A stretch of DNA of 64,000 nt from Natrinema halophilum. Lineage in GTDB: Archaea; Halobacteriota; Halobacteria; Halobacteriales; Natrialbaceae. How positions within the stretch are numbered: position 1 is the stretch's first letter; each line of letters begins with the position of its first letter. Under the pieces are notes generated by a model. That model had not been told where the DNA came from and ran no database searches. It saw only the letters and a list, made by a program, of their open reading frames with translations. Location: contig NZ_CP058601.1 of the NCBI RefSeq assembly GCF_013402815.2, forward strand, positions 62,001 through 126,000, written 5' to 3'. This document shows, piece by piece, positions 1-64,000 of this stretch. Position numbers and translations under genes: made by a program.

Positions 1-242
1 TTTGTTCCGGATCAATCCCATTTTCGCGGTTCAATCCAACCGACTGTCCAGCGGCGGTTCATATCGGCTACCAAAACCGTTGAAACCGCCAGGCGAAATC
101 GTCACCGATTCGGACGGTGAATAGTCGGTTCAAGCGATGCTGAACACAGCGAATGCGAGTAATAAATCCAGTTGCTAACAAAAACGGACGAATGTGAGCA
201 TTGTGTCTATGAATAGTTATGATTTGATGGAATATCCGCTCA

Positions 243-1073
243 ATGGTGGATAAATCTTATTCAAGGAGAGGACGCTATGCAGCATATATGAACGAGAATC
301 ACGGGAGGAACGAGGACCGCAGGAGAGATGAAATCTCGAGTGACGATCTATTCGACGTCCTTTCCGACGAAAAACGACGAGCGGTGCTGTTCCACCTTCG
401 CCAACATGGAGCCGCGACGGTCGACGAACTCGTCGACGTACTCGTCGGTATCGGCGAGGGAAACTTTACGGAGAGCGGCCGTGAGCACGTCTTTATCTCG
501 TTGTATCATGTTCACCTGCCTAAACTCGCAGGACAGGGGCTCATCTCATACGATCCGGACGACCAAATCGTCGAGTTCACGGCCACCAGTGACGATGTCG
601 ATGAGTGGCTCGACCTGGCGGTCCGTCGTGATATAGCGATCGAGAGACTCTCCGAAACGCGCGGCCGAAAAGACGATCTGGAGACGATTCGAGTGTTGCT
701 TACCGACGACGAACCGGGTCTCCCCGAAACCGTTGCGGCATACGTCGAGCGCGAGTACGACGAGATGGAGATAACAACTGCGACCAGCACGAGTGAAGCG
801 GTAAATCACCTCGAGGAGGAGTCGTTCGATTGTATCGTAAGCGACTACAAGATGCCGGGCATCAGCGGATTGGACTTCCTCAAGACAGTCCGCGAGAGTG
901 ACGGGACGATTCCGTTCATCCTCTTCACTGCCAAGGGGAGCGAAGAGGTCGCCAGTCAGGCCATTACGAACGGTGTCTCCGACTACGTCACGAAGAGCAC
1001 GGACACCGCTCAGTTCGACGAACTGGCCGATCGGATCCGAAAGGCTGTCGGCCAAAACGGCGATACTGACTAA
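243..1073 (+). CDS. DUF7344 winged-helix protein with C-terminal receiver domain
   Basis: Probable cytoplasmic response regulator. Residues 30-135 form a DUF7344-type winged-helix domain typical of haloarchaea (core DVLSDEKRRAVLFHL). Residues 150-276 are a CheY-like receiver with acidic residues TDDE near its start, phosphoacceptor D201 in VSDYKMPG, and a conserved lysine in DYVTK. The order is reversed from usual response regulators, which carry the receiver first. It lies 17 bp before a hybrid histidine kinase whose own receiver is clearly paralogous, so the two probably form one phosphorelay. The start at 243 has an AT-rich TATA-like stretch near 211-222; an alternative Met is at 288. The signal sensed and the target genes are unknown. 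Confidence 0.85.
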   Translation: MVDKSYSRRGRYAAYMNENHGRNEDRRRDEISSDDLFDVLSDEKRRAVLFHLRQHGAATVDELVDVLVGIGEGNFTESGREHVFISLYHVHLPKLAGQGLISYDPDDQIVEFTATSDDVDEWLDLAVRRDIAIERLSETRGRKDDLETIRVLLTDDEPGLPETVAAYVEREYDEMEITTATSTSEAVNHLEEESFDCIVSDYKMPGISGLDFLKTVRESDGTIPFILFTAKGSEEVASQAITNGVSDYVTKSTDTAQFDELADRIRKAVGQNGDTD

Positions 1074-1090
1074 CGACGTTTCTCGAGTAG

Positions 1091-3160
1091 ATGAGCACCG
1101 AACTGGAATCCGACCGCACACGCTCAGTTTGTATCCTTTGTGTCGACGACGATCCAGGCTTCGTCGCGCTGATCTCGAAGCTGTTAGAGCGAGAATCTGA
1201 TCAGTTCACGACGATTACGTCCACGAGCGGTCCAGAAGCGCTCGATCACCTGCAATCGGAGTCGATTGACTGTGTGGTGAGCGATTACCAGATGCCCGGG
1301 ATGGACGGGCTGGAATTTCTCGATCACGTCCGTGCCGAGTACGGTGATCTCCCGTTCATCCTCTTTACGAGCAAAGGCAGCGAGGAGATCGCCAGCGAGG
1401 CAATCTCTCGAGGTGTCACCGATTACCTCCAGAAGGGATCGAATACCGAACTGTACGAAGTGCTCGCCAATCGGGTCCAGAACGCGGTCGCCCAGTACCA
1501 GAGCCAACGCGCCCAGCAGTGGTTACTCGAACTCGCCGAAAACACGGATCAGATTCTTTTTATCTGCTCGCACGACTGGAGCGAGTTGCTGTACGTAAAT
1601 TCCACGTACGAGGACATCTCCGGTCGTTCGATTACCGCCCTTCGGACCGATCCGACGGATATGGTAAGTGCTGTTCACCCCGACGACCGTGAGCAGGTAC
1701 GGGACGCCATGGAGACGGTTTCGGCTGGTGAACCGGTCGATCTTACGTTCCGTGTCAATCCCGACGAACAGTACCAGCGGTGGCTCCGAATCCGTGGAGA
1801 GCCGATTTTCGACGACGAGGGAGCAGTCGTTCGGCTCATCGGTTTCGGGACCGACATCACCGAGGAACAGCGGAGCCGACAGCGCCGTGAGCGCCAACAA
1901 CAGACGCTCGTCGAACTGGCTACCGACGAGGCAGTCACGACCGGAGACCTCGAAACGGCTGCCCGACGGATCACCGAAACCTCGGCGCACGTACTCGACG
2001 TCCCTCGGGTCAACATCTGGCTCTTCGAAGCGGACGACGACGAGGGGACTCTCAACTGCGTGGATCACTACGAAAAGAGCCGTGACGAGCACTCGAGTGA
2101 CAAGCAGGTAACTGCGACGGATTATCCAACGTATTTCTCGGCGCTCGAATCCCAGCGATCGATCGCTGCCGATACCGCCCGTGAAGACCCGCGCACGGCG
2201 GAGTTGACGGACGACTACCTCGAGGTCCACGACATCGGCGCGTTGTTGGACAGCCCTGTCCGGTCGGAGGGAAAGATGATCGGCGCGATCTGTCACGAAC
2301 ACGTCGGTGGCCCGCGGGAGTGGACGGAAGACGAGATCGAATTCGTCAGTGACGTCTCCGATATCGTCTACCGGGCGTTTCGCAACCGTGAACGGAACGA
2401 GTACGAGCGGGAACTCGAGCGCCAGAACGAACGCTTAGAGGAATTCGCCGCCGTCGTCAGTCACGACCTGACGAATCCGCTGACCGTGGCCAGTACCTCG
2501 CTCGATATGGCTCGCGACAGCGGAGACGAGGCGGACTTCGAGCGTGCCGAGGAGGCGCTCGATCGAATGGACGACCTCATCGATGACCTCCTCACGCTCG
2601 CACGACAGGGCCAGCAGGTCGAAGAGACCGTGCCAATCGCACTCGATGCAGTGGCAGAGTCCGCCTGGGAGGGGGTTCAGAGCGACGATGCAACATTGAT
2701 CGTCGATTTCGACGCGTATCGGATCACGGCCGACGAGGCCAGACTGCACCAACTGTTCGAGAACCTCTTCTCGAACGCCATCGAACACGGTTCGAAGCGC
2801 GGTCGAACGGACGGTTCAGCGTCAGAGCCTGCCAAGACACAGCGTGAATCGGAGGAGGGGGCAGGTGTCGAGGGTGTCACCATCACAGTCGGTCTCCTCG
2901 AAGCGGAGGCGGGATTCTACGTGGCTGACGACGGCCCCGGCCTCCCGGACGTCGAGCGCGAGCTACTCTTCGAGAAGGGGTTTTCCACGACCGAAGGGGG
3001 GACGGGCTTTGGCCTCTCGATCGTCGAGAGCATCGCCAGCGCTCACGGCTGGACTGTCGAGGCGACCGACAGCGAGGCGGGTGGTGCCAGGTTCGAGATC
3101 CGATTCGGCACGGACAACCCGTGGTCACAGCGAGCGGACGAGCAACGGAGCGGGGAGTGA
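1091..3160 (+). CDS. Receiver-PAS-GAF histidine kinase
   Basis: Cytoplasmic hybrid sensor kinase of 689 aa without membrane segments. Order: receiver at residues 12-130 (phosphoacceptor D65 in SDYQMPG, lysine 115), PAS at about 145-265, GAF at about 275-435, HisKA with H458 in VVSHDLTNP, and HATPase_c at about 550-680 with N-box (LFENLFSNAIEHG), G1 (DDGPGLP) and G2 (GGTGFGLSIV). It autophosphorylates on H458 by family knowledge. Its receiver closely resembles the one in the preceding gene (both share PFILFT and KGSEE), suggesting duplication and phosphotransfer between them. Both genes are on the same strand with a 17-bp gap, so probably one operon. The ligand is unknown. Confidence 0.92.
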   Translation: MSTELESDRTRSVCILCVDDDPGFVALISKLLERESDQFTTITSTSGPEALDHLQSESIDCVVSDYQMPGMDGLEFLDHVRAEYGDLPFILFTSKGSEEIASEAISRGVTDYLQKGSNTELYEVLANRVQNAVAQYQSQRAQQWLLELAENTDQILFICSHDWSELLYVNSTYEDISGRSITALRTDPTDMVSAVHPDDREQVRDAMETVSAGEPVDLTFRVNPDEQYQRWLRIRGEPIFDDEGAVVRLIGFGTDITEEQRSRQRRERQQQTLVELATDEAVTTGDLETAARRITETSAHVLDVPRVNIWLFEADDDEGTLNCVDHYEKSRDEHSSDKQVTATDYPTYFSALESQRSIAADTAREDPRTAELTDDYLEVHDIGALLDSPVRSEGKMIGAICHEHVGGPREWTEDEIEFVSDVSDIVYRAFRNRERNEYERELERQNERLEEFAAVVSHDLTNPLTVASTSLDMARDSGDEADFERAEEALDRMDDLIDDLLTLARQGQQVEETVPIALDAVAESAWEGVQSDDATLIVDFDAYRITADEARLHQLFENLFSNAIEHGSKRGRTDGSASEPAKTQRESEEGAGVEGVTITVGLLEAEAGFYVADDGPGLPDVERELLFEKGFSTTEGGTGFGLSIVESIASAHGWTVEATDSEAGGARFEIRFGTDNPWSQRADEQRSGE

Positions 3161-3621
3161 GGGCACCGGTTCCGTTCTGTCCCTCGGAGGCGCTGAATCC
3201 AAGTACTCGTCCGAGCCGATCGTCGCAGGGAAGCGTACGGCATCCGATCGACGCGTCACACTCGATCGCCACCATCACTGTCACCCGTCACATCCGATCA
3301 CCGCTTCGTTACACACATTCAATAACGTATAAGTAACTGACTGGGGAGATTCAAATTAGGGCGTAGAACCGCCAACGTGCGAAACGGTTGGCCGGGTGTA
3401 GGAGACCCGACCTACGTCCTCCGCAGCTGAAGGACAATGTATATTCGAACACGTAGTTACGAAATTGTTTCGGTAGCACCGGCTGAACGAACGTCCGCCG
3501 CCTCCGTCCATTCGGCGACCGACACTGGCGGTCGTTTTCGCGACACTCCGCCCCTCGAGAGGGCGACTCCACCGTCGAACGACGCGCCCCAGAGCGACGT
3601 TCGCCCGGGGGACGGTCGCGT
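3161..3621. other. 461-bp intergenic stretch, no gene seen
   Basis: All frames here contain low-complexity Arg/Ser-rich translations without recognisable domains. An AT-rich patch near 3325-3355 could hold a promoter for the small gene at 3622. I see no RNA gene or mobile-element end. Confidence 0.5.
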
Positions 3622-3843
3622 ATGAACTCACGCGACGACGATTCGGTTCAATCGCGCGACGACGACCGTATGCGGGTCCGCCTCGAGGAGATCCGCGCGG
3701 ATCTCGAGACGCTCGACGATTACCTGCTCGAACCGCTGTCTCTCCAGCCGGCAATCGCGAACCTCGAGATGACGCTCGAGGTGTACCGAGACCTACCCAC
3801 TGACGGCGACGAGAGATCGGTGGCGGCCGAGGCCGATGACTGA
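3622..3843 (+). CDS. Small acidic helical protein, hypothetical
   Basis: A 73-aa protein of unknown function. The part from the internal Met at residue 17 (MRVRLEEIRADLETLDDYL) is acidic and strongly helical, typical of small haloarchaeal proteins, and its codon third positions are GC-rich. No domain is recognised. It is isolated: the kinase is 460 bp upstream, and the next gene is 330 bp downstream on the other strand. The true start may be ATG 3670. It could be a spurious frame. Confidence 0.45.
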   Translation: MNSRDDDSVQSRDDDRMRVRLEEIRADLETLDDYLLEPLSLQPAIANLEMTLEVYRDLPTDGDERSVAAEADD

Positions 3844-4175
3844 CGCGAGCGGCGACCCCGTGGTCGGCCCCTGACGTGGAGCCATCCGTATCGCGGCCCT
3901 AACCGGTGCTCCCTCCAGAACGTCTGAGACACGGCGGAGGCCACGGTTTCGACCGCTGGCACGAGCGGAGACCGGTCTCGAGAGCGGCCGTCCATCTATC
4001 GAGCGGGGCTCCGTCGTTACGGGACATTGACGGTATCGCGACAAAAATCCGACTTCCTTTGACCGACGCTGTCCGTACCATACGTACCCGCTGCCGCACG
4101 GATCTTTTCGTTGACGACGACCGCTTTGCTTCGGCTCGAGATGCGTCCGAACGGGAGTCGATAGACGGGAACGCG
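3844..4175. other. 332-bp intergenic stretch, no gene seen
   Basis: This lies between the convergent ends of the small gene at 3622 and the permease at 4176. The open frames crossing it are opposite-strand shadows of the permease. No hairpin of note was recognised. Confidence 0.5.
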
Positions 4176-5504
4176 TTAGTCCGCAGCGTGGGCGTGTTCG
4201 CCGTGACCGCCTTCGTCGGGGGTATTCGAGCGGTGGAGCCAGTAGAGGAACAGGAAGAACGCGGTTGCTGCCACGTTGAGCGCCATCTTGTAGTTCATCT
4301 CGATTTTGACCTCCGCGATCTGCGCCGTCGAGGGGTCCGGGATGAATCCGAGTCCGAGGAACAGGAAGTGGATGATGACCCCCGTGAGAACCGCCGAAAT
4401 AAAGATCATCCCCGAGAGGATGGCAGCGAACGTCGAACCGTAGTATTCGCGGTAGGCGTCCATGATCGGCGGGACGATGAGGTCGGCGTAGATGTACGAG
4501 AGCACCGATCCGAACGGGAGCCCGTTCGTCCAGAGGACGGCACCGAACGGGACGTTGCCGACCGAACAGACGAACGTGGCGACGCCGATTATCGCGCCGA
4601 GCGCTGCAGTCCAGACGATGTACACGGGCAGTCCGAACGTCGGCTCGGAAAAGACGGACGTCCAGACCTCTCGCGGAATGAACCCGGCGATGAGCCCAGC
4701 AAAGACGAAGCCGATCGCGATCTCGTCCCAGAGCATTCCCCACTCCTTCCACTGTTTGTCGGCCAGCGCCTTCCACCCCGAGAGCGACGTCGCCTGCTCG
4801 CGGACGGTGGTATTCGCCTTCTCTGGGTCGAAGCTTTCCGCACAGGACTGCGAGCAGAAGTAGTATGTCTGGCCGTCGTGCTCGGTCGAATAATCGGCCT
4901 CCTCGGGGTTGAGCTCCATTCCACAAACGGGGTCCTGGACGGTCGCTTCGCCCTCCTCGAGGACGTTCCGTCGGGCCTGTTCGACGACGGCGTCGGGGAC
5001 GAGATACACGAAGCCCACCGCCATCATCCCGATGAGTATGAATCCGCCGACGACGTTCGCCAGGAGGAACTGCCAGCCGAGCAGGATCCAGATGACGGCG
5101 CCGATCTCGATGACGAGATTCGTCGAGGCGAACATGAACGCGCCGAGGGTGGCTGCGGCGGATCCGCCCTTCTTGAACAGGTTCTTCGCGGTTGCGATAG
5201 CGCTGTACGAACACGACGAGGAGACGAACCCGAACAGCGACCCGTAGCCGATTTCGCGGGGTCCGTGTCCCTCGAGGAGGTCCGAGACCGCCTCGTTCGA
5301 CGTCCAGGCCTCGACACCGCCTGCGATAGCGAATCCGATCACGAGCGCCCACCACGTGATCCACACCATCGCGATTGTGGTCGTCACGAACTGTCGCGTG
5401 CTTTCGAGGAAGAACGCACGCAACGGCTTCGTCGTCGTGAATACGCCGATGCCGACCGTCGCGAGCGCGATGATCGAGAGGATCGCGTATTCGTTTCTGT
5501 CCAC
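4176..5504 (-). CDS. DUF318/ArsP-type permease with internal YHS domain
   Basis: Integral membrane permease of 442 aa in the ArsP/YraQ-like (DUF318) family, whose members export metalloids or metals. Hydrophobic segments flank a cytosolic loop. Each membrane half carries the family motif: CSYSAIATAKNLF in the first and CSVGNVPFGA in the second. The loop at about residues 187-232 is a YHS metal-binding domain (PVCGM, then FCSQSC). The C-terminus is His-rich (GGHGEHAHA). A soft-metal ion such as copper or an arsenic species is the likely substrate, but this is inferred. A TATA-like GTTAAAAATGG at 5521-5531 lies about 20-25 nt upstream of the ATG. It appears monocistronic. Confidence 0.85.
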   Translation of the reverse strand: MDRNEYAILSIIALATVGIGVFTTTKPLRAFFLESTRQFVTTTIAMVWITWWALVIGFAIAGGVEAWTSNEAVSDLLEGHGPREIGYGSLFGFVSSSCSYSAIATAKNLFKKGGSAAATLGAFMFASTNLVIEIGAVIWILLGWQFLLANVVGGFILIGMMAVGFVYLVPDAVVEQARRNVLEEGEATVQDPVCGMELNPEEADYSTEHDGQTYYFCSQSCAESFDPEKANTTVREQATSLSGWKALADKQWKEWGMLWDEIAIGFVFAGLIAGFIPREVWTSVFSEPTFGLPVYIVWTAALGAIIGVATFVCSVGNVPFGAVLWTNGLPFGSVLSYIYADLIVPPIMDAYREYYGSTFAAILSGMIFISAVLTGVIIHFLFLGLGFIPDPSTAQIAEVKIEMNYKMALNVAATAFFLFLYWLHRSNTPDEGGHGEHAHAAD

Positions 5505-5894
5505 AGTTATACTTCGTGGGCCATTTTTAACGGATTTTTGCCTTCGGTATCACGGTCGTTCCCGCCGCTGGATTTACGAGCGCAAACCTGCTTCGACGGT
5601 TTCGATTCCATTCAAAAGGAAACCGGGACGGATGCGCTACTACCGACCACGATTGACGCAGTCACCTCGCGGTGAGATGACGTTCGCTGGAATCGTTCGA
5701 CGGCGGACAGTGTAATACCCGTTACTACCGTCTCGAACCGCTATTCCGGTCGCCGGTTGTGGAACCTGTTTGCGCTGTTCCCTGTTTGCGCTGTTACCCT
5801 GTTGGCGCCGTTACCCTGTTTGCGCTGTATCCCTTTTGCGCTGTTGTCGAAGAGTATCGGGTCACTCGAGTCGCTCACGACAGCCTCGCCGCGC
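5505..5894. other. 390-bp intergenic stretch with 17-bp tandem repeat
   Basis: Contains the promoter of the permease (about 5521-5531 on the minus strand) and, at 5769-5846, a degenerate 16-17-bp tandem repeat. No convincing gene is seen. Confidence 0.6.
5769..5846. repeat. Degenerate 16-17-bp tandem repeat, about 4.7 copies
   Basis: Units start at 5769, 5785, 5802, 5819 and 5835 and follow the pattern tttgcgctgttaccctg, with 16- and 17-bp versions and a few substitutions. The array lies 49 bp past the 3' end of the Tat-protein gene at 5895-6875 and upstream of the permease promoter. The mixed unit length does not preserve a reading frame, so it is probably non-coding. Confidence 0.9.
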
Positions 5895-6875
5895 TCAGGC
5901 GTCGCCCTCGAACGACTCGAAGCTGTCGATCGTAATCGCGATCGCGTCCGCACCGGGCACGTCGCGAACGCTGTACCTGGTTGGGTAGGTCCCGGCTCGG
6001 GCGTACGTCGTTGGTTGGGCGATCGGCCGACTCTCGGTCCCAGAGTGTGCTCGAAGGTACTCGCGGGTGAGCATCGGTTCGACGAACGTCAGTTCGGCCG
6101 TGCCGTCCCCGTCGGGGTCGGACGCACCCCAGATGAGCGTGTTCGTGAACGTCCCGCCGTTCATTTCGGGGACGGTCGGATCGACCAGGTGTTCGCCCAT
6201 GTCGGTGATGACCCGTTCGTCGACGACTGGACTGCGTACGAACCCGCCGGGGAGGTATTCGGCCGGCAACTCGTACGACGGCGCGGTGGGACCGGTGATC
6301 GCGTCGACGGTCGCAGCCGGAAGCATGTGAAAGTGAATATCGAGGTGCGGCGCCGACCAGACGGGTGGATGGCCGGCCGGGTTCCAGTTCACCCCCAGGA
6401 ACGTAAACGGCGTCGCGGTCGATGCCGGAAGCGGAAGGAAAAACTCCTGGGACCACCGGTGATGGATCGGGAGTGCCCGACCGGTCGGACCGTACTTGTC
6501 CGAATACCGCGACTCGCCGGCAGCCTCGAGGTCGCCCGCCGACGGGAGCCCGTCGAGGACAGCGCGCTCTATGTACAGTCCGTGGTGGGTCGGTCCGCCA
6601 GACCGGGTCCCCGTCGTGAACGACCTCGCCCGTCCGTTTCCGAGTCGGACGTGGTCACCCCATTTCGTGATTCCGGGGAGGAACTCACCCTTTCGGTCCA
6701 AGTCGCTGGTATCGCTGGCGCTGCCAAGACCGCTCGTACCGAGACCAGCTGCGGCTACAGGGATCGCCCGCAGGAATCGACGCCGGCTCGGTCGACCGTC
6801 GTTTTCCTCGAGAGTGTGCGTTGTATCGATCCGCTCGGCCTGTCTGCCCGACGATTGCTGTCGCCCGCTTCCCAT
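5895..6875 (-). CDS. Tat-exported DUF5602-like protein
   Basis: Exported protein of 326 aa. The N-terminus carries a twin-arginine motif (SRRRFLRA, about residues 29-36) followed by a short hydrophobic Ala/Gly segment. The mature part has a histidine-rich motif PHLDIHFHML and resembles the DUF5602 (TTHB210-like) family, whose function is unknown. The family call is from recognition only. The promoter TTATAAGG at 6898-6905 lies about 25 nt before the ATG, so the mRNA is probably leaderless, which supports this start. The next gene (HTH-10 regulator) is on the same strand 150 bp upstream. Confidence 0.75.
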   Translation of the reverse strand: MGSGRQQSSGRQAERIDTTHTLEENDGRPSRRRFLRAIPVAAAGLGTSGLGSASDTSDLDRKGEFLPGITKWGDHVRLGNGRARSFTTGTRSGGPTHHGLYIERAVLDGLPSAGDLEAAGESRYSDKYGPTGRALPIHHRWSQEFFLPLPASTATPFTFLGVNWNPAGHPPVWSAPHLDIHFHMLPAATVDAITGPTAPSYELPAEYLPGGFVRSPVVDERVITDMGEHLVDPTVPEMNGGTFTNTLIWGASDPDGDGTAELTFVEPMLTREYLRAHSGTESRPIAQPTTYARAGTYPTRYSVRDVPGADAIAITIDSFESFEGDA

Positions 6876-6896
6876 GAAATCTCATCAATCCAACAG

Positions 6897-6906
6897 CTTA
6901 TAAGGA
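6897..6906 (-). promoter_or_regulatory. TATA box of the Tat-exported protein gene
   Basis: The minus-strand sequence CCTTATAAGC is centred about 27 nt upstream of ATG 6875. This spacing is that of a leaderless haloarchaeal transcript. Confidence 0.6.
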
Positions 6907-7025
6907 TATTCATACCTAGTACCATTGGTCATTTCCCACGTCGAGAAAAGAAGTTCGACCACGGAGCGTACTCCCGGTGGCCCAAGAGAGTCGATGATCG
7001 GATCGACGAGTTCCAGAACGCACTC

Positions 7026-7682
7026 TCACCGAACCAGCGCACCGAACACTCGCTCCTCGATCTTGCGGAGGTGTTCTCCGGCGGTCGCGGGTGCAATTCC
7101 AACGGTTGTCGCCACGTCTTCGTGCGTCGCCTGCCGGGGTGCATTGTAGTATCCGACTTCGACGGCCGCTTCGAGCACCTCCCGCTGTCGAGCCGTCAGT
7201 TCCCTCGTAAACGATCCCTCATCCGGTTCGTACGTACCTGTCTTGACGACCTCGAACGTTACTGCGGCCGCGTCAGCGGCGTATTCGAACAGCTCCCGCA
7301 AGTCTGACTCGCTTCCCAGATACGTTATTCGAAGCGACCCGTCGGACGTAATGCGGATCGGCATCTCGAGGATCATATCCGACTCCCGTTCGAGTTCCAG
7401 TATCCGGCGCGTTACATCCGTTGGCTCGAACTGACTCACCGCCATCCACCGCGTCCCCCCGGAGACGAGATAGTCGATGACTGCGGGAGAATCCCGCATG
7501 ATCTCCTCGTAACGAGTCTTGTCGCCGCTTCCCTCGGCGAGCAACAGTACCGTTCCGTCGGGAAGGAGTTCGACGTTGTGAATCGCTTCTCGTTCGATCG
7601 ACGGCTCGTCCGAGAGAGCTCGACCGAGCGGATGGAACCCGCTGCTTTCAGCGGGGTGGGCGAGCACCGTGAGATAGCGCAT
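7026..7682 (-). CDS. Bat-like HTH-10 family transcription regulator
   Basis: Putative DNA-binding regulator of 218 aa in the bacterio-opsin-activator (Bat/HTH-10) family of Halobacteria. The N-terminal 155 residues form the sensor-like domain of this family. The C-terminal HTH-10 domain (about 163-215) has the signature LTARQREVLEAAVEVGYY and ends in EHLRKIEERVFGAL. It is divergent from the FAD monooxygenase at 7769 with only 86 bp between the starts, so control of that gene is plausible. The codons for HPAESSGFHPL near the N-terminus form a perfect hairpin at 7638-7655. Confidence 0.88.
   Translation of the reverse strand: MRYLTVLAHPAESSGFHPLGRALSDEPSIEREAIHNVELLPDGTVLLLAEGSGDKTRYEEIMRDSPAVIDYLVSGGTRWMAVSQFEPTDVTRRILELERESDMILEMPIRITSDGSLRITYLGSESDLRELFEYAADAAAVTFEVVKTGTYEPDEGSFTRELTARQREVLEAAVEVGYYNAPRQATHEDVATTVGIAPATAGEHLRKIEERVFGALVR
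7638..7655. repeat. Perfect 7-bp hairpin inside coding sequence
   Basis: CCCGCTG-CTTT-CAGCGGG lies within codons 10-16 of the HTH-10 regulator. It looks like the short hairpins seen at ends of haloarchaeal IS200/IS605-type elements, but it could be chance in GC-rich DNA. Confidence 0.5.
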
Positions 7683-7768
7683 ACGCGAGGACAGACACGG
7701 GTGTCGGACTTAAAGAACCGCGAATAACTTGCAGCCGGCGCTTCGTCGACGCCGCCGAAGAATGGCGT

Positions 7769-8968
7769 ATGAACGACAGCCAGACGACGTCCGATATCGC
7801 CATCGTCGGCGGCGGAATCTGTGGATTAACCACCGCGATCGCGCTCGAGCAACGGGGACTGTCGCCGACCGTTTACGAGGCGGCGTCCGAGTACCGACCG
7901 ATCGGTGCCGGACTGCTCTTGCAGACCAATGCCCTCCTCGTTTTCGACCGCCTCGGCATCGTCGACCGCGTTCGGGCCGCAGGCGTCCCCCTCGAGGACG
8001 TACAGATTCGGTCTCCGGACGGACGGGTACTCCAACGATTCGATCTAGACGGACTCGAGCGTCGCGACTTCGGATACGGCTACGTCGCGATTCATCGCGG
8101 TGACCTCCAGCGGATACTCCTGGACGAATTGAGTACCGACGTCGAAACTGGAATGGCGTGTACGGACGTTACCGGGACGGAATCGCCGGCCGTCCTGTTC
8201 GACGACGGGACGCTCGTTCGTCCTGACGTTCTCATCGGAGCGGACGGCATCGACTCCGAGGTCCGGAACGTGATCGCCCCGGACGTCGAACTGCAAGCGC
8301 TTGATAGCGTCGTCTATCGGGCTATCGCCGAGATCGAGTCACTCGACCGCCATCGCAGGCTCGGATTCGAGGTCTGGGGTGACGGAACGTACACCGGCGG
8401 CGCACCGATCGCCTCCGATCGGTTTTACTGGTTCGCGACGGTTCAGAAAGGAGCGGCAGACGCGATAGATTCCCGAGAACTGACGGCGGTGCTTCGCGAC
8501 CGATTCGCCGAGTTTCCGGATCCGGTCCCGTCCGTGCTCGAGTCACTCGAACCGGCGGATGTTTTTCGGACGGATCTAACTGACGTTCCCTCGCTCGACC
8601 GATGGTCCCGGGGCTCCGTCGTGCTCGCCGGTGATGCGGCACACGGCATGGTGCCGTTTGCCGGGCAGGGTGCAGCACAGGCGATCGAGGACGCGCTTAT
8701 GCTGGCGCATTCGATCGATCGCCACGGGACGCCGGCCGATGCGTTCGAGGCGTACGAAGCGGAGCGAAAGACGAGAGCCGACCGAATCCGCGCCGAGGCA
8801 CGCAGACTCGGGACCCTCGGGACGATGCGTTCGAGCATCGGTTGCCGAGTGCGAAATTTCGCGGTCGCGCACCTTCCGGCCGCGCTTTTCCACCGGTTTC
8901 GTCTCCGACGGATGTCCGGTACCTCGCTTCCCGAGGCCGCCACCTGTGACCCGTTCTCGAGGAGATAA
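7769..8968 (+). CDS. FAD-dependent aromatic-type monooxygenase
   Basis: Flavoprotein hydroxylase of 399 aa, class A (p-hydroxybenzoate hydroxylase fold), cytoplasmic. Visible motifs: dinucleotide-binding IVGGGICGLTTAIAL at residues 9-23, the middle DG-type motif IGADGIDSEVR, and the second FAD motif GDAAHGMVPFAGQG at about residue 288. Such enzymes use NAD(P)H and O2 to hydroxylate or epoxidise a substrate; the substrate cannot be read from sequence. The length is normal for the family. It is divergent from the HTH-10 regulator with an 86-bp shared promoter region, suggesting local regulation. Confidence 0.88.
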   Translation: MNDSQTTSDIAIVGGGICGLTTAIALEQRGLSPTVYEAASEYRPIGAGLLLQTNALLVFDRLGIVDRVRAAGVPLEDVQIRSPDGRVLQRFDLDGLERRDFGYGYVAIHRGDLQRILLDELSTDVETGMACTDVTGTESPAVLFDDGTLVRPDVLIGADGIDSEVRNVIAPDVELQALDSVVYRAIAEIESLDRHRRLGFEVWGDGTYTGGAPIASDRFYWFATVQKGAADAIDSRELTAVLRDRFAEFPDPVPSVLESLEPADVFRTDLTDVPSLDRWSRGSVVLAGDAAHGMVPFAGQGAAQAIEDALMLAHSIDRHGTPADAFEAYEAERKTRADRIRAEARRLGTLGTMRSSIGCRVRNFAVAHLPAALFHRFRLRRMSGTSLPEAATCDPFSRR

Positions 8969-9124
8969 CGCACGACGATCGGAACACGCGAGTGTACGTT
9001 CGACACCAGACTAAAGTCGCTGTCGTCGACCGGCCAGGACCGGATCCGAACCCGTGTTTGCGACCGGTCGACGTCGGTACATCGCTGCGATACTCGAATC
9101 AGTACTGGATGCGACGATTTGGAG

Positions 9125-9448
9125 CTAGTCACCGCGCTCGTCACGGATAGTAAGCCGCCCGTCGTCGCTGATTTCGATGGCATACCTGTTCTCGCTTGCG
9201 ACGTCGAACGAAACGACGACCTCGCCGAGACCGCTTCCGCGGGAGAGAATCGTATCGAGGGCCCCCGGATCGATGTGATCGTGAAGGACGAATCCGACAT
9301 CGGCCGGGGCACTCATCGGGCTACTATCTTCGAGATCACAGATTGCCTGAACCACAGCAATACTTGGCGGGATCTCATCTCCGAACCGGTACTCAGTTGC
9401 GGATCGAGATCTCTCCGAGATGTATTTGTTTATTCGTGTATCGATCAT
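9125..9448 (-). CDS. HalOD1 output-domain protein
   Basis: A 107-aa protein consisting of a single HalOD1 domain, a haloarchaeal output domain often fused to or encoded near signalling proteins. Recognisable features are PPSIAVVQAICDLED near residue 28, the central FVLHDHIDPGALDTIL, and the closing DDGRLTIRDE. The biochemical role of the domain is unknown. It has no partner in the immediate neighbourhood. The start at 9448 follows the family's usual short N-terminus. Confidence 0.8.
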   Translation of the reverse strand: MIDTRINKYISERSRSATEYRFGDEIPPSIAVVQAICDLEDSSPMSAPADVGFVLHDHIDPGALDTILSRGSGLGEVVVSFDVASENRYAIEISDDGRLTIRDERGD

Positions 9449-9700
9449 ACATTACTCCTGGTGGATGAGACGAGCATCACAGGAAAGACGGTTGGGCGTG
9501 GGTTAGCAAGCGCTCATTGTTTTGGAAGACGCATTAAATACTTTTTTCGAGCGAGTCGATACATCGTCGGGTCGGTCGCGACTAGAGGGTCTACGAGTCC
9601 GGAAGACGGAGCAGAAGGGACGTATTCTGAGACGTGTATATCGATTCGTCATGAACTATACCGTCGTTGAAACGATGTACCCACCGCTCACACTGCTGCG

Positions 9701-9720
9701 GCCAGCGAGAACTCGCTGGC
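9701..9720. repeat. Perfect inverted repeat with 9-bp arms
   Basis: GCCAGCGAG-AA-CTCGCTGGC. It could be an operator or a hairpin in RNA. No coding feature explains it. Confidence 0.7.
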
Positions 9721-9745
9721 TGCGTATTCATCAGGGGGGTGCACA

Positions 9746-9832
9746 ATGACGTTCAACGACTACAATAGCGCTCGACCCACTGTCGTGGCGAAATCAGTCC
9801 TCGAAGTGGGGAATCACCGCGGACGGACGTAA
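9746..9832 (+). CDS. Possible 28-aa peptide
   Basis: Short frame beginning MTFNDYNSARPTVVAK, with a Shine-Dalgarno-like GGGGGGTG about 5 nt before the ATG. Unrecognised. Its only support is the ribosome-binding site and the lack of any other gene here; it may be debris. Confidence 0.15.
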   Translation: MTFNDYNSARPTVVAKSVLEVGNHRGRT

Positions 9833-10018
9833 CCCAGTCGTTGGCACCACTCGTAGTCACGAACTTTGCCAGGGAACGATCCTCGCATCCGGAAAAGCGC
9901 TCGCTCTCTCTGTAACGACGGTGCAATACTTTCGATCCGTGTAGCAAACGATGGAGAGCAGGGATCTGCGACCGATACGTCTCACCCTGTATCGATTTCG
10001 TCGTTGGACGCCTTCCTG

Positions 10019-10156
10019 CTAGAGGAGCAGAAAGACGATCCAGGGGACGACGAACAGAGCCAGCGTCAGCACCGCGAGGATTAGTAGGTACCCGATGCCC
10101 GTCCCCGCCGCGGTGAGCCACGACGGATGCTCGAACTCGCCGAGATTGACTGCCAT
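10019..10156 (-). CDS. 45-aa single-pass membrane protein
   Basis: A short protein. The N-terminus MAVNLGEFEHPSWLTAAGTG is followed by one long hydrophobic helix (about residues 21-45) ending at the stop. Such tail-anchored small proteins are common in Halobacteria; the function is unknown. It is on the same strand as the zinc-finger gene 100 bp upstream. Confidence 0.65.
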   Translation of the reverse strand: MAVNLGEFEHPSWLTAAGTGIGYLLILAVLTLALFVVPWIVFLLL

Positions 10157-10258
10157 GTGCCAGCAATCCCGTGACGAATGCATAAACGTACCGGAACGCC
10201 CACTCGCCGGACCTGCCGTGGAGTCGAACCGGTTTTCGAGGGTGACGGAAACCCCGGA

Positions 10259-10483
10259 CTAGCGATAGAGATTATCGTACCGTTCGGAGTACTCTCTGAG
10301 GGCCAGTCTGGCCCTGCGCCGCGAGGCGAACCCGAAGCCGATGGCCTCACACGCGTCGGCGTCGCACTCCCACCTGAACGTTCCGGAGGCTGGATCTCTC
10401 GACACCGAAACGTGTGCGTTGCAAAGTGGACAGGTCCATCCCCACATCAGATCGTCTGCGTCAATAGTCGGACGATCCATCAC
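10259..10483 (-). CDS. Small zinc-ribbon protein
   Basis: A 74-aa protein with CPLC (residues 18-21) and a second pair of cysteines in WECDADACEA, probably a zinc ribbon, followed by a basic helical C-terminus (SRRRARLALREYSERY). It belongs to the broad class of haloarchaeal CPxCG-type micro-proteins, which are mostly uncharacterised and thought to act as adaptors or regulators. The start may be Met1 or Met2. It is divergent from guaAA. Confidence 0.7.
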   Translation of the reverse strand: MMDRPTIDADDLMWGWTCPLCNAHVSVSRDPASGTFRWECDADACEAIGFGFASRRRARLALREYSERYDNLYR

Positions 10484-10576
10484 TGGTCTTATATCCGGAT
10501 TCTAGGGCGTACTGATAGGGGCTTCCCTCGAACAGTTCAGTCTTTATGTGCACGATCGAGATCTGGTTTCGGACTG

Positions 10577-10584
10577 CTTTTACC
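10577..10584 (+). promoter_or_regulatory. TATA box of guaAA
   Basis: CTTTTACC is centred about 27 nt before ATG 10608. It predicts a leaderless transcript and favours 10608 over the longer frame starting at 10548. Confidence 0.55.
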
Positions 10585-10607
10585 GGGTGACCCGCTACGA
10601 CCACGCA

Positions 10608-11162
10608 ATGACGAAGATCGTCGTAGTGGACAATCACGGGCAGTTCACCCATCTAGAACGCCGGGCGCTTCGCGACCTCGGCGTCGACACCGAGTTGATC
10701 GATAACGACACGAACCCTGAGAAAGTAGCTGCTGACGGGGTTGTCCTCTCCGGCGGCCCGGACATGGACCGCACCGGGCGTTCTGCGGAATACCTCGAGG
10801 AGAATGTCCCGGTTCTGGGAATCTGTCTGGGGATGCAACTGATCGCCGAGGAACTCGGCGGCCGCGTCGGCGGGGGCGAGTACGGCGGCTACGCGGACGT
10901 AACGGTCGATATCGTCGACGACGACGACCCGTTAACCGGTTCGCTGTATCCTGAAACGCGTGTCTGGGCGAGCCATGCAGACGAGGTGAAGGAACTCCCG
11001 GACGGCTTCGAACTGACCGCGAAAAGCGACGTTTGCGACGTCGAAGCGATGAGCGACTCCGACCGGGATCTTTACGGCGTCCAGTGGCACCCCGAAGTTG
11101 CCCACACCGAACAGGGAGAGGAGATATTCGAGAACTTCCTGGCGATCTGCGAAACGCAGTAG
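10608..11162 (+). CDS. guaAA: GMP synthase glutaminase subunit (subunit A)
   Basis: Class I glutamine amidotransferase of 184 aa supplying ammonia to the separate ATP-pyrophosphatase subunit that converts XMP to GMP. It starts with MTKIVVVDNHGQF. The nucleophile is in GICLGMQL (Cys about residue 76), and the catalytic His/Glu are in WHPEVAHTEQG near residue 164. The split-subunit form is the archaeal arrangement. The longer frame from 10548 is rejected because of the TATA box position and family length. The partner subunit is not in this window. Confidence 0.93.
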   Translation: MTKIVVVDNHGQFTHLERRALRDLGVDTELIDNDTNPEKVAADGVVLSGGPDMDRTGRSAEYLEENVPVLGICLGMQLIAEELGGRVGGGEYGGYADVTVDIVDDDDPLTGSLYPETRVWASHADEVKELPDGFELTAKSDVCDVEAMSDSDRDLYGVQWHPEVAHTEQGEEIFENFLAICETQ

Positions 11163-11253
11163 CTGTCTCACAGCCGACAATAAAATCGCCGACGGAGGCA
11201 CTGCCGCACACTCGGGTGTACCTGCGTCCCTGTTTTACCTGAATTGAGGCGCT

Positions 11254-11303
11254 AAGGCCCCTTCTGCTCACGGCTCCGCCGTTTGCATGGTCAGCGGGGC
11301 CTT
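11254..11303. repeat. Nested inverted repeat
   Basis: Outer arms AAGGCCCC (11254-11261) and GGGGCCTT (11296-11303) enclose an inner hairpin ACGGC-TCC-GCCGT (11270-11282). It sits about 90 bp past the stop of guaAA. It could act as a terminator hairpin or be a small palindromic element remnant. Confidence 0.7.
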
Positions 11304-11448
11304 CGGTCCCGCGCTATCCTCAGCGAGCGTCGAAGGCGCGAGCAGGGAGGCGATACACCGCCGCTTGAGTTTCATACATTGTTCTACGGCAATCCCACAG
11401 GCCCACGTATTCCGAGTCTCCGTTGAAGTAGTCTGTGCCCCCTTCTGG

Positions 11449-11457
11449 TTTATAAAA
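11449..11457 (+). promoter_or_regulatory. TATA box of the exported repeat protein
   Basis: TTTATAAAA is a near-consensus archaeal TATA box. It predicts transcription from about 11480 and a leader of roughly 45 nt before ATG 11524. Confidence 0.65.
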
Positions 11458-11523
11458 ACAACAGTTATTTCCGGGGAAAATTACTATCGGGTCGTTGTTG
11501 ATCTCTCAGTCGGCGTGAGAGCC

Positions 11524-13236
11524 ATGACAAACAGAAACATACGGGCAACAACACTAGCTGCACTGGTATTGCTTTCAGTCGTCGCTGTCCCTCTCGGGGT
11601 TGTCGGGGCAAGTACCGATGCAGGACCAAGCGCTGAACGCGCTGTTACACAGAACGACGATCTGAGCCAGGTCATCACAAGCATCAACGACAACGAAATC
11701 GCGAACGCGAACGATTCGATCGCATCGTTCAACGAGCAATTACAACAGAAGGCTAGTCTCCTTAGCGTCGACGTCGAGAACGTCGACCAGGTCGCGACGG
11801 TCTCTGCTGAGACAGCCGCCGAAGCACAGGCGGAGGCCGACCGCCTCCGTACCGCTGCCGGCGACCGAGAAGCCGCCATCTTCGATCGGGTGGTGACGGT
11901 GATCAACGAAGGCGGCGTCGCGGACGTCGATCCGAACGAGGTACAATCGCCGGCCGACGCACGGGCCGTCTCCGACCGCCTCGAGCAACAGGGCGGCCTC
12001 GCCACGCAAGCAGCTCAGTCGCTGCGAGACGCCGCTGACCTCGTCGAAACCGATCTCGAGCCTAATCTTACGACTGCCGCCGAGAAACTGAGCGCCTTCG
12101 AGGCCGAACCGTCCACCGGGACGGTCGAAGGCACGGTCACCGATGGCAACGGTGGTGCGGTCACGAACGCGACCGTCGTTGTCGGTGACCAGCAGATGAC
12201 GACCGCCGACGATGGGGGCTACTCCCTCGATATCGATCCGGGAGAGTACACACTCGCCGTCTCAGCGGCGGGATATCAGGACGCCAGCGAGGCCGTGACG
12301 GTCGAAGCAGGCGCAACAGCGACCGTCGACGTCTCCCTCCAGGCGAAGGACGACGGTTCGGGAGATGATGGAACTGAAGATAACGAATCGGATACAGTCG
12401 CTGATGTCGTCACGAGTGTTAACGAGAACGAGATCGCGAACGCGAACGATGCGATCACGTCGTTCAACGAGCAACTCCAGCAGAAGGCAAACCTTCTCGG
12501 CGTCGACGTCGAGAGCGTCGAGACCGTCGCCGAAGTCGAAGCTACAACCTCTTCGGAGGGTCAGTCGGAAGCTAACCGCCTTCGAACCGCCGCAGACGAC
12601 CGAGAAGCCGCTATCTTCGATCGGGTGGTGACGGTGATCAACGAAGGTGGCGTCGCAGATGTCGATCCGAACGAGGTTCAATCGCCGGCCGACGCACGGG
12701 CCGTCGCCGACCGCCTCGAGCAACAGGGCGGCCTCGCCACGCAGGCGGCTCAATCGCTGCGAGATGCCGCCGACCTCGTCGAAACTGACCTCGAGCCCAA
12801 TCTTACGACCGCCGCCGAGAAACTGGCAGCTCTCGACGGCAACGAGTCGGAGCCGGCCATCGGCTTCATCGACGGTGTCATTACTGCCGCCAACGGCGAA
12901 CCGATCGCCAACGCGACCGTTTCCGTCGGTGAGCAACAGACGACTACTGCAGCCGACGGTAGCTACGGCCTCGAACTCGAGTCGGGTGAGTACACGGTTA
13001 CCGTCTCGGCCGAGGGTTACCGGGACGCCAGCGAGGAGGCAACGGTCGAAGCCAACGCGACTACGACTGTCGACGTGACGCTCACCGAAGCGAACGACGA
13101 TGGGTCGACTCCTGGCGAGTGTCCGGGGCCAGGACCGGGTCCGAACGACGGCTCCGATATCGTTTCCGCCATCTGGAACGCAGTTATCGACTTCGGAATC
13201 GAAATCGCTCAAATCGTTATCACAGGAGCTCGATAG
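11524..13236 (+). CDS. Exported protein with duplicated helical plus carboxypeptidase-regulatory-like units
   Basis: Secreted protein of 570 aa. It has a Sec-type signal peptide (hydrophobic core LAALVLLSVVAVPLGVVGAS, residues 11-30). Two tandem units of about 230 aa follow, each made of a helical Ala/Gln-rich region and a beta-rich domain of the CarboxypepD_reg/PEGA kind (ATVVVGDQQ, DPGEYTLAVSAAGYQDASE). About 80 residues starting at REAAIFDRVVTVINEGG are almost identical between units. It ends with an acidic linker, a Pro/Gly stretch with one Cys (GECPGPGPGP) and an amphipathic segment IVSAIWNAVIDFGIEIAQIV. There is no PGF-CTERM anchor. The function is unknown. The start at 11524 places the signal peptide at the N-terminus. 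Confidence 0.85.
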   Translation: MTNRNIRATTLAALVLLSVVAVPLGVVGASTDAGPSAERAVTQNDDLSQVITSINDNEIANANDSIASFNEQLQQKASLLSVDVENVDQVATVSAETAAEAQAEADRLRTAAGDREAAIFDRVVTVINEGGVADVDPNEVQSPADARAVSDRLEQQGGLATQAAQSLRDAADLVETDLEPNLTTAAEKLSAFEAEPSTGTVEGTVTDGNGGAVTNATVVVGDQQMTTADDGGYSLDIDPGEYTLAVSAAGYQDASEAVTVEAGATATVDVSLQAKDDGSGDDGTEDNESDTVADVVTSVNENEIANANDAITSFNEQLQQKANLLGVDVESVETVAEVEATTSSEGQSEANRLRTAADDREAAIFDRVVTVINEGGVADVDPNEVQSPADARAVADRLEQQGGLATQAAQSLRDAADLVETDLEPNLTTAAEKLAALDGNESEPAIGFIDGVITAANGEPIANATVSVGEQQTTTAADGSYGLELESGEYTVTVSAEGYRDASEEATVEANATTTVDVTLTEANDDGSTPGECPGPGPGPNDGSDIVSAIWNAVIDFGIEIAQIVITGAR

Positions 13237-13510
13237 TCGGCTCGCGGATAGTCTCACCCCCTTCCCCGGACGATCCCGGCCGCCGGGTCCCTCGACTCGT
13301 CTGTTTCTCCTCGTGGCGGGCAGCGATCCGCGCTGACGGGACAAATTTCGACACGCATCGGACGGGACAGCTTGACGGACCAGGCCGACGGGCGTGGATT
13401 GGGCCGATTTTTTGAACTGGCCCGCTCCCGGCTGACGGGATGCTTCGTCCACCGACGGAGATCGCTCAGACTGACCGTCAGTCTCATGACCATCCGAACG
13501 GACGTGATAG

Positions 13511-14020
13511 ATGATGACGGTCGACACAGTCGGACGGTTCGAACGAGCACTCGAGGGACTCGAGGTGGGCCTCGAGCGCGTCCCGGCCGCTGACGCGAGC
13601 GGGAGGATCGAAACGATCGCTCAGGGGCCGGTCGTCGGTACCCCACTTCCGTTCGAGGGGGTATCGCTCCCGGATTCGGTCAGGACGGAGCCGACCCCTG
13701 CCGAACTCGAAGCGGCCAGAACCGGCATTACTCCAGTTAGATTCGCGATCGCAGAGTACGGCACGGTTGCCATCGAATCGACCGCCGACGGTACAGAACC
13801 GATCGCTCTCTATCCTGATCGTCACGTCGCCGTCGTCGCAGAGAGAGACGTGGTACCTGATCTGAGTGCCGGCTTTGAGCGCCTCGCCGACGGCTTCGAC
13901 GAGGGTCGAACTAGCGTCGTCTTCGCAACGGGACGGAGCGCGACCGCCGACATGGGTGAGCTCGTTCACGGCGTACACGGTCCCGGCGACGTCCACGTGA
14001 TCGTCCTGGAGGACCGATAG
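13511..14020 (+). CDS. lutC: LutC-like LUD-domain protein
   Basis: A 169-aa LUD-domain protein of the LutC/YkgG family, part of the LutABC iron-sulfur complex that oxidises L-lactate to pyruvate. Family features include GITPVRFAIAEYGTVAIES in the middle and a C-terminal ATADMGELVHGVHGPGDVHV. Its stop is followed after 1 bp by the fused lutB-lutA gene, so they are co-transcribed. The start may be 13511 or the adjacent ATG 13514. Confidence 0.88.
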   Translation: MMTVDTVGRFERALEGLEVGLERVPAADASGRIETIAQGPVVGTPLPFEGVSLPDSVRTEPTPAELEAARTGITPVRFAIAEYGTVAIESTADGTEPIALYPDRHVAVVAERDVVPDLSAGFERLADGFDEGRTSVVFATGRSATADMGELVHGVHGPGDVHVIVLEDR

Positions 14021-14021
14021 G

Positions 14022-16334
14022 ATGGCACAGCGCTCGCGGTCGGAGGAAGCCGACCGAATCCGTCACCTGCTCGAGACCGAGGGTGAGGCCGTTCACGCGC
14101 AGGCGAGCGTATCGAACGCCCGCAGATACCGGACGTACGGCGAGACCGACGACCTCGAATCGCTCCGAACAGAGGCGCGCTCCATCAAGGAAGGCGCCAT
14201 CGATCGGCTTCCGGACTTGATCGACACCGTTCGAGAAGCGGTCGAGGCAAACGGCGGCACCGTCTACGTGGCCGACGACGCGGCGGACGCGAACGCGTAC
14301 GTGTCCGACGTCGTCGATACTCAGATCAGCGAATACGGGGTCGCCGGGGACGACGAGACCCCGTCGGTCGTCAAATCGAAATCGATGACGACCGAGGAGA
14401 TCGATCTTAACGACGCACTCGAGGCGAACAACATCGACGTCACCGAAACCGATCTCGGCGAGTGGGTGCTGCAAGTGGCTGACGACACGCCCTCGCACAT
14501 CGTCGGCCCGGCGATGCACCTCTCGCGGGCGGAAATCGCCGAGTTGTTCAACGATCAGTTCGATCCCGACGAGCCGTTCGAAACGGCGGAGGAGTTGACC
14601 CGGTTCGCTCGCGGTCACCTCGGCGAACGCATCCGCGAGGCCGACGTCGGTATCACCGGCGCAAACTTCGTCGTCGCCGACAGCGGGACGATAACGCTCG
14701 TGACGAACGAGGGAAACGCCAGAAAATGCGCGGTCACGCCCGACACCCACGTTGCGATCGCGGGCGTCGAAAAACTGATTCCGACGCTTGCGGACCTCGA
14801 GCCGTTCGTCGATCTCATCGCCAAGAGTGCGACGGGCCAGCCGATCTCGCAGTACGTAACGATGCTCTCGCCGCCGACCGACTCACCGACGCTGGATTTC
14901 GACGCGCCAGCAGCGTCGATCACGGACGGTGGAGGATCGACGGACGAGCCGGCGGGTGACGACGGCCGCGAGGGCGGGCGCGACTTTCACCTGGTGTTGC
15001 TCGACAACGGCCGATTGGACATGCGCGAGGACGATCAGCTCCGGGAAACGCTGTACTGCATTCGGTGTGGTGCCTGCTCGAACTCCTGTGCGAACTTCCA
15101 CGCCGTCGGCGGTCACGGCTTCGGCGGAGAGACGTACTCTGGCGGCATCGCCACAGGCTGGGAAGCCGGCGTCCACGGCCAGGAGTCGGCCGCCGAGTTC
15201 AACGATCTCTGTACCGGCTGTTCGCGCTGCGTCGACGCCTGTCCCGTGAAGATAGACATCCCGTGGATCAACACCGTCGTCAGGGATCGGATCAACGCGA
15301 GCGGCGACTATGCGGCCTCCGACTTCCTCGTCGACGGCCTCACGCCCGATCTCGAGCCAGGCGGTATCGATCGCGGGAAGCGCTTTTTCGGCAACATCGG
15401 AACGGTCGCGAAAGCCGCCAGTGCGACGGCTCCCGTTTCCAACTGGCTCGCGAACGCAGAGCCAGTCCGCGCGTTGCTCGAGCGGATGCTGGGGATCGAT
15501 CGACGGCGCGACCTCCCGTCGTTCCGGCGAACGTCGCTCGTCGACTGGTTCCGGAGCCGGGGCGGTTCGGACGCCTCGAGGCGACGCGCGAAGCGAGCCG
15601 CAATCAGGAGCGAAGCCGCAATCGACCGCGAGGTCGTACTCTATCCCGATGTGTACACGAACTACGTCGATACCAATCGCGGACGGGCAGCCGTTCGAAC
15701 GCTGGAAGCGCTTGGCGTTCCAGTCCGTGTCCCCGATCTGCCCGAAAGCGGCCGCGCGGCGCTCTCCCAGGGGATGATCTCGACCGCAGATCGTCAGGCC
15801 AGCCGCCTCCATGCGGCGCTGGTCGAGGAGATCGATGCTGGGCGGGATGTGGTCGTCATCGAACCCTCCGATCTGGCCGCCATTCACCGCGAATACGAGC
15901 GGCTGCTGCCCGAGGAGTCGTTCGAGCGCCTCCGGACGAACAGCTACGAGATCTGCGAGTACGTCTACGGGCTCCTCGAGAACGGTGCCGATCCGGACAT
16001 CCTGTCGACCGGCGACGGCGAGGAGCAGGTCGCCTACCACTCCCACTGCCAGCAGCGCACGCTCGACCTCGAGGCCCCGACGGTCGCCGTCCTCGAGCGG
16101 TGTGGGTACGCGACCGAAACGTCGGCGGCGGAGTGCTGTGGCATGGCCGGCTCGTTCGGCTACAAGCGGGAGTACTACGAACTGAGCATCGACGTCGGCG
16201 AGCGACTCGCGAGCCAGGTCGAAGACGCACCAACGGTCGTCGCTTCCGGGACCTCCTGCGGCGATCAGCTCGAGACCTTGCTCGAGCGTGACGTTTCGCA
16301 CCCAGTCGAGCTACTCGCGCCGACAGATACCTGA
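14022..16334 (+). CDS. lutB: Fused LutB-LutA: LUD, ferredoxin and CCG domains
   Basis: A 770-aa iron-sulfur oxidoreductase. Order: LUD domain (about residues 20-295) ending VSHYVTMLSP-like (QYVTMLSPPTDSPT), a linker, two [4Fe-4S] motifs at about residues 346-415 (CIRCGACSNSC and CTGCSRCVDACPVKIDIP), then a CCG/heterodisulfide-reductase-like domain at about 540-765 with HCQQRTL and ECCGMAGSFGYK. In Bacillus, LutA (CCG) and LutB (LUD plus ferredoxin) are separate; here they are one chain. With LutC it should oxidise lactate and pass electrons to the respiratory chain. No lactate permease is seen next to it. Confidence 0.87.
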   Translation: MAQRSRSEEADRIRHLLETEGEAVHAQASVSNARRYRTYGETDDLESLRTEARSIKEGAIDRLPDLIDTVREAVEANGGTVYVADDAADANAYVSDVVDTQISEYGVAGDDETPSVVKSKSMTTEEIDLNDALEANNIDVTETDLGEWVLQVADDTPSHIVGPAMHLSRAEIAELFNDQFDPDEPFETAEELTRFARGHLGERIREADVGITGANFVVADSGTITLVTNEGNARKCAVTPDTHVAIAGVEKLIPTLADLEPFVDLIAKSATGQPISQYVTMLSPPTDSPTLDFDAPAASITDGGGSTDEPAGDDGREGGRDFHLVLLDNGRLDMREDDQLRETLYCIRCGACSNSCANFHAVGGHGFGGETYSGGIATGWEAGVHGQESAAEFNDLCTGCSRCVDACPVKIDIPWINTVVRDRINASGDYAASDFLVDGLTPDLEPGGIDRGKRFFGNIGTVAKAASATAPVSNWLANAEPVRALLERMLGIDRRRDLPSFRRTSLVDWFRSRGGSDASRRRAKRAAIRSEAAIDREVVLYPDVYTNYVDTNRGRAAVRTLEALGVPVRVPDLPESGRAALSQGMISTADRQASRLHAALVEEIDAGRDVVVIEPSDLAAIHREYERLLPEESFERLRTNSYEICEYVYGLLENGADPDILSTGDGEEQVAYHSHCQQRTLDLEAPTVAVLERCGYATETSAAECCGMAGSFGYKREYYELSIDVGERLASQVEDAPTVVASGTSCGDQLETLLERDVSHPVELLAPTDT

Positions 16335-16789
16335 CGTCGCCGACGCTACTCGTTGCCGGTAGTGAGCGCCGGCGTTTTCCCTGATTGAGAATCCTTCGGC
16401 GGAGAACTCGCGTTCGAGACCCAGGACCCTCCTGGCAACGTCGTCTACTTCTATCTTCCACCGAAGGAGCCTCCGGATGCCGGTAGCTCTAGAAGTCAGT
16501 GACGGTCAATACACGTCCCGTTCGCGAATTCGTGGGCAGCGAATCCTCACCTGACACAGCAGTGTGAACGGTGTGGACATCGTTTCAACGCTACGATAGC
16601 GGCGACAGCCGGGCAAGAGAGCGAAACCGGATTGCCGCTGGGGTCAGGCACCGTCCCAGTTCCTCGCCCTGCGTCGGACGAGTTCAGTACCGGCAGCACG
16701 TCGTATCCGCGGGTGAATCGATCGTGGCAGCCAGGTTGAAGCCGGTATCGTTACGTCGTTCGCATCGGTACGTGAGTATCGCGCAAAAA
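16335..16789. other. 455-bp intergenic stretch, no gene seen
   Basis: The open frame extending upstream from the membrane protein at 16790 is Arg/Ser-rich and not protein-like. No hairpin or RNA gene was recognised. Confidence 0.45.
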
Positions 16790-17233
16790 ATGACGTCACC
16801 CGCCATTCGCGATCACCTGCGGCCGACCGACGCCGACTGTCAAGACGGAATCTATCGAGTCGTCGGAACGAGCCAACGTGCCGTTACGTTGCTCCGAGTC
16901 GGGGACGCCGACGGACGGCGAATCAACACTGGTGACCTCGTAACGATCGGTATGGACGACCTCGACGGATTTGAGCCAGCCGAGAATCCGGACGGGAACC
17001 GTCCGCTCGGGACCGCCCTCGCAGTGAATCTGAAGATGATCTACTGGTCGGTCCGCGTCTTTGCTCACCAACTGGCCGCACATCCGCTTTCGTCTACCGC
17101 TGCAGGAATACTGCTTCTGGCAGGATACGGTGGCGAGGAGATCGTGGCACTCCCGAATATCGTACAGTCAATCTCGGTTCTGATTGGCAGCCTCGGACTC
17201 GTGTACGTCGGCAGTGGCCGATTACACCGGTGA
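16790..17233 (+). CDS. Small membrane protein, hypothetical
   Basis: A 147-aa protein. The N-terminal 85 residues are hydrophilic (starts MTSPAIRDHLRPTDADC, with a beta-rich middle GIYRVVGTSQRAVTLLRVGD). Two hydrophobic segments follow at about 95-118 and 122-142. The start at 16790 is chosen because upstream codons look non-coding. No family is recognised; related proteins are probably restricted to Halobacteria. It is convergent with the prefoldin operon. Confidence 0.65.
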   Translation: MTSPAIRDHLRPTDADCQDGIYRVVGTSQRAVTLLRVGDADGRRINTGDLVTIGMDDLDGFEPAENPDGNRPLGTALAVNLKMIYWSVRVFAHQLAAHPLSSTAAGILLLAGYGGEEIVALPNIVQSISVLIGSLGLVYVGSGRLHR

Positions 17234-17384
17234 TTTCAAGCGTTGCTCTTATAGATGATCGGTGACTGTCCCTTTCGGACCTGACGCTTGCCGGGCGAAG
17301 GCCACGGAAACACGAGCCAGCGCCAGCGACTCGCTACTCTGTCGCGAACAACGGAAGCGGGGATGAGACCTGAAGCTGCGTCCT

Positions 17385-17630
17385 TTATTCGAACAGGTCG
17401 TCGACTGCTCGCCGAGCCGCGAGCGCAGCGTCGTCGGCGACTTGCTCTGGATCGTCGTCGTCCTCAGGCGCGTTGAGATAGACGTCGACCTCGAGGACGC
17501 CGTCTTCGAACACGACGGTAACGTCGAAGTCGGTCACGTCGGACTGTTTGTACCGCGAGAAGATCACGCCCTCCGCGGCCTCAGCGGCCGTCCGAACGAC
17601 GGTTTCGTCAGACGGCTCGTCGGTCGCCAT
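17385..17630 (-). CDS. DUF3194 protein beside prefoldin beta
   Basis: An 81-aa acidic protein of the archaeal DUF3194 family (KEOPS/prefoldin neighbourhood), function unknown. It directly abuts the prefoldin beta gene (stop 17631, start 17630), as in many archaea, so it is translated from the same mRNA. It shows an alpha-beta pattern (DVTVVFEDGVLEVDVYLN) followed by an acidic stretch and a helix (ALAARRAVDDLFE). Confidence 0.8.
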   Translation of the reverse strand: MATDEPSDETVVRTAAEAAEGVIFSRYKQSDVTDFDVTVVFEDGVLEVDVYLNAPEDDDDPEQVADDAALAARRAVDDLFE

Positions 17631-18035
17631 TTACGCGCCGCCAGCGCCCGGACCGCCGGGGCCTGCTGGGCCCGGGCCGCCCATTCCGCCGGCACCGCCG
17701 AGGAGTTCCTCGAGTTCGTCCTGCAGGCTCTCGAACTGATCCTGGACGCGCTCTTCTTGCTTCTCGAGGGTCTCGAGGCGGATTTCGAGGGTGTCGACCT
17801 TGTCTTCGAGGTCCTCCTCTGCCTGGTCGTACTCCGTCTCGACGAGGAGTTCGCCGACGTTGCGGTACATCGTGGTTTCCTCGTCGATGGAATCGAGTTC
17901 CTCGAGAGCGCTTTCGGCCTCGGTGAGGCTCGATTCGGCTTCCTGTTTCTGGACGGCAACTTCCTGTGCGGTCTCCTGAAGGTCCTGAAGCTGCTCGATT
18001 TTCTCCTGTGCTTCCGGCGGCAGGTTTCCTTGCAT
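17631..18035 (-). CDS. pfdB: Prefoldin subunit beta
   Basis: A 134-aa subunit of the archaeal prefoldin hexamer, a holdase that passes unfolded proteins to the thermosome. Two long coiled-coil helices (residues 5-45 and 70-112) flank the beta-hairpin turn near [18 protein letters not shown]. The C-terminus is a Gly/Pro/Ala-rich tail ([15 protein letters not shown]), common in haloarchaeal prefoldins. It is followed without a gap by the DUF3194 gene. Confidence 0.95.
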
Positions 18036-18140
18036 GTCTCGACCGTCGCCCTCCGGACTGATAAAGACCAGCTTTATCTTCTGGATGGCGTCCTGTCTCG
18101 ACCTGAGTCACTAACTGACAGTTGTCCCCGTATGCTGTCG

Positions 18141-18689
18141 TTACGTAACTCCGTCACCGTCCGTTGCGACCGCATCGTCGCGTGCCGTCTGGGTCGCGGC
18201 GCTGTCGGTTCGGATCAGGATGTAGCCCCCGATCAAGAACAGCACACCCCAGAACAGAAATATGAGATCCCACAGGATGATCGGCCCGGGTCCGGCGGGC
18301 CAGACGTGGTGAAGCCCAAGCAGTTGGTGGGCGACGACGCCTTCGACGACGTTGAAAACACCCCAGCCCATGATCACCGCTCCGAGCAGGGTTCGTCCGG
18401 ATTTTGGCACCGGATGAAACCGCCATGCTCGGGAGAGCAGTACGATGCCGATGATGGTGAACGTGTACGTTGCGAGGTGAAAAATCCCGTCCGCCATCAC
18501 GTTGAGTTCGAGATCAGTCGCGACGCTCGAGTCCGGATAGGACGAGAGCATGTGATGGATCTGTAGGAGCTGGTGAAAGACGATCCCATCGAAGAAGCCG
18601 CCGATTCCCAGTCCGAGAGCGAGACCTGCCAGCACGAGTGGTTTTGCGTCCCGTCGTAACCCGAGCCACGTCGCCGTCCGGTCTGCCAT
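18141..18689 (-). CDS. DUF2243 membrane protein
   Basis: A 182-aa integral membrane protein with four predicted helices. The family motif occurs twice: GFFDGIVFHQLLQIHHM (about residue 31) and GWGVFNVVEGVVAHQLLGLHHV (about residue 108). The repeated HQLLxxHH pattern suggests metal or heme contact, which is an inference. Family members often lie near respiratory oxidase genes; here it is wedged inside the rpoP-pcc1-pfdB cluster, on the same strand. Function unknown. Confidence 0.85.
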   Translation of the reverse strand: MADRTATWLGLRRDAKPLVLAGLALGLGIGGFFDGIVFHQLLQIHHMLSSYPDSSVATDLELNVMADGIFHLATYTFTIIGIVLLSRAWRFHPVPKSGRTLLGAVIMGWGVFNVVEGVVAHQLLGLHHVWPAGPGPIILWDLIFLFWGVLFLIGGYILIRTDSAATQTARDDAVATDGDGVT

Positions 18690-18781
18690 ACGAGTGGTTC
18701 GAGCGCAACGCCGAAGACAGCGTTGCCTGCCGGTACAGGCTGTCGACGGTCTCGCCGACAGTTGTCACACGTCTGTTCGCG

Positions 18782-19054
18782 TTACCGCGCTTCGTCCTCA
18801 AAAGCAGACGTCCCCGTATCGGCGATTCGTTCGGCAACGTCGACCAGCGAAAACCAGGTGTTCAGAGCTGCCCGCAGGGCAACGATGTCGTCTGCGTCGA
18901 TTTCGATGACGAGTTGCCTCCCATCTCGGTCGAGGGAGGTTCGCGATCGGTCGTCGTCGATCTCACCGGTTTCGCGGGCAACGCTCTCGGTGACGAGTTG
19001 GGCGCGCGACTCGCTATCGAAGTCGAACTCCAGGGTTGCGTCGTGAGACGCCAC
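18782..19054 (-). CDS. pcc1: KEOPS complex subunit Pcc1
   Basis: A 90-aa dimerisation subunit of KEOPS, which makes the t6A37 modification of ANN-decoding tRNAs together with Kae1, Bud32 and Cgi121. The family pattern is visible: an N-terminal beta-strand (ATLEFDF), the central RSRTSLDRDGRQLVIEIDAD, and a C-terminal helix beginning DIVALRAALNTWFSLV. It lies 5 bp after rpoP. Confidence 0.9.
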   Translation of the reverse strand: MASHDATLEFDFDSESRAQLVTESVARETGEIDDDRSRTSLDRDGRQLVIEIDADDIVALRAALNTWFSLVDVAERIADTGTSAFEDEAR

Positions 19055-19059
19055 GATCG

Positions 19060-19194
19060 TTACTGTACGCCGACTTCTTTGACGTCGCGGCTTCGTTCTT
19101 TCAGGAGCACGCGGTGGCCGCAGTAGGGACAGCGGACGCCGCCGTACTCGTCTAGGTGAACGTCGCGTTTACAGCGAGAGCATTTGTAACTCAT
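19060..19194 (-). CDS. rpoP: DNA-directed RNA polymerase subunit P
   Basis: A 44-aa zinc-ribbon subunit of archaeal RNA polymerase (Rpb12 homologue). It starts [12 protein letters not shown] and has [17 protein letters not shown], giving two CxxC pairs for one zinc. Length and motif match the family exactly. It lies between rpl37ae and pcc1 with short gaps (21 and 5 bp), forming an information-processing operon. Confidence 0.95.
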
Positions 19195-19215
19195 ACTGGA
19201 ATTGAAACGGTAATA

Positions 19216-19479
19216 TTATTCGTCGTCCTCTGCGAGTGCAGCGCGGATGGAACGCTGAACGGTGCGGCCGGCGGGGGTCTCTGGACGGTACGCGCCGCCG
19301 GTGAAGACCTCTCCCGTCTCCTCGTTTTTCCAGATGCCGGTGCCGACGCGGGTGACGTCGTCACCGTCGACTTCGGCGTGTTCCATGTCGTCTTCGATTT
19401 CGCTGACGCGACGTCGTGCGACACGGCCGTAGCGGGCACCGAAACGGCCAGCGCTACCAACCTGTCCTTTCTTGGCCAT
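19216..19479 (-). CDS. rpl37ae: 50S ribosomal protein L37Ae without zinc cysteines
   Basis: An 87-aa large-subunit ribosomal protein. Identification rests on [22 protein letters not shown], here read as flanking segments ([15 protein letters not shown]), the core GTGIW at about residue 47, and [13 protein letters not shown] with RSIRAAL at the end. The usual CxxC...CxxC zinc site is replaced by acidic or small residues; there is no cysteine in the protein. A TATA box at 19505-19514 predicts a leaderless operon mRNA starting here. Confidence 0.9.
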
Positions 19480-19504
19480 AGTAGTGCTGTCTATCGCCAG
19501 CGGA

Positions 19505-19514
19505 TGCTTAAACC
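19505..19514 (-). promoter_or_regulatory. TATA box of rpl37ae operon
   Basis: The minus-strand AGGTTTAAGC is centred about 30 nt upstream of ATG 19479. It probably drives rpl37ae-rpoP-pcc1 and perhaps the genes beyond. Confidence 0.55.
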
Positions 19515-19565
19515 TGTTGAGTCACGCTGGTGTCCAAGAGGCGACTGACTGACTCCGAAAGCCGA

Positions 19566-19775
19566 TTACGACTGGTCGCCGAGGCGTTCGGCGATCGGCC
19601 AGGTGAGCAGTTCCAGAAAAACGAGCGCGAGCGCAGCACCGTAGCCGACCGGTGCAAGCGGTGCGGAAAGCAGCGTCGTGCCGATACCCGTCATCATGAT
19701 CAGCATTCGCGTCGCAAGGCCGCTAACCGCAAGCAGTGGTATCAGGGTCAGGACGGCGTCCGGCCGCTCGAGCAT
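19566..19775 (-). CDS. Small two-helix membrane protein
   Basis: A 69-aa protein with hydrophobic segments at about 7-30 and 40-60 and a charged tail (AERLGDQS). Function unknown. A minimal spacer to the rpl37ae operon promoter and an AT-rich sequence (attatatctaatta) upstream at about 19780-19795 support an own promoter. Confidence 0.65.
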   Translation of the reverse strand: MLERPDAVLTLIPLLAVSGLATRMLIMMTGIGTTLLSAPLAPVGYGAALALVFLELLTWPIAERLGDQS

Positions 19776-19914
19776 ATCTAATTATATCTAATTACGCCGT
19801 CCTTATTAACGCTGTGACAACCAGCAGCACCTGTCACCTCCATCGATCTCGGACACTAATCGCTGACGCAATCTTCGTCGCGTCGAACCGACATCGGTGG
19901 CTCACAGTGCTGCC

Positions 19915-20673
19915 TTACTGGAACTCCGCATCCGTCAGGACGTCGTTGAGATCGGCACGAATTCGTTCGCCCATCTCCCGATCGCGAGCGGTCGTGACGA
20001 TTCGGTTTTCCTGGACGCTCGAGCCGTCCCTGATGAGCATACGGACGTTCCCACCGTCGTCGGCGCGGGTTACTTTCGCCCGCAGACCGGACTGAGATCC
20101 CTTGCCGCCGGCGTCGATCGGGCCCGGAATCACCTTCTTGACGTGTGGGTGGCCCGCCACTGTTTGAATGGCCCGCATCCCGGTTCGACCACCGATGAGC
20201 GTCGTATGGCTGCCGCCGATTTTTTCGGCCGGCGGCGTCTCGACGACGTCGAGTGCGCGGTTTCCGCGGCGATCCAGAACCGCTCGAACGGGATCGTCGT
20301 CGTCGACGCGGTAAAAGGAGTGATGGATGTCCTCGCGGACGGCGCGGATCACCGCTCGCGTCCCCCCGGCGTACACTTCTTCGGGGCGCTTGCGTCGGAT
20401 TTCGTCGCCGATTAATCCCGCGAAGTTGCGAAGTTCGACGGGTTCGTTTTCGCCGTCTTCCGGAGTCGTCGTGACGGTCGTTTCGCCGAGTACCGACTCG
20501 TCGTCGTTCGACGCCGTCGTATCACCCGGATCGTCGTCTTCGCTCGCAAGCATCGTGATGGTCGCCCTGTCACGTGCCGCCTCGAGGACGACTGCCTCCG
20601 TATTGGCTTCCCGGCAGACCAGACAGAAGTCACCGGGTTTCTCGAGTGGCGATGCGCAGTGGCGACACTCCAT
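19915..20673 (-). CDS. DUF2103 protein with N-terminal zinc ribbon
   Basis: A 252-aa archaeal DUF2103 family protein, function unknown. It begins MECRHCASPLEKPGDFCLVC, a four-cysteine zinc ribbon, then an acidic linker (about residues 45-75), then the conserved DUF2103 part with EIRRKRPEEVYAGG, HTTLIGGRTGMRAIQ and HPHVKKVIPGPI. The start at 20673 puts the zinc ribbon at the N-terminus; the frame extends further but without support. It is on the same strand 59 bp after surE. Confidence 0.82.
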   Translation of the reverse strand: MECRHCASPLEKPGDFCLVCREANTEAVVLEAARDRATITMLASEDDDPGDTTASNDDESVLGETTVTTTPEDGENEPVELRNFAGLIGDEIRRKRPEEVYAGGTRAVIRAVREDIHHSFYRVDDDDPVRAVLDRRGNRALDVVETPPAEKIGGSHTTLIGGRTGMRAIQTVAGHPHVKKVIPGPIDAGGKGSQSGLRAKVTRADDGGNVRMLIRDGSSVQENRIVTTARDREMGERIRADLNDVLTDAEFQ

Positions 20674-20732
20674 AGCGGAGGATTGAACGTGGGCGTGTAA
20701 AACAGACGTGTTTTGCGGCCGGCTTCCGAGCG

Positions 20733-21572
20733 TCACAGGAGATCTTCGAGAACGTTTCGAACCGGGGACGTGTTCTCGACTTCGAACGGCACTCGAAGCG
20801 GGGAGATCGACACCTGATCTTCGAGTAGCGCGTGGCGGTCAGTGTCCTCGGGATCGGGAATGTCACGGTTGGCCATCTGCTGCCAGAGCCGGTTTGTCAA
20901 CTGGAATCCGCCGTCCTCGTGAGTCGCATCCATCTCGTACACTCTGGTCGGGCGCGTGACCGCGAAGCCGTTCGGCTCACGGTCCGGTCGAGGAACGTTG
21001 ACGTTCAGATAGTCGAGCCGGTCGAACAGACCCGTTCCGGGTGCACCGCCCACGAGTGCGGCGGCGATCTCGCCCGCCCGCTCGAAGTCTGCTGGCTCGA
21101 GCTCTTTGTCGTAGCCGAGCGTATCCATCGACATCGCTATCGCCGGGGTTTCGAGAAAGGCCGCTTCCATCGCTGCGCTGACGGTACCCGATCGGGAGAA
21201 GACGTAGGCACCGAGGTTCGCCCCCGAATTACACCCCGAAACGACGATATCGGGCGTCGACTCGAGAGCGTTGATACCGACGATGGTGCAGTCACAGGGG
21301 GTGCCGTCGACGGCGTAGCCGAGTTCGTGGTCGGTATGGGGAACCGGCACGGTGAACGCGCTGTCGGAGAGGTCGATCGAGAGCTCGTCGCCGGTCGACG
21401 ACCGCGTTCGACCGTAGGACAGCGATCGACCGACTGCGCTGCGGTTTCGGTCCGGCGCGACGACGGTGACCGTACCGACGGTCGAAAGCGCGTCGGCCAA
21501 CGCGCGGATTCCGGGCGCATCGATCCCGTCGTCGTTCGTCAGGAGAACGTGTGGCTCTGAGTCCAGTTCCAT
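20733..21572 (-). CDS. surE: 5'/3'-nucleotidase SurE
   Basis: A 279-aa metal-dependent survival-protein-family phosphatase acting on nucleoside monophosphates. Diagnostic motifs: LLTNDDGIDAPGI at residues 10-22 (metal-binding NDDG), SGCNSGANLG near 110 and AMEAAFLETPAIAMSM near 130. The length is typical. Upstream of DUF2103 on the same strand. Confidence 0.93.
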   Translation of the reverse strand: MELDSEPHVLLTNDDGIDAPGIRALADALSTVGTVTVVAPDRNRSAVGRSLSYGRTRSSTGDELSIDLSDSAFTVPVPHTDHELGYAVDGTPCDCTIVGINALESTPDIVVSGCNSGANLGAYVFSRSGTVSAAMEAAFLETPAIAMSMDTLGYDKELEPADFERAGEIAAALVGGAPGTGLFDRLDYLNVNVPRPDREPNGFAVTRPTRVYEMDATHEDGGFQLTNRLWQQMANRDIPDPEDTDRHALLEDQVSISPLRVPFEVENTSPVRNVLEDLL

Positions 21573-21657
21573 TGCCGTAACCCTCGACTAGCGGTCGAAC
21601 TACCTATCAGTTCGGTTTGGCGACTCAGTATTCGCGACGACGACATGTCGATCGTAT

Positions 21658-21801
21658 CTATACGTTTCGCTCCGCAGGTTGGACAGTATCGCGCCCCTTC
21701 GTGACGGCCGGTTCACACTCGAGGCAATTGATTTCCCGCTCTCTTCGGGCACTCTCAAGAAAAATGCCACAGGACGTACAGAATGCGGCGGACGACGACA
21801 T
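21658..21801 (-). CDS. Possible 47-aa zinc-ribbon peptide
   Basis: Starts MSSSAAFCTSCGIFLE and contains CTSC followed 18 residues later by CLEC (REINCLECEP), fitting a one-zinc ribbon. No exact family recognised. The overlapping plus-strand frame has a hydrophobic stretch but poor overall coding character. It is upstream of surE on the same strand. Confidence 0.45.
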   Translation of the reverse strand: MSSSAAFCTSCGIFLESARREREINCLECEPAVTKGRDTVQPAERNV

Positions 21802-21954
21802 GTCAACAGGAACGTGGACAGTCGTCGGCATCCTCTCAGCGCTCGGCGTCGCATTGTCGAGACGCGGTATGCATCCTGTGTGCGGCGAGCACCCAACGCT
21901 TGCGGTGTTGCACGCGACGCTCCAATTTAATGACCTGGAAGTTCTCCCTTCGAT

Positions 21955-22476
21955 ATGATCGGATTCGATCACTGGGCGGCGACAGTGTCGCACTTCGCGC
22001 AGACTGGTCCCGGGGTCAACGTCGACATCGGCACGACCAACGGGATTTTTGGCGGGGCCGTCTCGGCGTTCCTGACGACGCTCGTCGTCGGCGCAATCAT
22101 GGTGGCCGTCGTCCCAGCGTACACTGAACGAATGATGACTGTCGTCCTCGATGATCCGATCGGGTCGTTCGCGTACGGGATCCTCTCGTTGCTCGCGATC
22201 GGTTTCGTAGCGGTCGTGCTAATACTTACCGTCATCGGAATACTCGTCGCGGCTCCGCTGTTGATACTCGCGTTTCTCGTCTGGGCGATCGGCGCAGCGA
22301 TCGCGTATCTTGCGATCGCAGATCGGTTAGTAGGACGCGAAGATGGCTGGCTGAAGCCGCTGGTGGTCGCGGCGGCCATCAACGGAATCCTCGTCGTGAC
22401 CGCCGTCGGCGGCCTGCTCTCGATCTGTATCGGTGCCGCCGGCTTCGGTGCCGTCCTTCGGAACTATCTCGAGTAG
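21955..22476 (+). CDS. Multi-pass membrane protein (DUF8173-like)
   Basis: A 173-aa membrane protein with about four hydrophobic segments (34-55, 72-95, 97-120, 140-162). It resembles the C-terminal membrane region found after polymer-forming cytoskeletal or bactofilin-like domains in Halobacteria, here as a stand-alone protein. Function unknown. The N-terminal 30 residues are polar. Confidence 0.72.
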   Translation: MIGFDHWAATVSHFAQTGPGVNVDIGTTNGIFGGAVSAFLTTLVVGAIMVAVVPAYTERMMTVVLDDPIGSFAYGILSLLAIGFVAVVLILTVIGILVAAPLLILAFLVWAIGAAIAYLAIADRLVGREDGWLKPLVVAAAINGILVVTAVGGLLSICIGAAGFGAVLRNYLE

Positions 22477-22677
22477 CGAGAAGCCCCTATATATCGGACA
22501 CGCATGCGCCTAGCGCCTTGCTTCCTCGGTGAAGTTCCTTCCATCGGACGGACGACGGGTCGGCACTGATCGGGAACCGAATACTCGCCTCGCCATTCGA
22601 CCGTCGCTCTCGATGTGCTTTCGTACGGTTTCGGCGGCAGCACACGAGATTCGATCGAATCGTGTGCATTAACTGGA

Positions 22678-22690
22678 CGATAAATATCAC
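22678..22690 (+). promoter_or_regulatory. TATA box of the polysaccharide deacetylase gene
   Basis: cgaTAAATATcac is centred about 30 nt before ATG 22714 and supports a leaderless mRNA. Confidence 0.6.
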
Positions 22691-22713
22691 TGCAGAGTCG
22701 GTACGACCGGCCG

Positions 22714-23694
22714 ATGGACAGGCGACGATCGGTACTTCTGGTCATCGCGGTAAGTGTGCTACTCGTATCGTCCGTCGTCGTTCCTGCGTTTCCGATGTAT
22801 CACCTCCCACACCATCACTCGTACGAACTCTCCGAGGGTGCCGAGTATCGGTCGGTCGTCGTCTTTCGAAACGACGACATCGAACCGGGTCACAGCGACG
22901 ATCTCCGTCGATCGGTGAATCAGGTTTTCATCGACGAGGAGGTACCGGTTACGAACGCGGTTATCCCGACGAAAAACGGGGAATCGATTGCGGCTAACGA
23001 GTCGTTCTGTCGCAATCTCAGACGCCAGTCGCGAGCCAATCCAGGGTTGATCGAGTACTCGCTCCACGGATACCGCCACGAGCCAAACGACGAGGGCGCT
23101 CCTCGAACGAACGGGAGCCAATCCACCGTTAGAAGCGAATTCGGCGGCCTGCCGATGGACGAACAGCGAGAGCGGATCCACGAGGGCAAACGTATTATGA
23201 CCGCCTGTCTCAACACGACGCCACGGTCGTTCGTCCCACCGTACGCGACCTATGACAACGCGACAGTCGACGCTCTCGCCGCGGAGAATTTCTCCATCGT
23301 CGCCGGTGGGGGCTGGTTTACGGAGTCCTATTACGGCCGAACCGACCCCTTCGAAACTGCGTCCGTGGTCCACCTTCCGGAAGACCAGGGGTTCGTCGAG
23401 AACTGGGACACCAACGCGTTCCACAATCCACGAACGCTTCGTTCCCAGTTCGAAAACGCATACAGGAACGGTGAGGTGTACGTACAGGGGCTTCACTATT
23501 GGACGTTCGACAGCGAGCGGCGCCTCGAGCACCTCCGGGCGTTCATTCGGTACGTCAAACGCCACGACGACGTTCTGTTCCTGACGCTCGAGGAGTTCGC
23601 CGACGCGAAACGGGACGGGCGGCTGACGGAGACGGGCAACGGCTGGTCGTATACGTCGACCGACGACCAGCGGGTCTACGACACCGATCGGTGA
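22714..23694 (+). CDS. DUF2334-type polysaccharide deacetylase
   Basis: A 326-aa protein anchored or exported by an N-terminal hydrophobic segment (residues 6-24). The remainder resembles the NodB/DUF2334 deacetylase fold: RNDDIEPGH (acidic metal ligands) near residue 51, SLHGYRHE near 115 (metal-binding His pair) and FVPPYATYDNAT near 170. These enzymes remove acyl groups from polysaccharides or related substrates. It is the first gene of a seven-gene glycan locus and faces the same way as the next five. Confidence 0.78.
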   Translation: MDRRRSVLLVIAVSVLLVSSVVVPAFPMYHLPHHHSYELSEGAEYRSVVVFRNDDIEPGHSDDLRRSVNQVFIDEEVPVTNAVIPTKNGESIAANESFCRNLRRQSRANPGLIEYSLHGYRHEPNDEGAPRTNGSQSTVRSEFGGLPMDEQRERIHEGKRIMTACLNTTPRSFVPPYATYDNATVDALAAENFSIVAGGGWFTESYYGRTDPFETASVVHLPEDQGFVENWDTNAFHNPRTLRSQFENAYRNGEVYVQGLHYWTFDSERRLEHLRAFIRYVKRHDDVLFLTLEEFADAKRDGRLTETGNGWSYTSTDDQRVYDTDR

Positions 23695-23849
23695 AGGCGG
23701 TCCGGCCGCCGGCCGTAATGGGATTCGATAGTCGGTGTAGGAGCCCCCTCGAGCGGTCGGCAAGAAGCGCTCGGCCTGCGTAGTCCCCTCTGGTCTGAAA
23801 TTCGCACCGTCCGAGCGACGAATCACCCGCCAGCGTTTCTTTACCACCA

Positions 23850-23861
23850 CTATAATTTAAT
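23850..23861 (+). promoter_or_regulatory. TATA box of the PIG-L deacetylase gene
   Basis: ctataatttaat is centred about 32 nt before ATG 23887. Confidence 0.6.
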
Positions 23862-23886
23862 CGAGTATGCGAAAATGAAATAGAAA

Positions 23887-24567
23887 ATGAAGGTGTTGTG
23901 TGTTGCTGCACATCCCGATGATGAAGCACTCGGCGCGGGGGGGACGCTGGCTAAACACGCTGCTGAAGGCGATGAGGTCGAAGTCTTCCTCGTTAGTGAC
24001 GGGGCTATGGCTCGTTACGAACAGGAGACGGAAACCGCGATGGAGCGGCGAGCGGAACGGCGAGCGGAAGCGGAGACAGCAGCCGACATCCTCGGCGTAT
24101 CGAACCTGACCGTCCTCGACTACTGGGGGAATCAACTCGATGATGTCGCACTCATCGATATCGTTCGCGACGTCGAATCGAAGATCGATTCGTTTCAACC
24201 GAACGTGATTTATACGCATCATTACGGCGATCTCAACATCGACCACGAACTCGTCGCCCGCGCCGTACGGACCGCCGCTCGCCCCACTACCGACTCGCCA
24301 GTCGATAGAATCCTTTCGTTCGAGACGCTCTCGGCGACCGAGTGGGGCATGCCATCGGCGGATAACGCGTTTCAGCCGACGACCTTCGTGGATATCGACG
24401 AGTATCTGACACAGAAAATGAATGCGATCAATGCGTACGAAAGCGAGATGCGCGACCGTCCGCATCCGCGAAATCCCGACGGCATTCGAAACAACGCCAA
24501 AGTCTGGGGAGACAAATCGGGTCTGCTTGCGGCCGAACCGTTCGAGTTGCTCCTGGAACGTCGGTGA
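23887..24567 (+). CDS. PIG-L/LmbE family deacetylase
   Basis: A 226-aa zinc-dependent N-acetyl-sugar deacetylase. The metal motif AAHPDDEALGAGG is at residues 7-19. A downstream histidine motif YTHHYGDLNIDHE is near residue 115. Family members act on GlcNAc-type lipids or sugar precursors. In the locus context it probably deacetylates an amino sugar used for glycan assembly. The length is standard. Confidence 0.88.
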   Translation: MKVLCVAAHPDDEALGAGGTLAKHAAEGDEVEVFLVSDGAMARYEQETETAMERRAERRAEAETAADILGVSNLTVLDYWGNQLDDVALIDIVRDVESKIDSFQPNVIYTHHYGDLNIDHELVARAVRTAARPTTDSPVDRILSFETLSATEWGMPSADNAFQPTTFVDIDEYLTQKMNAINAYESEMRDRPHPRNPDGIRNNAKVWGDKSGLLAAEPFELLLERR

Positions 24568-24634
24568 TCCCGGCGCGAACGTAAGGGTCGCGACGATAGC
24601 CGCCGCATTATATAGTTGTTAACTGGTAAAAGGT

Positions 24635-24644
24635 GTAATATAGT
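24635..24644 (+). promoter_or_regulatory. TATA box of the WbqC-like gene
   Basis: GTAATATAGT is about 34 nt before ATG 24674, making a leaderless or near-leaderless WbqC-GH10 mRNA likely. Confidence 0.5.
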
Positions 24645-24673
24645 AAAGGCGGGCCGTTAGCGTGCCTTATGCA

Positions 24674-25747
24674 ATGAGTGAAACTGTCGCTGTGTACCAG
24701 CCACACTACTATCCGCGGTTGCATTACCTTGCACGGGCCCAACAGGCCGATATCTTCGTAATCTACGACGATGTCGAATTTTCTCGACGGTCACGTCATC
24801 ATCGCGCCAATATCGACTATTACGACAAAGAGTGGCTCACGATTCCGATCGCTCATAACGGCCAGAACACGCTGATCACGGATGCGCGGATCGATATGTC
24901 GGTACCGTGGCCCGCGAGGCACCTCCAGACGCTCGTCGGAAAGTACGGTGCAGAGGCGAACGACCTCGCACCGTTCTACCGGCGCCTCTGTCTCTCCGTC
25001 ATCGATCCGGAGACGCTCCGCGACAACACTGATCGAATACGCAAACTCACGACGGACCCCGATGTCGGTAGCCTGATAGACGAATGGGTCCGTGTGGATA
25101 GGACGTGGCGACGACGACTCGAGGAAAATGAGGTGGCCCACCTCCGTGCCGAGAAAGAGCGTCTCAACGAACGGATCAGCGAGCGGAAACAAACGAATCC
25201 CGACGCCGATATTGATGACTTGCTGGCGGACGCGTCGGAAATCGACGACCGACTCGAAACTGCGACGGCTGCCTGTCGAGACGCAAAGGTGGAACGCAAC
25301 CGAACGCTCGTGGAACTCTCGGAATCGATCGGGCAGAATCGCGATATCGATCGCTTACCGCTGTACGAACTGTGGAACCTCGATGGCGTCGACCCCGAGC
25401 GGTGGCTGTCCGACGTTACGTTGGCCGACATAACGGTCCCGCTCGTCGAAGAACTCCTCGAGCGGTTCGGCGTCACGTCGACGATCGTTCGTTCTAGCGA
25501 GTTGAACCTCGACCATCCTGGGAACCCGTCCGACTATCTCGCTCTTTTGACCGATCACTTCGACGGCGACGCGTACCTCTCCGGCGAGGTCGGATACGAG
25601 AACTACCTCGAAGAGAAACCGTTCGATGAACGGGGTATCGACGTTTTGATACAGGATTGGACGCCATCGTGGGAAGACGGTAACGTGTGCGCGCTCGACG
25701 TCCTGTACAACACTGATAATCCGGGGCGATACGTTCGGGAATCGTAA
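24674..25747 (+). CDS. WbqC-like protein with helical insertion
   Basis: A 357-aa cytoplasmic protein. The N-terminus (VAVYQPHYYPRLHYL, then DIFVIYDDVEFSRRS) and the C-terminus (YLSGEVGYENYLEE, DWTPSWEDG, LDVLYN) match the WbqC family, which is tied to surface-glycan synthesis and thought to modify sugars. About 100 residues in the middle (from about 130 to 230) are charged and coiled-coil-like (LRAEKERLNERISERK) and are absent from usual members of about 230 aa. The start at 24674 is preferred over an upstream GTG. The GH10 gene follows after 1 bp, hence an operon. Confidence 0.82.
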   Translation: MSETVAVYQPHYYPRLHYLARAQQADIFVIYDDVEFSRRSRHHRANIDYYDKEWLTIPIAHNGQNTLITDARIDMSVPWPARHLQTLVGKYGAEANDLAPFYRRLCLSVIDPETLRDNTDRIRKLTTDPDVGSLIDEWVRVDRTWRRRLEENEVAHLRAEKERLNERISERKQTNPDADIDDLLADASEIDDRLETATAACRDAKVERNRTLVELSESIGQNRDIDRLPLYELWNLDGVDPERWLSDVTLADITVPLVEELLERFGVTSTIVRSSELNLDHPGNPSDYLALLTDHFDGDAYLSGEVGYENYLEEKPFDERGIDVLIQDWTPSWEDGNVCALDVLYNTDNPGRYVRES

Positions 25748-25748
25748 A

Positions 25749-27164
25749 ATGACGGACGATCGATCGGGATCTGCCGGGTGTGATGCAGCGGACGCGAAAT
25801 CAACGTTCGACGGTGAAGCCTCTCGTCTTTCCAGACGAAAGGCCCTTGGGACCCTCGTGGCGGGCGCAGGCGGTGTCGGTGGGTACGCGGTCTATCGGAA
25901 TCGATCCGATGATGGCCAGCAAGACGTCGAACTGTCGATGCCCCGAGAAGACGAGATTGACGAGCGAATCGAAACCAACCGGACCGCGGAGTTGACAGTC
26001 ACCGTCCTCGACGAAGGGGAGGATCCGGTCGCCGATGCGACTGTCGATGTCTCCATGGTTGGTCACGAGTTCGGGTTCGGAACGGCCGTCGACGCGGCGT
26101 ATCTCGTCGACGAAACTGACGACGACGACCGTTATCGAACCGTCATTCAGGACCTGTTCAACAAGGTGGTCCTGGAAAACCACCACAAATGGGGATTCTG
26201 GGACGTCCCAGCAGAACGCGACCGAGCCGAAGCGGCCACCGAATGGCTGCTCGAGCAAGGGCTGGAAATGCGGGGGCACACCTGTCTCTGGCAGAAACGC
26301 GACCAGGGAGCGATTCCGGACGACGTCGTCGAGGCGATGGACGATGGCGACGGCGAGTACATCGAAACCCAGGCAGAATCCCACATTCGAGATATCGTCG
26401 GCTACTACGAAGACGTCCCCGGGTTCACGGAATGGGACGTCCTCAACGAGCAGATCGAAGAACACGAGATGACGTCGGTCATCGATCCGGATTCGCCACC
26501 TACGCGAACGCCCGTAACGGCCGAGTGGTTTCAACTCGCAGCGGAAGCTGATCCCGACGCACAACTGTATATCAACGAGTACAGCATTCTGGCCGGAGAC
26601 GAGACGAAACACAAAGACGAGTTCGAAGCCCTGATCGAGTATCTCCTCGAACGAGAGGCTCCGCTCGAGGGACTTGGGTTTCAGTGCCACCACTGGAGTC
26701 CAGACCAACGTCGGACGCCGACGCAGTTGCTCGAAACGATTGACCGATTCGCCGACCGAGTCTCATCGATCCAGATACACGAGTACGATACGTGGGGCGA
26801 CGAGTGGTCGGAGTCGATGGAAGCAAAATATTTCTACACATTCCTCAAAACGGTGTTTAGCCATCCCGCTGTCGAAGGGTTTCTGATGTGGGGGTTCTGG
26901 GACGAGCTCCATTGGCACGGAAACGCGCCGCTGTTCCGGTCGGACTGGTCGAAGAAACCGGCCTACGACGTGTACACCGATCTCGTGTTCGACGAGTGGT
27001 GGACGGACGTACAGGGTCGTACGGGCGACGATGGCATCTTTCGGACGACGGCTGTTCTCGGGGAGTACGAGATTTCAGCGACCGTCGGCAATGCGACGAC
27101 GTCTACGACACTCACACTCGAGGAGCCGACCGACCGAACCGCAACGATACGACTGCAAATATAA
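25749..27164 (+). CDS. Tat-exported GH10 glycosidase (xylanase-like)
   Basis: A 471-aa glycoside hydrolase family 10 enzyme. A Tat-like signal SRRKALGTLVAGAGG is at about residues 28-42. A beta-rich segment (ELTVTVLDEGEDPVADATV) precedes the barrel. The catalytic acid/base E234 is in WDVLNEQ and the nucleophile E345 in SIQIHEYD. Other GH10 landmarks: MRGHTCLWQ, YINEYSIL and LMWGFWDE. Family enzymes cut beta-1,4-xylan or related glycans. It is encoded 1 bp after WbqC inside a glycan-synthesis locus, so its substrate may be the cell's own polysaccharide rather than plant xylan. Confidence 0.88.
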   Translation: MTDDRSGSAGCDAADAKSTFDGEASRLSRRKALGTLVAGAGGVGGYAVYRNRSDDGQQDVELSMPREDEIDERIETNRTAELTVTVLDEGEDPVADATVDVSMVGHEFGFGTAVDAAYLVDETDDDDRYRTVIQDLFNKVVLENHHKWGFWDVPAERDRAEAATEWLLEQGLEMRGHTCLWQKRDQGAIPDDVVEAMDDGDGEYIETQAESHIRDIVGYYEDVPGFTEWDVLNEQIEEHEMTSVIDPDSPPTRTPVTAEWFQLAAEADPDAQLYINEYSILAGDETKHKDEFEALIEYLLEREAPLEGLGFQCHHWSPDQRRTPTQLLETIDRFADRVSSIQIHEYDTWGDEWSESMEAKYFYTFLKTVFSHPAVEGFLMWGFWDELHWHGNAPLFRSDWSKKPAYDVYTDLVFDEWWTDVQGRTGDDGIFRTTAVLGEYEISATVGNATTSTTLTLEEPTDRTATIRLQI

Positions 27165-27235
27165 TTTTGAATGACACGAATACTGGAAAACTCGTTTCGG
27201 CCCCGATCATAAAAATATACATATCTGTATACTAT

Positions 27236-27246
27236 TGTATTTATCG
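27236..27246 (+). promoter_or_regulatory. TATA-like element of the glycosyltransferase gene
   Basis: TTGTATTTATC is about 36 nt before GTG 27277. A second AT-rich stretch at 27210-27225 (aaaaatatacatat) could serve too. Confidence 0.4.
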
Positions 27247-27276
27247 ATGGCTGACCGAAGGGGGGACTAACAAATC

Positions 27277-28923
27277 GTGGCTACGCCGCTTCCGTTTCCG
27301 GGCCTGTCCGCGCTGCTCGCATCGTACGCCAAATTGTTCAAATCGCGCCAGTCGTATCCGCTGGCGGATGGGGGCGACCGTCCGACGATTACGGCGATTA
27401 TTCCCGCGCTGAACGAAGAACGAACCATCCCCTACGCGTTATCATCGCTTGCAATTCAGACGGTCACTCCCGACCGTATTATCGTCGTTGACGACGGGTC
27501 GACCGACGACACGGCAACGATCACGCGAGAGTTAGACGACGAACTCGACGTGTCGATCGAGGTGTGGCAACACGACGAACCGATGGGCAAGACCGTGGGC
27601 GTCAAAGAGGTTGCCCGCTCCGTCGAGACGGATACGCTGTTCGTTCTCGATGCTGATACGTTTCTCGAGGCCGACGACTACCTCGAACGAGTGCTCGTTC
27701 CACATATCGAGTCGGACGTGGCCAGCTCGTTCGGAATCGCGTATCCGACCGAAACGGCTTCGAAGCGGGAATTTCACGACGATTTCAGTAGCGATCTGCT
27801 GCCGGCTGAAAGCATCACACGCACCCATATCGAGGACGATCTCGACGCGGCCGAATCGCGGTCCGGACCGCTCGGATATTTCCGGAGCAACGCACCGGTC
27901 GTCCAGTACCGAAACGTCAGTTATCACGTCGAACAACGATTCTTCGGCGACGGCTTCTTTCGACTGTTCGATTCGGGACTGTTCCCCGTGGGATGTGCGG
28001 TCATGTATGACCGGGCGAAACTCGTGTCCGTTTTCGACGACTACGAAGAGTCCCTCGGGAACGATCTTACTAACAGCGAGGACATTTTCATCGGGTTCGC
28101 CTTCTGCGACCGCGGTTGGAAAAACGTCCAAGTCGAAGACACGTACATGCGGTCCGATATTCCTGGCCTGAAGCGGACCTTCAAACAGAACTATCTGTGG
28201 GGGTCCGGTTTCCTCCAGAGCGCCTACTACTTCAAAGGCCTCACGACCCGCTATCGAAAACGCAAACGTGAGACGGAAACGGAACCGAACGGCTCTGATG
28301 GCAATCGGGCCGAACCGGAATCAGTCGATACAGAGACGCAATCCGAACCGGAATCAGTCGATACAGAGACGCAATCCGAACCGGAATCAGTCGATACAGA
28401 GACGCAATTCGAATTCGATATGGACGTCAAAGAGACTGATTCAGGGTCAGAGTCGGATACACCGGACGAATCCGACAGCCCTGATTCACCTGCGGTGACG
28501 GAGGATGCGGATCGCCTGGTTTCGGCTGAATCGAACACTGACACTGACGAAGCGACGGTTGACGGCGAAACTGAGCGGGCCGACTCGAGTTCGTCGGACG
28601 ATGATGCAGCGTCGGTCCAACCGCCGTTGGGACGTGCGATCACGGCCCGGCTCATCGATGGTCTGTATCCGACGACGATTCTCGTCTTCCTCGTTTTATC
28701 GTACTTCGGAGTGATCGGCCTCGAGATCGTCGGATTTCTCGTCTTGTGGGAGCTGACGCTGTATACGGTTCTCGTGATAGCGACGCGATCGAAGCGGGTT
28801 CATTTCGCTCGGAACTTCGTCCCGTTCGTTCTGATCCGAACGATGATGATGCCCGTGCTAACGTATACGTATCTCCGGGTTGCGACGGATGTCGTTACCG
28901 GAAACCGAAACTGGCGAAAGTAA
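27277..28923 (+). CDS. Membrane-anchored GT2 glycosyltransferase with repetitive acidic linker
   Basis: A 548-aa family 2 glycosyltransferase with a GTG start. The catalytic domain is at about 35-320: ITAIIPALNEE, VVDDGSTDDTA, DXD-like LDADT, SEDIFIGF and a QxxRW-like KQNYLWGSG. Residues about 328-448 form a Ser/Asp/Glu-rich linker containing three identical 11-residue repeats EPESVDTETQS. The C-terminus has two or three membrane helices (PTTILVFLVLSYFGVIGLEI and following). It probably transfers a nucleotide-activated sugar to a membrane-bound glycan. The acidic linker lies between the catalytic domain and the membrane anchors. Confidence 0.87.
   Translation: MATPLPFPGLSALLASYAKLFKSRQSYPLADGGDRPTITAIIPALNEERTIPYALSSLAIQTVTPDRIIVVDDGSTDDTATITRELDDELDVSIEVWQHDEPMGKTVGVKEVARSVETDTLFVLDADTFLEADDYLERVLVPHIESDVASSFGIAYPTETASKREFHDDFSSDLLPAESITRTHIEDDLDAAESRSGPLGYFRSNAPVVQYRNVSYHVEQRFFGDGFFRLFDSGLFPVGCAVMYDRAKLVSVFDDYEESLGNDLTNSEDIFIGFAFCDRGWKNVQVEDTYMRSDIPGLKRTFKQNYLWGSGFLQSAYYFKGLTTRYRKRKRETETEPNGSDGNRAEPESVDTETQSEPESVDTETQSEPESVDTETQFEFDMDVKETDSGSESDTPDESDSPDSPAVTEDADRLVSAESNTDTDEATVDGETERADSSSSDDDAASVQPPLGRAITARLIDGLYPTTILVFLVLSYFGVIGLEIVGFLVLWELTLYTVLVIATRSKRVHFARNFVPFVLIRTMMMPVLTYTYLRVATDVVTGNRNWRK
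28312..28410 (+). repeat. In-frame 33-bp minisatellite, three copies
   Basis: Copies start at 28312, 28345 and 28378. The unit begins gaaccggaatcagtcgatac, and the copies are identical except in the last 2 bases of the third. Each encodes EPESVDTETQS, so changes in copy number keep the reading frame. Confidence 0.97.
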
Positions 28924-29333
28924 GTCCTCTCCTCTCCCACCGTGTGTGGTCGCTCTGCGAGGAGATATCCTGGACCGGTTCGTTACTGGATATTTTCCTC
29001 ACCATTCGGCCGACTCGTTCGCGACTTCGGTTTCCAGTACGTCCCCACCGTCGTCGGGTCGACCGATCCGTGACCGTCAGTATACTCACCGTGCCGTTCG
29101 GAATCCGTCGAATCGTCGATTGGTGGTGATCCAGTTCTGTTCGGGGATAGCTGGTCGGTCACTTTCCGAGCGGACCCCTTCCGATCGGCTACCCAATCAA
29201 AGACGTCGTATTCTCCATTTTCTCAGAAGAGCGTACTTTAACGTCGATATAATCTATTTTTACCGTTGCTTGAAATACTTTTATTGCGATATCATATAGA
29301 TAACAAAGGGTGTCGTAGCGAAGTACCCGGTGG
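28924..29333. other. 410-bp intergenic stretch, no gene seen
   Basis: It lies between the glycosyltransferase and the epimerase. The last 110 bases are AT-rich and hold the epimerase promoter. Short frames are not protein-like. Confidence 0.5.
29272..29286 (+). promoter_or_regulatory. TATA-like element of the epimerase gene
   Basis: AAATACTTTTATTG-type AT-rich element about 55 nt before ATG 29334, predicting a leader of roughly 30 nt. A second candidate (AATCTATTTTTACC) lies at 29250-29263. Confidence 0.4.
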
Positions 29334-30518
29334 ATGAAAGGGGATACACCTGCCGGGGAGGAGATCGGAAACTCACACGAAATCACGACTACTGTCGATA
29401 CGTCCGCTGATACCAAGCAGGGCGAACTAGAACAATCTGATAGTTCACAAGCGGAGACGACCGTTCGAAATAAAGTGGCTGCTAACACTACTACTGACGA
29501 CGCGAACTCGGGGCTAACCGTGCAATCGGATGCTGAAGTGTATCCCGACGAAGCGGTAGCACAACCCTCGAGATCGCACTCGCAGACGGCTACCGGGACA
29601 GACGAGTTGATTGACAAAAAAATTCTCATCACCGGTGGCGCGGGATTTATCGGAAGCCATCTTTCAAATCGGCTGACGACAGCGAACGACGTCATCGCTC
29701 TGGACGACTTTTCGACCGGTTCGGCGGACAACGTCGATTCGAACGTCGAACTCGTCGAAGGTGATATTACTGACGAAGATACCGTTGGAAACCTCGTCGA
29801 TGGGGTCGACGTTCTGGTGCACATGGCCGCTATGATGGGTGTACGACGGACGCTCGAGAACCCTCTCGGAGTGCTCGAGGTGAACATGGAAGGCACGAAA
29901 ACAGTTCTCCAGACCGCAAAAGAACACAACGTGGACCGCGTTCTGTTTACCTCGACTTCCGAAGTGTATGGTGATCTCATCGACCCACCGTACGGGGAGA
30001 CCGACGAGAAGTCGCCGAAAACGAATTACGCCGTAGCGAAACTCGCAGACGAGCGTTATACGAAGGCGTTCTGTCGAGAAGCCGGTATCGATTATACGAT
30101 CGTGCGATACTTCAACGTCTACGGACCGCGCCAGGAGTCCTCGGAATACGGCTACGTGGTGCCTCGATTCATCACGCACGCCCAAAACGACGAACGGGTA
30201 CCGGTCCACGGTGATGGATCACAGACTCGAGACTTCACGTACATCGACGATGCAATCGACGCGACTATTCAGGCGCTCGGTCCCACCGGTGTCAACGAGA
30301 CGTTCAATATCGGGTCGGGAACCGAAGTTTCCATCGCGGAACTGGCCCGTACGGTCGTCGATACGATCGGAAGCGGTGAAATCGAATTCGTAGACCATCC
30401 GCGGCCGTACACTGTCGACCGCCGTTGTGCGGACGTATCGAAACTAGACGAGGTTCTCGATTTCGAACCGGAGATCGATCTCGAGAGCGGTATTAAACGG
30501 TTAGCGAAACAGATCTGA
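29334..30518 (+). CDS. NAD-dependent sugar epimerase/dehydratase with acidic N-terminal tail
   Basis: A 394-aa extended short-chain dehydrogenase. The Rossmann motif ITGGAGFIGSH starts near residue 99, the active site has Ser/Thr in TSTSEVYGD and YAVAK (Tyr about 233, Lys about 237), and a C-terminal NIGSGTEVSI motif fits UDP-glucose 4-epimerase-like enzymes. It should supply a nucleotide sugar for the neighbouring glycosyltransferase. The first 92 residues are Ser/Thr/Asp/Glu-rich and look disordered, which is unusual for a cytosolic epimerase. No Met occurs between residue 1 and the Rossmann fold, but a TTG start near 29605 is possible. Confidence 0.85.
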   Translation: MKGDTPAGEEIGNSHEITTTVDTSADTKQGELEQSDSSQAETTVRNKVAANTTTDDANSGLTVQSDAEVYPDEAVAQPSRSHSQTATGTDELIDKKILITGGAGFIGSHLSNRLTTANDVIALDDFSTGSADNVDSNVELVEGDITDEDTVGNLVDGVDVLVHMAAMMGVRRTLENPLGVLEVNMEGTKTVLQTAKEHNVDRVLFTSTSEVYGDLIDPPYGETDEKSPKTNYAVAKLADERYTKAFCREAGIDYTIVRYFNVYGPRQESSEYGYVVPRFITHAQNDERVPVHGDGSQTRDFTYIDDAIDATIQALGPTGVNETFNIGSGTEVSIAELARTVVDTIGSGEIEFVDHPRPYTVDRRCADVSKLDEVLDFEPEIDLESGIKRLAKQI

Positions 30519-30525
30519 CGTCCTT

Positions 30526-30543
30526 CCACGACTGAAGTCGTGG
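30526..30543. terminator. Hairpin between convergent epimerase and carbamoyltransferase genes
   Basis: CCACGACTGAAGTCGTGG: 7- to 8-bp perfect stem, 8 bp past the epimerase stop. It is positioned to act on both convergent transcripts. It also resembles end hairpins of IS200/IS605-type elements, so origin from one is possible. Confidence 0.5.
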
Positions 30544-30591
30544 CATTCGCGCTGTATCTGTGTAAAACGGAGTCGGTCGCAGCCTGGTTCA

Positions 30592-32346
30592 CTACTCACG
30601 GTTCGGACGACGCTCGGTATCGACCGATATCGAGTCGCGTTTCGTGACGAGGAGATCCTCGAGAACGAGCGCGTCGAGTCCCATCCCGTAGAAGTCTTTG
30701 AGCGCCTCAACCGGTGTGTTGACGATCGGCTCGCCGTGATCGTTAAACGACGTGTTGAGCACGACGGGAACGTCAGTTATGTCTTCGAACTCCCGGAGCA
30801 GCCGGTAGTATCGTGGGTTCTGGTCTCTGCGAACGGTCTGCGGTCTGGTGGTGTTGTCTGCAGGGTGGAGAACTGCGGTTACGTCGTCACAATGCGCCGG
30901 AGCAACGTCGAACGTGTTGATCATGTACGGCGATTCAGTCGCGTTTTCTAGATACTCGTCGGCGGCCGACTCGAGCATCGACGGTGCGAACGGACGCCAT
31001 CCTTCGCGGTGTTTGACGAACCGATTCACTCGGTCGCGAGATTCGACGGTCCGTGGATCCGCCAGAATGCTCCGGTTGCCGAGGGCTCGCGGTCCCATCT
31101 CGAGTCGGCCCTGGAACCAGCCGACGAGTGCCCCGTCGGCGAGCAATTCGGCGACGGTTCGTTCGAGGTCCTTCGGTTCGGAGTAGTCGACCTTGTTCGT
31201 CTCGAGAAGCGACCGAATCTCGTCGGTGTCGTACTCGGGCCCCAGATACACGTTGGTCATCGGTTCGACCTGATCAGGACGCTGATCGATCCAGCCGCCA
31301 CCGAGCGCGAGGCCGGCGTCGTGTGCGACCGGCTGGACGAACAGGTCGTCGACCGACGGCCGTTCCCTGATTGCTTTGTTGAGTTTGCAGTTGAGGACGA
31401 CGCCACCCGCCAGTCCGACGTTGCCGGTCTCGACATACTCGATGTATTTCTCGACGATGGCCGTGATCGATTCCTCGAGGAGTTTCTGTGCGGTGTGAGC
31501 GAGGTTTTTCTCGAACTGATCGAACTCGTCGGTGGTGGTCGAGCGTGGCCGATCGAACAGTTCCTCAAGTGTACGCACTCCGTACTCCGTCCCCCACCGT
31601 CCGGTAAGCGCCGTCACGTCGTAATCGACGCCGGTTTCGATTTTGTCTCGGAGGAGCCGTTCGATTTCCGGGTCGTCCTCCCCGTAGGGGGCGAGCCCCA
31701 TCACCTTCCCCTCTCCGTTGAACATCCGATACCCGAGGTACTCGGTGACAGCGGCATAGAATAGCCCCCAGCTATTCGGATGGTCGTATGTGCGAAGTCG
31801 GGAAAGTCCGTCCGTCGTCGCGTGCCAGACGACGGTCGAATCGTACTCGCCTTTGGCGTCGACGGTGAGAACGAGCGCTTCCTCGAACGTCGACGGATGG
31901 AATGCACTCACTGCGTGACACGCGTGGTGTGAGCGACGTTCGATGGACGGAAGCGGCGTCCCGATCCGTTTGAGTCGTGATTCGACCTGTTGAGTCGGCA
32001 GGTAGCGGGAGACGAACTGGTCTTTGGTCACGTTGAAGAGGTGTGATACCGTTCGAAGCGTGCTATCGCGATGGACCGAATTACCCAGATAATGGCCGAG
32101 TATCTTCGTTCGGAGTTGCGGATCGTACGGAAGCACGATTTTCTCGAGATCGGCGAGTTCGATTCCTTCGCTCTCGAGACAGGCTCGGATAGCCTGTTCC
32201 GGAAACGTATCTGTGGCGTGTTTCTCCCGGGTCAGTCGCTCTTCTTCGACTGCAAACCGGAGGTCGCCGTCGACGAAGAGAGCGGCACTCGGATCGTGTT
32301 GCCCGTACAGCCCGATTGCTGGCTTAAATGAAAGAACATAGGCCAT
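30592..32346 (-). CDS. NodU/CmcH family carbamoyltransferase
   Basis: A 584-aa cytoplasmic enzyme that would move a carbamoyl group from carbamoyl phosphate to a sugar or other hydroxyl. The N-terminal kinase-fold part shows HDPSAALFVDG, HHACHAVSAFHPS and LTVDAKGEYDSTVVW. The C-terminal domain has GRLEMGPRALGNRSILADPR and WRPFAPSML. The start at 32346 (MAYVLSFKPAIGLYG) is chosen because the upstream 23 codons look non-coding. It is convergent with the epimerase and closes the glycan locus, suggesting carbamoylation of the product sugar. Confidence 0.88.
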   Translation of the reverse strand: MAYVLSFKPAIGLYGQHDPSAALFVDGDLRFAVEEERLTREKHATDTFPEQAIRACLESEGIELADLEKIVLPYDPQLRTKILGHYLGNSVHRDSTLRTVSHLFNVTKDQFVSRYLPTQQVESRLKRIGTPLPSIERRSHHACHAVSAFHPSTFEEALVLTVDAKGEYDSTVVWHATTDGLSRLRTYDHPNSWGLFYAAVTEYLGYRMFNGEGKVMGLAPYGEDDPEIERLLRDKIETGVDYDVTALTGRWGTEYGVRTLEELFDRPRSTTTDEFDQFEKNLAHTAQKLLEESITAIVEKYIEYVETGNVGLAGGVVLNCKLNKAIRERPSVDDLFVQPVAHDAGLALGGGWIDQRPDQVEPMTNVYLGPEYDTDEIRSLLETNKVDYSEPKDLERTVAELLADGALVGWFQGRLEMGPRALGNRSILADPRTVESRDRVNRFVKHREGWRPFAPSMLESAADEYLENATESPYMINTFDVAPAHCDDVTAVLHPADNTTRPQTVRRDQNPRYYRLLREFEDITDVPVVLNTSFNDHGEPIVNTPVEALKDFYGMGLDALVLEDLLVTKRDSISVDTERRPNRE

Positions 32347-32851
32347 GTATTTGGTAGTGTTATTTCTTCTATTAAGTAAGTTTTGTGAAACTGGCATGTT
32401 AGTTCGGCGATTCATACAAATAGTGGCGGAAACGGTCGCAGTCGTCTCTGTGCGGTCTGTGGGCTGATTATCCGGGAAGGAACTGTCGTTGTGACCGGCG
32501 ATCTGATCGCGGAATTCTACTTTACAGGACCTTGATTGCGCGAATTAGGGCTTTACCCTAGTAGGCGCGTAATCGATACAGCCGATCCGTTTTGGTGCGC
32601 GCAAGGGGAGAGAAATTGCGGGTTGGGGGTGCCGAACTGGCGATTGAAATGTATCCAGTCCCGAGCGATGGTATCACCGTTAGCCATTACTATAAAAAAT
32701 TGAGTATATTGGGCCATTATATTTGAATTCATATACATAATCTATCCAACCTGATTCGGGGGTATCGTGCCCGAAACGGTTCCCGACGCACCCTGGAGAG
32801 TAATCGCCCGACTCGGGTGGGCACGAATTGGCTGGTGCGAACCGAATCGAC
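32347..32851. other. 505-bp intergenic stretch, AT-rich, no gene seen
   Basis: Upstream of the carbamoyltransferase. The AT-rich parts (32345-32400 and 32690-32745) probably hold promoters. A 61-codon minus-strand frame at 32553-32738 has protein-like text (IARDWIHFNRQFGTP) but no recognised family; it may be debris. Confidence 0.5.
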
Positions 32852-34210
32852 TCATCCCAAGTGAACCGGGTCGACCTTCAGATACTCTCGACAGACGACG
32901 GTCGCATAGGATCCCTTCGGCAGCGCAAACGCGAGCGTGAGCGGTTCAGTTTCGATGTCGATACCAGTCCGGACGAGCAGCGCTCGTCGCGTTCCGGTCG
33001 AGTAAAACTCGCCGGGAAGATCGAAGTCCGACGGGTCGAGACCGAGGTCGTCGAGGACGGACCGTTCGATCTCGCCCTGTACCCCGTCGGCGAGTTCCGT
33101 CTCGGTACCGACCAGCGGGGCTGTGACGAACGCTCGGCCGCGCTCGCAGTGGCGGGTTACTGAATCGACCCGGCGCTCGTCGACACGCTGGAGCCGATCG
33201 CTGTCGGGCAGTTCGAGTCCGTCGGGGGCGTCGGTGTCCGAAAAGCAGACAACGTCGCCCGCAACCGGTTGATCGAACGCTACCCCGCGCTCGAGGCGCT
33301 CGCTCAGCATCAGGTTGAACGCGTAGGACTGAGCGGCGTGAACGAACAGCCGCTGGAGGTTCGAGGGGACACGCTCGAGGGCGGTGCGAAACTCGTCGGG
33401 GCCGGGCTCGCCGTCGCACTCGGCGAGGGCGTGGATCATCGAGCGCTCGTAGCGAAGCCGGTTGGGGACGCGCTCGAGCGCATCCTGCCAGTTTCGAGTT
33501 GTCTCGACGTACGCGCGCGCCTCCTGTGTAGACTCGGGTTCCGCAGCCGTCGGGTTCCCGAGGTACGCCATCACCGCTCCTTCCCAGTCGCCCCGCGCTA
33601 TCGCGAGGCCCACTTCGTGAGTGACCGGGCGACGGCTGCCGAAGCGCTGCTGGCCGAAGAAGTTGGGGACGGCGATCGAGACTGCTGACTTGCTCGTCGT
33701 GCCGTCCGACTCGAGACCGCCGAACGCCGCCAACTCGTCGGTGATCGGAGCCGTGTTCTCTGGCCTCTCGGGGTCAGTGACGACGAGTTCGAACTCGTTT
33801 CCCGCGAGATCGCCGAACTCGAGCCCCCGTCCGGATCGGCCCAGCACCGTCACGTCAGCCCCGTCTATGTCCGGCAGGTCCGCCGGCTCGGCCCCGTAGA
33901 CCGAAAACAACTGCGTCGTCACAGCGTACTTGTCCTTCGTCCCGGCCCAGTCGACGCGTTCGCGGGAGATTCCGAGCGCATCCGAGACCCGCGCGGCGAA
34001 GTCGTTGGTGTCCCATCCGCGCAGTGTCGCCCGAAAGACGAGATGAGGATAGGCGTCCGTCGGCGCGTCGAGCGGTTCGGTGTCGAAGCGCTCGAGTTCG
34101 TGCACCCGAAAGTGGTCGTCGTCCTCTCGCAGGCGGCCGCCGATGCCGTCGGTATCGCTGACGTAGTGTTCCATGCCGACTGCCTGCTCTGTGGGGTGGC
34201 CTGGGCGCAT
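32852..34210 (-). CDS. truD: tRNA pseudouridine(13) synthase TruD
   Basis: A 452-aa RNA-modifying enzyme that isomerises U13 in tRNA. Family motifs: [12 protein letters not shown] near residue 28, the catalytic region [16 protein letters not shown] (Asp in TKDK) near 88, and [19 protein letters not shown] near 175. It has the normal archaeal length and starts with [12 protein letters not shown]. The neighbouring ABC transporter genes share its strand but are functionally unrelated. Confidence 0.93.
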
Positions 34211-34293
34211 GCTGGTTGCCGGGAGTTCGAGTGCGGGACCTAAATCGGTTCGTTCTCGAGAACGTGCCCATCTACTGCGGTGGTGCGGTGGTG

Positions 34294-35067
34294 TCAGTCC
34301 GTCTGCGGAATCGACTGCGCGCCCAGCGCAAACGCGACGACGGCCACGACGGCGAGGATCGCCAGGTTGGAGACGACGGGATCGAAGCCGGCTATGTCAG
34401 TCGTCTCAGCGCCCGCGAACGTCGCAGCCCGCACGCCCCGGGCGAAGTAGGTTAGCGGCGAGAGGTTCACGAGCGGTCCGAACCAGTTGGGGAGTTGGTC
34501 GAGCGAGATGAACGTCTCGGAGAGGAACAACAGCGGGAGTCCGATCGCGTTACTGGCGGCGACCGCGCCGTCCTGCGAATCGGTGTAGCTACCGAGCATC
34601 GCGCCGACGCCACAGAAGCAGACGACACCGATCAAGATGTACGGTATCAGTAGCACCGAGAAGGCAATTTCCGCGCCCGTTAAGACGATAACGAGACCGA
34701 GTATGAGAAGACTCGCCAGCCCGATGATGACGGCGTTAACGACCGTCTGAGCCAGCAGCCACTCCCCGCGAGAGAGCGGCGTCGTCGCGAGTTTTTCGAA
34801 TCGACTCCCCTCCCGGTGGCGTGCCACCTCGCTTCCCATCCGAGACAGGGGGGTAAAGAGGACGACAACTGCGAGATAGCCGGGTACGTAGTAGGCGGGC
34901 GGCTCCGTAAACAGCCCCTCTCCCGTCGGGTCCGTCCGAACCAGCGCCCCGAAGATGACGATCAGGATCACCGGGAAGAAGAAGGTGAAAAAAACTGCGG
35001 TCCGCCGGCGGACGAACGACCGCCAGCCCGCACTGGTCTCTGCTCGCACGCGACTTGTTCGGCTCAC
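34294..35067 (-). CDS. ABC-2 type transporter permease
   Basis: A 257-aa integral membrane permease of the ABC-2 family, six predicted helices (for example [20 protein letters not shown] near the N-terminus and [13 protein letters not shown] in the middle). It overlaps the upstream ATPase by 4 bp (ATGA type), so the two form an exporter. The substrate is unknown; related pairs export drugs or lipids. Confidence 0.9.
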
Positions 35068-36053
35068 GCGGTCTCACCCGTCCGCGCGAGATCCGTCTCA
35101 CCGACTCCGCCATCCCGTCCCTCGAACCGATCGGTCCGTTCGTGTTCTGTTGGCTCCGCCAGCGTGAGATACACGTCTTCGAGGTCGGGCTCGGTCCACG
35201 AGAGTTCGGTATAGGTGATGGTTCGGTCCTCGAGGTAATCGACGACCGTCCCGATTTCGGCGGGTTCGATGTTGCGAACGACGACGGCGTTACCCGGAGC
35301 CCGGCCACGGTCGTGTTCCGGCCGTTCGACCGGGTGATCGAGGTCAGCGAACGCCTCGAGGTCAGCCCCTGTTTCGATCGCGAGGCGGCTCGAGCCGCCG
35401 TGTTCGCGGACGAGCTCTGCCGGTGTTCCCTGCGCAACGAGACGTCCGTCGGCGAGCAGCCCGACTCGGTCGGCGAGTCGTTCCGCTTCGGCCATATCGT
35501 GAGTCGTCAGGATGACGGTCGTCCCGCCCTCGGTGAGTTCCTCGATCAGCCGCCAGACGGTGCGGCGGCCGGCGGGATCGATACCGGTCGTCGGCTCGTC
35601 GAGAAAGAGGAGATCCGGGTCGTTGACCAGTGTAGAGCCGACACAGACCCGACGCTGTTGGCCACCGGAGAGCTCTTCGTACCAGGTATCGCCGGAATCG
35701 GCGAGGCCGACAGCCGCAAGAACGGCGTCGGAATCGCGTGCGTCGTCGTAGAGTCCGGCGTAGTAGGAAAGCAGTTCGCGGGCGCTGAGCCGTCCCGGCG
35801 GCGAAAACTCCTGTGGGAGAACGCCGATTCGGCTGCGATCGACGGCCGTGGGCGAGTTGCCGAGGATCCGTGCCGTACCGTCGTCCGGCTCAGTCGTCCC
35901 CGTCAGCGCACGCACGAGGGTCGTTTTCCCGGCCCCGTTCGGGCCGATCAGGGCGAAGACTTCGCCGCGCTCGACCGAGAGTGAAGCTCCAGCCAGCGCA
36001 TCGGTCTCGCCGTAGGACTTCTCGAGGTCTGTCGCTTCGACTACGGCTGTCAT
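35064..36053 (-). CDS. ABC transporter ATP-binding protein
   Basis: A 329-aa ATPase of an ABC-2 exporter. Walker A GPNGAGKTTL (about residues 36-45), signature LSGGQQRRV, Walker B LLFLDEPT and the H-loop TTHDMAEA are all present. The C-terminal 90 residues resemble the regulatory extension of DrrA-type ATPases. The start at 36053 (MTAVVEATDLEKSYG) is preferred over a longer frame. It precedes and overlaps the permease gene. Confidence 0.92.
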   Translation of the reverse strand: MTAVVEATDLEKSYGETDALAGASLSVERGEVFALIGPNGAGKTTLVRALTGTTEPDDGTARILGNSPTAVDRSRIGVLPQEFSPPGRLSARELLSYYAGLYDDARDSDAVLAAVGLADSGDTWYEELSGGQQRRVCVGSTLVNDPDLLFLDEPTTGIDPAGRRTVWRLIEELTEGGTTVILTTHDMAEAERLADRVGLLADGRLVAQGTPAELVREHGGSSRLAIETGADLEAFADLDHPVERPEHDRGRAPGNAVVVRNIEPAEIGTVVDYLEDRTITYTELSWTEPDLEDVYLTLAEPTEHERTDRFEGRDGGVGETDLARTGETA

Positions 36054-36166
36054 ACAGGTAATTTCCGAGCGGTGCTGGTAAGGAGTTCGATTTCGGGAGT
36101 CGTCGAATCTTGTCGAGACACTGACCGACGTTTCGGTGGCGGCCGGGAGCCAGTCGAGTACCCGGT

Positions 36167-38161
36167 TCACTGTCGCTTGAGTTCGGCGGCGTCAGACGAC
36201 TGCTCCAGTTCGGTGGTATCGACCAGCTCGATTCCCGTCATCTCGAATCGCGCACCGCCGTCGTCGGCGTCTGTCACCGCGATCGACCACCCGTGGGCGA
36301 CGACGATGTCCCGGACGATCGCGAGGCCGAACCCGGTTCCGTCGTTGGCCGTGGTGTATCCTTCGTCGAGCACTGACTCCTTCTCATCGTCAGGGATCCC
36401 ACAGCCGTTATCTTGGACGTAGAATCCGTTTCTGCCCTCACCGTTACTGTCGTCCCCGGCATCCGATTTCTGGGCATCCTCGAGCCGACCGACGCGAACG
36501 GTCAGGTTCGCGTGTTCGTCGTCAGCTGCCACGTCGCTGGGCATTCCGTGTTCCATGCTGTTCCGGAACAGGTTCTCGAAGACGTTCAAGAGGCGGTCCC
36601 GATCGGACACCACCCCACACTCGTCCTCGACGACGAGCGTCGCGGTTTCCGTCTCGACGTTTGCCCACGCCTGCTCGGCAACGGCTGTGAGACTGACTGT
36701 CTCGGTCTCCGTTATCGCCTTTCCTTGCCGTGCGAGCGCGAGTGCATCCTCGATGATGTTTTCCATCCGATCGTGAGACCGCGCTACTTCCTCGAGGTAC
36801 TCGACGCGGACGGTCACTTCCTCGGGCGCATCGCCCGTCTCTCGTTCGCCATCGGCCGACCCATCGACGCCGGTCAGCATCGTCTCGAGATAACCCTGAG
36901 CGACGTTTAACGGATTTCGGAGATCGTGAGAGACGATACTCGCGAACTGGTCGAGGCGCTCGTTCTGGTGTTCAAGTTGGTCTCGCTGGAGTTCGAGTTC
37001 CCGTTCCCGTGCCCGGAGCTGCTCCTCGCGACGCTTTTGCTCGGTGATGTCGTGGAGTAGGACCACGTGTCCAGCAGGCTCATCGTCCGACCCAATTGCC
37101 GAGATCCGAACGTCGTAACACAACTCGTTGTCGCCGATTCGAATCCATACTTCTTCCCGAACTTCGTCGACCGGTTCCGATCCGTCGAGAATTCCGTCGA
37201 GTTCACCGGCCTGAACCACTGCTTCGGACTGGATGATCTCCGCGATATGTTTGCCGACCGGGCGATTGCTTCCTATCATTTTCTTTGCGGTCGCGTTGAT
37301 GTCAACGACCCGATCGTTCTCGTCCAGAACGAGGATCCCGTTATCGACCGCTTCGACGATGAAGTCCCTCGCAAGTGGAACCACGTCCCCGTATCGCGAA
37401 CTCAGTATCGAGAGGATGCGATCGACTGGGATCAATCTGGCGAACCTGATGCTGGTGGTCCCGAGAAAGAGCAGGATGCCTAACCCGAGATTCGCAAACG
37501 GTAACAGCATGAAGTGCGGAAATGGACTCTTCTGTACGGCCGATAGGACCGTAGCCGACACGAGACCGGCGGCAAAGACGAATATGACGAACGAGATCCG
37601 TCGATAGACGTTTCGCGAGCGCAAGACCTTCAGAAAGAGAAGTCCGCAGTAGACGGCTGCGATCGCGTACGATAGCGCGAAGTATGCGTAGGCACCTGGC
37701 CCCCATTGGTATTCGAGGACACGGTATGAGCCGTAATCGATGTAGTCGAGAAAACGGTACGTGCCGTAATCGATGTGGGTGTCGACGAGGACGAGTCCGT
37801 GCACGTCGTTCGTCATCGTGAGGACGAGCACCGCGGCAGGAAACGCGAAGAGAACTCCGAGTCGGCGGCGGGTAAGCCACTCGCCGCGACCGGTGAAATG
37901 GAGGGTGAAACCCGTTGCGAAAACGATCAGTAACGGAATGGTTGCCAAGAACACTTGCAACCAGAACAGCTTCAGACCCTTCGAGACACTCGAGACGGTC
38001 AGAACCGTCAGGAGAGCCCACAGTGCGCTCGTTGCCTGCGCGAACATCGACCAGGTCTCGACCGGCCCCGATCGGTGTCGCCACGCGATAGTCGCGCCAG
38101 CGATACCGATGAGTGTCGCCAGCGCAAGCGGGACCGTATATGGCGTCAGTTGCCACGTCAT
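36167..38161 (-). CDS. 7TM histidine kinase with PAS domain
   Basis: A 664-aa membrane sensor kinase. Residues 1-220 hold seven hydrophobic helices (histidine-kinase N-terminal 7TM type). A PAS domain follows at about 225-345 (DNGILVLDENDRVVDIN), then HisKA with H412 in SIVSHDLRNPLN, and HATPase_c with NLFRNSMEHG, DNGCGIPDDE and GTGFGLAIV. The start at 38161 places the first helix directly at the N-terminus. It lies 113 bp before the ABC exporter genes on the same strand and diverges from the F420 oxidoreductase. No cognate regulator is adjacent. Confidence 0.9.
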   Translation of the reverse strand: MTWQLTPYTVPLALATLIGIAGATIAWRHRSGPVETWSMFAQATSALWALLTVLTVSSVSKGLKLFWLQVFLATIPLLIVFATGFTLHFTGRGEWLTRRRLGVLFAFPAAVLVLTMTNDVHGLVLVDTHIDYGTYRFLDYIDYGSYRVLEYQWGPGAYAYFALSYAIAAVYCGLLFLKVLRSRNVYRRISFVIFVFAAGLVSATVLSAVQKSPFPHFMLLPFANLGLGILLFLGTTSIRFARLIPVDRILSILSSRYGDVVPLARDFIVEAVDNGILVLDENDRVVDINATAKKMIGSNRPVGKHIAEIIQSEAVVQAGELDGILDGSEPVDEVREEVWIRIGDNELCYDVRISAIGSDDEPAGHVVLLHDITEQKRREEQLRARERELELQRDQLEHQNERLDQFASIVSHDLRNPLNVAQGYLETMLTGVDGSADGERETGDAPEEVTVRVEYLEEVARSHDRMENIIEDALALARQGKAITETETVSLTAVAEQAWANVETETATLVVEDECGVVSDRDRLLNVFENLFRNSMEHGMPSDVAADDEHANLTVRVGRLEDAQKSDAGDDSNGEGRNGFYVQDNGCGIPDDEKESVLDEGYTTANDGTGFGLAIVRDIVVAHGWSIAVTDADDGGARFEMTGIELVDTTELEQSSDAAELKRQ

Positions 38162-38354
38162 AGGGGGAACGACTGTCTCCTGTAGAATGCGCTTCACGAC
38201 TGTATAAAGACGGTGGCCATCCGACAGCATGCGTCGGATTCCTTCTCGGGTCGCGAACGATCGATGCGGCTCCGTTCGCGGTTCGATCGGCCCGGCCGGG
38301 TCCTGCCCTCGCAGGCTCAACCGTTACCCCCCAATTCGTCGTAGTGGATCGGGA

Positions 38355-39308
38355 ATGACCCAGCTCGGCTACACCCTCTCGAGCGAGGAGTTCGGTCCGG
38401 TAGCACTGGTCGACATCGCACGACGGGCCGAAGAGGTCGGCTTCGATTTCGTCTCCATTTCGGACCACTTCCACCCCTGGGTTTCGGCCCAGGGAGAATC
38501 TCCGTTCGTCTGGTCGACGCTCGGCGGCATCGCGACGGTGACCGACGACATCGAGGTCGGCGTCGGCGTTACCTGTCCGACGACGCGGATTCATCCGGTC
38601 AACGTTGCCCACGCCGTCGCCACCGTCGACGAGATGCTCGGCGACCGCTTTACGTTCGGCGTCGGCACCGGCGAAAACCTGAACGAACACGTCACCGGTG
38701 AGCGCTGGCCCGAACATGACGTTCGCCTCGAGAAGCTCGACGAGGCGATGGACGTAATGACGCAACTGTGGACGGGCGAGACGACGAGCCACCACGGCGA
38801 CCACTACACGGTCGAGAACGCGCGTCTCTACACCGTTCCAGACGAGCAGCCGACGACGATCGCGAGCGCCTTCGGGCCACAGACCGCCCGATGGACGGCC
38901 GAACATGCCGACGGTCTCTGGTGTTCCGGGCCGAAAGAGACACCGGTCGACGCCTACGAGGGGGCCGGCGGCGACGGGCCGACGTACACGCAACTCCACG
39001 GCTGCTACGCGGAAACCGAGGAGGAAGCGATCGACACCATCTACGAACAGTGGCCGAACGGCTCGATTCCGGGGGAACTCGGACAGGAGCTGTCGACACC
39101 GGCGCATTTCGAGCAGGCTGCGCAGATGGTCGATCGGGAGGACATCGCCGAAGCCGGGACGACCACGGACCCCGACCCGCAGGCCCACATCGATAGCATC
39201 GAACAGGCGACCGACGCGGGCTACGACCACGTCTACGTCCATCAGATCGGCCCCGAGCAGGAGATGGCACTCGAGTTCTACGCAGAGGAGGTCTTGCCGT
39301 CGTTCTGA
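38355..39308 (+). CDS. F420-dependent LLM-class oxidoreductase
   Basis: A 317-aa TIM-barrel enzyme using coenzyme F420, of the TIGR03557-type subfamily related to F420-dependent glucose-6-phosphate dehydrogenase. It starts MTQLGYTLSSEEFGP, with SISDHFHPWV, a GVGVTCPTTRIHP segment, and FGVGTGENLNEHV. The actual substrate is not established. The stop codon abuts the stop of the convergent RCK gene with no spacer. Confidence 0.87.
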   Translation: MTQLGYTLSSEEFGPVALVDIARRAEEVGFDFVSISDHFHPWVSAQGESPFVWSTLGGIATVTDDIEVGVGVTCPTTRIHPVNVAHAVATVDEMLGDRFTFGVGTGENLNEHVTGERWPEHDVRLEKLDEAMDVMTQLWTGETTSHHGDHYTVENARLYTVPDEQPTTIASAFGPQTARWTAEHADGLWCSGPKETPVDAYEGAGGDGPTYTQLHGCYAETEEEAIDTIYEQWPNGSIPGELGQELSTPAHFEQAAQMVDREDIAEAGTTTDPDPQAHIDSIEQATDAGYDHVYVHQIGPEQEMALEFYAEEVLPSF

Positions 39309-40937
39309 TCAGTCGGTCGCGAGCGCGACGAACCGATTGATCGCGTCGTCGCTTCCCGCGACGATCAGAGTGTCGTCCTCGCGGACCACGAATTCTGGAC
39401 CGAGATCGGTCAGCAACTCGTCGCCGCGCTCGGCCGCGACGATCGTACACCCGGTCCGTGCTCGCAAGTCGACGTCGCCGAGGCTCTGGCCGGCGATCCG
39501 CGGCGCGGACGTCCGGACGAGTTCGAACTGCGTCTCAGGCGTGAGAATCTCCTCGTCCTCGATCAGCACCGACGCGAGCATCCGACCGGTCACCGTCGAC
39601 AGTGAGAGGACGTACTCCGCACCGGCACGGTAGAGCTTCGGAATGTTCTCGGTCTCGTTGGCCCGTGCGATTATCTCGACGTCGGGTGCTACCTGTTTCA
39701 GGACGAGCGTCGCGTAGATCGTCGTCGCGTCGTCGTCCACCGTGAGAATGATCGACCGCGATTCGTCGACGCCGGCGGATTCGAGGTCTTCTTCGTCGGT
39801 GACGTCCCCAATGATATCGACACCCGGCACGTCTGCGTGATCGATGATACAGGTCGATACGCCGTCGGTCGTCAGGGTCTCCGCCGCGGTATGGCCGACG
39901 ATGCCGTACCCTCCGACGATGACGCGATCCTGACGATGTTGCAAGGTTGACACCGTCCTCGCTTTCAGTTCGGAGAGGTCGTCGCGGCGGCCGGCGACGA
40001 GAAGGATCGTGTTGCCGTCGATCCGGTGGTCGGTGCCGGGAACGGCCACGAACTCGCCGTTGAACCACGCGCCGATGACGGTAATCCCCATCCGGTCTCG
40101 AATACCCGACTCCGGAATCGTCTGTCCGACGAGGTCGCTGTACTCCTGGACGAGCAATTCGGTCACCGCCAGATCTTCGCTCAACTCGATCGTATCGTGG
40201 AGTTCGGCCGAGACGGTCGTCGTCGCCTTCTTCGCGAGGCTCTGACCGAGGACCCGCCGCGGGTGAACGACTTCGTCGGCGCCGGCGTACCGGTGGTAAC
40301 TCTCGACATCGACGTCCTCGACGACGCTGACGATCCGAAGATCGCTCGAGAGTTCCCGTGCGGTGAGGATCACCATCGCGTTAGTCTCGTCGTCGATGTC
40401 GGTAACGAGCGCGCGGGCATCCTCGGCGTTCGCCGCGCGAAGCGTGTCCTCCTGATCGAGTTCGCCGTAGATGGCGCTGGTTCCTTCGTTGTCGAGGCCG
40501 ACGACGAGTTCGGGATCGTCGTCGATGAACACGTACGGGATGTTCGCCGCATCGAGTTCCTGGGCGAGCACGTCGGATCGCGGCGTGTGCGAGCAGATGA
40601 CGACGTGATCGGTAAGGTCAGTTTCCTCCGGGGGTCGGTCCTCGAGGGCTTCCTGAAACAGCGGGACGACGATCAGCGGGAGCGCGAGGAAGACGAGCGA
40701 AACGCCGGTGAGGATCATGCCGATCACGAAGAGATTCATCACAGTGCTATCCCATGGCGCGTCCCCCCCGAATCCGACCGTCGTAAGGGTCTCGATGACG
40801 GTCTGGACAGATTCGATGTACGTCTTGTCTACCCCCTCGAAGGCAGCCATCCCCAGCTGGTAGAGTTTCGCGTACACCGCCACGAGCCCGAGAACGGCGA
40901 CCACTGAGAGCACGATTCGCCGCCACCAGTTGTTCAT
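39309..40937 (-). CDS. Two-TM potassium channel with two RCK units
   Basis: A 542-aa K+ channel or K+-conductance protein. Two membrane helices (about 8-28 and 68-92) flank the pore loop with the filter TTVGFGG. Two tandem TrkA-N/TrkA-C (RCK) units follow, at about 108-325 (HVVICSHTPRSDVLAQ) and 340-540 (RVIVGGYGIVGHTAAE). The second Rossmann motif GGYGIVG is intact, while the first is altered (CSHTPR). By family knowledge it gates potassium flow in response to ligands. The start at 40937 is chosen because upstream residues are not protein-like. Confidence 0.9.
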   Translation of the reverse strand: MNNWWRRIVLSVVAVLGLVAVYAKLYQLGMAAFEGVDKTYIESVQTVIETLTTVGFGGDAPWDSTVMNLFVIGMILTGVSLVFLALPLIVVPLFQEALEDRPPEETDLTDHVVICSHTPRSDVLAQELDAANIPYVFIDDDPELVVGLDNEGTSAIYGELDQEDTLRAANAEDARALVTDIDDETNAMVILTARELSSDLRIVSVVEDVDVESYHRYAGADEVVHPRRVLGQSLAKKATTTVSAELHDTIELSEDLAVTELLVQEYSDLVGQTIPESGIRDRMGITVIGAWFNGEFVAVPGTDHRIDGNTILLVAGRRDDLSELKARTVSTLQHRQDRVIVGGYGIVGHTAAETLTTDGVSTCIIDHADVPGVDIIGDVTDEEDLESAGVDESRSIILTVDDDATTIYATLVLKQVAPDVEIIARANETENIPKLYRAGAEYVLSLSTVTGRMLASVLIEDEEILTPETQFELVRTSAPRIAGQSLGDVDLRARTGCTIVAAERGDELLTDLGPEFVVREDDTLIVAGSDDAINRFVALATD

Positions 40938-41056
40938 CACCGGTACGTGACTTCCGAAGGGTTTGTAGCTTCGGAAACGTCGAACGGACTGCTTGGAGTA
41001 CGTTCCTCGAGTCGATTCAGTCAGTAGGTTCGACTGATATCGGAGACCGCCTCCCG

Positions 41057-41400
41057 ATGAATTTTCACGAACCGTGGGCGTCCACAGACACGGAGACTGG
41101 CACAAAGACGATCTCACTGGCGGACGATGCGCTGGAACGACTCCGTGCTGAAAAGCCGGAAAATGAGGGGTTCAGCGACGTCGTTCGCTGGTGACGGACG
41201 GGACGACACTCGAGGATTGCCGCTGACGGACGGGACGACACTCGAGGACTGCCGCTGACAGACGGGACGACACTCGAGGACTGCCGCTGACGGACGGGAC
41301 GACACTCGAGGACTGGTACAGTGTCCTGGACGACGAAAGGGGAAACGAACTGGATGAGATCGTCGTACGGCGGCGAAAGGAGGGAACAGACGAACAGTGA
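41057..41400 (+). pseudogene. VapB-type antitoxin gene broken by frameshift and repeat
   Basis: The first 45 codons (MNFHEPWASTDTET then TKTISLADDALERLRAEK) match a haloarchaeal VapB-like antitoxin up to FSDVVRW, then stop at 41192-41194. A continuation in another frame after the repeats reads TDGTTLEDWYSVLDDERGN and runs to a stop at 41398-41400. So a 1-nt shift near 41190 and three extra repeat copies separate the halves. It is followed by the decayed toxin gene. Confidence 0.8.
41192..41316 (+). repeat. 32-bp tandem repeat, 3.9 copies
   Basis: Copies start at 41192, 41224, 41256 and 41288 and begin tgacggacgggacgacactc. There are one or two substitutions between copies; the last is truncated after 29 bases. 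The repeat lies inside the antitoxin relic. Confidence 0.97.
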
Positions 41401-41432
41401 AAGCGAGTCAGGTGGATCGCGGGCGTGCCCGA

Positions 41433-41820
41433 ATGATCATCGACACCTCATTTCTCATCGACGCGCTACGAGGTGAGGGGACGAGCAAAAGGCGGGTCGA
41501 TCGCTCGACGAGCGCGCCACGGCGCGGATGAGTTCGGTGACGGTGATGGAACTCTGGGAAGGAATTCACCTCGCAAATTCGACCGAGGGTGAACGACGGA
41601 AGGCAAAGAGCCTCCTTCAGCAGGGTCGAGAACTGCCGTTCGTTCGAGACTGGGAAACGGTTGCCGGAGAAATCAGTGTGTCACTGTACCGAGACGGAGA
41701 CTCCGATCGGGAACGCCGTCGGTGACCGCTGTCATCGCCCTCGTTCACGACGTCCCCATCGTAACTAACGACGTCGATTACTTCGAACGGGTCGACGATC
41801 TCGACATTCTTACGCACTGA
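41433..41820 (+). pseudogene. Decayed VapC PIN-domain toxin
   Basis: Reads as MIIDTSFLIDALRG in one frame (41433 onward, first PIN Asp), then SLDERATARMSSVTVMELWE in a second (the Glu region, through about 41700), TPIGNAV in the first frame again, and TAVIALVHDVPIVTNDVDYF in a third to the stop at 41818-41820. At least three frameshifts are present, so no functional ribonuclease can be made. It pairs with the broken VapB relic. Confidence 0.85.
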
Positions 41821-41881
41821 CCGACTCGAAATGATCGCCGCTTCCCTACTCGTTTTGATTCTCGCGGTCGAATCCAGTCGC

Positions 41882-42898
41882 ATGGAGTATACGACGCTCG
41901 GCGAGACGGGGACGACGGTCTCGAGGCTCTGTTTCGGCACCTGGCGATTCGGAAAGGAGAGCGACGGAACCGTCGAAACCAACCGCGAGGATGCGCGAGA
42001 GTTGCTCGATGCGGCCTGGGACGCCGGCATCAACTTCATCGACACCGCGAACGTCTATGGCGATCCGGACGGGACGAGCGAGCGGTGGATCGGCGAATGG
42101 CTCGCGGACCGCGACCATCATCGCGAGGACCTCGTCATCGCCTCGAAGGTTTACTTCCCCTTTAACGGCCGGGGTGATCCGGGACCGAACGACTCCGGGC
42201 TCGGCCGGAAGCACATCCGCGCCCAGATCGAGGGGACCCTCGAGCGACTCGGTACGGATTATCTCGACCTCTACTACATCCACCGCTGGGACGAGGACAC
42301 GCCGATCCGGGAGACCCTCCGGACGCTCACGGAACTCGTCAGCGAGGGGAAAGTCCACTACCTCGGGGCCTCGAGCATGGCCGCCTGGAAGCTCACGAAG
42401 GCGCTGTGGGAAAGCGACGTCGAGAACCTCGAGCGCTTCGACGTCACCCAGCCGATGTTCAACGCGGCCGACACGGACGACGTCGGGGACTATCTCGACG
42501 TCTGCGCCGATCAAGATATCGCCGTCTGTCCGTACTCGCCGCTCGCCGGCGGGTTCCTCACCGGCAAGTACGAGCGCGCTGCTGACGGAACCGTCGTCGC
42601 GCCCGACGGTTCGCGCGGTACTCTCTCCGATCTCTTCGAGGACCGCTACACCAGCGAGACTGCCTGGAACGTCCTCGAGGCCGTCGAATCGGTGGCCGAC
42701 GAGGTCGGTGCCACGCCCGCGCAGGTGTCGCTGCGGTGGCTGATGGATCAGGACCGCTTTCCGTGCGTGCCGATCGTCGGCGCACGGACGACGGATCAAC
42801 TCGAGGAGAACGTCGGCGCAGTCGGACTCGATCTTTCCCCCGCGCAGTTAGAGCGGATCGACGCGGCGCGTGGCACGGACGACGGCAACTATCGCTGA
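41882..42898 (+). CDS. Aldo/keto reductase
   Basis: A 338-aa NADPH-dependent reductase of the AKR superfamily (Kv-beta/YajO-like). The tetrad is visible: Asp and Tyr in FIDTANVYGDPDG, Lys in IASKVYFP and His in YYIHRWDED. A late segment VGARTTDQLEENVGA fits cofactor binding. The start at 41882 (MEYTTLGETGTTVSRL) matches family N-termini; the frame extends upstream into non-matching sequence. The substrate is unknown. Confidence 0.9.
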   Translation: MEYTTLGETGTTVSRLCFGTWRFGKESDGTVETNREDARELLDAAWDAGINFIDTANVYGDPDGTSERWIGEWLADRDHHREDLVIASKVYFPFNGRGDPGPNDSGLGRKHIRAQIEGTLERLGTDYLDLYYIHRWDEDTPIRETLRTLTELVSEGKVHYLGASSMAAWKLTKALWESDVENLERFDVTQPMFNAADTDDVGDYLDVCADQDIAVCPYSPLAGGFLTGKYERAADGTVVAPDGSRGTLSDLFEDRYTSETAWNVLEAVESVADEVGATPAQVSLRWLMDQDRFPCVPIVGARTTDQLEENVGAVGLDLSPAQLERIDAARGTDDGNYR

Positions 42899-42949
42899 GC
42901 ACGCCACTCCTTACCGGTGTGACGTTCCCATTCAGTCGGATCTCTCCAG

Positions 42950-42963
42950 ACGTTTATTACTAT
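42950..42963 (+). promoter_or_regulatory. TATA box of the halocyanin gene
   Basis: acgtttattactat is centred about 27 nt before ATG 42983, so the transcript is probably leaderless and starts at that ATG rather than GTG 42980. Confidence 0.6.
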
Positions 42964-42982
42964 TGGATCCTAGGCCAACGTG

Positions 42983-43456
42983 ATGACACAGAAGAGGGTC
43001 ACTTCCAGACGACGGATGCTCGAGCTAACAGGTGTTGCAGCGTCGACAGCGTTTATCGCCGGCTGCGGTGATAATGGCGGTAACGGCGGCAATGGCGGTA
43101 ACGGTGGTAACGACGACGGCGGCGTGGAGATCGATCCCGGCACGCAGATCGAGTTCGACGGGCAGACGTCCGGCTGGCTCGGCATCGCACCCGACTCGAT
43201 CGCAGACGAGGAGAATCCGACGCTCATCCTCCAGAAGGGTGAAACATACGAGATCGGCTGGACGACCGGCGACGGCAATCCGCACAATATCGCAATCTAT
43301 GATGAAAACGACGAAGTAATCGACGACCTCGTGACCGAGCAAGCGGCTGAACCCGGTGACGATCAGTGGCTGGAGTTCGAGGCCAGCAGCGAAATGGTTA
43401 CGTACATCTGCGAGGTCCATCCGAATACGATGGTCGCCGATATTCAAGTCGAATAG
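42983..43456 (+). CDS. Halocyanin-like blue copper lipoprotein
   Basis: A 157-aa exported cupredoxin. A Tat-type signal (SRRRMLELTG) and lipobox FIAGC give a lipid-anchored mature protein starting at Cys near residue 27. A Gly/Asn-rich linker follows, then a plastocyanin-like domain. The type 1 copper ligands are visible as His in GNPHNIAIY and Cys/His/Met in YICEVHPNTM. Halocyanins carry electrons in haloarchaeal respiration. It is isolated between the aldo/keto reductase and a decayed element. Confidence 0.9.
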   Translation: MTQKRVTSRRRMLELTGVAASTAFIAGCGDNGGNGGNGGNGGNDDGGVEIDPGTQIEFDGQTSGWLGIAPDSIADEENPTLILQKGETYEIGWTTGDGNPHNIAIYDENDEVIDDLVTEQAAEPGDDQWLEFEASSEMVTYICEVHPNTMVADIQVE

Positions 43457-43641
43457 CAGTAGTGACGACGGTATCATAGCCACTGGGACGATTGACACAG
43501 GGTCGATGATCGCACCTGTTTCTCATACCGAACCGGGCAAATCGTCCGTCTTCAGTATACAAGCAGCGCGGAGCCCCTTCCTCAACGAGGAGCGCAGGAG
43601 ATCGAAGAACTGAAGCGCAGTCCGAAAGCGAAGACGGAGCC

Positions 43642-43878
43642 AGCTCCGACACCTTACAGCGGTGCAGTTGTGGGTTCAGTCCCGAGGACAACCGACTCTC
43701 ACAGGATACCTTCGCGAGTCTCAAATGCGGCTACCAGAATCACGACGACTACGACGCTGCCAAGAACGTGGCAGTCCGGTACTGTCGGCGGCTACTCCGT
43801 CGCAACCAGACTGGCTGCGGCGGAGGCACATCGGTAAACATCGTGCTGAATGGCAGGACCATGACTGTGACCGTGTAA
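43642..43878 (+). pseudogene. C-terminal relic of IS200/IS605 TnpB (OrfB)
   Basis: A 78-codon open stretch without start encodes the end of a TnpB nuclease: [15 protein letters not shown], then [19 protein letters not shown]. These are the zinc-finger and final RuvC-Asp regions. The first Cys of the second CxxC pair is replaced by Ser (SLKC). No N-terminal catalytic part is left upstream. The stop TAA is at 43876-43878. Confidence 0.85.
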
Positions 43879-44011
43879 GCACTCAAGACCCTGAGACGGA
43901 AGCCAGGTCGCCCTGGGCCACCGTCGGTGGCCACAACGGGAGTCCACGTCAAAATTTCGTCCTCAACGGAGCCAGGTCGCCAGACCGAGCGAAGTAGGGG
44001 AGGTAGTGTAC
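43879..44011 (+). ncRNA. Candidate right-end/omega-RNA-like region of the TnpB relic
   Basis: It directly follows the relic and has GC-rich palindromic parts (GGCCACCGTCGGTGGCC, a perfect stem) and ends tcctcaacggagcc... gaagtaggggaggtagtgta, a pattern I associate from memory with right ends of haloarchaeal IS200/IS605 elements, from which the guide RNA of TnpB is made. Whether it is expressed is unknown. Confidence 0.4.
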
Positions 44012-44301
44012 TAGCTATGGGATTGACGCGTACAGCAAATTGTCGTTCCCCGGTTCGCCTGAAATCGAGCGGTGACGAACTACCTGGTCTGTTTGTGCTG
44101 AGCGGATACGTGTGTCCCACGTTTTTCGGAGGTCGCCGAGAACTTGTGCCCGCTTCGCATTCTGTGAGACCGCGGATCGTGCGGAGATCGCAACTGCCTC
44201 GCGTTTGCTCGTCTCCGAAACGACGAAGCCGTTTCGAACGTCCTCGCTCGGGTAGGCAGGGCTTGCCCCTGTCTCCGGCTATCTGTTTCACCCATCCTAC
44301 T

Positions 44302-45498
44302 TCACTGTCGACCGTCGGTCGTCGGCTCGAGCCCGATCCGATAGTCGGTCAGGTTCTCGTACCCGTCTTCGGTGACAACCACGAGGTCTTCGATGCGAAC
44401 GCCGCCGACTGCCGGGTCGTAGATGCCCGGTTCGATCGAAATTACGTGGCCCGGCTCGAGGTCGCCGCCGGCAGGCGAGACGCTCGGCTGCTCGTGGATG
44501 TCGAGCCCGACGCCGTGTCCGGTGCTGTGGATGAACCCGGTCTCTGCGTTCGGATCGCTCCGGAGCGTCTCGTAGCCCGCGTCTTCGATCACGTCGCAGG
44601 CCGCGTCGTGGACCGCGGCTCCGGTGACGCCTGCCTCGACGGTCTCCAGAGCGGCCTCGTAGGCACCTCGTGTGACTTCGTAGCGTCGACGAGCCTCCTC
44701 ACCGGGGTCGCCGCGGGCGAACGTTCGAGTCATGTCTGCAAAGTAGCCGGTCTCCTTGTCCCGCGGGAAGATATCGATCACGATCAACTCGTCGGCTCTG
44801 AGCGGGCCGCTGCCCCTGTCGTGGGGATCTGCGCCGTCGGCACCGCAGGCGACGATCGTTTCGTCCAGTCCGCAGCCGCGTCGCAACAGGGTGATCTCGA
44901 TTTCCTCCGTAACGCGCTCGCTGGTCAGGGGCTCGCCGTCGCTGACGAGGACGCCGCCCTCGATGTCCGCGGTCGCGATCAATTCCTCGGCTCGGGCCAT
45001 CGCCGCCTCGTTGGCCCGCTGGCTCGTCCGAATCTGTTCGACCTCCCACTCTGTTTTCGTCGAGCGGATGCTCGTCACGATTCCGTCCGGCTCGACCGTC
45101 ACCTCGTGACCGCGCTCTCGCAGTCCGTCTGCGGTTCCCGTCGGGAAGGTTCGCGGCACGGCGATCGACTGATTGTCGTGATCCGAGAGAAATGCTGACA
45201 GCGTTCGGATTTCACCTTCGTACTGGCCGTGTTCGGCGACCAGTTGCTGGTACTCGTAGTCGGCGCGGCGGGTAACCGTGTCTGCGTTCGCTTCCGACTT
45301 CGCGCGACTGTACTCGAGGCCGGAGACGAGCAGGTGAACGCCGTCTCTGGTCACCAGCGTCTGGTACGGGTCGGGAGCGGTAAAGCCTGACACGTACCGC
45401 TGGTCCGAGTCCGAGGCGTCGTCGTCGATCAGGTACCCGTCCAGACCGGTTTCCGTGAGATATTCGCGAAGCGACGAGAGATCAACGTCGATATTCAT
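44302..45498 (-). CDS. M24 family Xaa-Pro aminopeptidase/dipeptidase
   Basis: A 398-aa metallopeptidase. The N-terminal creatinase-like domain (residues 1-145) precedes the pita-bread catalytic domain. Metal ligands are visible: the two Asp in VIDIFPRDKETGYFADMTRT, His in STGHGVGLDIHEQPS, and Glu residues in SIEPGIYDPAVGG and GVRIEDLVVV. It cleaves X-Pro bonds during peptide recycling in the cytoplasm. The length is normal. It runs divergently from the lipoprotein gene at 45601. Confidence 0.92.
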   Translation of the reverse strand: MNIDVDLSSLREYLTETGLDGYLIDDDASDSDQRYVSGFTAPDPYQTLVTRDGVHLLVSGLEYSRAKSEANADTVTRRADYEYQQLVAEHGQYEGEIRTLSAFLSDHDNQSIAVPRTFPTGTADGLRERGHEVTVEPDGIVTSIRSTKTEWEVEQIRTSQRANEAAMARAEELIATADIEGGVLVSDGEPLTSERVTEEIEITLLRRGCGLDETIVACGADGADPHDRGSGPLRADELIVIDIFPRDKETGYFADMTRTFARGDPGEEARRRYEVTRGAYEAALETVEAGVTGAAVHDAACDVIEDAGYETLRSDPNAETGFIHSTGHGVGLDIHEQPSVSPAGGDLEPGHVISIEPGIYDPAVGGVRIEDLVVVTEDGYENLTDYRIGLEPTTDGRQ

Positions 45499-45600
45499 AC
45501 GCAGGTATCGTAAGGGCGGCTACATAATCCCGATGTTCCAGCCCCTCCTCCGTAGATTCAAACCAGTATCTTTATGAATAAAGTTAGTATTCTCACATGT

Positions 45601-46767
45601 ATGGATCGTCGACAGTTATTAGTAACGGTGGCCGCAGTCGGGGTTACCGGCTGTGAGAGTACCCCAGCCAGTGATGACACGGACGGTGAGCGGCCGCGGA
45701 GCGACGCCCTCATCGAGGCCGCGATCGAGACGCGCCGTCATATGAACGATCTCGCGGCCCGTCGAACCATGACGATCGACGCACCCGACGAAACGGTCGA
45801 GCGGGTCGAACGTATCGCACGAGTACCGCCGGCCAAACAGCGTATCGAGGTGGTCGAATCGACCGATCCCGACGTCCCCGCCGGTTCGGTCACCGTAACG
45901 AACCGGGCGACGACGTGGGAGTATAATCCGACGACCGAAACGGTGGACAAACAGTATCATCCGAACAAGGTCGACACCGACGGGGTCCGACTCGTTCTCG
46001 AGGACCTACTGGCGGACCACGAACTCAGCTACGAGGGGACGGAGACGGTCGACGGCCGCACGGCACACGTTATCGAAACGGTGCCGCCGATTGACGACGT
46101 CGGGCCGTCCGTCGACCTCGTCGTCGGGGATACGACGTTCGTCGTCCCGTTGCGAGCGAGCGGCGATTCCGAGGCGATGGACGTTTCCAGGACCGTCTGG
46201 ATCGACGACGAACATCGGTATCCGATCAAAGAGCGGAATACGGTCAGCGAAGACGGTGAGATCCGCCACGATCTGATCGTTACATACGAGGATCTCTCGA
46301 TCGATCACGGGCTTCCGTCGGGGACGTTCACGTACGACCCGCCGAAAGATGCGACCGTCGTCACCGACGGCCCGAAGCCCGAGGGGGTCTTCGAGTCCAC
46401 GACTGCCGCTGAGGAAATCGTCCCCTACGACCTGCCGGGCCCTGCGGTGCCCGACTCGTACGACCTCGATCGGGTTACGGTGGTCGAGCGCAAGCCGACG
46501 TTCGGCGGAACGGTTGCGACCCTCTGGTACAACGATCCAACCGTGATCGCGAAAGAACTCTTCGTGACCGTCCGGGAAACACAGCGATTCGACCCAGACG
46601 CCCTCGAGCAGATCGAATTCGACGGACACACGGCCTACCGTCGCGATGGGCGGATACAGAGCGTCTTCTGGACCTGCGACGACCTGAGCTACGAGGTCTC
46701 GAGCCTCGTCGACGAGTCGCCGTTGCTCGAGGTCGCGTCGTCGATCGGCTGTTCGTCGCTCGGTTGA
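45601..46767 (+). CDS. Lipoprotein with LolA-like fold, hypothetical
   Basis: A 388-aa lipoprotein. It starts MDRRQLLVTVAAVGVTGCE, a lipobox with Cys18. The mature part carries two beta-rich halves: one with repeated strands (VTVTNRATTWEYNPTTETV) and RTVWIDDEHRYPIKERNTV, reminiscent of LolA/DUF2092-type outer-surface carriers found in haloarchaea. The second half (from about residue 265) has PGPAVPDSYDLDRVTVVE, typical of a DUF4367-like domain. Function unknown. The start at 45601 is preferred over 45574 because it puts the signal at the N-terminus. Confidence 0.75.
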   Translation: MDRRQLLVTVAAVGVTGCESTPASDDTDGERPRSDALIEAAIETRRHMNDLAARRTMTIDAPDETVERVERIARVPPAKQRIEVVESTDPDVPAGSVTVTNRATTWEYNPTTETVDKQYHPNKVDTDGVRLVLEDLLADHELSYEGTETVDGRTAHVIETVPPIDDVGPSVDLVVGDTTFVVPLRASGDSEAMDVSRTVWIDDEHRYPIKERNTVSEDGEIRHDLIVTYEDLSIDHGLPSGTFTYDPPKDATVVTDGPKPEGVFESTTAAEEIVPYDLPGPAVPDSYDLDRVTVVERKPTFGGTVATLWYNDPTVIAKELFVTVRETQRFDPDALEQIEFDGHTAYRRDGRIQSVFWTCDDLSYEVSSLVDESPLLEVASSIGCSSLG

Positions 46768-47087
46768 TCGACCCTCCGTTGGCTGCCGTATTTCTGCGTA
46801 TTTTGCACTCGATGCACCAGAGGTAGTATCCGATAATAGCAGTAGTTATGAGTTGAGACACGTCGACTTGAAGCCGGAAGCCTGCCTCCAGAACCAGGGC
46901 CGGCGCGCAAACGCCCCGGGGTGCTAAGACCATCCGAGGCCTGGCTTCCAAACCCGAGAGGGTCCAGGAGCCATGCTTCCATTCATTCCAACGAGATATA
47001 AACGTCCCGCACAGCAGCAGAATCGCAAGACGAAGGCAGCTTTCGCTCCGGAATTCACAGTGGGTGAAACTGAGAGCAGTGGCCACT
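46768..47087. other. 320-bp intergenic stretch with a long GC-rich hairpin
   Basis: Holds an imperfect inverted repeat (46876-46949) with further inner palindromes and an AT-rich patch near 46990. It may be a remnant of a mobile-element end or a structured RNA. Confidence 0.5.
46876..46949. repeat. Long imperfect inverted repeat
   Basis: The arms GGAAGCCTGCCTC (46876-46888) and GAGGCCTGGCTTCC (46936-46949) pair with one bulge and enclose CCGGCGCGCAAACGCCCCGG-like inner pairing. The minus strand contains GGAAGCCAGGCC, close to GGAAGCCAGGTC in the TnpB relic right end. Confidence 0.7.
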
Positions 47088-47441
47088 ATGAGTAGCGATG
47101 GAGATGCTAGTACCGACGAGTCATCGTCGCTTCCCGACAGTCCGCGCTGCGGACATCTGGTGACCACAATTACGACCATTGGCTCCGAGACCGGCACCGT
47201 CAGACCCTGTGGCTGCTCGGTGACGCCTGATCATTGCAAAGCGCAGGTATCGGACCGATGGCGACAGGTAGGGGCGGGTCTCGAGCGGGTCGAGACGCCG
47301 ACTCGAACCGCGGGGGGTGAACCGAGCCCCGAAACGCGACTCGGGCGGTTTTTCGGGTTCAGGGGCCGAGTCCGTGGATACAGTGGCGACCGAATCGTTC
47401 GTGGTTCGCGCCCGCGGAGACTACGCGAGGAGGTTCTGTAG
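47088..47441 (+). CDS. Possible small zinc-ribbon protein
   Basis: A 117-aa frame. The first 55 residues look protein-like (SPRCGHLVTTITTIGSETGT and RPCGCSVTPDHC), with CxH- and CxC-type residues that could bind zinc. The C-terminal half is Arg/Gly-rich and less convincing, and its end overlaps the convergent GAP-family gene by 21 bp. The coding part may be shorter. No family was recognised. Confidence 0.35.
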   Translation: MSSDGDASTDESSSLPDSPRCGHLVTTITTIGSETGTVRPCGCSVTPDHCKAQVSDRWRQVGAGLERVETPTRTAGGEPSPETRLGRFFGFRGRVRGYSGDRIVRGSRPRRLREEVL

Positions 47442-48053
47442 CGTCAGGACGACGAAGAGTGCGATCACCGCTTCGGAGATGATCCACGAGTTGTCGTTCA
47501 TCCAATCGCGGATCACCGGGAGCGCGGCTTCCGCTCGCTCGCCGAGTACGAACACGCCGAGCGACGGAAGCGCCAGGATGAAAAGCGTGAGCAGGACGAA
47601 CCCTGTCGCGTCCGTGACCGGGTCGTCGTTCGCCGCGAGGTAGGTTCCGACGCTCACCGAGGTGACGATGTCGGTTGGGAAAAAGCCCAACAGCAGAAAC
47701 CCCAGTCGGAACGAGAACCGCGGCGTCGCTGTGGTCAACCTGCCAATCCACGCCGGTGGTTCCGACACGTTCCGCTTCCGGTAGGTCGTCACTGCCGCGT
47801 AGAGCAGGAGGACGAGGACGGCGAGATACAGCAGTTGTTTTGTGCTCGCCCCAAGCAGGCCGCCACCGTCACCGAGGCTGGTTCCGAGGAGGTACGCGAC
47901 GACGATGATGAGACTAATCGAGAGGAACGCGCCGAAAACGTACGCCGTCGAGTTCGCGCGCCACTGTTCGGTCGTGGCGAGGAAGATGGGGGAGAGTATC
48001 TGTGGCCCCGCGATCATCACGATTGCCAACGGGAGAACTTCGAGGAGACTCAC
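47421..48053 (-). CDS. GAP-family (Sap-like) membrane protein
   Basis: A 210-aa protein with about six hydrophobic segments (LLEVLPLAIVMIAGPQ first, LFILALPSLGVFVLGE near the end). It resembles the GAP/Sap (sulfolipid-addressing, LysE-like) family of small transporters. The function in archaea is unknown. The start is chosen as GTG 48053 (VSLLEVLPLAIVMIAG), because the 40 residues upstream in the longer frame from 48173 are charged and atypical; the longer version remains possible. Confidence 0.7.
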   Translation of the reverse strand: MSLLEVLPLAIVMIAGPQILSPIFLATTEQWRANSTAYVFGAFLSISLIIVVAYLLGTSLGDGGGLLGASTKQLLYLAVLVLLLYAAVTTYRKRNVSEPPAWIGRLTTATPRFSFRLGFLLLGFFPTDIVTSVSVGTYLAANDDPVTDATGFVLLTLFILALPSLGVFVLGERAEAALPVIRDWMNDNSWIISEAVIALFVVLTLQNLLA

Positions 48054-48173
48054 GGCTCGTGTGTACGGCGATCCGATCCGATGTGCTGACCTGACCCCCT
48101 CTTTCCGCACCCGTCTTTGGTTGTCACCTTCATCGCGGTTCTCTACAGAACGGTTGTAAGACGTCGACGTCAA

Positions 48174-48481
48174 TTAATGTGACCTAGGTTACACAAGGAG
48201 TATTTCCCGGTATCGTACAGGTACTGCGCTCGCGTGCGGTTGTTCGGCCGGTGCTCGGACCCAGCACTGCAGCGAGCGCGCCGCCGTATTCCCGACGAGT
48301 GACTCGATCGACGATGTATCGCGACCATCATTGACGGTCAGGATAGTCGTCCTACGGTCTCGAGAGCCGAGCCTCGCTCGAAGTGGCCGTCTTTTTCAGC
48401 CTGACGTCACGTACCGACGTTCCGGCCGAAACGATAACCCGGTCGTGCGCCGGCAGAGGCGGACTCTCGTGTCGGCCCGTG
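48174..48481. other. 308-bp stretch, no gene; near-palindrome at 48181-48194
   Basis: Upstream of the GAP-family gene, downstream of the AI-2E gene. It contains GTGACCTAGGTTAC, a palindrome with one mismatched pair, and a TATA-like ttaatt at 48173-48178. No coding potential seen. Confidence 0.5.
48181..48194. promoter_or_regulatory. Near-palindromic possible operator
   Basis: GTGACCTAGGTTAC has a perfect core ACCTAGGT and one mismatched pair, next to a TATA-like ttaatt upstream of the GAP-family gene. It could be a repressor site; no regulator is known. Confidence 0.3.
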
Positions 48482-49681
48482 TCACCCAGTTCCGATGTCG
48501 GTCCGGTCTGGTTCGGACGGGGGAACGTCCTCCCGATCCCCGACGTTCTCGACGAACTCGTCAAGCGTGTGTTCGGGTTCGATTTCGACGCGCTCACGCT
48601 CGGGGTCTGCCAAGACCGGGAGGATCAGTCTGATGAACGTTACGATAAACAGCATCAGGAACGGGCCGAGGAAGATCCCGTACCAGCCAAACAGCGGCGG
48701 GCCGAAGAGGTACGCGAACATGACCAGCCCGGTGTTAAGCAACCGGCCGGAGAGGTACGGTCGGATGTACGTCCGGACGAGGTTGTCAAACGCGACGATC
48801 ATGACCGCGAGGAACACGAGCGGAAACCAGAGCAGTCGCGGATCAGCCGTCGCCGCCTGAACCGCGAGAGTCCCGGCGATCGCAAAGTAGACGATCGACC
48901 GGCCCACGAGCGGGACGAGCGTGAAGAGGCCGGTAACGACGGCGAAAAGCACTGCCGACGGGATCGCCAGGTTGCCGGGTGCGACGGCGTTGAACAGGGT
49001 GTAGATGAGCGCCGAAAGTACGATAACCGCGAAGATCGTCATCGTGTACCCGAAGTAGATCGACCCCAGCCCACGGTCGACGGCCGAGAGGTATTCGGTC
49101 CCCAGACTACCCTCGCCGAACACGTTCGATTCGAACCAGCCGGCGATATCCCGGTCGCTAATCAGCAGGAAGAACGCGATCAGCAGCGAGATGAACATAT
49201 TGAACAGCGTCGCGCCGATCGCACTAACTGCGCCACCGACGGAACCGAACAGATTCTGGACAGACGGGTCCTGTATCAGTACGACCGACGTATCGTACAC
49301 CTCAGAGGGCGTGGTCGGGAGATCCGAAATCTGAATCGGTAACTGCGCGAGGAGCCTGTCGACCGGCAGGTCCGCGACCGCCGTCACCAGTTGCCCGAGT
49401 GCAACGAGCAACACCGCGGCGATCACCACCACGATCGGGATGACGATCAGGAGCAGCGTCAATACGGCGACGAGCGTCGGCGAAGCGATGTGCCGCTCGA
49501 GCCGTCGGGTCAGCGGTCTCGCGACGTAGTAAATGAACAGCCCGAAGACGAGCCACGGGAGATACTGGTCGACGACGAGTCCCAGCACGCCAAGCAACGC
49601 GATCCCCAGGGCCCACCATCCGACGCGTTGGTGAGCCGCCCAGACGCGGACGTTTTGCATCGGCGAATCGGCTTCGTCCAT
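48482..49681 (-). CDS. AI-2E family transporter (PerM-like)
   Basis: A 399-aa membrane protein with about eight hydrophobic segments. Family marks include RPLTRRLERHI in the N-terminal part and FTLVPLVGRSIVYF plus a late PPLFGWYGIFLGPFLMLF segment. Members are permeases of uncertain substrate; some act on AI-2 or as Na+/H+ exchangers in other organisms. The acidic C-terminus extends beyond the last helix. The start at 49681 (MDEADSPMQNVRV) was chosen; upstream codons look non-coding. Confidence 0.88.
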   Translation of the reverse strand: MDEADSPMQNVRVWAAHQRVGWWALGIALLGVLGLVVDQYLPWLVFGLFIYYVARPLTRRLERHIASPTLVAVLTLLLIVIPIVVVIAAVLLVALGQLVTAVADLPVDRLLAQLPIQISDLPTTPSEVYDTSVVLIQDPSVQNLFGSVGGAVSAIGATLFNMFISLLIAFFLLISDRDIAGWFESNVFGEGSLGTEYLSAVDRGLGSIYFGYTMTIFAVIVLSALIYTLFNAVAPGNLAIPSAVLFAVVTGLFTLVPLVGRSIVYFAIAGTLAVQAATADPRLLWFPLVFLAVMIVAFDNLVRTYIRPYLSGRLLNTGLVMFAYLFGPPLFGWYGIFLGPFLMLFIVTFIRLILPVLADPERERVEIEPEHTLDEFVENVGDREDVPPSEPDRTDIGTG

Positions 49682-49935
49682 GGGTGGCGGTAGCACGGGA
49701 ATAGTCGTAACGAAATTGCATCCTCAGGTTGAATATCCCGTCTGTATCACTGTCGACTCGCCGTAACTCCTCCCAGTGCAAACCGTCATCGAACTGACCG
49801 GATCGAGTAGAGGCAGTCCGGGAAACCGACGTCTGGCGCGATTGATCCGCCGTCGGGACGGTGATCGTATCGGACCGAGGATGAGACAGTTCGGGGATCG
49901 GTATCGGTAAGGCGAGGCCGCTCTACAGACCGAGC

Positions 49936-51234
49936 ATGAACGTCACTATCACGCCCTCGAGCGTCGCCGGAACGGCGCGGGCACCACCGTCGAAGAGCTA
50001 CACACACCGGGCTATTCTGGCGGCGGGGTACGCCGACGGGGCGACTGTCCGCGACGCGCTCTGGAGCGCGGATACGCAAGCGACCGCCCGTGCAGTGGGT
50101 CTGTTCGGCGGCGACGTCGATCGGCGGGACGACGATACCCTCGCAGTCACGGGCTTCGGCGGACGACCCGACGTCCCAGCGGACGTTATCGACTGTGCAA
50201 ACAGCGGCACGACGATGCGACTCGTCACCGCTGCGGCGGCGCTGGCCGACGGGACCTCGGTGCTGACCGGCGACGAGTCGCTGCGCTCGCGGCCCCAGGG
50301 GCCGCTGCTCGAGGCCCTCTCCGACCTCGAAGCGACGGCGTACAGCAGCCGCGGGAACGGCCAGGCGCCACTGATCGTCACCGGTCCGCTAGCCGGCGGC
50401 GAGGTGTCGATCCCCGGCGACGTTTCCTCGCAGTACATCACCGCCCTGTTGATGGCCGGCGCGGTCACGGACGAGGGAATCTCGATCGACCTCGAGACGG
50501 AACTCAAGTCCGCACCGTACGTCGACGTGACCCTCGAGGTCCTCGACGATTTCGGGGTCGACGCCCGAGAGACGGAAGCCGGGTTCGCCGTCGAAGGAGG
50601 ACAATCCTACGCGCCTGCGGGCGGCGAGTATGCGGTTCCCGGCGACTTCTCGTCGATCTCGTATCCCCTTGCAGCCGGGGTGATCGCCGGCGACGAGAGC
50701 GAGGGCGTTCGCATCGAGGGTGCACACCCGAGCGCGCAAGGCGACAGCGCCATCGTCGATATCGTCGAGCGGATGGGAGCGCAGGTGGACTGGAACCGCG
50801 AACAGGGGACGATCGACGTTTCGGGGGCACCGCTCTCCGGAATCGAAGTCTCGGTCGAGGACACGCCCGATCTGCTGCCGACGATCGCGACGCTCGGTGC
50901 GGTGGCTGACGGCGACACCCGCATCGTCGACGCCGAGCACGTCCGGTACAAGGAGACTGACCGAGTGAGTGCGATGGCCGAAGAACTGGGGAGGATGGGC
51001 GTGGAGACGACGGAGAAACGCGATTCGCTGACGATCCACGGAAGCGACTCCCGACTCGAGGGAGCCGCCGTCTCGGGGCGCGATGATCACCGGATCATCA
51101 TGGCGCTTTCGCTGGCGGGGCTGGTCGCCGACGGCGAGACGACCGTCGAGGGAGCCGATCACGTCGACGTCTCCTTCCCCGGCTTCTTCGGCATGCTCGA
51201 GGAGTTGGGCGTCGGACTCGAGCGACAGGAGTAG
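49936..51234 (+). CDS. aroA: 3-phosphoshikimate 1-carboxyvinyltransferase (EPSP synthase)
   Basis: A 432-aa enzyme joining phosphoenolpyruvate to shikimate-3-phosphate, the sixth step of the shikimate pathway. Motifs: [13 protein letters not shown]-like near residue 21 ([16 protein letters not shown]), [12 protein letters not shown] near 95 and [10 protein letters not shown] near residue 310. The two-domain structure and length are normal. aroC lies 4 kb downstream on the same strand, with a thiolase and regulator genes between. Confidence 0.95.
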
Positions 51235-51318
51235 CGCACCAATCCGCGAGGTCGTCTCCGCCGTTTTTCCGATACAACGATCCTTAGAATATCGATCTGT
51301 TACTTTCCGGAGACCGTA

Positions 51319-51328
51319 TCTATTTACG
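51319..51328 (+). promoter_or_regulatory. TATA-like element of the thiolase gene
   Basis: tctatttacg is centred about 28 nt before ATG 51352 and supports that start. Confidence 0.5.
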
Positions 51329-51351
51329 ACCACAAGAGATTGTGCCAAACA

Positions 51352-52494
51352 ATGTCGGGAAATACGCCGGTGATCGTTAGCGCTGTAAGAACGGCACAGG
51401 GGAAAGAAGACGGTGCACTTGCGGACATTCGGAGCGAGGATCTCTCGATTCCGCTGGTCAACCAGATGCTCGCCGAGACCGGTCTCTCCGGTGACGACGT
51501 CGATGATCTGATGTGGGGTTGTGCCCAGCAGCGCTCCGAGCAGCGGACGAACATCGCACGGCAGATCGCGCTCTTCTCCGAGCTCGGTGAGTCGGTCCCC
51601 GCGACGACCGTCGATCGGCAATGTGCCTCCTCCGCGCAGGCAATCATCAGCGCCGCAGATTCGATCGCTGCGGGGCGCCAATCGGCCGTCATCGCCGGTG
51701 GCGTCGAGAGCATGAGCCGCGTCAAGATGGGGGGCGGCGACAGCGGCGATGTGTATCCCGGTCTCGAGGAGAGATACGGGATGCGAAATCTGGCGATGGG
51801 AATGACGGCCGAGAAGGTCGCCGAGAAGTACGGCGTCTCCCGCGAGGAACAGGACGAATACGGTGCGCGCAGCCAACGACGTGCGGTCGAAGCCACCGAG
51901 GAAGGCAGATTCGACGACGAGATCGTCCCGATCGAGACCGACGACGGCGTCCACGACGAAGACGAAGGGCTGCGTCCCGGCACGACCCCGGAAACGCTCG
52001 CCGAACTGCCGACGGTCTTCAAAGAGGACGGGACGGTCACGCCCGGTAACGCCTCTCAGATCGCCGACGGTGCCGCCGGCGTGATGCTCACCAGCCGCGA
52101 ACTTGCCGACGAACACGACCTCGAAATCCTCGCAGCGGTTGGAACCAGCTACGTTGCAGGCGTCGATCCGACGATCATGGGCGTCGGACCCGTTCCCGCG
52201 ACAGAGGGCCTGCTCGAGCGCGCCGGCCGCGATATCGACGACTACGGGCTCGTCGAGATCAACGAGGCGTTTGCCAGCCAGACGCTGTACTCCCAGCGCG
52301 AACTTGGCATTCCGGACGACCGACTCAACGTCAATGGCGGCGCAATCGCGATCGGCCATCCGCTTGGCTGTTCCGGCGCCCGCCTGCCGGTGACGCTCGT
52401 CCACGAAATGAACCGTCGCGGCGTCGACCGCGGAATCGCCACGGAATGCGTCGGCTTCGGTCAGGGAGCGGCGATCGAGTTCGAACTCCCCTGA
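51352..52494 (+). CDS. Acetyl-CoA C-acetyltransferase (thiolase)
   Basis: A 380-aa thiolase of the degradative/biosynthetic family. It begins [18 protein letters not shown]. The acylated Cys is in [15 protein letters not shown] near residue 88. The His of [16 protein letters not shown] and the second Cys of [14 protein letters not shown] complete the triad. It could act in beta-oxidation or in polyhydroxyalkanoate or mevalonate routes; its context gives no clue. The start at 51352 is preferred over MCQ 12 nt upstream. Confidence 0.92.
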
Positions 52495-52671
52495 GACGGC
52501 CGAACGAGGCTTTGTGGTCCAGATCGTGCGAGGGCGGGACATGCGGTTCGACGCAAACGGAGTGAGCGAGATCCGAAATCGGAGACGGGGAGCAACGCCC
52601 CCTCGAGAGACGATTCGGGGCTGACTGTTCGCAATCGGATTCACAGACGTCTCGACCGGCGCCGCCGACGC

Positions 52672-53403
52672 TTACTCGACGGCGTACGTCCTTTCCAGAT
52701 ACGAAACGAGATCACCGACCAGCTCCTGATCGTACGTCCAGAACCCGTAGAATTCTCCGTCTTGCCGCTCCTCGGCGAGCAACGCGCAGGCTTCCAGTTC
52801 GTTGCCGCCGCCGTCGAAAACCACGAACCAGTACTCTCCCAGCTCGCCTCCCGGTTCCGAGACGACCGACACGCCATCGGCGACCGGTGCGTCCCACTCG
52901 TCGTCGAAGAAGATCCTCACCGCGAGCGATCCGCGGCTCCCCAGACGATCGTAGACGTCGGCCTGTACGGCGAAGGCCGTCGCCCGTTCGAACCCGGAAT
53001 ATAGCGTACCGGTGCCGACGCGCCACGCTCGCTCTTCGATCTCGCGAGCCGTCGCCAGCATTTGGCGGCGACTGTACGAGGTGAATAGCGTGTTCTCGAG
53101 GAAATCGAACAGATCCGATCGATCCTCGTCGGTTTCGGCGAGTTCCCACGGTGGATGGACCTGCGGTGATAGGATCGCTTGGAACTGATCGATTCCGAGC
53201 GCGCCGCGGAACTCGTCGTCGGCGTCTCTGACGATCACGAATCCGGCGTCGTCGAGCGACCCGATCGATCGATGGACGACGTCGACGTTTCGCGTCTCGA
53301 ACTGCCGTCGGAGTGCGTCACTGACTGCGTCGTCATCGGTGTGGACTTCGAGCGTCTTCCGCCGGCGTTCGACTGCCTCGACGAACTCTCCGAGCGAGCT
53401 CAT
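52672..53403 (-). CDS. DICT sensory-domain protein
   Basis: A 243-aa protein composed of a DICT domain, a sensory module often linked to diguanylate-cyclase or winged-helix regulators. It begins MSSLGEFVEAVERRRKTLEV. The Trp-rich motif WRVGTGTLYSGFERAT and the C-terminal EYWFVVFDGGGNELEACALL are typical. The gene overlaps the upstream DUF7344 gene by 4 bp (ATGA), so the two are translationally coupled. Ligand and output are unknown. Confidence 0.85.
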   Translation of the reverse strand: MSSLGEFVEAVERRRKTLEVHTDDDAVSDALRRQFETRNVDVVHRSIGSLDDAGFVIVRDADDEFRGALGIDQFQAILSPQVHPPWELAETDEDRSDLFDFLENTLFTSYSRRQMLATAREIEERAWRVGTGTLYSGFERATAFAVQADVYDRLGSRGSLAVRIFFDDEWDAPVADGVSVVSEPGGELGEYWFVVFDGGGNELEACALLAEERQDGEFYGFWTYDQELVGDLVSYLERTYAVE

Positions 53404-53771
53404 GGCGGTCGATCGGTCACCCCCAGGGCATCGGCCACCGCGTTTGGGATGTCGGTCCCGGTGACTGCGTTCGTTTCGGTTTCGAATGTGATGAACCCCA
53501 GCGCCTCGATCCTGGGGAGGATCGCGTGATAGAGATGCGTTCGAATCTGGTTTCGATCGGCCGGCGCCGCGATCGTCGATTCATTGGTGGCGTCCTTCGC
53601 GGCAATCACGTCGGCGAGGTCCTCGAGCGTTGGCGTCGGATTGTCGATGAGGTAGACGACCGCGTAGCGGGCGTGGCGGTCGGCGAACAGACGTAGTACG
53701 TCGTCGACCGGAAGCTCGTCGGCCGCCGCGCGCAGCGCGAACAGATCAGGTTCGAACTGCTCGTCGTCCAT
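53400..53771 (-). CDS. DUF7344 winged-helix protein
   Basis: A 123-aa protein of the DUF7344 type (RLFADRHARYAVVYLIDNP, then ILPRIEALGFITFE), a haloarchaeal winged-helix module. It probably binds DNA and may receive a signal from the DICT protein, with which it overlaps by 4 bp. It is divergent from chorismate synthase (126 bp between starts). The start at 53771 (MDDEQFEPDLFALRAAADEL) is supported by similarity of length; the frame extends upstream but reads as the aroC antisense. Confidence 0.82.
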   Translation of the reverse strand: MDDEQFEPDLFALRAAADELPVDDVLRLFADRHARYAVVYLIDNPTPTLEDLADVIAAKDATNESTIAAPADRNQIRTHLYHAILPRIEALGFITFETETNAVTGTDIPNAVADALGVTDRPP

Positions 53772-53897
53772 TGAGAAATCTACGTGACCGACACTGAAAT
53801 ACCTGTACGCGGTGATCGAAACGACTCGCGGAACCTGCGTCCGCGGCTCCTGTCCGAATCCTGCAGGGCTAAGTGTCCGCGTCCCAGAGAACCGATA

Positions 53898-55049
53898 ATG
53901 AACGGCAACCGCTTCGGTCGCCTCTTTCAGGTGACCACGTTCGGCGAGAGCCACGGGGAGGCGATGGGCTGTACCGTTTCGGGCTGTCCCGCCGGCCTCG
54001 AACTCTCGGAAGAGGACATTCAGGAGGATCTCGACCGCCGAAAGCCGGGCCAGTCGATGATCACGACCAGCCGCGGCGAACCCGACGCGGTCTCGATCAA
54101 ATCCGGGATACAGGACGGCTACACGACCGGGACGCCGATCGGGATGGTCATTCAGAACAAAGACGCACGCTCGGGCAAATACGAGCCCTTTATCACTGCC
54201 CCGCGACCGAGCCACGGCGACTTCACGTACTCGGCCAAATTCGGCACGCGTAACTGGGGCGGCGGCGGCCGTTCCTCGGCCCGCGAGACCGTCAACTGGG
54301 TCGCCGCGGGTGCGATCGCGAAGAAACTCCTCGAGCGAAACGGGATAGAACTCAAGGCACACGTCAACCAGATCGGCGACGTCGAAGCCCCCGAAGTGAG
54401 CTTCGAGGAGATCGTTGAACGCTCGGAGGAAAACGACGTGCGATGTGCCCACCCCGAGACGGCCGAAGCGATGCAGGACCTGATCGCGGACTACCAGGAG
54501 GAAGGGGACTCTATCGGCGGAAGTATCTACTTCGAGGCTCGAGGTGTCCCAGTCGGACTCGGCGCACCCCGGTTCGACTCGCTGTCGGCCCGCCTCGGGC
54601 AGGCGATGATGGCGGTCCCGGCGACGACGGCCTTCGAATTCGGCCTTGGACGAGAGGCGCGGGAGTGGACGGGCAAGGAGCGCAACGACGACTGGGAGTT
54701 CGACGATGACGGAAACCCGGTGCCAGTCGAGAACGACCACGGCGGCATTCAGGGCGGTATATCGTCAGGAGAGCCGATCTACGGCGAAGTTACGTTGCAC
54801 GCCCCCACGTCGATTCCGAAGACTCAGCAGACCGCAGACTGGGAGACCGGCGAACTCAAAGAAGAGAAGGTCATCGGCCGTCACGATCCCGTCCTCCCGC
54901 CCCGTGGCGTCCCCGTCGTCGAGGCGATGCTCGCGCTGACGCTGGTCGACTTCATGCTACTCGCCGGTCGCCTTAACCCGGACCGTCTCGACGATCAGCC
55001 GGGCGAGTACGACACGGACTATCACCCGAGCAGCCCCCGAAACGAGTAG
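53898..55049 (+). CDS. aroC: Chorismate synthase
   Basis: A 383-aa enzyme converting EPSP to chorismate with reduced FMN, the last common step of aromatic amino-acid synthesis. It starts MNGNRFGRLFQVTTFGESHG, and contains RRKPGQSMITTSR, a GGGRSSARETVNWVAAGAIA segment (shown shortened: GGRSSARETVNWVAAGA) and NDHGGIQGGISSGEP near residue 290. The length matches the family. The frame upstream of 53898 is not part of the gene. Confidence 0.95.
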   Translation: MNGNRFGRLFQVTTFGESHGEAMGCTVSGCPAGLELSEEDIQEDLDRRKPGQSMITTSRGEPDAVSIKSGIQDGYTTGTPIGMVIQNKDARSGKYEPFITAPRPSHGDFTYSAKFGTRNWGGGGRSSARETVNWVAAGAIAKKLLERNGIELKAHVNQIGDVEAPEVSFEEIVERSEENDVRCAHPETAEAMQDLIADYQEEGDSIGGSIYFEARGVPVGLGAPRFDSLSARLGQAMMAVPATTAFEFGLGREAREWTGKERNDDWEFDDDGNPVPVENDHGGIQGGISSGEPIYGEVTLHAPTSIPKTQQTADWETGELKEEKVIGRHDPVLPPRGVPVVEAMLALTLVDFMLLAGRLNPDRLDDQPGEYDTDYHPSSPRNE

Positions 55050-55219
55050 TCCGATCCGGCTGTCGAACCGACGGGCGGAGTGCAGGGACCGACGATCGGT
55101 AGCTCGGGGTTGATACCTGGCGCGAACTCGTGCCCGTGAGCGACCGATCTCGGCCGTCCCGGACGCAACGACGGTTCTGTAAGCGAAACAACTAACCCGA
55201 TTCCCGTGGTCGACGACCT

Positions 55220-56005
55220 ATGCGGGATTTTCACGTTCATTCAAATTACTCGGATGGCGACTTCCTCAGGGGGATGGTTCGAGCCGCCAAATCGGCCGGC
55301 CTCGAGGGTGTCGGCTTTGCTGACCACTGCAACGTGGCCTCGCGCGAACGCCACGAATCGATGCGGAGCGTCTACGGCTTCAATCTCGATCTCACTCACG
55401 AGCGTCGGCGTCAGGGAATCGAACGGCTCCGGACGGATTTCGATCTCGAGATCTACGACGCCGTCGAGATGGACTACGATCCGCGAGACGAGGCCGCTAT
55501 CGAGGAGTTTCTTCTGGAGGCAGGATTCGATTACGCGATCGGGAGCGTCCACGACGTCGATGGGAGAAACGTACAGATCACAGCCCATTTCACGGAAATG
55601 ACCGAGGCCGAGCGAGACGGTGTCGTCGACGACTACTTCGAAAAATTGATCGCACTCGTCGAATCGGAATTGTTCGGCATTGCGGCTCACGCAGATTTAC
55701 TCGAGCGAACCCCTCCGTTGCGGGGTCGAGCGACCGAAGAGCAGTATCACCGTGTGGCCCGGGCATTCGCCGATTCACGGACCGTTCCCGAGATAAACGC
55801 CGGTCGAGCGCTGACCGATGCAGACGTCGTCCATCCGTCGGACCCCTTCCTGTCCGTTCTCCGGGAACACGACGTGGCCGTAACCGTCGGTACCGACTCG
55901 CACCGCCCGTCCGATATACCCGAACGCGCTGATTTTCTCGCTGAATTCGTCGAGGAAGCCGGGCTCGAGCCGGTCGAACCGGACGGAATCGACCGTAGTC
56001 GGTGA
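55220..56005 (+). CDS. PHP-domain phosphoesterase (HisK/HisJ-like)
   Basis: A 261-aa metal-dependent phosphatase with the PHP fold. It starts MRDFHVHSNYSDGD with the HxH metal pair, and continues ADHCNVA, AHADLLERTP and GTDSHRPSD. Such enzymes include histidinol-phosphate phosphatases; whether this one acts in histidine synthesis is not proven. The start at 55220 is at the first HxH motif, as usual. It lies downstream of aroC on the same strand. Confidence 0.85.
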   Translation: MRDFHVHSNYSDGDFLRGMVRAAKSAGLEGVGFADHCNVASRERHESMRSVYGFNLDLTHERRRQGIERLRTDFDLEIYDAVEMDYDPRDEAAIEEFLLEAGFDYAIGSVHDVDGRNVQITAHFTEMTEAERDGVVDDYFEKLIALVESELFGIAAHADLLERTPPLRGRATEEQYHRVARAFADSRTVPEINAGRALTDADVVHPSDPFLSVLREHDVAVTVGTDSHRPSDIPERADFLAEFVEEAGLEPVEPDGIDRSR

Positions 56006-56224
56006 CGCGATCCGGTTCGTCATAAACTGGAAGAAACAGCATACTGGTTCTCGAAGAATGTAATGGTCTTTCGCCTCAAATGTGGCAATTATAATGGTCG
56101 TCCACACATATTCTTAAATGGATGTCCATTCTTCACGAAAGATCCTTGGTAATCTATAGCAAAGGCTTTAGGTCCGGTAGTCCGAAAATCCACGTACGGT
56201 TGGCCACTGGCCACTGATCCACCT

Positions 56225-58129
56225 ATGAGTAGCGACGAACTTATCTGGCGAATCGCGGGCGGTTCCGGTGACGGAATCGACTCGACGAGTCAGAACTTCG
56301 CCAAGGCGCTGATGCGCTCGGGGCTCGACGTATTTACCCATCGACACTACCCGTCGCGAATTCGCGGCGGCCACACGTACGTCGAAATTCGGGCCGCAGA
56401 CCACGAGGTACAGTCACGCGGAGACGGCTACAACTTCCTGCTGGCACTGGGTGATTCGTTCGCCCGGAACCCCCAGGAAGAGGCCTACTACGGCAACGAG
56501 GAGATCAAACCCCTTTCCGAGAACCTGGACGATCTCCGCGAAGGCGGGATCATCGTCTACGACGAGGGGCTCATCGGCGAGGAAGACGTCGCGGACATCG
56601 ATCTGGAGGCACGCGCCGAGGAGAACAACTGGCACGTCTTCCCGATGGACCTTCGGGGGCTCGCACGGGAACACGGCCGCGAAGTCATGCGCAATACCGC
56701 CGGTGTCGGGGTGACGGCGGCGTTGCTCGAGATGGACCTCGATCACATTGAAGACCTGATGTCCGACGCGATGGGCGGGGACGTCCTCGAGTCGAACCTC
56801 GAAATTCTTCACGAGGCGTACGACACCGTCGCCGAAGAGTACGACTTCGATCACGACCTGCGCGCGCCGGAAGGCTCCCACGAGACCGAGCAAGCGCTGC
56901 TGTCGGGTTCGAACGCGATCGCGTACGGCGCGATCGACGCCGGCTGCCGATTCATCGCCGGTTACCCGATGACGCCGTGGACGGACGTGTTCACCATTCT
57001 CAGCCAGAACTTCCCCGACATGGGCGGCGTCTCCGAGCAGGTCGAAGACGAGATCGCCGCCGCGGCACTCGCGGTCGGTGCGAGCCACGCCGGGGCGAAG
57101 GCCATGTCCGGTTCGTCGGGCGGCGGGTTCGCCCTGATGTCCGAACCGCTCGGCCTCGCAGAGATGACCGAGACTCCAATCGTCCTAGTCGAGTCGATGC
57201 GCGCCGGTCCTTCGACCGGGATGCCGACGAAACCCGAACAGGGCGACCTCGAGTTCGTCCTCTACACCAGCCAGGGCGACTCTTCGCGGGTCGTCTTCGC
57301 ACCCGGCAACATCGAGGAAGCCTACGATCAGACCAGACTCGCCTTCAAGATTGCATGGGACTACCAGATCCCGACGATTATCATCTACGACCAGAAGCTC
57401 TCGGGCGAGAACACGAACGTCGACGTCGAGTTCTTCGACCGGGAACCCGAGCCCGATCTGGGGTCGACGATGACCGAGGAGGAACTCCGGGAGGCCGCCC
57501 ACGACGCGAGCGGGAAATTCAAACGGTTCAACTACGACGACGCCGAGAAAGGCGTCAGCCCTCGTTCGCTTCCCGGCCAGCAAGGCGGGCGCTTCCTCGC
57601 GACCGGCAACGAACACAGCCCGGTCGGCCACATCAGCGAGGACCCCGACAACCGCGTCTTCCAGATGGATCGCCGTCTCGAGAAACTCGACCACATCCGC
57701 GAGGAACTTACCGAAGAACACGCGTCCAACCAGACCACCTTCGGCGACGAGACGGCCGAGTACGGTATCATCACCTGGGGTTCGTCACAGGGTGCAGTCG
57801 CGGAAGCCGTCGAGCGGCTCAACGGGAACGGCTACGCCGTCAAGGGACTCAGCGTCTCCGACATGATGCCGTTCCCCGAAGCCGAAGTGACCGACTTCCT
57901 AGAGAGCGTCGACGAGGCGATGGTCGTCGAGATGAACGCCACCGCTCAGTTCCGCGGGCTGATCCAGAAAGAACTGGGCCGGTTCGGCGACAAAATGACC
58001 AGTTTGCTGAAGTACAACGGCAACCCCTTCGAACCCGCCGAGATCGTCGAGGGATACGAAGTCAATCTCGAAGGAGAAGACCGCCAGCCAAGCGCACAGG
58101 TACGAATCGAACCAGCCGCAGGTGACTAA
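56225..58129 (+). CDS. korA: 2-oxoacid:ferredoxin oxidoreductase, alpha subunit
   Basis: A 634-aa subunit combining an N-terminal gamma-type domain (GGSGDGIDSTSQNFAKAL near residue 11) and an alpha-type pyrimidine-binding domain starting near GSNAIAYGAIDAGCRFIAG. It closes with the transketolase C-terminal domain. Together with the beta subunit it oxidatively decarboxylates 2-oxoglutarate (or another 2-oxoacid) to an acyl-CoA with ferredoxin as acceptor. The start ATG 56225 is just before korB in one operon (3 bp gap). The kor rather than por assignment is from memory of haloarchaeal homologues. Confidence 0.9.
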   Translation: MSSDELIWRIAGGSGDGIDSTSQNFAKALMRSGLDVFTHRHYPSRIRGGHTYVEIRAADHEVQSRGDGYNFLLALGDSFARNPQEEAYYGNEEIKPLSENLDDLREGGIIVYDEGLIGEEDVADIDLEARAEENNWHVFPMDLRGLAREHGREVMRNTAGVGVTAALLEMDLDHIEDLMSDAMGGDVLESNLEILHEAYDTVAEEYDFDHDLRAPEGSHETEQALLSGSNAIAYGAIDAGCRFIAGYPMTPWTDVFTILSQNFPDMGGVSEQVEDEIAAAALAVGASHAGAKAMSGSSGGGFALMSEPLGLAEMTETPIVLVESMRAGPSTGMPTKPEQGDLEFVLYTSQGDSSRVVFAPGNIEEAYDQTRLAFKIAWDYQIPTIIIYDQKLSGENTNVDVEFFDREPEPDLGSTMTEEELREAAHDASGKFKRFNYDDAEKGVSPRSLPGQQGGRFLATGNEHSPVGHISEDPDNRVFQMDRRLEKLDHIREELTEEHASNQTTFGDETAEYGIITWGSSQGAVAEAVERLNGNGYAVKGLSVSDMMPFPEAEVTDFLESVDEAMVVEMNATAQFRGLIQKELGRFGDKMTSLLKYNGNPFEPAEIVEGYEVNLEGEDRQPSAQVRIEPAAGD

Positions 58130-58132
58130 CCA

Positions 58133-59068
58133 ATGAGTGCATTCAACGCGATCGGAGAGGAACGAGAGATCGACCGGGACGAGTTTACGCCCGGTATCGA
58201 ACCGCAGCCGACCTGGTGTCCGGGCTGTGGCGATTTCGGCGTCTTAAAGGCGCTGAAGCAGGCCCTCCCAGAAGTCGGCAAGACGCCAGAGGAGGTGCTG
58301 ACCGTGACCGGGATCGGCTGTTCCGGCAAACTGAACAGCTATCTGGACACCTACGGGTTCCACACGATTCACGGACGCTCGCTGCCCGTCGCTCGAGCGG
58401 CCAAGTTGGCGAACACCGATCTCGAAGTCATCGCTGCCGGCGGCGACGGCGACGGATACGGGATCGGCGGGAACCACTTCATCCACTCGGCCCGGGAAAA
58501 TCACGATATGACGTACATCGTGTTCAACAACGAGATATTCGGCCTGACCAAAGGTCAGACCTCCCCGACGAGTCCGAAAGGTCACAAGTCAAAGACCCAG
58601 CCTTCGGGCAGTGCGAAGACGCCGTTGCGGCCGCTTTCGCTATCGTTGAACGCGGGCGCGAGCTACATCGCCCGCACCGCTGCCGTCAATCCGAACCAGG
58701 CCAAGGAGATCATCAAGGAAGCCATCGAACACGACGGCTTCGCCCACATCGACTTCCTCACGCAGTGTCCGACCTGGAACAAGGACGCCCGTCAATACGT
58801 CCCCTACATCGACGTACAGGAATCCGACGACTACGACTTCGACGTGACCGATCGGCGCGAAGCCGCCGAAATGATGCACGAAACCGAGGACGTCCTCAAC
58901 GAGGGCACCGTCCTGACCGGCCGGTACTACGTCGACGACGATCGCCCGTCCTACCAGCAGGAAAAAGCCGCCGTCGGAGAGATGCCGGACGAACCGCTGG
59001 CCGAGCGGTACTTCGACGACGACGCCGAATGGGAACGAAGCTACGATCTGCTCGAGCGCCACACCTGA
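58133..59068 (+). CDS. korB: 2-oxoacid:ferredoxin oxidoreductase, beta subunit
   Basis: A 311-aa thiamine-diphosphate-binding subunit. Visible: CPGCGDFGVLKALKQ near residue 28 (first two [4Fe-4S] Cys), IGCSGKLNSY (third Cys region), GGDGDGYGIGGNHFIH (TPP motif) and NNEIFGLTKGQTSPTS. It completes the catalytic alpha-beta complex with KorA, starting 3 bp after its stop. Confidence 0.92.
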   Translation: MSAFNAIGEEREIDRDEFTPGIEPQPTWCPGCGDFGVLKALKQALPEVGKTPEEVLTVTGIGCSGKLNSYLDTYGFHTIHGRSLPVARAAKLANTDLEVIAAGGDGDGYGIGGNHFIHSARENHDMTYIVFNNEIFGLTKGQTSPTSPKGHKSKTQPSGSAKTPLRPLSLSLNAGASYIARTAAVNPNQAKEIIKEAIEHDGFAHIDFLTQCPTWNKDARQYVPYIDVQESDDYDFDVTDRREAAEMMHETEDVLNEGTVLTGRYYVDDDRPSYQQEKAAVGEMPDEPLAERYFDDDAEWERSYDLLERHT

Positions 59069-59571
59069 GCGCAACGAATCCCGAAACGGCTCCCCGTAGT
59101 CAGCGACTGTCACCGAGTTGCGTATCGCCGTCTCGTTTGCAGTAAGGTTTGCACGTTCTCCCTCAAGAGCGGGTCTCGAGCGACTCGCCATTGCGGCAGT
59201 TCTGTCGTCGAACCGTCACCCGTCGAACACCGAATAGGAGTACTGCGTTCACGTTCGCTATCCCCGTCCACCTCGGTCTTCGTTCGCAGAATCGACCGCC
59301 CCGTCGCGGGACCGATCGAGGACCGCTCGGGGTCGAAAAACGATGCACGAATCGAGAACTGAGACCGAAATTCGGCGGTTCGGCCGATATCGTCGGTGGC
59401 GACCGTACAGAAACTACCCACCGTCTGGAGCGTCTCGAGCGTGCCGTTCCTCCGTCGGGTATGCCGTCAGGACACCCCCGCTCGGGACGGCGCGTTCACG
59501 TTCGTTCCGTTCGGATATCCGTCGTTTTCGTATACAAAAGATATTTTTCCGTCGGAGCAAAACATACTCAC
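59069..59571. other. 503-bp intergenic stretch, no gene seen
   Basis: It lies between korB and the Lrp regulator. The frame reading into the Lrp gene extends upstream but is Arg/Ser-rich. The last 40 bases hold the Lrp promoter. Confidence 0.5.
59533..59548 (+). promoter_or_regulatory. TATA box of the Lrp regulator gene
   Basis: tacaaaagatattttt is centred about 31 nt before ATG 59572, suggesting a leaderless transcript and fixing the start. Confidence 0.6.
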
Positions 59572-60000
59572 ATGAGTACCCAGGCGACGGAAGATCAAAT
59601 TCTCGAGGTTCTCGAGGAGGACGCTCAGGCGTCCTACGCCGAGATCGCCAAGCGGGCAAACGTCTCGAAACCGACGGTGCGGAAGTACATCAATCAACTC
59701 GAGGAAGAGGGGGTCATCGTCGGCTACTCTGCCGACATCGACCCGAAAAAACTCTCGAGCCAAACGATCGCGCTGGTCGGTCTCGACGTTTCGAGCGAGC
59801 GATACGTGGAAGCGACGCAGGCCATTAAAGAACTCGACGAGGTCGAAGCGCTGTACAGTTCCAGCGGCGATCACATGCTAATGGCCGAAGTTCGCGCCGA
59901 GGACGGCGATTCGCTGGGCGAGATCATTTCTGAGCAATTGCTCGAGATAGACGGCGTCACCGCGGCCCATCCCTCGTTTCTACAGGAGCGTCTGAAGTAA
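59572..60000 (+). CDS. lrp: Lrp/AsnC family transcription regulator
   Basis: A 142-aa regulator. The winged HTH (ASYAEIAKRANVSKPTVRKY near residue 20) and the RAM ligand-binding domain (TIALVGLDVSSERYVEA and GDHMLMAEVRAED) are both complete. It resembles LrpA1-like proteins of Halobacteria, which control amino-acid metabolism. It lies 500 bp after korB on the same strand with its own TATA box. Confidence 0.92.
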   Translation: MSTQATEDQILEVLEEDAQASYAEIAKRANVSKPTVRKYINQLEEEGVIVGYSADIDPKKLSSQTIALVGLDVSSERYVEATQAIKELDEVEALYSSSGDHMLMAEVRAEDGDSLGEIISEQLLEIDGVTAAHPSFLQERLK

Positions 60001-60076
60001 CTGGCCTGGTGCTCGATTCGTCGCCGACCGTCGGGGCCCTCGTTTTGTCGGTGGCCGCCGTAGGTGGAACTGTTCC

Positions 60077-60556
60077 ATGGCCACGTACGACCGCGAAACG
60101 ACCGTCGAATCGACGTTCGAGGACGTCTGGGAGTTCAATTCGCGGATTTCTGGGCTCGAGGCAGTGACGCCGGACTGGATGAACCTCCGCGTCGAGCACG
60201 TAATCGGCCCGGACGGCGAGGCACATCCCGACGTGCTCGAGCACGGTTCGGAAGTCGCGCTGTCGATTCGCCCGTTCGGAGTGGGGCCACGCCAGCACTG
60301 GACATCGGTCATCACGGACCGCGAGCGTGAGGAGGGGTCGGCCTACTTTCGCGACGAGATGGTCCACGGTCCGTTCGATCGCTGGGAACACACTCACACG
60401 TTTTACGCCGATGGCGACCGGACGGTCATACGAGACCGAGTCCAGTACGAACTTCCGCTCGGTGGAATCGGCGACGCGGTGGCACCGCTTTCGAAACTCG
60501 GCTTCGAGGCGATGTTCCGGACGCGCCATCGACTGGCGAAGGCGCGACTCGAGTGA
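60077..60556 (+). CDS. SRPBCC-family protein
   Basis: A 159-aa protein with the helix-grip (START/Bet v1-like) fold used to bind hydrophobic ligands or as cyclase. The N-terminus MATYDRETTVESTFEDVWEF and the middle DEMVHGPFDRWEHTHTF resemble CoxG-like/polyketide-cyclase members. Its ligand is unknown. A TATA-like tcgttttgt about 30 nt before ATG 60077 supports the start. Confidence 0.85.
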   Translation: MATYDRETTVESTFEDVWEFNSRISGLEAVTPDWMNLRVEHVIGPDGEAHPDVLEHGSEVALSIRPFGVGPRQHWTSVITDREREEGSAYFRDEMVHGPFDRWEHTHTFYADGDRTVIRDRVQYELPLGGIGDAVAPLSKLGFEAMFRTRHRLAKARLE

Positions 60557-60649
60557 CCGGCGGGTTCCGGTCCCTCGTCGGCGGCAGTATCGCTCGGATT
60601 CGAGAGCCGTACCACGATAGTTTTGTCCGTTGTATCGGTAACATCGGAT

Positions 60650-61249
60650 ATGACTGACCGAACCGGGCTCGAGCGGCGGGCCCTGCTGGGCATCCTCGGG
60701 ACGGGACTTGCCGCAGGTATCGCGGGCTGTCTCGGCGGCGACCAGCCCGACACCGAGACCGACGACGGGCCCCCCGCGCAGGTATACGAACCCACTATCG
60801 AGAACGTCGACGACGGACCGTTCGAATTCCCCGACGGGCACCGCTGTGCGGTCTGTAGCATGATCGCGACCGAATGGTTCGGGAAAAGCCAACTCGTCCA
60901 CGAAAACGGGCTAGCGGCGGTCTTCGACTCGCCCGGCTGTCTGTTCGCGTACGTCGCCTCATCGACGCCGGAATCGCCGATCGCCGGTGCCTGGACGACC
61001 GACTACGAGACTGGTGGTCTCATCGATGCGACCGAGGCCCACTTCGTCCTCATTACCGACGAGGAGGCAGCCGATGACCCGATGGGAATCGATCCGCGCC
61101 CGTACGCCGACCGTGAAGACGCGGTTGCGTTCCTCGAAGAATGGGATGCAGAGGAGTTGACGCCCGAAGACGACATCATCGTCGGACTCGAGGACGTCGA
61201 CCTCGAAATCGCGTCGATCTATCGCGAACACCATCTCCCGGACGAGTAG
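60650..61249 (+). CDS. nosL: NosL-like lipoprotein
   Basis: A 199-aa lipoprotein with a lipobox (IAGC) and a NosL-like domain. The copper-binding motif CAVCSMIATEWFGK is near residue 66. In denitrifiers NosL delivers copper to the nitrous-oxide reductase NosZ; no other nos gene is in this window, so a general copper role is possible. The start at 60650 is preferred over 60623 because a TATA-like element (gatagttttgtcc) lies about 28 nt upstream. Confidence 0.88.
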   Translation: MTDRTGLERRALLGILGTGLAAGIAGCLGGDQPDTETDDGPPAQVYEPTIENVDDGPFEFPDGHRCAVCSMIATEWFGKSQLVHENGLAAVFDSPGCLFAYVASSTPESPIAGAWTTDYETGGLIDATEAHFVLITDEEAADDPMGIDPRPYADREDAVAFLEEWDAEELTPEDDIIVGLEDVDLEIASIYREHHLPDE

Positions 61250-61320
61250 GGGTCCGAACCTCACCGCCGCCGATGAGAGGGGGCCTGCAAACTCGGACCT
61301 GAAGCGAGTTTCGGAACCTG

Positions 61321-61328
61321 TTTTACTC
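61321..61328 (+). promoter_or_regulatory. TATA-like element of the EamA transporter gene
   Basis: TTTTACTC is centred about 25 nt before GTG 61349 and supports a leaderless start. Confidence 0.5.
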
Positions 61329-61348
61329 CTCGGGCGAGTGCGACAGCC

Positions 61349-62230
61349 GTGACCGTCGACCTCGAGGTACCGCCGATCGCCGTGCTCGCCGTTGCCGTGT
61401 TGGCGACGAGCACCAGCGCGATTCTGGTTCGCTGGAGCGCGGCCCCGAGTTCGGTCGCGGCGTTCTATCGGATTCTCTTTACGACGGCGCTGGTCACACC
61501 GGTCGCCGTAGGTCGCTACCGCGCAGCCTTCGCGCGACTCTCCCGTCGCGACTTCATGGGTGCTATCGGTGCCGGCACGGCTCTGGCGGTCCACTTCGCA
61601 GCTTGGTTCGAAAGCCTAAACCACACGAGCGTCGCTGCGAGCGTAACGCTCGTACAGAGCCAGCCCATCTTCGTGGCGGTTGGAGCGTGGCTACTCCTCG
61701 GCGAACGAATCGGTCGAAAAACGGCGGCTGGAATCGTCGTCGCGATACTAGGCGCCGCCGTCATGTCTCTCGGCGACACCGAAACGACGCTGCTGTCCGA
61801 CGCGACGCTGTACGGTAACGCGCTCGCGTTACTCGGCGCGGTGACCGTCGCCGGATACGTACTGGCCGGCCGGTCTATTCGTCAGCGCGTCTCCCTTTTT
61901 CCGTACGTGGCGGTCGTATACGGCGTCTGCGCGGTGATGCTTATGCTCGTCGTCGTGGCCCAGGGCCACGCGTTCGTCGGCTACCCCACCCGTGAATGGC
62001 TCCTCTTTCTCGGCCTGGCCGTCGGCCCGGGAATCGTCGGCCATACCGTGAGCAACTGGGTCATAGAGCGCCTCGAGTCGGTCGTCGTGAGCGTCGCCTG
62101 GCTCGGCGAGCCGGTGGGTGCGACCGCGCTCGCGTTCGTCCTGCTCGCGGAGGTCCCCGATCCGGTCACGGTCGTCGGTGGTCTCGCCGTGGTTGCGGGC
62201 GTCGCCGTCGCGACGCTCGAGCGAGGATAA
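61349..62230 (+). CDS. EamA (DMT) family transporter
   Basis: A 293-aa drug/metabolite transporter with ten predicted helices in two EamA repeats (first about 10-145 with HFAAWFESLNHTSVAASVTL, second about 160-290 with VGPGIVGHTVSNWVIERL). It starts with GTG (VTVDLEVPPIAVL). The substrate is unknown; relatives export amino acids or metabolites. It is on the same strand as nosL, 99 bp after. Confidence 0.9.
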   Translation: MTVDLEVPPIAVLAVAVLATSTSAILVRWSAAPSSVAAFYRILFTTALVTPVAVGRYRAAFARLSRRDFMGAIGAGTALAVHFAAWFESLNHTSVAASVTLVQSQPIFVAVGAWLLLGERIGRKTAAGIVVAILGAAVMSLGDTETTLLSDATLYGNALALLGAVTVAGYVLAGRSIRQRVSLFPYVAVVYGVCAVMLMLVVVAQGHAFVGYPTREWLLFLGLAVGPGIVGHTVSNWVIERLESVVVSVAWLGEPVGATALAFVLLAEVPDPVTVVGGLAVVAGVAVATLERG

Positions 62231-62305
62231 CCCGTCGAACAGACGAAGCGAGGCGTTCGGCGTGACGACTCGTCCGACCGATCGTTCGTGTCGGCACGTC
62301 ACAGA

Positions 62306-64000
62306 TCAATCGGTCGCCGCCGGATCGTCGTCCGCCGACGCGGATTCGATGTCTACCTCGATTTCGGCTGCCGCCGCCTTGTACTCGGGTATCTTCGCCC
62401 GCTCGTCGAGAACGTGATTCGTGAGTACGTTCGCCGAGGCGGCGGCGAAGTGCGGTGTCGTCCAGACGACGCCCTCCTTCGTGTCGTCGGTGACGTGGGC
62501 CTCGAGCGTAATCTCCCCGCGCCGCGAGCGGAGTCGGACGTACTCGCCGTCCTCGATCCCGTAGCGGTCGGCGTCGGCCGGGTGGACGTCGACGAAGTTC
62601 TCCGGCGTCTGCCGGTTGAGCGTCGGCGACCGGGTGCTCATCGTACCCGTGTTGTAGTGTTCCTCGAGTCGCGCGGTGGTGAGGATCAGCGGGTAGTCGT
62701 CGTCGGGGGTCTCGGCCGGCGGCTGATGGTCGACGCCTTCGATGTGACCGCGTCCGTTTTCGGTGTCGAACCCCGCTTCGTAGAGGAAGGGGTCGCCCTC
62801 GTCACCGGGTTCGTAGCAGGGCCAGTGGAGGCCCTCCTCGCCCAGTAAGTCGTAGGTCATGCCGTGGTAGCTCGGACAGACCCGTCGGAGTTCTTCGAAG
62901 ACCGATTCCGGGTCCTCGAAGCTGAACGCGTCGCCGTCGAAGAGTCGCGTTCCGATCTCGCGAAGGATCTCGAGGTCGTGTTTCGTGTTCTCGTGAACTT
63001 TGTCGACGCCGCGCATCCGCTGGACGCGGCGGTCGGTATTGGTGACGGTGCCGCCGCGCTCGGCCCACGTCGTTGCCGGGAGAACGACGTCTGCGAACTC
63101 CGCGGTTTCAGTCATGAAGATGTCCTGAACGACTGTGAACTCGAGGTCCGCGAGCCGTTCGGCGACGCTGTTGGCGTCGGGTTCGCTCATTACCGGGTTC
63201 TCGCCCATAACGTAGAGTCCTCTGATGGCGTCGCCGGCTTCGTAGGTGAGTTCGACGTTCGTGAGGCCCGGTTCGGCCGGGATCTCGAAGCCCCAGACGT
63301 CCTCGACGGATTCGCGGGCTGCGTCGTCGTCGACGAGTTGGTAGCCGGGCAACACGTTCGGCATCGCACCGACGTCACAGGTCCCCTGGACGTTGTTCTG
63401 TCCGCGCAGCGGGTTGACACCCGTTCCGGGTCGTCCGAGGTTGCCCGTGATCAGCGCCAGGTTGATTTCGTTTTGAACGTTGTCGACGCCGCAGGCGTGT
63501 TGGCTCATCCCCATTCCGGTGAAGATCGCGGCGTTGTCCGCCGCCGCATACTTCGTCGCCGCACGTTCGATCTCCTCGAGCGGGACGCCACACTCCGCTG
63601 CCGCGGCCGATTTGTCGAATCCCTCGAGCGTCTCCCGGAGGTGTTCGAACCCCTCCGTGCGCTCCTCGACGAACTCCTCGTCGATCCAGCCCTCGTCGGG
63701 GTTTTCGTCGTGGTAGTCGAGGATCGTCTTGAGAACGATATTCAACAGCGGAATGTCCGTTCCGGGATTCAACTGCAGGTGCAGGTGGCGGTCCGTGTCG
63801 TCGATTCCGAACGTCCGCGTGGTCTTGTTCGCGTGCGGGTCGACCTGGACAACGGTCGCACCATCGAGGACAGCCTGCCTGAAGTACTGGCTGTTCGCTA
63901 TCGGATGTTGCTCGCCCGGATTCGCACCCTGAATCCAGAAGAGATCCGCCGCGTCGCGGAGATCTCGCATGCTGTTGGTCATCGCGCCCGCGCCTAGACT
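62306..64000 (-). CDS. fdhF: Molybdopterin formate-dehydrogenase-type catalytic subunit, N-terminally truncated by the window
   Basis: Only the C-terminal 564 residues are inside the window; the frame continues upstream past 64000 (LGAGAMTNSM). Features of the FdhA/NarB-like molybdopterin family: GANPGEQHP, MGMSQHACGVDN, NLGRPGTGVNPLRGQNNVQG, QDIFMTETAEFADVVLP and AERGGTVTNTDRR. The molybdopterin dinucleotide-binding C-terminal domain begins near 62700 (YPLILTTARLEEHYNTGTM). It should oxidise formate, or reduce a related substrate, in the cytoplasm. The catalytic Cys/Sec and N-terminal [4Fe-4S] motif are outside the window. The formate dehydrogenase call rather than nitrate reductase is from motif impression. 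Confidence 0.88.
   Translation of the reverse strand, partial: SLGAGAMTNSMRDLRDAADLFWIQGANPGEQHPIANSQYFRQAVLDGATVVQVDPHANKTTRTFGIDDTDRHLHLQLNPGTDIPLLNIVLKTILDYHDENPDEGWIDEEFVEERTEGFEHLRETLEGFDKSAAAAECGVPLEEIERAATKYAAADNAAIFTGMGMSQHACGVDNVQNEINLALITGNLGRPGTGVNPLRGQNNVQGTCDVGAMPNVLPGYQLVDDDAARESVEDVWGFEIPAEPGLTNVELTYEAGDAIRGLYVMGENPVMSEPDANSVAERLADLEFTVVQDIFMTETAEFADVVLPATTWAERGGTVTNTDRRVQRMRGVDKVHENTKHDLEILREIGTRLFDGDAFSFEDPESVFEELRRVCPSYHGMTYDLLGEEGLHWPCYEPGDEGDPFLYEAGFDTENGRGHIEGVDHQPPAETPDDDYPLILTTARLEEHYNTGTMSTRSPTLNRQTPENFVDVHPADADRYGIEDGEYVRLRSRRGEITLEAHVTDDTKEGVVWTTPHFAAASANVLTNHVLDERAKIPEYKAAAAEIEVDIESASADDDPAATD

Follow-up and report, generated by a model that had tools for sequence, protein, structure and literature searches.

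The open reading frame at 11524-13236 (+ strand) of the window, the whole 64,000-nucleotide stretch of Natrinema halophilum DNA analysed here, encodes a 570-residue protein that appears to be a short representative of a rapidly changing group of cell-surface stalk proteins. On balance, it is probably a secreted, cell-surface modular spacer (stalk) that is remodelled by unit gain, unit loss and gene conversion. Its two units, each a four-helix bundle (H) followed by a transthyretin-like beta domain (B), would project outward from the cell; at the C-terminus, a Pro/Gly linker and amphipathic helix would hold the protein at the envelope or pair it with a partner. Recombination between units would alter unit number, and gene conversion would homogenise the bundles. 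Domain architecture, orthology, variation in unit number and a localised conversion-like tract are shown computationally; we infer export, a surface position, an extended conformation, the role as a stalk and the job of the tail. The spacer role is suggested by repeats of two folded domains, the lack of a recognised catalytic domain, sequon enrichment in long orthologs, and anchored and S-layer-type relatives (L070 and L077, described below), and the surface location by relatives and by sequence character. Counted against this reading are the lack of a recognised anchor in the window protein, the statistically weak amphipathicity of its tail and the absence of the gene from a genome that is sister to that of the other two-unit ortholog.

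Domain architecture of the 570-residue protein

The coordinates and the two halves are as first described. The open frame extends 5' to an ATG at 11287, but the ATG at 11524 appears to be the better start, given that the signal-like segment begins there and that the approximately 75 nt immediately 5' align well in all seven orthologs, the window included. This conserved stretch (11449-11523) begins with a TATA-like promoter element, TTTATAAAA (11449-11457, + strand), named by resemblance only. The N-terminus, MTNRNIRATTLAALVLLSVVAVPLGVVGAS (11524-11613, + strand), is signal-peptide-like by eye, making export of the protein plausible. No Cys, and so no lipobox Cys, was seen by eye in this N-terminal segment, and the protein is not classed as a lipoprotein.

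The remainder consists of H1 (residues 45-195; 11656-12108), B1 (residues 198-275; 12115-12348), an acidic linker, H2 (residues 290-442; 12391-12849), B2 (residues 448-525; 12865-13098) and the tail, all on the + strand, such that H, B, linkers and tail account for the entire sequence. The initial annotation rightly proposed a regulatory-like beta domain in each half: a Pfam scan places two stretches of the protein in the carboxypeptidase-regulatory family PF13620, well above the curated cut-off (109.7 bits versus 32.3). B1 is further identified by predicted structure and fold match. The helical regions had been called Gln/Ala-rich, which describes them only mildly (17-19% Ala, 6-7% Gln). Both B domains resemble PF13620 proteins by sequence, and B1 also by predicted fold; the protein differs in alternating B with a helical bundle and in having no catalytic carboxypeptidase domain among the best 25 of 26 Pfam families matching at E<=1.

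Modelled alone with AlphaFold2, H1 is confidently predicted to be a four-helix bundle (pLDDT 94.4, pTM 0.87; helices at 2-35, 54-85, 99-112 and 115-146), and H2, with 81% identity to the modelled H1, is assigned the same fold. The H1-B1 unit, modelled from an input that included 11 further unit copies (one from the window, six from L066 and four from L067), reached a pLDDT of 93.7 and a pTM of 0.67; how H and B are placed relative to each other is uncertain at this pTM, and rigidity and extension of the unit would therefore be conjectural. The B1 model matches carboxypeptidase transthyretin-like domains closely (Z 13.8-13.4, 1.2-1.4 A over 77-78 residues) and also a beta domain of the Sulfolobus S-layer protein SlaB (8qox; Z 11.2, 1.6 A over 80). 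Overall homology to the Sulfolobales protein was not found, the SlaB NCBIfam family giving a partial match of 41.5 bits against a cut-off of 700, and a common B fold by itself shows no common function. H, on the other hand, returned nothing significant from Pfam (H1 alone, best E 0.089) or PDB sequences (best E 0.48), and no Foldseek match at E<=0.001 (best E 0.43). A second fold search with H returned generic bundles, such as talin, CdvB, copper storage proteins and ferritin, with a best Z of 9.2 (3.1 A over 108), below the level stated for helical bundles by the tool, which counts such a score as possible background.

Orthologs, unit number and a conversion-like tract

H1 and H2 share 81% identity over about 150 residues, and an independent repeat search recovered a 300-nt direct repeat with 81% identity and 735-nt spacing. 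As the initial annotation held, the halves are nearly identical in one part: 75 of 76 residues agree between residues 114-189 and 359-434 (11863-12090 in H1 and 12598-12825 in H2, + strand). Its description of the DNA as nearly identical is a little strong, with 213 of 228 nt and 62 of 76 third positions identical; 14 of the 15 differing codons are synonymous.

Full-architecture orthologs are present in six of the 28 other Natrinema species, one being a two-unit form with the same tail (G196) and five being long forms of 1431-2282 residues with three to six H domains; a scan of named genomes located two orthologous loci, in Natrinema ejinorense and N. salsiterrestre. Among the 29 genomes of the genus, 15 give some match, of which seven (window included) have the whole architecture and eight match mainly in a B domain. 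Unit number varies across the seven orthologs, with H/B counts of 2/2 in the window genome (G000) and G196, 3/12 in G203, 4/7 in G202, 4/13 in G204, 6/12 in G024 and 6/14 in G200, the B counts taking in partial copies and coming from a first iterated profile that mixed H and B. The two domains were separated by match length, and later searches used an H profile (A1). N-glycosylation sequons exceed shuffled expectation in all five long forms (e.g. 43 versus 15.1 +/- 3.4) and show a weak excess in the window protein (8 versus 4.8 +/- 1.9).

The gene lies between an upstream gene (10548-11162, + strand), which from the list of open reading frames and locus comparison we take to be a guaAa-like glutamine amidotransferase gene, and a downstream gene (13511-14020, + strand) that is presumably a lutC-like LUD gene, followed by a presumed lutB-like gene. 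guaAa and lutC directly flank the gene in G000 and G196; in G202, G203 and G204 both are nearby but separated from it by other genes on at least one side; and in G024 and G200 lutC lies roughly 6 kb downstream, with no guaAa seen in the stretch retrieved. In nine of the 22 genomes that lack the gene, the guaAa and lutC matches are 107-770 bp apart, and a search of the lutC loci of these 22 with the window protein (E<=0.01) detected no remnant of it within the 1.5-kb flanks covered. G197, the sister of G196 on the two-gene tree, has no ortholog, suggesting that the gene is dispensable there. Short and long forms fall in different parts of the lutB-lutC tree of 28 genomes, which has several weak nodes and leaves out G193, whose best lutC match is just 50% identical. 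A tree of 27 H units groups them by lineage (G000 with G196, G024 with G200, G202, and G203 with G204; support 0.81-1.0 on DNA and 0.77-1.0 on protein), except for one divergent unit common to G202, G203 and G204.

A comparison of the units of G000 and G196 gave 53 informative sites: 24 of ortholog pattern, 22 of paralog pattern and seven crossed. Codons 62-142 contain 14 paralog, no ortholog and one crossed site, and the remainder contains eight, 24 and six, respectively. The difference is significant by Fisher test (p 1.3e-6), an optimistic figure since the test was made after the longest-identical-run result and the tract bounds were read from the data; codon-block permutation (p 2e-5) is the safer one. 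The longest-identical-run test itself is not significant for the window genome (p 0.089), is significant for G196 (p 0.0012), and also gives p 0.019 for an ortholog pair. These patterns define a localised, conversion-like tract, and not a recent one, within which the near-identical stretch at 11863-12090 falls. From the ortholog-pattern sites outside it and the paralog pattern inside, the duplication appears to be older than the split between G000 and G196, the closest ortholog, with the central tract homogenised later.

The initial annotation had offered recent duplication or gene conversion, and of these only the latter is supported. That the halves were duplicated recently within this strain, or reflect an assembly effect, might be suggested by the 75 of 76 identical residues, but it is highly improbable: a second species, assembled separately, has the same two-unit form, ortholog-pattern sites lie on both sides of the tract, and third positions differ at 14 of 76 even within the near-identical stretch. 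Recent duplication was rejected on the site patterns. Efficient intermolecular gene conversion is reported in Haloferax volcanii in the available text of PMC11276520, making gene conversion plausible here, and the window protein would offer an archaeal example of a repeat protein evolving in concert through gene conversion.

The tail, anchoring and the wider H family

Following B2, the protein has a Cys-Pro/Gly linker, ECPGPGPGPNDGS (13117-13155, + strand), and a C-terminal segment, DIVSAIWNAVIDFGIEIAQIVITGAR (13156-13233, + strand), and it ends with GECPGPGPGPNDGSDIVSAIWNAVIDFGIEIAQIVITGAR (last residues QIVITGAR). The single Cys that the initial annotation saw in a Pro/Gly stretch is Cys 533, the only Cys after residue 30. 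The amphipathic character it gave to the final segment is suggestive only (hydrophobic moment 0.44; shuffle p 0.08, not significant), and its view that the tail carries no known sorting signal agrees with the Pfam and NCBIfam scans, in which no anchor was recognised; PGF-CTERM is not among the best 25 of 26 Pfam families or the seven NCBIfam families at E<=1.

The tail is a property of this ortholog group: Cys 533 is common to both short orthologs, and four of the five long forms lack any Cys downstream of the signal region. The tail probably matters in the short orthologs, as it is conserved between them (the Cys, and 12 identical positions among the 26 of the final segment), its function there being conjectural. 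A tail search of the genus gave, besides the window, only G196 below E 0.01; 12 of the 29 genomes match at E<=5, the best remaining at 0.52. Among ten tail-to-tail alignments scored against shuffles, G000-G196 and G202-G203 gave p below 2e-4, G000-G202 0.0026, G196-G202 0.033, G000-G203 0.047, and the other five 0.14 or more; descent of the short-form tail from the long form is only hinted at.

Within the taxonomic family, H profiles match 22 of 125 genomes, spread over 10 of 29 genera; of 391 genomes sampled from the class they match at least 23, in 8 of 86 genera. Some matches are partial, and the class count is a lower bound, with at most ten candidates scored per genome. Two of the 23 class matches lie outside the family, both weak, and no relative was found among the viral contigs searched. 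H would thus define a helical surface domain that appears nearly confined to one haloarchaeal family.

Relatives occur in several architectures. L070 combines a single H-B unit with a PGF-CTERM, above both Pfam and NCBIfam cut-offs, and so bears the anchor of archaeosortase-anchored haloarchaeal surface proteins, whereas the window protein ends instead in its Cys-Pro/Gly linker and amphipathic segment. A single unit with a recognised anchor is what the initial annotation had named as an argument against a special role for the tail, and such a role is weakened for the family as a whole. L072 is a second PGF-CTERM-like relative by eye, and in L077 H-B lies at the C-terminus of an S-layer-type glycoprotein, a 1575-residue open frame in which a surface-glycoprotein signal peptide and a BGTF surface domain each score above cut-off. 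Other H-B relatives, judged by eye, include multi-TM and Tat-lipoprotein or lipobox-like forms. Two adjoining H-B proteins of another genus (L068:3670-6024 and 7642-10131) comprise an 830-residue protein with a called cohesin domain and a 785-residue neighbour that resembles it by eye; their genome gives no Pfam dockerin match. The window's own genome encodes a second protein with two near-identical truncated H-like repeats (L075:3913-5550; C1 about 2301912-2303549); its start looks exported by eye and its C-terminus contains Cys.

Cohesins, dockerins and alternative roles

The protein might alternatively be freely secreted or reside in the envelope space, the tail serving for dimerisation via Cys 533 and not for anchoring. 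The lack of a recognised anchor and the single Cys that both short orthologs retain are consistent with this, as are enzyme accessory domains among the fold matches of B. We regard it as improbable given the single-unit relative with a called anchor, the others that look anchored by eye, and the lack of a recognised ligand-binding domain. It is possible, though unlikely, that the ortholog group are haloarchaeal scaffoldins, in which a cohesin on the long stalk of the long forms would capture dockerin-bearing polysaccharide hydrolases, the window protein being a cohesin-less form. All five long orthologs have a cohesin-like domain at their C-terminus (that of G204 judged by near identity to that of G203): Pfam cohesin is above cut-off in G200 and G024, and the domains of G202 and G203 are 65-67% identical to that of G200. 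A profile of six domains (four ortholog, two from G226) matched 14 PDB sequences at E<=1, 13 of them cellulosomal cohesins or scaffoldins; the best has a whole-chain E of 3e-5 with no single stretch passing, and the next has E 0.01. Dockerin matches (E<=0.001) occur in 11 of the 29 genus genomes, and those with at least five (G200 7, G202 15, G203 5, G204 5) all carry the long form, compared to one of the other 25 (hypergeometric p 2e-4, with the threshold chosen afterwards and relatedness ignored). Each of these four genomes includes a dockerin gene cluster, fetched from G200, G202 (in part), G203 and G204, and the cluster enzymes scanned in G200 and G203 are mostly GH5 cellulases (seven of ten proteins, eight from G200 and two from G203). 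Six of the seven also match dockerin, five of them below cut-off there, and the genome scan put most dockerins above it.

Several observations speak against the scaffoldin reading. The window protein has no cohesin among the best 25 of 26 Pfam families at E<=1, the domain of the G203 ortholog scores 16.5 bits, short of the Pfam cut-off of 24.1, and no cohesin was listed for the G202, G203 and G204 orthologs in the genome scan. G024 has the cohesin without a dockerin match, G195 has four dockerin matches without an ortholog, and in G226 a cohesin-like domain occurs in H-B proteins, yet none of the seven H-carrying genomes of other genera has a dockerin match. The clusters of G202 and G203 have a cohesin match of their own that could serve instead; that of G203 scored 26.2 bits in the genome scan and was unlisted at E<=0.01 in a direct Pfam scan of the whole protein. 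Like cellulosomal scaffoldins, the long orthologs join a repetitive stalk to a cohesin-like domain, but each has one such domain, at its end, the link to dockerins is co-occurrence only, and the window protein has none. It is a tentative and doubtful proposal that some Natrinema build cellulosome-like surface complexes from a giant H-B stalk, a terminal cohesin and dockerin-bearing cellulases with Tat-like signals, with stalk length tuned by unit recombination and the window species retaining a stalk without cohesin.

The long forms point to candidate cohesin partners for haloarchaeal dockerins. Such a partner would answer an open question, as a paper on mannan-degrading haloarchaea (PMC10963439) names dockerins four times and cohesin never in its main text; neither term occurs in the available text of PMC10267330. 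A literature search for Natrinema with 'cohesin domain' found nothing, and one for cohesin, dockerin and haloarchaea found, within the text available, only a general review.

Clusters of dockerin-ended proteins with Tat-like starts, beside an fn3/PKD protein, lie at L081:3161-19999, L082:2957-14341, L083:347-16135 and L086:778-15860; those scanned in L081 and L082 are mostly GH5 cellulases, and L082 and L086 also encode a 238-240-residue protein with a PGF-CTERM-like end by eye. Each of the 29 genus genomes has one cohesin match in an open frame of 263-504 residues (e.g. G000:C1:3553848-3554177), which in the window genome is the sole cohesin match and lies elsewhere than the 570-residue frame. 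The window genome also encodes a GH81-family enzyme whose C-terminus carries a dockerin-like domain (L084:1689-4337; C1 about 2473688-2476336).

Follow-up and report, generated by a model that had tools for sequence, protein, structure and literature searches.

A block of six co-directional genes in Natrinema halophilum is a real conserved cluster rather than a set of chance neighbours. We hold with moderate confidence that it is a horizontally mobile cluster whose product is an amino-sugar polysaccharide, secreted as an exopolysaccharide or capsule and partly stripped of its N-acetyl groups, with an organisation that follows the logic of the PNAG, Pel, and galactosaminogalactan loci; the predicted polymer is possibly aminopentose based. 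Extracellular polysaccharide synthesis in haloarchaea is little known (PMC9943897). Being compact, recurrent, and open to deletion as one unit, the cluster lends itself to genetics, and it comes with a chemical prediction.

Gene content and layout

The genes lie in a 64,000-nucleotide stretch (the window) of contig NZ_CP058601.1. The original prediction placed seven genes in a row at 22714 to 32346 and read them as one system to make, de-acetylate, carbamoylate, export, and trim a surface amino-sugar glycan. All seven open reading frames are present, and their families were confirmed with Pfam (Table 1). The first six are co-directional, in the order listed; the carbamoyltransferase is on the opposite strand and is therefore a convergent neighbour that does not share their transcript. 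The gaps across the six-gene block are, in order, 192, 106, 1, 112, and 410 bp, and AT-rich stretches precede the PIG-L, WbqC, GT2, and SDR genes, so the genes form a cluster that may have more than one promoter and not a single tight operon.

Table 1. Genes of the locus, with positions in the window
Feature	Coordinates	Strand	Evidence
DUF2334 deacetylase (CE4-like), 326 aa	22714..23694	+	Pfam PF10096, 69.8 bits; one N-terminal membrane/signal helix
PIG-L family de-N-acetylase, cytoplasmic, 226 aa	23887..24567	+	Pfam, 102.9 bits
WbqC-family protein with inserted seryl-tRNA-synthetase N-terminal arm	24674..25747	+	Pfam WbqC and Seryl_tRNA_N
GH10 glycoside hydrolase, Tat-exported, 471 aa	25749..27164	+	Pfam, 139.7 bits
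GT2 glycosyltransferase, membrane	27277..28923	+	Pfam, 67.5 bits
SDR (annotated epimerase; predicted UDP-hexuronate decarboxylase-like)	29334..30518	+	Pfam Epimerase/SDR, 207.3 bits
NodU/CmcH-type carbamoyltransferase	30592..32346	-	Pfam N domain, 161.8 bits; C domain, 225.0 bits

The carbamoyltransferase is probably not a component of the cluster. In G299 the gene adjoins TruD without the cluster, a search of other cluster loci for it gave no match, and no glycan genes are evident around its paralogue in the N. halophilum genome. Carbamoylation was dropped as a cluster function on strand, separability in G299, and the neighbours of the paralogue; its absence from the other loci searched points the same way.

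Recurrence in relatives

Nine copies of the cluster were found in 8 of 125 genomes of the family, and GT2, PIG-L, and WbqC occur together in every copy. The original prediction named scattering of the genes in relatives as evidence against itself; we checked, and the set recurs. Natronococcus pandeyae repeats the order DUF2334-PIG-L-WbqC-GH10-GT2. Of 293 genomes of the order, only 3 have the GT2 at E<=1e-25, and each of these carries the other cluster genes too; a search of plasmids for the GT2 gave nothing beyond weak partial matches. All six genes are under purifying selection, with dN/dS ratios of 0.09 to 0.19 against 0.12 to 0.18 for housekeeping controls.

It is very improbable that these are functionally unrelated neighbours gathered in the TruD-SurE interval. 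The interval does vary within the genus, with the block missing from it in most congeners, and the block has a lower GC content than the remainder (56.2% versus 61.8%), as such gathering would have it; however, in other genera the same set lies at different chromosomal places, rearranged in order but kept in content, and no GT2 was found without PIG-L and WbqC.

Predicted polysaccharide pathway

In the pathway that we favour, chain synthesis would fall to one membrane GT2. The product would be made partly cationic by an exported de-N-acetylase of CE4 type (DUF2334 in this genome and an IcaB-like lipoprotein in the other subtype) and trimmed by an exported GH10, GH18, or both. A UDP-HexNAc 6-dehydrogenase-like enzyme would supply UDP-hexuronate for the SDR to decarboxylate, and the resulting UDP-pentose may be UDP-2-acetamido-2-deoxy-xylose. 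A backbone of pentoses would account for a hydrolase of the xylanase family (GH10), and N-acetyl groups for the deacetylases and GH18. In the cytoplasm, PIG-L would free an amino group on which WbqC, with its seryl-tRNA-synthetase (SerRS) arm, would act, plausibly by amino-acid transfer from (seryl-)tRNA. The glycan idea at the core of the original prediction is thus strengthened, since the set recurs, catalytic residues are intact in the exported hydrolase and deacetylase, and a second group of copies (type B) adds a GH18 with CBM5/12; its carbamoylation part is not supported, and its epimerase part is doubtful.

The DUF2334 protein, which also matches Polysacc_deac_1 weakly in Pfam, has its single helix at residues 7 to 25 and a metal/catalytic signature (D54 D55, H118-x3-H122) that is invariant in four homologues. 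Its gene also adjoins PIG-L in N. pandeyae and two further genomes (G296 and G081); our literature search found no paper on DUF2334 biochemistry. Extracellular CE4-type deacetylases, either DUF2334 with a signal helix or a PF01522 Tat lipoprotein, are present in 7/9 copies, and this use of two different families suggests functional replacement. The PIG-L protein has no predicted membrane helix, and its AHPDDE motif and H120 are invariant in seven homologues at 67 to 85% identity. Exported glycoside hydrolases (GH10 and/or GH18) occur in all nine copies. The GH10 carries a twin-arginine motif (SRRKAL), an acid/base motif (DVLNE), and a nucleophile motif (QIHEYD); the nucleophile pattern Q[IV].EYD was found across the GH10 copies except L151, which the pattern missed. 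The type-B GH18, whose CBM5/12 is of chitin type, has an intact DGxDIDWE motif, although the pattern missed L093 and L128. One type-B copy has GlmS as a neighbour; an archaeal GlmU-like gene adjoins a different copy.

The GT2 combines a cytoplasmic GT-A domain, an acidic linker, and two or three predicted C-terminal transmembrane helices; its AlphaFold model was poor because the alignment held only 6 to 7 rows. DD, DAD, (S)ED, and Q..W are conserved, but the protein departs from the processive D,D,D,QxxRW signature, with QxxLW in eight of the nine copies and QxxAW in G296. The few helices and QxxLW suggest that the GT2 may be a lipid-linked glycosyltransferase and not a self-exporting synthase. 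The cluster might accordingly make a lipid- or protein-linked glycan (an S-layer N-/O-glycan or glycolipid), with the GT2 resembling the dolichyl-phosphate glucuronosyltransferase AepG or AglJ and with PIG-L and WbqC decorating one sugar. This we consider rather unlikely. It is consistent with the topology, with a weak similarity of the GT2 to AglJ, with the weak similarity of the DUF2334 protein to a GlcNAc-phosphatidylglycerol deacetylase model, and with Haloarcula hispanica AepG, a GT2 membrane enzyme acting via dolichyl phosphate (PMC9943897). Against it, the cluster copies showed neither an oligosaccharyltransferase nor a flippase, the best models for the GT2 are GlcNAc-polymer synthases, and the co-conservation of exported GH10/GH18 with the glycosyltransferase suggests a long chain. 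Against the free-polysaccharide reading, the cluster encodes no export channel or flippase.

The N-terminal ~90 aa of the SDR are of low complexity, and its start is uncertain. Judged from its residues, the SDR more probably decarboxylates a UDP-hexuronate to a UDP-pentose (perhaps UDP-XylNAc) than acts as a C4-epimerase, so the epimerase role assigned to it at the outset is doubtful. The reference residues in the decarboxylase ArnA are T432, S433, E434, and R619. In each of the seven cluster copies examined, the SDR motif STSEVYG and an Arg line up with S433/E434/R619; the full Thr-Ser-Glu plus Arg set, with YxxxK, is present in 7/7 cluster SDRs. That set is absent from GalE, in which the stretch reads Ser-Ala-Thr, and from seven of the eight non-cluster SDRs aligned, the exception being a Sinorhizobium meliloti match with Ser-Ser-Glu plus Arg. 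A UDP-HexNAc-type dehydrogenase gene lies beside the SDR or cluster in six copies and elsewhere in the N. halophilum genome; together with the ArnA-type residues, the adjoining dehydrogenase favours the decarboxylase. Among named models, the dehydrogenase scores best with those for UDP-HexNAc dehydrogenases (TviB or the UDP-ManNAc enzyme of archaea). It passes only a subfamily model, and NCBIfam scores for both enzymes, as for the GT2 and the deacetylases, are far below equivalog cut-offs; the SDR reaches 107.5 bits with the curated model of the bifunctional bacterial UDP-xylose synthase (cut-off, 294), and models of 4,6-dehydratases and epimerases score it no lower than those of UDP-xylose synthases.

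A UDP-GlcNAc/GlcNAcA C4-epimerase of the TviC/WbpP/PelX type would instead point to a polymer of GalNAc(A)/galactosamine, as in Pel, GAG, or Vi. The best PDB sequence matches of the SDR are indeed epimerases, the TviC model scores 142.6 bits, and the dehydrogenase next door in type-B copies is TviB-like. Epimerases that take N-acetyl substrates have Ser or Cys at the GalE Tyr299 position (PMC6668579), whereas all seven cluster SDRs have Arg there beside the ArnA-like Thr-Ser-Glu, and four haloarchaeal SDRs at ~40% identity do have Ser; we think an epimerase rather unlikely, though worth keeping in view. A C4-epimerase with Cys at the substrate gate (motif RRCAD) was also considered and rejected, as the GalE/ArnA alignment puts Arg at that position. 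The predicted UDP-pentose route would extend archaeal amino-sugar chemistry and give a xylanase-family enzyme a biosynthetic role.

The PNAG (pgaABCD / icaADBC) and Pel (pelADEFG / pelDEADAFG) systems likewise encode a glycosyltransferase, an extracellular de-N-acetylase, and a glycoside hydrolase together. The likeness to PNAG extends to the best NCBIfam models, PgaC_IcaA for the three cluster GT2s scanned and PIA_icaB for the type-B lipoprotein deacetylase, with scores far below equivalog cut-offs. Unlike those systems, the haloarchaeal cluster uses GH10/GH18 hydrolases, adds PIG-L, the SerRS-arm WbqC, the dehydrogenase, and the decarboxylase-like SDR, and shows no c-di-GMP or export parts. 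In Bacillus cereus subsp. cytotoxis, UDP-XylNAc is made by a UDP-GlcNAc 6-dehydrogenase plus a decarboxylase, a pair acting on amino-sugar nucleotides that resembles, by description, the dehydrogenase and SDR here, for which the substrate is predicted. The Aspergillus galactosaminogalactan cluster, whose genes include gtb3, ega3, and sph3, is alike by description in combining an SDR, a glycosyltransferase, a deacetylase, and hydrolases, but the haloarchaeal SDR lacks the epimerase signature. The Aspergillus cluster has five genes, agd3 and uge3 among them (PMC4817252). The acidic exopolysaccharide genes of H. hispanica (AepG, HAH_1662/1667) also work through membrane glycosyltransferases; the parts of the two sources available describe a product of neutral hexoses and GlcA and no deacetylase, GH10, PIG-L, or WbqC set (PMC9943897, PMC5467301).

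WbqC and its SerRS arm

The WbqC protein, for which the start ATG 24674 was preferred over GTG 24662, matches PF08889 (100.5 bits) over two stretches, one in each half, as do 7/7 homologues. Between them, residues about 109 to 215 form a SerRS N-terminal arm (Seryl_tRNA_N, 32.0 bits; cut-off, 28.2), which Pfam finds in all seven arm-type homologues, which is complete, and which ordinary WbqC proteins are too short to contain. This arm did not figure in the original prediction. The top seven matches in a PDB profile search and the top eight in Foldseek are all SerRS, hhalign gives 96.8% (E 2e-10), and the arm scores 41 to 48 bits against SerRS, compared with a maximum of 14.4 in 1600 shuffles. 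In the AlphaFold model (6 to 7 alignment rows) only the arm is usable, with a mean pLDDT of 51 outside it, and the PDB profile search gave no convincing match outside it either. A literature search found no paper on WbqC function.

FemA carries a helical arm that has been compared with that of SerRS and proposed to bind aminoacyl-tRNA (PMC4964394), and this makes tRNA-dependent aminoacylation of a PIG-L-deacetylated amino sugar a candidate function. FemABX transferases, alongside which we compared Orf11, a Gly-tRNA-dependent amino-sugar acylase, are alike in having a helical arm inserted in an enzyme (the coiled-coil arm of FemA); they are a different family with a GNAT fold, and the likeness of WbqC to them lies in the arm. 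We tentatively propose, while thinking it unlikely to hold in full, that arm-type WbqC loads Ser or another amino acid from tRNA onto the sugar de-acetylated by PIG-L, within an aminopentose (XylNAc/XylN-type) polysaccharide pathway trimmed by GH10. If true, the WbqC family would, to our knowledge, gain its first function, and the synthesis of archaeal surface glycans a step that depends on tRNA.

The arm has an even chance of being only a coiled-coil dimerisation or docking element unrelated to tRNA. Coiled coils tend to match widely, with PI3K p85 and F-BAR also appearing here, and G234 has an arm-type WbqC with no PIG-L found nearby. Yet the similarity is colinear over the whole SerRS N-domain, including the LRxN and D-x-x-WR signatures, its score exceeds every shuffle, and all other coiled coils in the PDB search rank below SerRS. 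As a possible tRNA-binding element, the arm gives a concrete handle on WbqC function and makes aminoacyl-tRNA decoration of archaeal surface sugars testable. A wider search of 393 genomes of the phylum at E<=1e-20 found no further arm-type WbqC; in the search of genome contigs, a single-protein query matched nothing and an alignment query succeeded. Among 27 ordinary WbqC loci, a gene with the PIG-L-type motif lies near two (within the stretches examined, some of them short), so the PIG-L/WbqC pairing is specific to the cluster and not a rule of the WbqC family.

Gene content and recurrence of the cluster

All seven ORFs of the original prediction, which described a glycan system built from seven genes in a row, are present at the locus in this 4.84-Mb haloarchaeal genome, and the family names given to them are right. 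Six of the genes are co-directional (+); the seventh, the carbamoyltransferase, is convergent (-). The gaps within the six-gene block are 192, 106, 1, 112, and 410 bp, and AT-rich stretches precede four of its genes; because of this spacing and these stretches, the block need not be one operon. The GC content is 56.2% for the block versus 61.8% for the remainder of the window.

Among 293 genomes of the order, the GT2 was found at E ≤ 1e-25 only in the window's genome (G000), G240, and G255, which also carry close WbqC, PIG-L, and GH10. A GT2 profile run against 125 genomes of the family yielded nine copies, carried by eight of these genomes, and the gene neighborhoods of all nine were read (see table). 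GT2, PIG-L, and WbqC occur together in 9/9 copies, as does an exported hydrolase, with an SDR in eight, a CE4-type deacetylase in seven, and a nearby dehydrogenase in six. The gene set is a real conserved cluster. It is a genuine, recurrent, and mobile haloarchaeal glycan cluster, most likely an amino-sugar exopolysaccharide system that shares its logic with PNAG and Pel and differs in its unusual precursor and decoration steps. The non-subscription literature searched yielded no paper on this gene combination.

The dN/dS values between the window and G296, from the same genus, are 0.182 (DUF2334), 0.092 (PIG-L), 0.189 (WbqC), 0.184 (GH10), 0.164 (GT2), and 0.180 (SDR), with TruD (0.118) and SurE (0.181) as controls. 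Kept residues include D54, D55, H118, and H122 in DUF2334; AHPDDE and H120 in PIG-L; both Glu and the Tat motif in GH10; DGxDIDWE in four GH18 copies; and DD, DAD, SED, and QxxLW in GT2 (QxxAW in G296). The GT2 also contains an acidic linker, the length of which differs among homologues.

Locations and gene content of the features compared
Feature	Location	Content
Window	G000:C1:62001-126000	
TruD-SurE interval, window	window 20733-34210	
TruD-SurE interval, G296	G296:C2:711156-734686	
TruD-SurE interval, G299	G299:C1:3876448-3882592	
Type A, window and G296	same chromosomal place	DUF2334-PIG-L-WbqC-GH10-GT2-SDR
Type A, Natronococcus pandeyae	L092	DUF2334-PIG-L-WbqC-GH10-GT2; SDR and dehydrogenase divergent upstream
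Type A, Saliphagus infecundisoli	L093	GH18-PIG-L-WbqC-GT2, without GH10
Type B, G240, G255, G294, S. infecundisoli second copy		dehydrogenase, SDR, GT2, Polysacc_deac_1 lipoprotein, GH10, PIG-L and WbqC; neighboring GH18 in 3/3 of these copies where sought
G318 (listed with type B)		WbqC-PIG-L-GT2 and GH18
GT2 linker repeats	window 28310-28410	PESVDTETQSE x3, imperfect, in frame
Phosphodiesterase/nucleotide-pyrophosphatase-type ORF, S. infecundisoli	L093:13040-13933	directly downstream of GT2
1426-aa ORF, G296	L132:5019-9299 (-)	no Pfam match; between carbamoyltransferase and cluster
Nearest dehydrogenase relative, window's genome	C1:3981694	
Arm-type WbqC, G234	L035:4952-10449	NeuB-containing glycan region
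SDR, Sinorhizobium meliloti	pSymB 685569-686504 (L158)	

The TruD-SurE interval and the carbamoyltransferase

TruD and SurE share a genomic region in 21/21 genomes examined from the genus. The interval between them is a variable insertion place of about 1 to 21 kb: most genomes have about 1 to 3.5 kb there, G299 has 4 kb, the window 11 kb, and G296 21 kb. An MFS transporter is also present in the G299 interval, and an extra ~10 kb in that of G296.

Both the carbamoyltransferase and the cluster are present in G296. G299, of the same genus, has TruD-carbamoyltransferase-SurE without the cluster, the carbamoyltransferase being at 89% identity, and the enzyme is therefore not tied to the cluster. 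The two may have been acquired together, with later loss of the cluster in G299. Where the other cluster loci were searched for the carbamoyltransferase, it did not turn up, and its paralogue in the window's genome has no obvious glycan neighbors. This distribution argues against the predicted place of the carbamoyltransferase in the cluster.

A seryl-tRNA synthetase arm in WbqC

The most surprising part of the cluster is the fusion of WbqC with a seryl-tRNA synthetase (SerRS) N-terminal arm, which interrupts the WbqC domain between its two halves; ordinary WbqC ORFs have about 230 to 260 codons. Pfam Seryl_tRNA_N was matched by 7/7 arm-type WbqC proteins (best E, 1.3e-13), and the first seven matches in a PDB profile search with WbqC were SerRS (among them 2dq0; E, 4.7e-10). 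The arm scored 41 to 48 bits against haloarchaeal SerRS (≤14.4 in 1600 shuffles) and was aligned to SerRS by hhalign over 101 columns (96.8%; E, 2e-10). Foldseek of the AlphaFold WbqC model placed SerRS at ranks 1 to 8, with an E value of only 0.08. The arm leads us to propose that WbqC may aminoacylate the amine that PIG-L exposes. PIG-L was not found in the G234 region carrying an arm-type WbqC, which weakens this coupling.

The SDR and the predicted sugar precursor

In sequence searches, the SDR scored about equally well with UDP-sugar epimerases, dehydratases, and UDP-glucuronate decarboxylases. Active-site roles are assigned to T432, S433, E434, and R619 of ArnA, and Thr-Ser-Glu and Arg occupy these positions in 7/7 cluster SDRs examined. 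This signature is absent from GalE and from seven further SDRs, among which are haloarchaeal proteins with about 40% identity. These residues separate the alternatives better than search scores do. The best named model for the dehydrogenase was TviB in G240 and Saliphagus copy 1 and archaeal UDP-ManNAc dehydrogenase in N. pandeyae. Since the SDR has ArnA-type residues and a UDP-HexNAc-type dehydrogenase lies nearby, the predicted product of the two enzymes is a UDP-pentose. A Bacillus is known to make UDP-XylNAc. A pentose chain would suit GH10, and N-acetyl groups would suit the deacetylases and GH18. A small residue (Ser/Cys) at the GalE Tyr299 position lets epimerases accept N-acetyl sugars (PMC6668579); the cluster SDR has Arg there. 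The bacterial S. meliloti SDR (39% identity) has the Glu and Arg of this signature, together with the RRCxD motif, and is a possible source of a characterized relative.
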